Source of the DNA: Kiloniellales bacterium | GTDB lineage: Bacteria > Pseudomonadota > Alphaproteobacteria > Kiloniellales > JAKSBE01 | Assembly: GCA_030067055.1 (NCBI GenBank) | Contig: JASJAL010000203.1 | Coordinates: 1 to 10,721 of the forward strand | Direction: 5' to 3' | Length of the DNA stretch: 10,721 nt | In this document: piece by piece, positions 1 to 10,721 of the stretch | How the letters are laid out: the number at the start of each line of letters is the position of its first letter | Position numbering within the stretch: position 1 is the stretch's first letter | The notes under the pieces: model-generated | Seen by the model: only the letters and a program-made list of their open reading frames with translations | What the model was told of the DNA's origin: nothing | Databases searched by the model: none | Position numbers and translations under genes: made by a program

Positions 1-1649
1 GGGCCCTGAGCTCCGAAGGCCTCGCGCTCGCTGGAGGGGCCAGCCAGGACCATCTGGGTGCTGAGGGTTTCGACCGCGCCGGCCTGCCCCGGATAGGTGC
101 CGGCCGGCACCTTCGCCGGTCTCAGGAAGGAAAAGCGGATCGGCGCGTTACCCTGGCTCCAGCCCTCGACCGAGAGCAGGCGGTAGCGGCCCGTCTCCAT
201 GATGTCGAGCACCGCGCTGTCGCCCAGCGGCGCCATGACGAAGACCGCATCGACCAAGCCTTTCGACATCGCTTCGACCTGGGCCTTGAGGTCGCCGGAC
301 TCCCCGGAGATCAGCTCCACGCCTTCGATGTCGAGCCCGGCCAGCACGTTGCGTGCAATCCGGTCGGAGGCCGAGCCGGCCTCGCCGACGCCGAGGCGCT
401 TGACCTCGGCCAGGGAGGCAGCGCCGCTGCCGGGAACCATGACGTGGGCCAGGCGATAGCCGACCACGCCCAGGGCCTCGGCCGAGCTGGACAGCACGGC
501 GGCCCCGTCCTCCAGCGAGTAGAAGGATTCGGTCCCGACCACGGCAAGGCGCGCCTCGCCGGAGGTCACGAGATCGAGCGGGTTGGCCGCCCGTGCGACA
601 TCGATGCTGCGTTTCGGGAAGACCGCCTTGGAGGCCCGCACCGCACGGCCTGCGGGGCCGGAGAGCGAATCCAGGCCCCCGAGGGCCACGGTCAGGGTCT
701 CGGCCCCGCCGCCGGCCACCTCGGCCGTCTCGTCGACCAGGCCGACATCGGCCAAAAAGGCCAGGGCGACCGCGGGAACGCTGCGGCCTTCCAGCTCGAC
801 CTGGGCGATCAGGTCACGCATCGCGTCCGCGGTGACCTTGCCCTGCAACAGGGTCATGGCGCCAGAGAGCTTGGGGAAGCGGGCCAACGCGTCCTCGCGG
901 ACCAGGGGCGAAGGCTCGTAGACCGGGAAGAAGCCCAGGTCGTCGTCCAGCACCGCCAGGTCGAAGGCGGCGATCTGGGAGTCGGTGCGGAACAGCTCCG
1001 CCACCTTGACCTCGCCGTCGAGGAGCGCCTGGACGATCTTGTCCTTGCCGCCGTCGCCGAGGGCGTAGGACTGGACCTTGCCCTCGGTCAGGCCGTAGCG
1101 GCGGATCAGCGCCCCGAGGCCGTCCAGCGGGCGTTCCAGGAAGTCGGTATCCGTCGCGATCTCCAAGGGGCCCAGGCCCGCCAGATCCGAGATTTTCCCG
1201 ACTCCAAGCGATTGTGCCTCTTCCGGCCGCATGACCAGGACGTAGTCGTTGGAGAAGCCCAGGGATTCGCCCCAGGTCAGCTCCAGCGGACCGTAGAGCG
1301 CACGGACCCGGGCCAGAGCCGCCTTGCCGTCGGCCATGGCCGGCTGGCCGAGATAGACCAGACCGGTGCCGTTGTATTCCGGATAGATGTCGATCTTGCC
1401 CTGCTTCAGAGCCTCGAAGACCTCCGCCGAGCGGCCGTAGGGAATCGCGCGTTGAACCGTGATGCCCTCCCGCTCGGCGAGCTGGGCCAGCATCTCGGCC
1501 ATCAGCATGTTCTCGGTGAAGTTCTTGCCGGCGACACGCAGGACCGGCGGCTCCTCTTCGCAGGCCGCGAGCCCGAAGGCCGAGGCGGCGAGCAGCAGGC
1601 CGGCCAGCGAGCGACGAAGGGACGGCACAGAAAGGCGCTTCATGTCCAT
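1..1649 (-). CDS. Dual-domain substrate-binding lipoprotein: OpuAC-like domain fused to TAXI-like domain (C-terminus cut by window edge)
   Basis: The reading frame is open from ATG 1649 to the window edge, giving about 549 residues without a stop. The N-terminus is a lipoprotein signal (two Arg, a hydrophobic run, lipobox LAAC with Cys30), so the protein should be membrane-anchored and face the periplasm. Residues about 36-305 resemble the OpuAC/ProX family of quaternary-amine binding proteins: they open with VAGKNFTEN and carry DIYPEYNGTG and LGFSNDYVLVM. Residues about 316-549 instead resemble TAXI-family TRAP solute receptors: NPLDLVTSGEARLAVVGT, VPGSGAASLAEVK, GVGEAGSASDRIA, a G-LVDAVFV segment, and VPAGTYPGQ near the end. 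A TAXI domain is usually about 300 residues, so some tens of residues are probably missing. A purine-rich GGGAGGGAGATC precedes the start; ATG 1643 is an alternative. The gene lies 13 bp after the BCCT gene and is probably co-transcribed. The family calls are inferred from motifs; the substrate is unknown. Confidence 0.85.
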   Translation of the reverse strand, partial: MDMKRLSVPSLRRSLAGLLLAASAFGLAACEEEPPVLRVAGKNFTENMLMAEMLAQLAEREGITVQRAIPYGRSAEVFEALKQGKIDIYPEYNGTGLVYLGQPAMADGKAALARVRALYGPLELTWGESLGFSNDYVLVMRPEEAQSLGVGKISDLAGLGPLEIATDTDFLERPLDGLGALIRRYGLTEGKVQSYALGDGGKDKIVQALLDGEVKVAELFRTDSQIAAFDLAVLDDDLGFFPVYEPSPLVREDALARFPKLSGAMTLLQGKVTADAMRDLIAQVELEGRSVPAVALAFLADVGLVDETAEVAGGGAETLTVALGGLDSLSGPAGRAVRASKAVFPKRSIDVARAANPLDLVTSGEARLAVVGTESFYSLEDGAAVLSSSAEALGVVGYRLAHVMVPGSGAASLAEVKRLGVGEAGSASDRIARNVLAGLDIEGVELISGESGDLKAQVEAMSKGLVDAVFVMAPLGDSAVLDIMETGRYRLLSVEGWSQGNAPIRFSFLRPAKVPAGTYPGQAGAVETLSTQMVLAGPSSEREAFGAQG

Positions 1650-1662
1650 GATCTCCCTCCCC

Positions 1663-3234
1663 TCATTCCGCCGGCGTCTTGGTATCGGCCGCTTCCTGGG
1701 CCCGGGCCATGCGTTGCGCCAGCCGCAGGTCGCGCACCTCGGCGCTCTCGTCCTCGCGCAAAGCCCGGAAGAAGCCGACCAGCTGGACGAAGACGATGAA
1801 GGTGAAGGGCACCGCCCCGGTGATCGCCATGGCCTTGGCGACCGAGACGCTGCCGGAGACCAGCACCCCGAAGGTGATCGCCGACATCAGGATGCCCCAG
1901 ATCAGCTTGGTCCGGACGTCGGGGTTGAGGTTGCCGTTGGTGGTCATCATCGAGACCACGAAGGTTCCGGAATCGGCGCTGGTCACCAGGAAGATGAAGA
2001 CCAGGATCACCGCCAGGATGTTCAGCAGGCCAGTCCCCGGGAGATAGCCGAAGAAGGCGTAGAGCGCGGCGCTGACGTCCTCGAAGACGATCTCAGCCAG
2101 GCCGCCGCCGCCGAACATCTCGATGTAGATGGCCGCGCCGCCGAAGACCGAGAACCACAGCATCGAGAACACGGTCGGCGCCACGACGACGCCGAGGACG
2201 AACTCGCGGATGGTCCGGCCACGGCTGATCCGGGCGATGAAGATGCCGACGAAGGGCCCCCAGGCGATCCACCAGATCAGATAGGTCAGGGTCCAGCCGT
2301 GGGTCCAGCCGCGCAGGCTGTCGTCGTAGGAGAAGATCCGGAACGACATGTAGACGAACTGGCTGAGGTAATCGCCGAAGCTGTTGACGAAGGCATCGAG
2401 GATGAAGGTCGTCGGCCCGGCGAAGAGCACCACCAGCATGATCACGATTGCGATGACCATGTTGATGTTCGACAGGATCTTGATGCCCTTGTCGACGCCG
2501 GTGCAGGCGGAGAGCAGGAAGGCGATGGTCATGACGATCAGGATGCCGATCGCCACCGTCAGAGAGCCCGGATCGGTGCCGAAGACCTCGGCCAGGCCCG
2601 AGCGCACCATGATGGTGCCCATGCCCAGCGAGCCCGCGAGGCCAAAGACCACGGCCATGACCGCGACGACGTCGGCGACCATCGAGACCCAGCGGGTGAT
2701 CCGGTCGCCCAGCAGGGGCCGCAGCGAGTACTCGATGGGCGTCGAGACCATCGAGGGCGCGTCCTTGCGGAACACGAAGTAGGCGATGACCAGGGCACAG
2801 ACACCGTAGATCGCCCAGGCGTGAAAGCCCCAGTGCAGGTTGGTGATGGCGAAGGCCGTGCGCGCGGCCTGGGTGGTCAGGCCCTCCTCCCCGGGCGGCG
2901 AATAGAAGTGGTACATCGGCTCCGCCACGCCCCAGAACAGCAGGCCGGAGCCCATGCCGCCGGCGAAGAGCATGGCGATCCAGGAACCGGTCGAGAACTC
3001 CGGCTCGTCGTCGTCGTGGCCGAGCTTGATGTCGCCATAAGGCCCGAGCGCGAGGTAGACGCTCAGCAGCACGAACATCGTGCAGGCCAGCATGAACATC
3101 CAGTCGAGGTACTTGAGTGCGCCGCTGGTCAGCGCGACGGCGGCCCCCGTGACCTGGTCGGGCGCAACCACGCTCCAGATCCCGATGATCGCGCTCAGCG
3201 CCACGGAGACGATGAGAACGGCGTTCTTCGCCAT
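1663..3234 (-). CDS. BCCT-family transporter (betaine/carnitine/choline type)
   Basis: This 523-residue, strongly hydrophobic protein has about twelve predicted membrane segments and matches the usual size of the BCCT family. These are secondary transporters that bring glycine betaine, choline, carnitine or related solutes through the inner membrane, usually with sodium or protons. Diagnostic motifs are FAGGMGSGLLFWGVAEP (residues 90-106, the Gly-rich unwound helix with GMGSG at 93-97), the Trp-rich substrate helix WTLTYLIWWIAWGPFVGIF (Trp321, Trp322, Trp325) followed by IARISRGRTIREF, and TSADSGTF near 418. The N-terminus begins directly in the first helix and the C-terminal tail is short and charged, without the long sensor tail of the osmosensing members. 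A GGGAGGGGG stretch precedes ATG 3234. The binding-protein gene follows after 13 bp. The exact substrate and coupling ion cannot be read from sequence. Confidence 0.95.
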   Translation of the reverse strand: MAKNAVLIVSVALSAIIGIWSVVAPDQVTGAAVALTSGALKYLDWMFMLACTMFVLLSVYLALGPYGDIKLGHDDDEPEFSTGSWIAMLFAGGMGSGLLFWGVAEPMYHFYSPPGEEGLTTQAARTAFAITNLHWGFHAWAIYGVCALVIAYFVFRKDAPSMVSTPIEYSLRPLLGDRITRWVSMVADVVAVMAVVFGLAGSLGMGTIMVRSGLAEVFGTDPGSLTVAIGILIVMTIAFLLSACTGVDKGIKILSNINMVIAIVIMLVVLFAGPTTFILDAFVNSFGDYLSQFVYMSFRIFSYDDSLRGWTHGWTLTYLIWWIAWGPFVGIFIARISRGRTIREFVLGVVVAPTVFSMLWFSVFGGAAIYIEMFGGGGLAEIVFEDVSAALYAFFGYLPGTGLLNILAVILVFIFLVTSADSGTFVVSMMTTNGNLNPDVRTKLIWGILMSAITFGVLVSGSVSVAKAMAITGAVPFTFIVFVQLVGFFRALREDESAEVRDLRLAQRMARAQEAADTKTPAE

Positions 3235-3414
3235 CGTGCTTCCCCCTCCCCAAAGTCCGCCTTTTATTGATTATCGGTTGTATTGAAGCACAGCTTTTGA
3301 ACCTTGTCATATCGGGCGGGACCAGCGGCGCGGGCTCGCGAAGGCGACGACGCCCGCCAAAGAAGAGGTGCAACGCCGTGAAATGTAGCGGCGCGACCGG
3401 CCTGCGAGACGGTC

Positions 3415-3466
3415 TAGCGCACTTCCCGATCAGACGCGTTCGCGTCTGGCTGGAAGTAGTGCACTA
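3415..3466 (-). repeat. Palindromic repeat copy 1 (hairpin)
   Basis: The inner stem is perfect: cagacgcg (3431-3438) pairs with cgcgtctg (3441-3448) around a two-base loop. The outer arms tagcgcac...ttcc (3415-3426) and ggaa...gtgcacta (3452-3466) pair with one mismatch and a three-base bulge. Read on the minus strand, the core is TCCAGCCAGA...TCTGATCGGG, which matches the neighbouring hairpin at 3478-3541, so this is a second copy in the opposite orientation. Confidence 0.7.
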
Positions 3467-3477
3467 ACACTCACAAG

Positions 3478-3541
3478 CTAGGGCGTTACATCCGGCCAGA
3501 TGGATCGCGAAGCGATTCCATCTGATCGGATAACGCCCTAG
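3478..3541 (+). repeat. Palindromic repeat copy 2 (long hairpin)
   Basis: The ends are a perfect 11-base inverted repeat, ctagggcgtta (3478-3488) and taacgccctag (3531-3541). Inside, tccg/cgga (3491-3494 with 3527-3530) and cagatggatcgc with gcgattccatctg (3497-3508 with 3512-3524, one bulged T) continue the stem to a three-base loop. The whole 64 bases can fold into one nearly continuous hairpin. The core TCCGGCCAGA...TCTGATCGGA is shared with copy 1. Confidence 0.75.
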
Positions 3542-3552
3542 GAGCACGCCTC

Positions 3553-3660
3553 GAGCAGGATGACATGAGGTCGGATCGGTCTCAGGTCATCCCGCGCTGA
3601 AATGCTGGAAGAAGGCGGGTTTCGGGCTTGAAGCCGAGCCGGCTCCAAGTCATCCCGCTC
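3553..3660. repeat. Third inverted repeat with gtcatcccgc ends
   Basis: The segment begins gagcaggatgac (3553-3564) and ends gtcatcccgctc (3649-3660), an inverted match of 11 of 12 bases. A further inverted copy, ctcaggtcatcccgc (3581-3595), pairs with 3555-3569 at 13 of 15 positions around an 11-base loop. The right end reaches the first base of the YHS stop codon, so it may act in the 3' end of that transcript, possibly as a terminator. No T-run follows the hairpin. Its unit boundaries are uncertain. Confidence 0.5.
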
Positions 3661-4118
3661 TAGTCGAGGACACCGGGCCAGTTCTGGTCACCCTGGGCGA
3701 TGTTGCCAGGGATGTCCTCTTCCCAGGTCTGCTGGACCGACTTGCTGTAGTTCAGGTAGAGCTTGCCATCGACGATGCGCCAAGCCTCCGGGTCGGTCGA
3801 GGCGGTGTAGCCCTGCGACACTGCCCAGGCGCAGTAACCGCCGTATTGCGGCGCGTAGGCCTCCGGATCGGCTTTGAAGGCGGCCAGGTTGGCCGCGTCG
3901 GCGAAACGCCAGGTGGCGCCTTGCCATTCATGCTCCAGGTCGCCACGGCCCTTCACCGGTTTGCCTTGGGTGAAATAGGCCACCGGGTCATAGCCGCTGA
4001 CCGCCAGACTGCTGAAGGTGCCTGTGTAGATCGAGTCCTTGGCAAGAGCCGGGGTCACGGCGGCCGGCACGGCCGCGGCGACGGCGATCCACAGGGCGAC
4101 GAGCAGGGCACGAGACAT
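3660..4118 (-). CDS. Exported YHS-domain protein
   Basis: This is a 152-residue protein. A hydrophobic N-terminus ending PALA (residues 1-26) is a typical cleavable signal peptide, placing the mature protein in the periplasm. The rest is a YHS-type domain: VSGYDPVAYFTQGKPVKG (39-56), then WRF, FKADPEAYAPQYGGYCAWAV (81-100) with a single Cys96, and DGKLYLNYS (117-125). From family knowledge, YHS domains are small modules often linked to metal-handling proteins, but the biochemical role of these free-standing exported versions is not established. I recall relatives carrying selenocysteine where Cys96 sits here. ATG 4118 was chosen over a longer upstream start because it opens the signal peptide and has AAAGGAG eleven bases ahead. 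It is last of the minus-strand metal/stress genes, 212 bp after the Usp gene, so it may have its own promoter. Confidence 0.9.
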   Translation of the reverse strand: MSRALLVALWIAVAAAVPAAVTPALAKDSIYTGTFSSLAVSGYDPVAYFTQGKPVKGRGDLEHEWQGATWRFADAANLAAFKADPEAYAPQYGGYCAWAVSQGYTASTDPEAWRIVDGKLYLNYSKSVQQTWEEDIPGNIAQGDQNWPGVLD

Positions 4119-4330
4119 GGTGTTGGGTTCTCCTTTAGCTGCAACGAAACGTGCTCGCAAGAGAGGTCGGACCCCGAGCCCCACCGAACAACTCACCACC
4201 GATCAAGAAAACGTCAGCGCAGCACGCAAAGTGTGCCAGCCAACCTCCCGATGCTGAATCTGCACATGCCATAGGGGAAGAGCCGGAACTCGGGACGTCG
4301 GTGCGAAGCCGCCGAAGCCAAGTCCCGGGA

Positions 4331-5362
4331 TCAGCGAACGACCAGGCAAGTGCAGGGCGCGGCGTGATTGACCTTGTAGGAGACGCTGCCCGCCAGCAGG
4401 CTCGCGACCTCGCCGAGACCACGGCTGCCGAGGGCGATCAGGTCGGCCTCTTCGCTCTGCGCGGCGACGAGGATGGCCCGCGCCGGGTCATCGTCGACAA
4501 GCCGAAGCTCGAGCTTCCCGACCGATCTGGCCCTGGCCACGTCGGCGCCGCGATCGAGGATGCGCTCGCCAATCTCCCTGAGTGCGCCCTCTGAGATCGC
4601 CGCCGCAAGCAGGCCCGCGCCCGAGCCCATGTCCACGAGGCGCTCCGCCATCTCCAACTCTTCGCGGGTCTTCGCGCCGAGCCGTTCGGGATCCACGGCG
4701 CTGTGTAGCTGTGCCGCGGTCGCCTCGCGGCGCAGTACATGCAACAGGACGAGCCTGGCGCTGTACTTGGCCGCAAGATCGCATGCCAACTCGACCGATC
4801 TGGTCGCATGGGCGGAGCCGTCGGTCGCCGCGACGATCGTCTTGAGTCCTTGGAATCCCGTCTCGCCGTCCGTCCTGTGCACAGTGACGCAGGAGCAAGG
4901 CGCGAGGTGGAACACCTTGTGCGAGACACTGCCCAGGAACAGGCCTTCCAGCTCGCCATAGCCGCGGCTGCCCATCACGATGAGGTCGGCAGACCTGTGC
5001 TTGGCATGATGGAGGATGCGCTCGCCGGCATCGCCGAAATCGATGACGCCGTCGCTGCTCTTGATTCCTTGCTCCGCCGCCGCCTTCTGAGCCTCGCGAA
5101 GCAGCTTGTGGCCCAGGTACTCCATCACTCGCAGGTGTTCGGAGAGGTGCGGATGGATATCGGTCTCCTCTCCGCGTTGCTCGGCCAGGGAGAGTTCGTC
5201 CGCGGCGGACTCGTAGAGCTCCTGGGGCACGTCGCCGTCGCGCATACCGACATGCAGCAGAATCAGCCGGGCGCGATACGTTTTAGCGAGATCGACGCTG
5301 AGATCGAGCGCGGCCTGCGCATGGCGGGAGCCGTCAACCGGGGTGAGTATGGTCCTGATCAT
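4331..5362 (-). CDS. Universal stress protein with two tandem Usp domains
   Basis: This 343-residue cytoplasmic protein is a duplicated Usp fold. Domain 1 spans about residues 2-163 and domain 2 about 174-343; they open with TILTPVDGS and TIVAATDGS. Both keep the ATP-binding pattern G-2x-G-9x-G-S: GSRGYGELEGLFLGS at 131-145 and GSRGLGEVASLLAGS at 312-326. Each ends in an APC-C motif (155-158 and 335-338). Keeping both patterns suggests an ATP-binding type of Usp; such proteins aid survival under stress, but the partner is unknown. ATG 5362 fits the family start (MIRTILTPVDGS) although its ribosome site is weak; a TTG at 5410 would add 16 residues that do not look like a domain. It lies 79 bp after the NicO gene on the same strand and may share its transcript. 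Confidence 0.92.
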   Translation of the reverse strand: MIRTILTPVDGSRHAQAALDLSVDLAKTYRARLILLHVGMRDGDVPQELYESAADELSLAEQRGEETDIHPHLSEHLRVMEYLGHKLLREAQKAAAEQGIKSSDGVIDFGDAGERILHHAKHRSADLIVMGSRGYGELEGLFLGSVSHKVFHLAPCSCVTVHRTDGETGFQGLKTIVAATDGSAHATRSVELACDLAAKYSARLVLLHVLRREATAAQLHSAVDPERLGAKTREELEMAERLVDMGSGAGLLAAAISEGALREIGERILDRGADVARARSVGKLELRLVDDDPARAILVAAQSEEADLIALGSRGLGEVASLLAGSVSYKVNHAAPCTCLVVR

Positions 5363-5441
5363 GCCTATATCGAGCGCTTGGTCCCCGTCGGCCGCATTGA
5401 TCCGCGTCAAGATCGCGGTGGCGGCCCATATCGCGGTTCGC

Positions 5442-6461
5442 TCAGATTGTCGCGACCGGCTGGTTCAGGGCGAGGTAGAGGAAGAAGGCCCCGAAGACGC
5501 AGATCGCAAGGGACCCGAGGACCGCCAGGCCGCGCCCGATGCGGTCTTCCCAAACCGAGTCTTGCCCGGCAAGGCGCACCGCCAGCTTGCGAGAGGTCAC
5601 GGCCAGAATTCCAAGGGCCGCGACCGTCATGGCCGTGCCCAGAGCCATGGCGAAGGTCGCCCCGACTCCGGCCAGGAAGATACCCTGGGCAAGGGTGAAC
5701 AGGAGGATGATCACCGCCCCGCTGCAGGGCCGTATCCCGACCGAAATCACCATGGGGGCGAGGCCGCCGAGGAGGCCGCGTGCGGCCTGCGGCGGCCCCT
5801 TGGCAGCGGTCTGGACAGCGCTATGTTCGTGCCCGTGATCCTGGTGGCCGTGATCATGATGGCCGTGATCATGATGGCCGTGGTCGTGGCCGCAGCCGAG
5901 CTTGCCGCGCAGGGCGGCGACCAGCATCCAGAGGCCGAGCAGGATGATCAGCCCGTAGCTGGCGATCTCCAGCAGCTGCACCTTGGCGGCGGCCTCACGC
6001 CGGGTTAGGTCGAGCACCAGCGCCAGGAATCCGACCAGGGCGATGGCCGAAAAGGCCTGCACCAGGGCTGTCAGGAAGGAGAGCTGGATGCCCCGCCGGA
6101 CCCGGCTCTCCTGGGCCAGCAGGTAGGAAGAGATCACCACCTTGCCGTGGCCCGGGCCGGCGGCGTGCACCACGCCATAGAGGAAAGAGAAAAACAGCAG
6201 GGTGGCCAGCGGCATGAGAGAGTCGCCGCTCTTGAGATCGCGCACCAGGCCGGCGAGATCGCGCTGCAGCTCCTGCTGCAGCCGGGCGATCTCGAAGCGT
6301 GTCCGCTGCCAAAATCCGATCTCTTCCGGCGCCGCAGACTCGGCCTCGGCCGGCGGCAGACCGGGCAGGCTCTGTGCGCCCGCCGGCGCCAAGACCGAGG
6401 CCGCCATAGCCAGCAGCAGAATCAGCAGAGAAAGCGCCAAGTGGCGCAGGTTAGGAGACAT
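5442..6461 (-). CDS. NicO/RcnA-family nickel/cobalt (or zinc) transporter
   Basis: This 339-residue inner-membrane protein starts with a signal-like hydrophobic segment (about 8-28). An amphipathic periplasmic stretch (about 48-78) follows, then some six membrane segments. The family motif HAAGPGHGK (99-107) lies in the first of them, and SVGIRPCSGAVIILLF (240-255) in the second half of the protein. Between the halves is a His-rich loop of four H/Q-DHGH units (about 192-211), a likely metal-binding region. The family moves Ni2+ or Co2+, usually as efflux; the pairing with DUF1007 is a recurring one whose metal I cannot tell from sequence. ATG 6461 overlaps the DUF1007 stop by 11 bases, suggesting translational coupling. 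ATG 6479 is an equally possible start adding six residues; neither has a clear ribosome site. The Usp gene follows after 79 bp. Confidence 0.92.
   Translation of the reverse strand: MSPNLRHLALSLLILLLAMAASVLAPAGAQSLPGLPPAEAESAAPEEIGFWQRTRFEIARLQQELQRDLAGLVRDLKSGDSLMPLATLLFFSFLYGVVHAAGPGHGKVVISSYLLAQESRVRRGIQLSFLTALVQAFSAIALVGFLALVLDLTRREAAAKVQLLEIASYGLIILLGLWMLVAALRGKLGCGHDHGHHDHGHHDHGHQDHGHEHSAVQTAAKGPPQAARGLLGGLAPMVISVGIRPCSGAVIILLFTLAQGIFLAGVGATFAMALGTAMTVAALGILAVTSRKLAVRLAGQDSVWEDRIGRGLAVLGSLAICVFGAFFLYLALNQPVATI
5831..5890 (-). repeat. Four tandem 15-bp units encoding the His-rich loop
   Basis: Four 15-base units are seen on the plus strand. The second and third (5846-5860 and 5861-5875, ggccgtgatcatgat) are identical; the first (5831-5845) and fourth (5876-5890) are diverged. 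On the minus strand they encode the His-Asp-His-Gly units of the NicO transporter, so gain or loss of a unit would stay in frame. Confidence 0.85.
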
Positions 6462-7098
6462 CGCAGCCGATCTGGACATAGAGGGGATTGACCATCCCGA
6501 AATAGATCGGGTTCAGCTTGTCTTCCACCAAGGCCGGCTGGCAGTTGACAGGCCAGTTGCCGGTGACCCGCAACTTGCGCGGAGACCCGACGTTGAGGTC
6601 GATGTAATAGGTCTCGTCGTAGAAGCCGACTCCGAAGGTGGTCTCCCGGGGATCGAGGTTCTCTGGCAACGGCACATCGAAGGCGTACTGCAGCCGGTTG
6701 TCCTTCATCTCGGCAGTGAAGTTCTCTACCACCTCGACCTTGAGGTTGTCTGGCAGCAGATCGCCAATTTTGAGGTGGGTAAAGTAGCTGTAGTCCTTCA
6801 AACCCTCGTGGCTATTCTCCAGGACTGCCAGTTCTTCCCGGTCCAATTGCTTGTTGCCGTTGGCGTCGAAGTCCTGAACCGCGAAGGCGCTGTAGTACTC
6901 GTCGAAGAGCCAAATCACCCGCAGGCCCTCCAGAACCTTACCCTGGAAGCGCAGCTCCACCGATACGTCGATCCAGATGTGAGGGTGTGCACGCGGGCTA
7001 TCGAAGGGCGGCAACAGCACCGCCAGCCCGAACAACGCAGCGAGCCAAAGGCGTCCTCGGAGAGCGGTCCTGCGATCGAAGCTTTTTGGTAGTGGCAT
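6451..7098 (-). CDS. DUF1007-family periplasmic protein
   Basis: This is a 215-residue protein with an N-terminal hydrophobic export segment (about 17-31) followed by HPHIWIDV (38-45), the hallmark opening of DUF1007 proteins. Further family features are WLFDEYYS (63-70), DYSYFT (102-107) and YDETYYID (160-167). Residues 78-89 form an EF-hand-like loop (Asp78, Asn80, Asn82, Gln84, Asp86, Glu89) that could bind calcium or another divalent ion. The molecular role of DUF1007 is not known; it commonly travels with NicO-type transporters, as here, which suggests metal capture or delivery in the periplasm. ATG 7098 is preceded by GGAGGAG and gives the family-typical length; a longer frame upstream lacks family character. 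It is first of the minus-strand group and overlaps the NicO gene. Confidence 0.92.
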   Translation of the reverse strand: MPLPKSFDRRTALRGRLWLAALFGLAVLLPPFDSPRAHPHIWIDVSVELRFQGKVLEGLRVIWLFDEYYSAFAVQDFDANGNKQLDREELAVLENSHEGLKDYSYFTHLKIGDLLPDNLKVEVVENFTAEMKDNRLQYAFDVPLPENLDPRETTFGVGFYDETYYIDLNVGSPRKLRVTGNWPVNCQPALVEDKLNPIYFGMVNPLYVQIGCDVS

Positions 7099-7137
7099 TA
7101 CTCCTCCGGACACCGGACACGCGCCAGAATTTCCGGA

Positions 7138-7166
7138 AAGATAAGGCGCGGGATCGGATTGTCGAG
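7138..7166 (-). promoter_or_regulatory. Possible promoter for the DUF1007-NicO genes
   Basis: On the minus strand, CTCGAC (7161-7166) and TTATCT (7139-7144) are 16 bases apart, about 40 bases before the DUF1007 start. They resemble the -35 and -10 elements of alphaproteobacterial housekeeping promoters. A perfect palindrome, tttccggaaa (7130-7139), touches the -10 element and could be an operator. This is a visual match only. Confidence 0.3.
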
Positions 7167-7252
7167 TGACTTCTGAAGGTCCGGGCCTCCGGGATCGCCG
7201 CTTGCGGCAGATCAACGTGGTGGCAAAGCGATCTGGTCAATCTACGGCGGAA

Positions 7253-7281
7253 TTGGCATCTTGCCGGGAAGAAGCTAATGG
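7253..7281 (+). promoter_or_regulatory. Possible promoter for the PCuAC gene
   Basis: TTGGCA (7253-7258) and TAATGG (7276-7281) are separated by 17 bases on the plus strand in the gap between divergent genes, about 115 bases before the PCuAC start. The -10 match is only fair. No recognisable metal-regulator box was seen in the 297-base gap. Confidence 0.28.
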
Positions 7282-7395
7282 CTAGAAAATTCGAGCAACA
7301 GCACCTGACCGGACCAAGCTACAGATCCTCGTGATCGCCATTCCTTCACTCGGACGGCACCGACGTCCCGATTCAAAGCCTAGAAGAGGAAATCG

Positions 7396-7890
7396 ATGCT
7401 TCGATACATCTCTCTGTCCGCCGCCCTGCTTGCGGCCGCCTTGGTCTCCAACCTGGCCGCCGCGGCCGACTACACCCTTGGCGATCTTGCCATCCACAAG
7501 CCCTGGGCGCGCGCCTCCATCGGCCAGGCCCAGGCCGGCGCCGCCTACGTCACCGTCATGAACAAGGGCTCCCTGCCCGACCGGCTGATCGCCGTCGAGG
7601 GCGAGGTCGCGAACCGGGTCGAACTGCACACGCATATGTTGGAAGACGGGGTCATGAAGATGCGGCCGGTCAAGGCGATCGAGGTCGCGCCCGGCGAGCC
7701 GGCGGTGCTCAAGCCCGGTGGCCTTCACATCATGCTGTTGGGCCTGAAGGCGCCCCTGGTGAAGGGACAGAGCTTCCCGTTGACCCTGGTCTTCGAGAAG
7801 GCCGGCCGGGTCGAGATCGAGGTGCCGATCGGCGAGGCCACGGCCATGGAGCACCATATGGACCATAAGGGCCACAAGAAGGGTTCCTGA
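7396..7890 (+). CDS. PCuAC-family periplasmic copper chaperone
   Basis: This is a 164-residue protein with a signal peptide (about 1-24, ending AAAA) and one PCuAC (formerly DUF461) domain. The Cu(I)-binding pattern of the family, H-x10-M-x21-H-x-M, is complete: His78, Met89, His111 and Met113, in HTHM and PGGLHIMLLGLK. Early HKPWARAS and AGAAYVTVMN are also typical. The C-terminal tail MEHHMDHKGHKK adds further His and Met that could bind metal. Known members deliver copper to the CuA site of cytochrome oxidase or store periplasmic copper; no Sco-like partner is visible here. AGAGGA sits five bases ahead of ATG 7396. It is the only plus-strand gene, divergent from DUF1007-NicO and convergent with the phosphatase gene. 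Confidence 0.95.
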   Translation: MLRYISLSAALLAAALVSNLAAAADYTLGDLAIHKPWARASIGQAQAGAAYVTVMNKGSLPDRLIAVEGEVANRVELHTHMLEDGVMKMRPVKAIEVAPGEPAVLKPGGLHIMLLGLKAPLVKGQSFPLTLVFEKAGRVEIEVPIGEATAMEHHMDHKGHKKGS

Positions 7891-7902
7891 GCCTCTGGTC
7901 CC

Positions 7903-7929
7903 GAGGCGTCCCGCCGCGCGGGGCGCCTC
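7903..7929. terminator. GC-rich hairpin between convergent genes
   Basis: Bases 7903-7914 pair with 7918-7929 to give a 12-bp stem with one G-T wobble and a three-base loop. It sits 12 bases after the PCuAC stop and 11 bases before the phosphatase stop on the other strand, the right place for a shared terminator. Neither side has a true T-run, so termination strength is uncertain. Confidence 0.55.
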
Positions 7930-7940
7930 ACTTAAACAGG

Positions 7941-8384
7941 TCAGACCACAGGCTTGATGTCGCTGCCGAAGCGTTCCTGGATCCGGCGCAGCAGCTGGTC
8001 CCGGATCTCGCGGTAGGCCTGCAGACGGGTCTCGCGGCTGCCCTCGATCAGGCTGGGGTCGAGCACGCGCCAGAACTCGACGTCGCAGGCCATCGTCCGG
8101 GTCAGCTCCACCGCCCGGTGCTGGGCTTCCGGGGAAAGCGAAACGATCAGATCGTAGGAGGTGTCCTCCAGCTGGTCGAAGGACTTGGAGCGGTGCCTGG
8201 AAACGTCGATGCCGATCTCCTCCATGACTGCGACCGCGAAGGGATCTATCTCGCCAGCGCGCACGCCGACCGAATCGACGTAGACCCTGTGGCCCAGCAG
8301 GTGCTTGAGCAGCCCCTCGGCCATTGGCGAGCGGATCGAGTTCTGGCTGCAGGCGAAGAGAACGCTGTCGGGAAAGTCAGCCAA
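7941..8384 (-). CDS. Low-molecular-weight protein-tyrosine-phosphatase-like protein
   Basis: This 147-residue cytoplasmic protein has the fold signature of low-molecular-weight phosphotyrosine phosphatases and related arsenate reductases. The catalytic loop C-x5-R-S is at residues 12-19 (Cys12, Arg18, in FACSQNSIRSPMAEG) and the general acid is probably Asp109 of VLDPSLIEG. Members remove phosphate from phosphotyrosine, or reduce arsenate when further Cys residues are present; only Cys100 is seen besides Cys12, so phosphatase activity is more likely. The start is TTG 8384, since no ATG or GTG lies between the upstream stop and the catalytic loop. That start is six bases after the UPF0262 TAG and in the same frame, with no strong ribosome site, which points to translational coupling. 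The pairing with hisD and UPF0262 is conserved in alphaproteobacteria as I recall it; the role there is unknown. Confidence 0.9.
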   Translation of the reverse strand: MADFPDSVLFACSQNSIRSPMAEGLLKHLLGHRVYVDSVGVRAGEIDPFAVAVMEEIGIDVSRHRSKSFDQLEDTSYDLIVSLSPEAQHRAVELTRTMACDVEFWRVLDPSLIEGSRETRLQAYREIRDQLLRRIQERFGSDIKPVV

Positions 8385-8390
8385 GTCCGG

Positions 8391-8879
8391 CTAGCCCCGT
8401 ATGTGCAGCACGCAGATCAAGGTGAAAAGGCGCCGGGCGGTGTCGAAGTCGATCTCGATCTTGCCATCCAGCCGCTCGCGCAGCAGCTCCGAGCCCTCGT
8501 TGTGCAGGCCCCGGCGCCCCATGTCGATGGCCTCGATCTTCGAGGGGCTGGCGGTCTTGATCGCTTCGAAATAGCTCTCGCAGATGGCGAAGTAGTCCTT
8601 CACGATCCGCCGGAAGGGCGAGAGCGGCAGGGTCACCGTCCCGAGAGCGCTATCTGCCTCGCTGCGGATGTCGAAAAGCAAGCGGTTCTCCTGCAACGCC
8701 AGGTGCAGGTGGTAGGGGCCGAGGTAGTCGCCGACCGGGGCGAAGCGGTTCTCCTCCAGCAGGTCATAGATGGCGACCGCACGCTCGTGCTCGACGTCCG
8801 GGCTGCGCCGGACGACGCTCGCCTCGTCCAGCGTGATGTTGGCGATGAATTGCTTGTCCGCACGCCGGTCGCTGCTCAT
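8391..8879 (-). CDS. UPF0262 family protein
   Basis: This is a 162-residue soluble protein without signal peptide or membrane segment. It matches UPF0262 by its overall sequence: an opening around IANITLDE, then [15 protein letters not shown] (30-44), [18 protein letters not shown] (54-71), [14 protein letters not shown] (84-97) and a C-terminus [20 protein letters not shown]. The function of this family is not known; it is small, almost confined to alphaproteobacteria, and usually lies directly after hisD. GGAGG is seven bases before ATG 8879. A 123-base gap with a hairpin separates it from hisD, and its TAG is followed at once by the phosphatase frame. Confidence 0.93.
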
Positions 8880-8900
8880 CCCGCCTCCGGGCCAGCCCTC

Positions 8901-8943
8901 AGAAAAAGTGGTTCGCGGTGGGAACGGCTTCCATCGGCGAACC
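8901..8943 (-). terminator. Possible intrinsic terminator after hisD
   Basis: Read on the minus strand, ggttcgc (rc of 8937-8943) pairs with gcgaacc (rc of 8910-8916), with a small inner stem ggaa/ttcc (8921-8924 with 8929-8932). Two bases later comes TTTTT (8903-8907). This is the form of a rho-independent terminator, about 60 bases after the hisD stop. It ends only about 22 bases before the UPF0262 start, leaving no room for a new promoter, so it may attenuate rather than stop transcription. Confidence 0.5.
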
Positions 8944-9002
8944 GCACGAAGTATGCGGTGCGGACGGCAGGACTCAAGCCTTTCCGTGGTTCCGATGGGC
9001 GT

Positions 9003-10307
9003 CTAGGTCTCTACGTCAGGATCCAGACGGATCGCCACCGAGCGGGCGTGGGCGCGCAGGCCTTCGGCCTCGGCCAGGCGGACGGCGGTCGGCCCGAGTT
9101 GCCGCAGGCCGTCGCGATCACAGGCGATGATCGAAGAGCGCTTCATGAAGTCCAGCGCCGAGAGGCCCGAGGAGAAGCGCGCCGAGCGGTCGGTCGGCAG
9201 CACATGGTTCGGCCCGGCCAAGTAGTCGCCTATGGCCTCGGGCGTGTAGCGGCCCAGAAAAATAGCGCCGGCGTTACGAATCCCGCCGGCCAGGGCCTCC
9301 GGCTCCGCGACGGCGAGTTCAAGGTGCTCCGGCGCGACCCGGTCGACCAGGGCCGGTGCCTCGCTGAGGTCGCGGAGCCGAATCACCGCGCCATGGGTCT
9401 CCCAGCTGGCCGCGGCGATATTCGCCTTGGGCAGGCTGCGCAGTTGCTCGGCGACCGCGACCTCGACCGCCGCGGCGAATTCGCCATCGTCGGTCAGAAG
9501 GATCGACTGCGCTCCCGTGTCATGCTCGGCCTGGGCCAGGAGATCGGCGGCGATCCAGTCTGGCCGATTGGCGCCATCGGCGACCACCAGCACTTCCGAG
9601 GGCCCGGCGATGGAGTCGATACCGACGGTGCCGAAGACCTGGCGCTTGGCCTCGGCAACGTAGGCATTGCCGGGGCCGACGATCTTGTCGACCCGCGGGA
9701 TCGTGGCCGTGCCGAAGGCCAGTGCGGCTACCGCCTGGGCGCCGCCGATCCGATAGATTTCGGTCACGCCAGCAAGGCGCGCGGCGGCCAGGACCAGGGC
9801 GTTCACCTCGCCGCGCGGCGTCGGCACGGTCATGGCGATGCGCGGCACCCCGGCGACCTGAGCCGGAATCGCGTTCATCAGCACCGACGAGGGATAGGCG
9901 GCCAGGCCGCCAGGAACGTAGAGTCCGACCGCGCCGATGGCGGTCCAGCGGTGCCCCAGGCGCAGCCCCGCGGAATCGGTATAATCCAGGTCTTCCGGCA
10001 GCTGGCGGCGGTGGAAATCGCCGATCCGCTGGGCGGCGAGGCCCAAGGCCTCCAGGTCTGCCGGATCGCAGGCCGCCGCTGCCGCCTCGATCTCTTTGGG
10101 GTCGAAGCGCAAGGTCTCCGGGGTCAGGCTGAGCGCGTCGAACCTCTCGGTGAGCGCGATGATTGCGGCATCGCCCTCGTCGCGGATCCGGGCCAGGATC
10201 GCGGCCACGTCGGCACCGACGTCGGCCTGGGATTCGCGCTTGGCCTCGAGGAAACGGGCAAAGGCGGCCTCGAACCCGGGATCGCTGGTGTCCAACCTAT
10301 GCGGCAT
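9003..10307 (-). CDS. hisD: Histidinol dehydrogenase
   Basis: HisD oxidises L-histidinol to L-histidine in two NAD-dependent steps, the last reactions of histidine synthesis, in the cytoplasm. The 434-residue length is normal. The family signature around [16 protein letters not shown] (206-221) and [13 protein letters not shown] (232-244) is clear. Catalytic Glu327 and His328 lie in VAPEHLEL, and the zinc ligands known from the E. coli enzyme correspond to Gln259, His262 (LLAQAEHD), Asp361 and His420. YVPGG (130-134) and GPNHVLPT (365-372) also match. All key residues are present, so the enzyme should be active. ATG 10307 has AGGAGG six bases ahead, lying inside hisG, and overlaps the hisG stop by 11 bases, so the two genes form one coupled unit. 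Confidence 0.98.
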
Positions 10308-10721
10308 CGACGGCCTCCTGGAAACGCTCGATCCACCGGGTGATCTCCTGCGGCCGGGTCTTCATGGCGGCGCGGTTGACAACCAGGCGCGAGGAGACCT
10401 CGGCGATCTGCTCGACCTCGACCAGGTCGTTGGCGGCCAGGGTCGCGCCCGATGAAACCAGGTCGACGATGCGCCGGCAGAGCCCCAGGGTGGGCGCCAG
10501 TTCCATGGCGCCGTTCAGCTTGATGCACTCGGCCTGGACCCCGCGCCGGGCGAAATGGCTGCGGGTGATCTCGGGGTACTTTGTGGCGATGCGGATATGG
10601 CTCCAACGCGCCGGGTCGTCCTGGGCAATCATGTCTCGTGGCTCGGCGACGGCCAGCCGGCAACGGCCGATCTTGAGGTCGACCGGGGCATAGATCTCCG
10701 GGTAGTCGAACTCCATCAGGA
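10297..10721 (-). CDS. hisG: ATP phosphoribosyltransferase, C-terminal part (gene start outside window)
   Basis: HisG joins ATP and PRPP to make phosphoribosyl-ATP, the first and feedback-controlled step of histidine synthesis. About 141 C-terminal residues are visible; the 5' end lies beyond the right edge. Recognisable parts are [57 protein letters not shown] and the closing [22 protein letters not shown] belongs to the PRPP-binding loop region (usually D-x-x-x-T/S-G-x-T-L). The protein ends about 26 residues after AAMKTR, with no C-terminal regulatory domain, so this is the short form, which in other bacteria works together with HisZ. The visible ATG 10716 is internal, not the true start. 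It overlaps hisD by 11 bases. Confidence 0.95.

Follow-up and report, generated by a model that had tools for sequence, protein, structure and literature searches.

An OpuAC-TAXI fusion lipoprotein encoded beside a BCCT-family transporter: a candidate binding-protein-dependent BCCT system

Binding proteins of the OpuAC type feed ABC importers, and those of the TAXI type feed TRAP transporters; transporters of the BCCT family are able to work alone, without binding proteins. According to the main text of the 2025 paper that describes TAXI-GltS, only the TRAP and TTT families had previously been known as secondary transporters with a soluble binding protein (PMC12344293). In that system, BP0403/GltS of Bordetella pertussis, a lipid-anchored TAXI-domain protein is encoded directly downstream of a normally solo secondary transporter; its TAXI domain binds the substrate glutamate, and its N-terminal domain is not a binding protein (PMC12344293). 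The systems of this kind reported so far (TRAP, TTT, and TAXI-GltS) are known or presumed elevators, with GltS modelled as one, and the same text asks whether an elevator mechanism is a precondition for binding-protein dependence, a question that further classes would test (PMC12344293).

The locus described here resembles TAXI-GltS in that a predicted lipid-anchored protein with a TAXI-type domain is encoded directly downstream of a secondary transporter of a normally solo kind, and also in that the coupling of the two is deduced mainly from their genes, there (PMC12344293) as here. It differs in having an OpuAC domain with a matching pocket, an extra C-terminal transmembrane helix, and, as its partner, a BCCT protein. 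Two traits of the TRAP, TTT, and TAXI-GltS class can be compared: a binding-protein gene conserved beside the transporter gene was found in 23 of 23 testable loci; however, the membrane component, which is of the elevator type in that class, is by profile a BCCT protein. The BCCT family has the LeuT fold, as set out in the texts of PMC13270143 and PMC11708041, and for this reason the operon would offer a direct test of the elevator question; if the system proposed below is real, binding-protein dependence needs no elevator transporter. Both the folds and the principle are known, and it is the pairing that appears to be unreported. Among the matches listed from open-access full texts, we found neither an OpuAC-TAXI fusion nor a binding-protein-BCCT system, which agrees with the earlier note, which knew of no description of the architecture. 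The terms BCCT, OpuAC, and betaine are absent from the main text of PMC12344293.

The window, by which we mean the whole 10,721-nucleotide stretch that was analysed, cuts the fusion gene at its edge; the gene is a single open frame on the minus strand, running from position 1649 down to the window start (Table 1). Its full length is known from a homologue, P0002, which has 649 aa and is identical to the window protein across the shared part. Pfam profiles matched the window protein above their cut-offs for OpuAC at residues 37 to 300 (152 bits) and for NMT1_3 at residues 403 to 536 (43.1 bits), and in the structure model both halves form complete binding-protein folds. Beyond the window, the full-length copy has a predicted transmembrane helix at residues 604 to 626, near the C terminus, with basic residues after it.

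Table 1. Coordinates of the fusion gene, its parts, and the adjoining BCCT gene in the window
Feature	Position	Strand	Basis or remark
OpuAC-TAXI fusion lipoprotein gene	3..1649	-	ORF and Pfam OpuAC/NMT1_3; incomplete at the window edge, with 549 of the 649 aa
Predicted lipoprotein signal, residues 1-30; lipobox LAAC, Cys30	1560..1649	-	
Predicted OpuBC/ProX-type betaine-binding domain, residues 36-306 (complete fold 33-309)	732..1544	-	
Predicted flexible linker, residues 307-315	705..731	-	pLDDT <50 at 310-312 in structure model
TAXI-type domain, residues 316-549 of 316-594 inside the window (complete fold 315-594)	3..704	-	
Gap of 13 bp, BCCT stop codon to fusion start codon	1650..1662	-	
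BCCT-family transporter gene, 523 aa, directly upstream of the fusion, same direction	1663..3234	-	PF02028, TIGR00842

That one frame joins an OpuAC-type to a TAXI-type protein was the central claim of the earlier note, and it is upheld by the single ORF, by the Pfam matches to both domains, and by the 649-aa P0002. The short linker that the note had placed at the junction is likewise seen and is predicted to be flexible (Table 1), and the structure model shows two complete binding folds. The protein is a true fusion in which, on sequence and prediction, a lipid-anchor signal, an OpuBC/ProX-type domain, a TAXI-type domain, and a C-terminal transmembrane helix follow one another. Residue C30 is invariant in the 73 sequences of alignment A2. 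Of the 114 listed fusion homologues with at least 600 aa, 113 have the lipobox pattern and 113 have the C-terminal hydrophobic stretch; the fusion is probably attached to the membrane through both of its ends. The one homologue without the C-terminal stretch, P0026, has a C-terminal end that looks frame-shifted. A misread frame or an assembly chimera was rejected because several contigs encode near-identical full-length proteins and because the anchors are common to 113 of 114 homologues. A phage origin was also considered; two scans of viral contigs gave pattern matches and no relative.

A survey of genomes for the same architecture, as the earlier note had proposed, did find it elsewhere, and the note proved incomplete: the fusion is one of a family of many members and is paired with a BCCT gene. 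The homologue set comprised 296 proteins at an E value of ≤0.001, of which 120 were listed; precomputed domains placed OpuAC in 120 of the 120 and NMT1_3 also in 107. A fresh Pfam scan recovered both domains in all 20 members of alignment A1 at an E value of ≤0.01. The NMT1_3 profile fails in the divergent members L034 and L026 and falls below its cut-off in L013; the divergent members still align over their whole length. Full-length fusions were found phylum-wide in at least 2 of 398 genomes (one being the search centre), in at least 16 of 61 genomes of the order of G001 (the centre included, with one fusion cut by a contig edge and one divergent), and, in further surveys, in at least 4 of 195 genomes and at least 2 of 385 genomes (the centre included in both) and at least 1 of 368 genomes. 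These frequencies are lower bounds because the E limits were strict (1e-60 or 1e-80) and few candidates were scored per genome. An Rfam search for 16S rRNA in 20 genomes gave a match in one, G021, which is Gammaproteobacteria-like, with 88 to 90% 16S identity to the listed gammas. The genome G1083 came from a search of the class of G021, and an order-level search around the gamma-class match found the fusion in 1 of 3 genomes, the one already known.

We examined 24 fusion loci: the window, 21 genomes (20 plus G1083), and two plasmids, one from Paracoccus aminovorans and one from Martelella sp. NC18; Martelella NC20, which gave a matching hit, is not among the 24. Every one of the 23 loci that have upstream sequence (the window, 19 genomes, the gamma-class genome, and the two plasmids) carries BCCT sequence immediately upstream of the fusion and in the same orientation. 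In the 24th, G429, the fusion starts at the contig edge, and no BCCT gene was found anywhere in the 2.9-Mb assembly. Among the 23 loci outside the window, 22 are from Alphaproteobacteria or from genomes placed there by the searches, and relatives among them are not independent. The pairing covers the window's own branch and divergent ones with 29 to 42% identity to P0002 (L013, L021 to L024, L026, L033 to L035, L037, L038, and L040). At ≥50% identity, the loci examined represent 50 of the 120 listed homologues and none of the 64 from P0058 to P0121, the most populous part of the list. In loci with a callable start codon, the gap between the two genes is mostly 10 to 20 bp; the genes overlap by 4 bp in Martelella (as annotated) and in L066 (by ORF calling). 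Flanking genes vary between distant loci, and the BCCT-fusion pair, usually with a universal stress protein (USP) gene next, persists. On P. aminovorans plasmid IV (NZ_LN832562; L037, positions 6449 to 7953), the BCCT match spans two frames, so that this copy looks interrupted; it is absent from the gene table, in which the fusion and USP genes are annotated.

Two controls lacked the pairing. None of 10 stand-alone OpuAC loci (L014 to L016, L027 to L032, and L036, from nine genomes), which came from the same searches as the fusions, had a BCCT match within about 1.5 kb at an E value of 1e-5. Likewise, none of 24 unlinked BCCT paralogues of the fusion-bearing genomes had an OpuAC or TAXI match at an E value of 1e-4 in its flanks, which were taken as 2.5 kb or less where the contig ended; BCCT matches that were split (five) or weak (three, <25 bits) are not part of this control. 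A BCCT-receptor fusion in a single chain was not seen among the 18 matches listed, all of which have 647 to 651 aa. The gene pairing suggests a shared function, rather than ligand hand-over as such, and we consider it likely that the fusion and the BCCT protein are functional partners.

In a tree of 46 BCCT proteins, 20 of the 22 linked proteins fall in one clade (support, 100/99), and the other two, from L026 and L040, group with four unlinked paralogues in a sister clade. The linkage label changes 2 times on this tree versus about 15.5 times when shuffled, a contrast that related rows inflate. Long branches are flagged in the tree, those of the linked L026, L038, and L040 proteins among them. 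Four unlinked paralogues (L059, L061, L062, and L063) lie within the wider linked clade and have no binding-protein neighbour, which indicates that the lineage can do without the receptor; a secondary loss of that neighbour is possible.

The window BCCT protein matched PF02028 (563 bits) and TIGR00842 (455 bits, over a cut-off of 407.55). It scored below the NCBIfam cut-offs for named carriers of betaine (542.2 of 650 bits), choline (BetT; 404.2 of 695 bits), and carnitine (239.6 of 541 bits); it is accordingly assigned to the BCCT family and to no specific substrate. With BetP, TmaT, BetT, and DddT it shares the family, the G-x-G-x-G motif, and the aromatic box; it differs from these four transporters in being encoded with a binding protein. 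The box (W135, W140, Y143, W321, W322, and W325) and the G-x-G-x-G motif are present in 22 of 22 linked BCCT proteins, and the box is also kept in most unlinked paralogues. It matches aromatic residues of TmaT, four of which are tied to quaternary-ammonium carriers only, as put in the text of PMC11708041. The BetP-type Na1 site is not kept: V195 and L199 of the window protein stand where BetP has its Na1 threonines, T246 and T250, and the linked proteins have V or I at the first position and L or V at the second, with Thr at neither in 22 of 22. In the unlinked paralogues, Thr occurs at the T246 position in 18 of 24 and at the T250 position in 1 of 24; only the loss of T246 therefore distinguishes the linked proteins, as T250 is also missing in 23 of the 24 unlinked ones. 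DddT is described as lacking both threonines too (PMC13270143), and so they are not required for BCCT membership. Judging from these residues, the ion coupling of the linked BCCT proteins may differ from that of BetP.

The OpuAC half shares its two-lobed fold and betaine pocket with the OpuBC, ProX, OsmF, and EgtUC proteins (cluster F-III), although those serve ABC importers, whereas here a TAXI fold and a transmembrane helix are fused to the domain and no ABC gene adjoins it in the window. The match to the NCBIfam OsmF equivalog was far under its cut-off (109.4 of 400 bits). In the account of EgtUC in PMC9732360, the ligand cage is formed by Y341, Y419, Y443, and F293, with N339 at its base, and the carboxylate ligands are K242, T296, and R379; AfProX has Y63 for F293, F107 for Y337, and a Phe for G244, and AfProX-type proteins are said to use four Tyr in the cage. 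By our own local numbering offsets (199 to 206), which do not derive from a printed alignment, Y341, Y419, Y443, F293, and N339 correspond to Y136, F220, Y244, Y92, and N134 of the fusion, and K242, T296, R379, Y337, and G244 correspond to K42, T95, R173, F132, and F44. Seven of these ten pocket residues (K42, F44, Y92, T95, Y136, R173, and Y244) are identical in 73 of 73 sequences, F132 in 72, and N134 in 69; at residue 220, 70 sequences have Phe and 3 have Tyr. The pocket is AfProX-like, with one departure, Phe220 usually standing for Tyr, and it predicts a betaine with a carboxylate as the ligand. In L026, the most divergent member, K42, F44, N134, R173, and F220 are lost and the BCCT neighbour is kept; Martelella (L038) has changes at F44, N134, and F220. 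The L026 fusion (L069, positions 5186 to 7033, genome G455), which has neither the Lys nor the Arg for the carboxylate and still stands beside a BCCT gene, perhaps binds another ligand.

We favour the explanation that the fusion, tethered to the inner membrane, is a binding-protein subunit of the BCCT transporter encoded next to it, and regard this as fairly probable. In such a system, the OpuAC domain would capture, in the periplasm, a betaine-like solute (a trimethylammonium or sulfonium compound that also has a carboxylate, glycine betaine for instance) and pass it to the BCCT protein, which would then import it by ion coupling. The lipid anchor and the transmembrane helix would tether the receptor, the TAXI half would act mainly as a docking or spacing module or would bind a second, regulatory ligand, and the USP encoded next in most loci would act on the system from the cytosol. 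That ligand passes directly from the fusion to the BCCT protein we hold to be an even chance; the caution stems mainly from the established ability of BCCT proteins to act alone, and we also count against delivery that the linked BCCT protein keeps a complete substrate site of its own, as do most unlinked paralogues. The scheme as a whole, a three-gene, binding-protein-dependent LeuT-fold BCCT system in which an OpuAC-TAXI receptor with two anchors delivers a betaine-like solute to a subfamily without the BetP Na1 site, with the USP as the third gene, is offered tentatively, at slightly under even chances. If it is correct, not every gene annotated as encoding a "glycine betaine ABC transporter substrate-binding protein" works with an ABC importer, and the system would describe a way in which betaine-like osmolytes are scavenged.

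The main rival, which we think unlikely although it deserves weight, is that the fusion is a regulator responsive to a ligand or to osmolarity: bound to betaine, it would gate or stabilise the BCCT protein through the transmembrane helix and deliver no substrate. The intact substrate site of the BCCT protein and a receptor probably held in the membrane at both ends would both suit this role, and so would the USP gene, whose position suggests regulation. In 20 of the 23 loci outside the window, a USP match begins 4 to 402 bp past the fusion stop codon, 19 of these 20 within 71 bp; G455, Martelella, and G1083 showed none after the fusion. The USP gene annotated in P. aminovorans and the end of the fusion gene overlap by 23 bp, and the longest-frame ORFs overlap likewise in L066 and L067. 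A USP gene beside a binding-protein-dependent osmolyte transporter has a precedent in TeaD and TeaABC. Against a regulator, the OpuAC half, whose betaine pocket is complete, is the most strongly conserved part, which would fit a capture protein, and no Pfam signalling domain was found in the window part of the protein or in P0002.

Less probable again is that the fusion serves an ABC importer (of the OpuB type) or a TRAP transporter encoded elsewhere and is merely cotranscribed with the BCCT gene in an osmolyte program. The classical partners of its two domain types are what speaks for this; they have to be set against a BCCT pairing that recurs in all 23 testable loci, a gamma-class one included, and against the C-terminal transmembrane helix, which would be unexpected of a mobile receptor. 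Pfam scans of 10 window proteins found no ABC permease or ATPase and no TRAP membrane component. In L004, a cluster that by eye resembles an ABC importer of the peptide type, with a binding protein of its own, begins at about 12.5 kb on the other strand; the fusion there ends at 9929.

The TAXI half is the less conserved part of the protein: columns conserved at ≥90% number 81 of 271 in the OpuAC domain, 11 of 85 at residues 316 to 400, and 11 of 134 at residues 403 to 536. It matched TIGR02122 (TAXI) at residues 406 to 536 with 55.3 bits against a cut-off of 84.35, and three other members scored 69.0, 39.7, and 38.1 bits. A profile of 11 TAXI halves matched the structures 1us4 and 8u79 over the second part only, the N-lobe being unalignable by sequence. 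The half resembles the TAXI proteins of TRAP transporters (1us4, 8u79, and 8s4j) in its fold and in part of its sequence, and differs from them in scoring below the NCBIfam cut-off, in the sequence of its N-lobe, and in having a BCCT rather than a TRAP neighbour. Its closest fold matches include TAXI structures with bound glutamate. The text of PMC11574862 names Tyr45 and Gln93 as key residues of the glutamate site of VcGluP and reports that 78% of TAXI sequences have Y45 and 54% have Q93. The equivalents of these residues could not be located by sequence, and for that reason glutamate binding by the TAXI half can only tentatively be called unlikely. We infer that the loop at about residues 319 to 340 is the counterpart of the Tyr45 loop; it has no Tyr in the 10 rows printed, one of which has a Tyr at residue 344.

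These features bear on the two readings offered in the earlier note. That the protein is a two-ligand receptor, with a betaine bound by OpuAC and glutamate or another carboxylate by TAXI, each on behalf of the BCCT system, is in our judgement very improbable and so far unsupported. The two complete folds of the model and the glutamate-bound structures among the closest fold matches of the TAXI half favour it. Against it, the betaine pocket is kept but conservation is lower in the TAXI half (11 of 134 columns at residues 403 to 536 against 81 of 271 in OpuAC), the TAXI N-lobe and solved TAXI proteins do not match in sequence, and the presumed counterpart of the VcGluP Tyr45 loop (PMC11574862) holds no Tyr in the 10 rows printed. 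The note's other option, that one half has lost its binding role, would be the likelier of the two, given a conserved OpuAC pocket and a more variable TAXI half.

Upstream of the BCCT gene, the window encodes a YHS-domain protein (3660 to 4199, minus strand) and a tandem universal stress protein (4331 to 5410, minus strand); L001 and L002 have matches to the latter, with 78.5% and 83.5% identity, that are likewise upstream of their BCCT genes. An ORF for a NicO-type metal transporter with a His-rich loop follows (5442 to 6479, minus strand), and its start overlaps the end of a DUF1007 gene (6451 to 7215, minus strand); the two are probably a metal-transport pair. A PCu(A)C copper chaperone is encoded at 7396 to 7890 on the plus strand.
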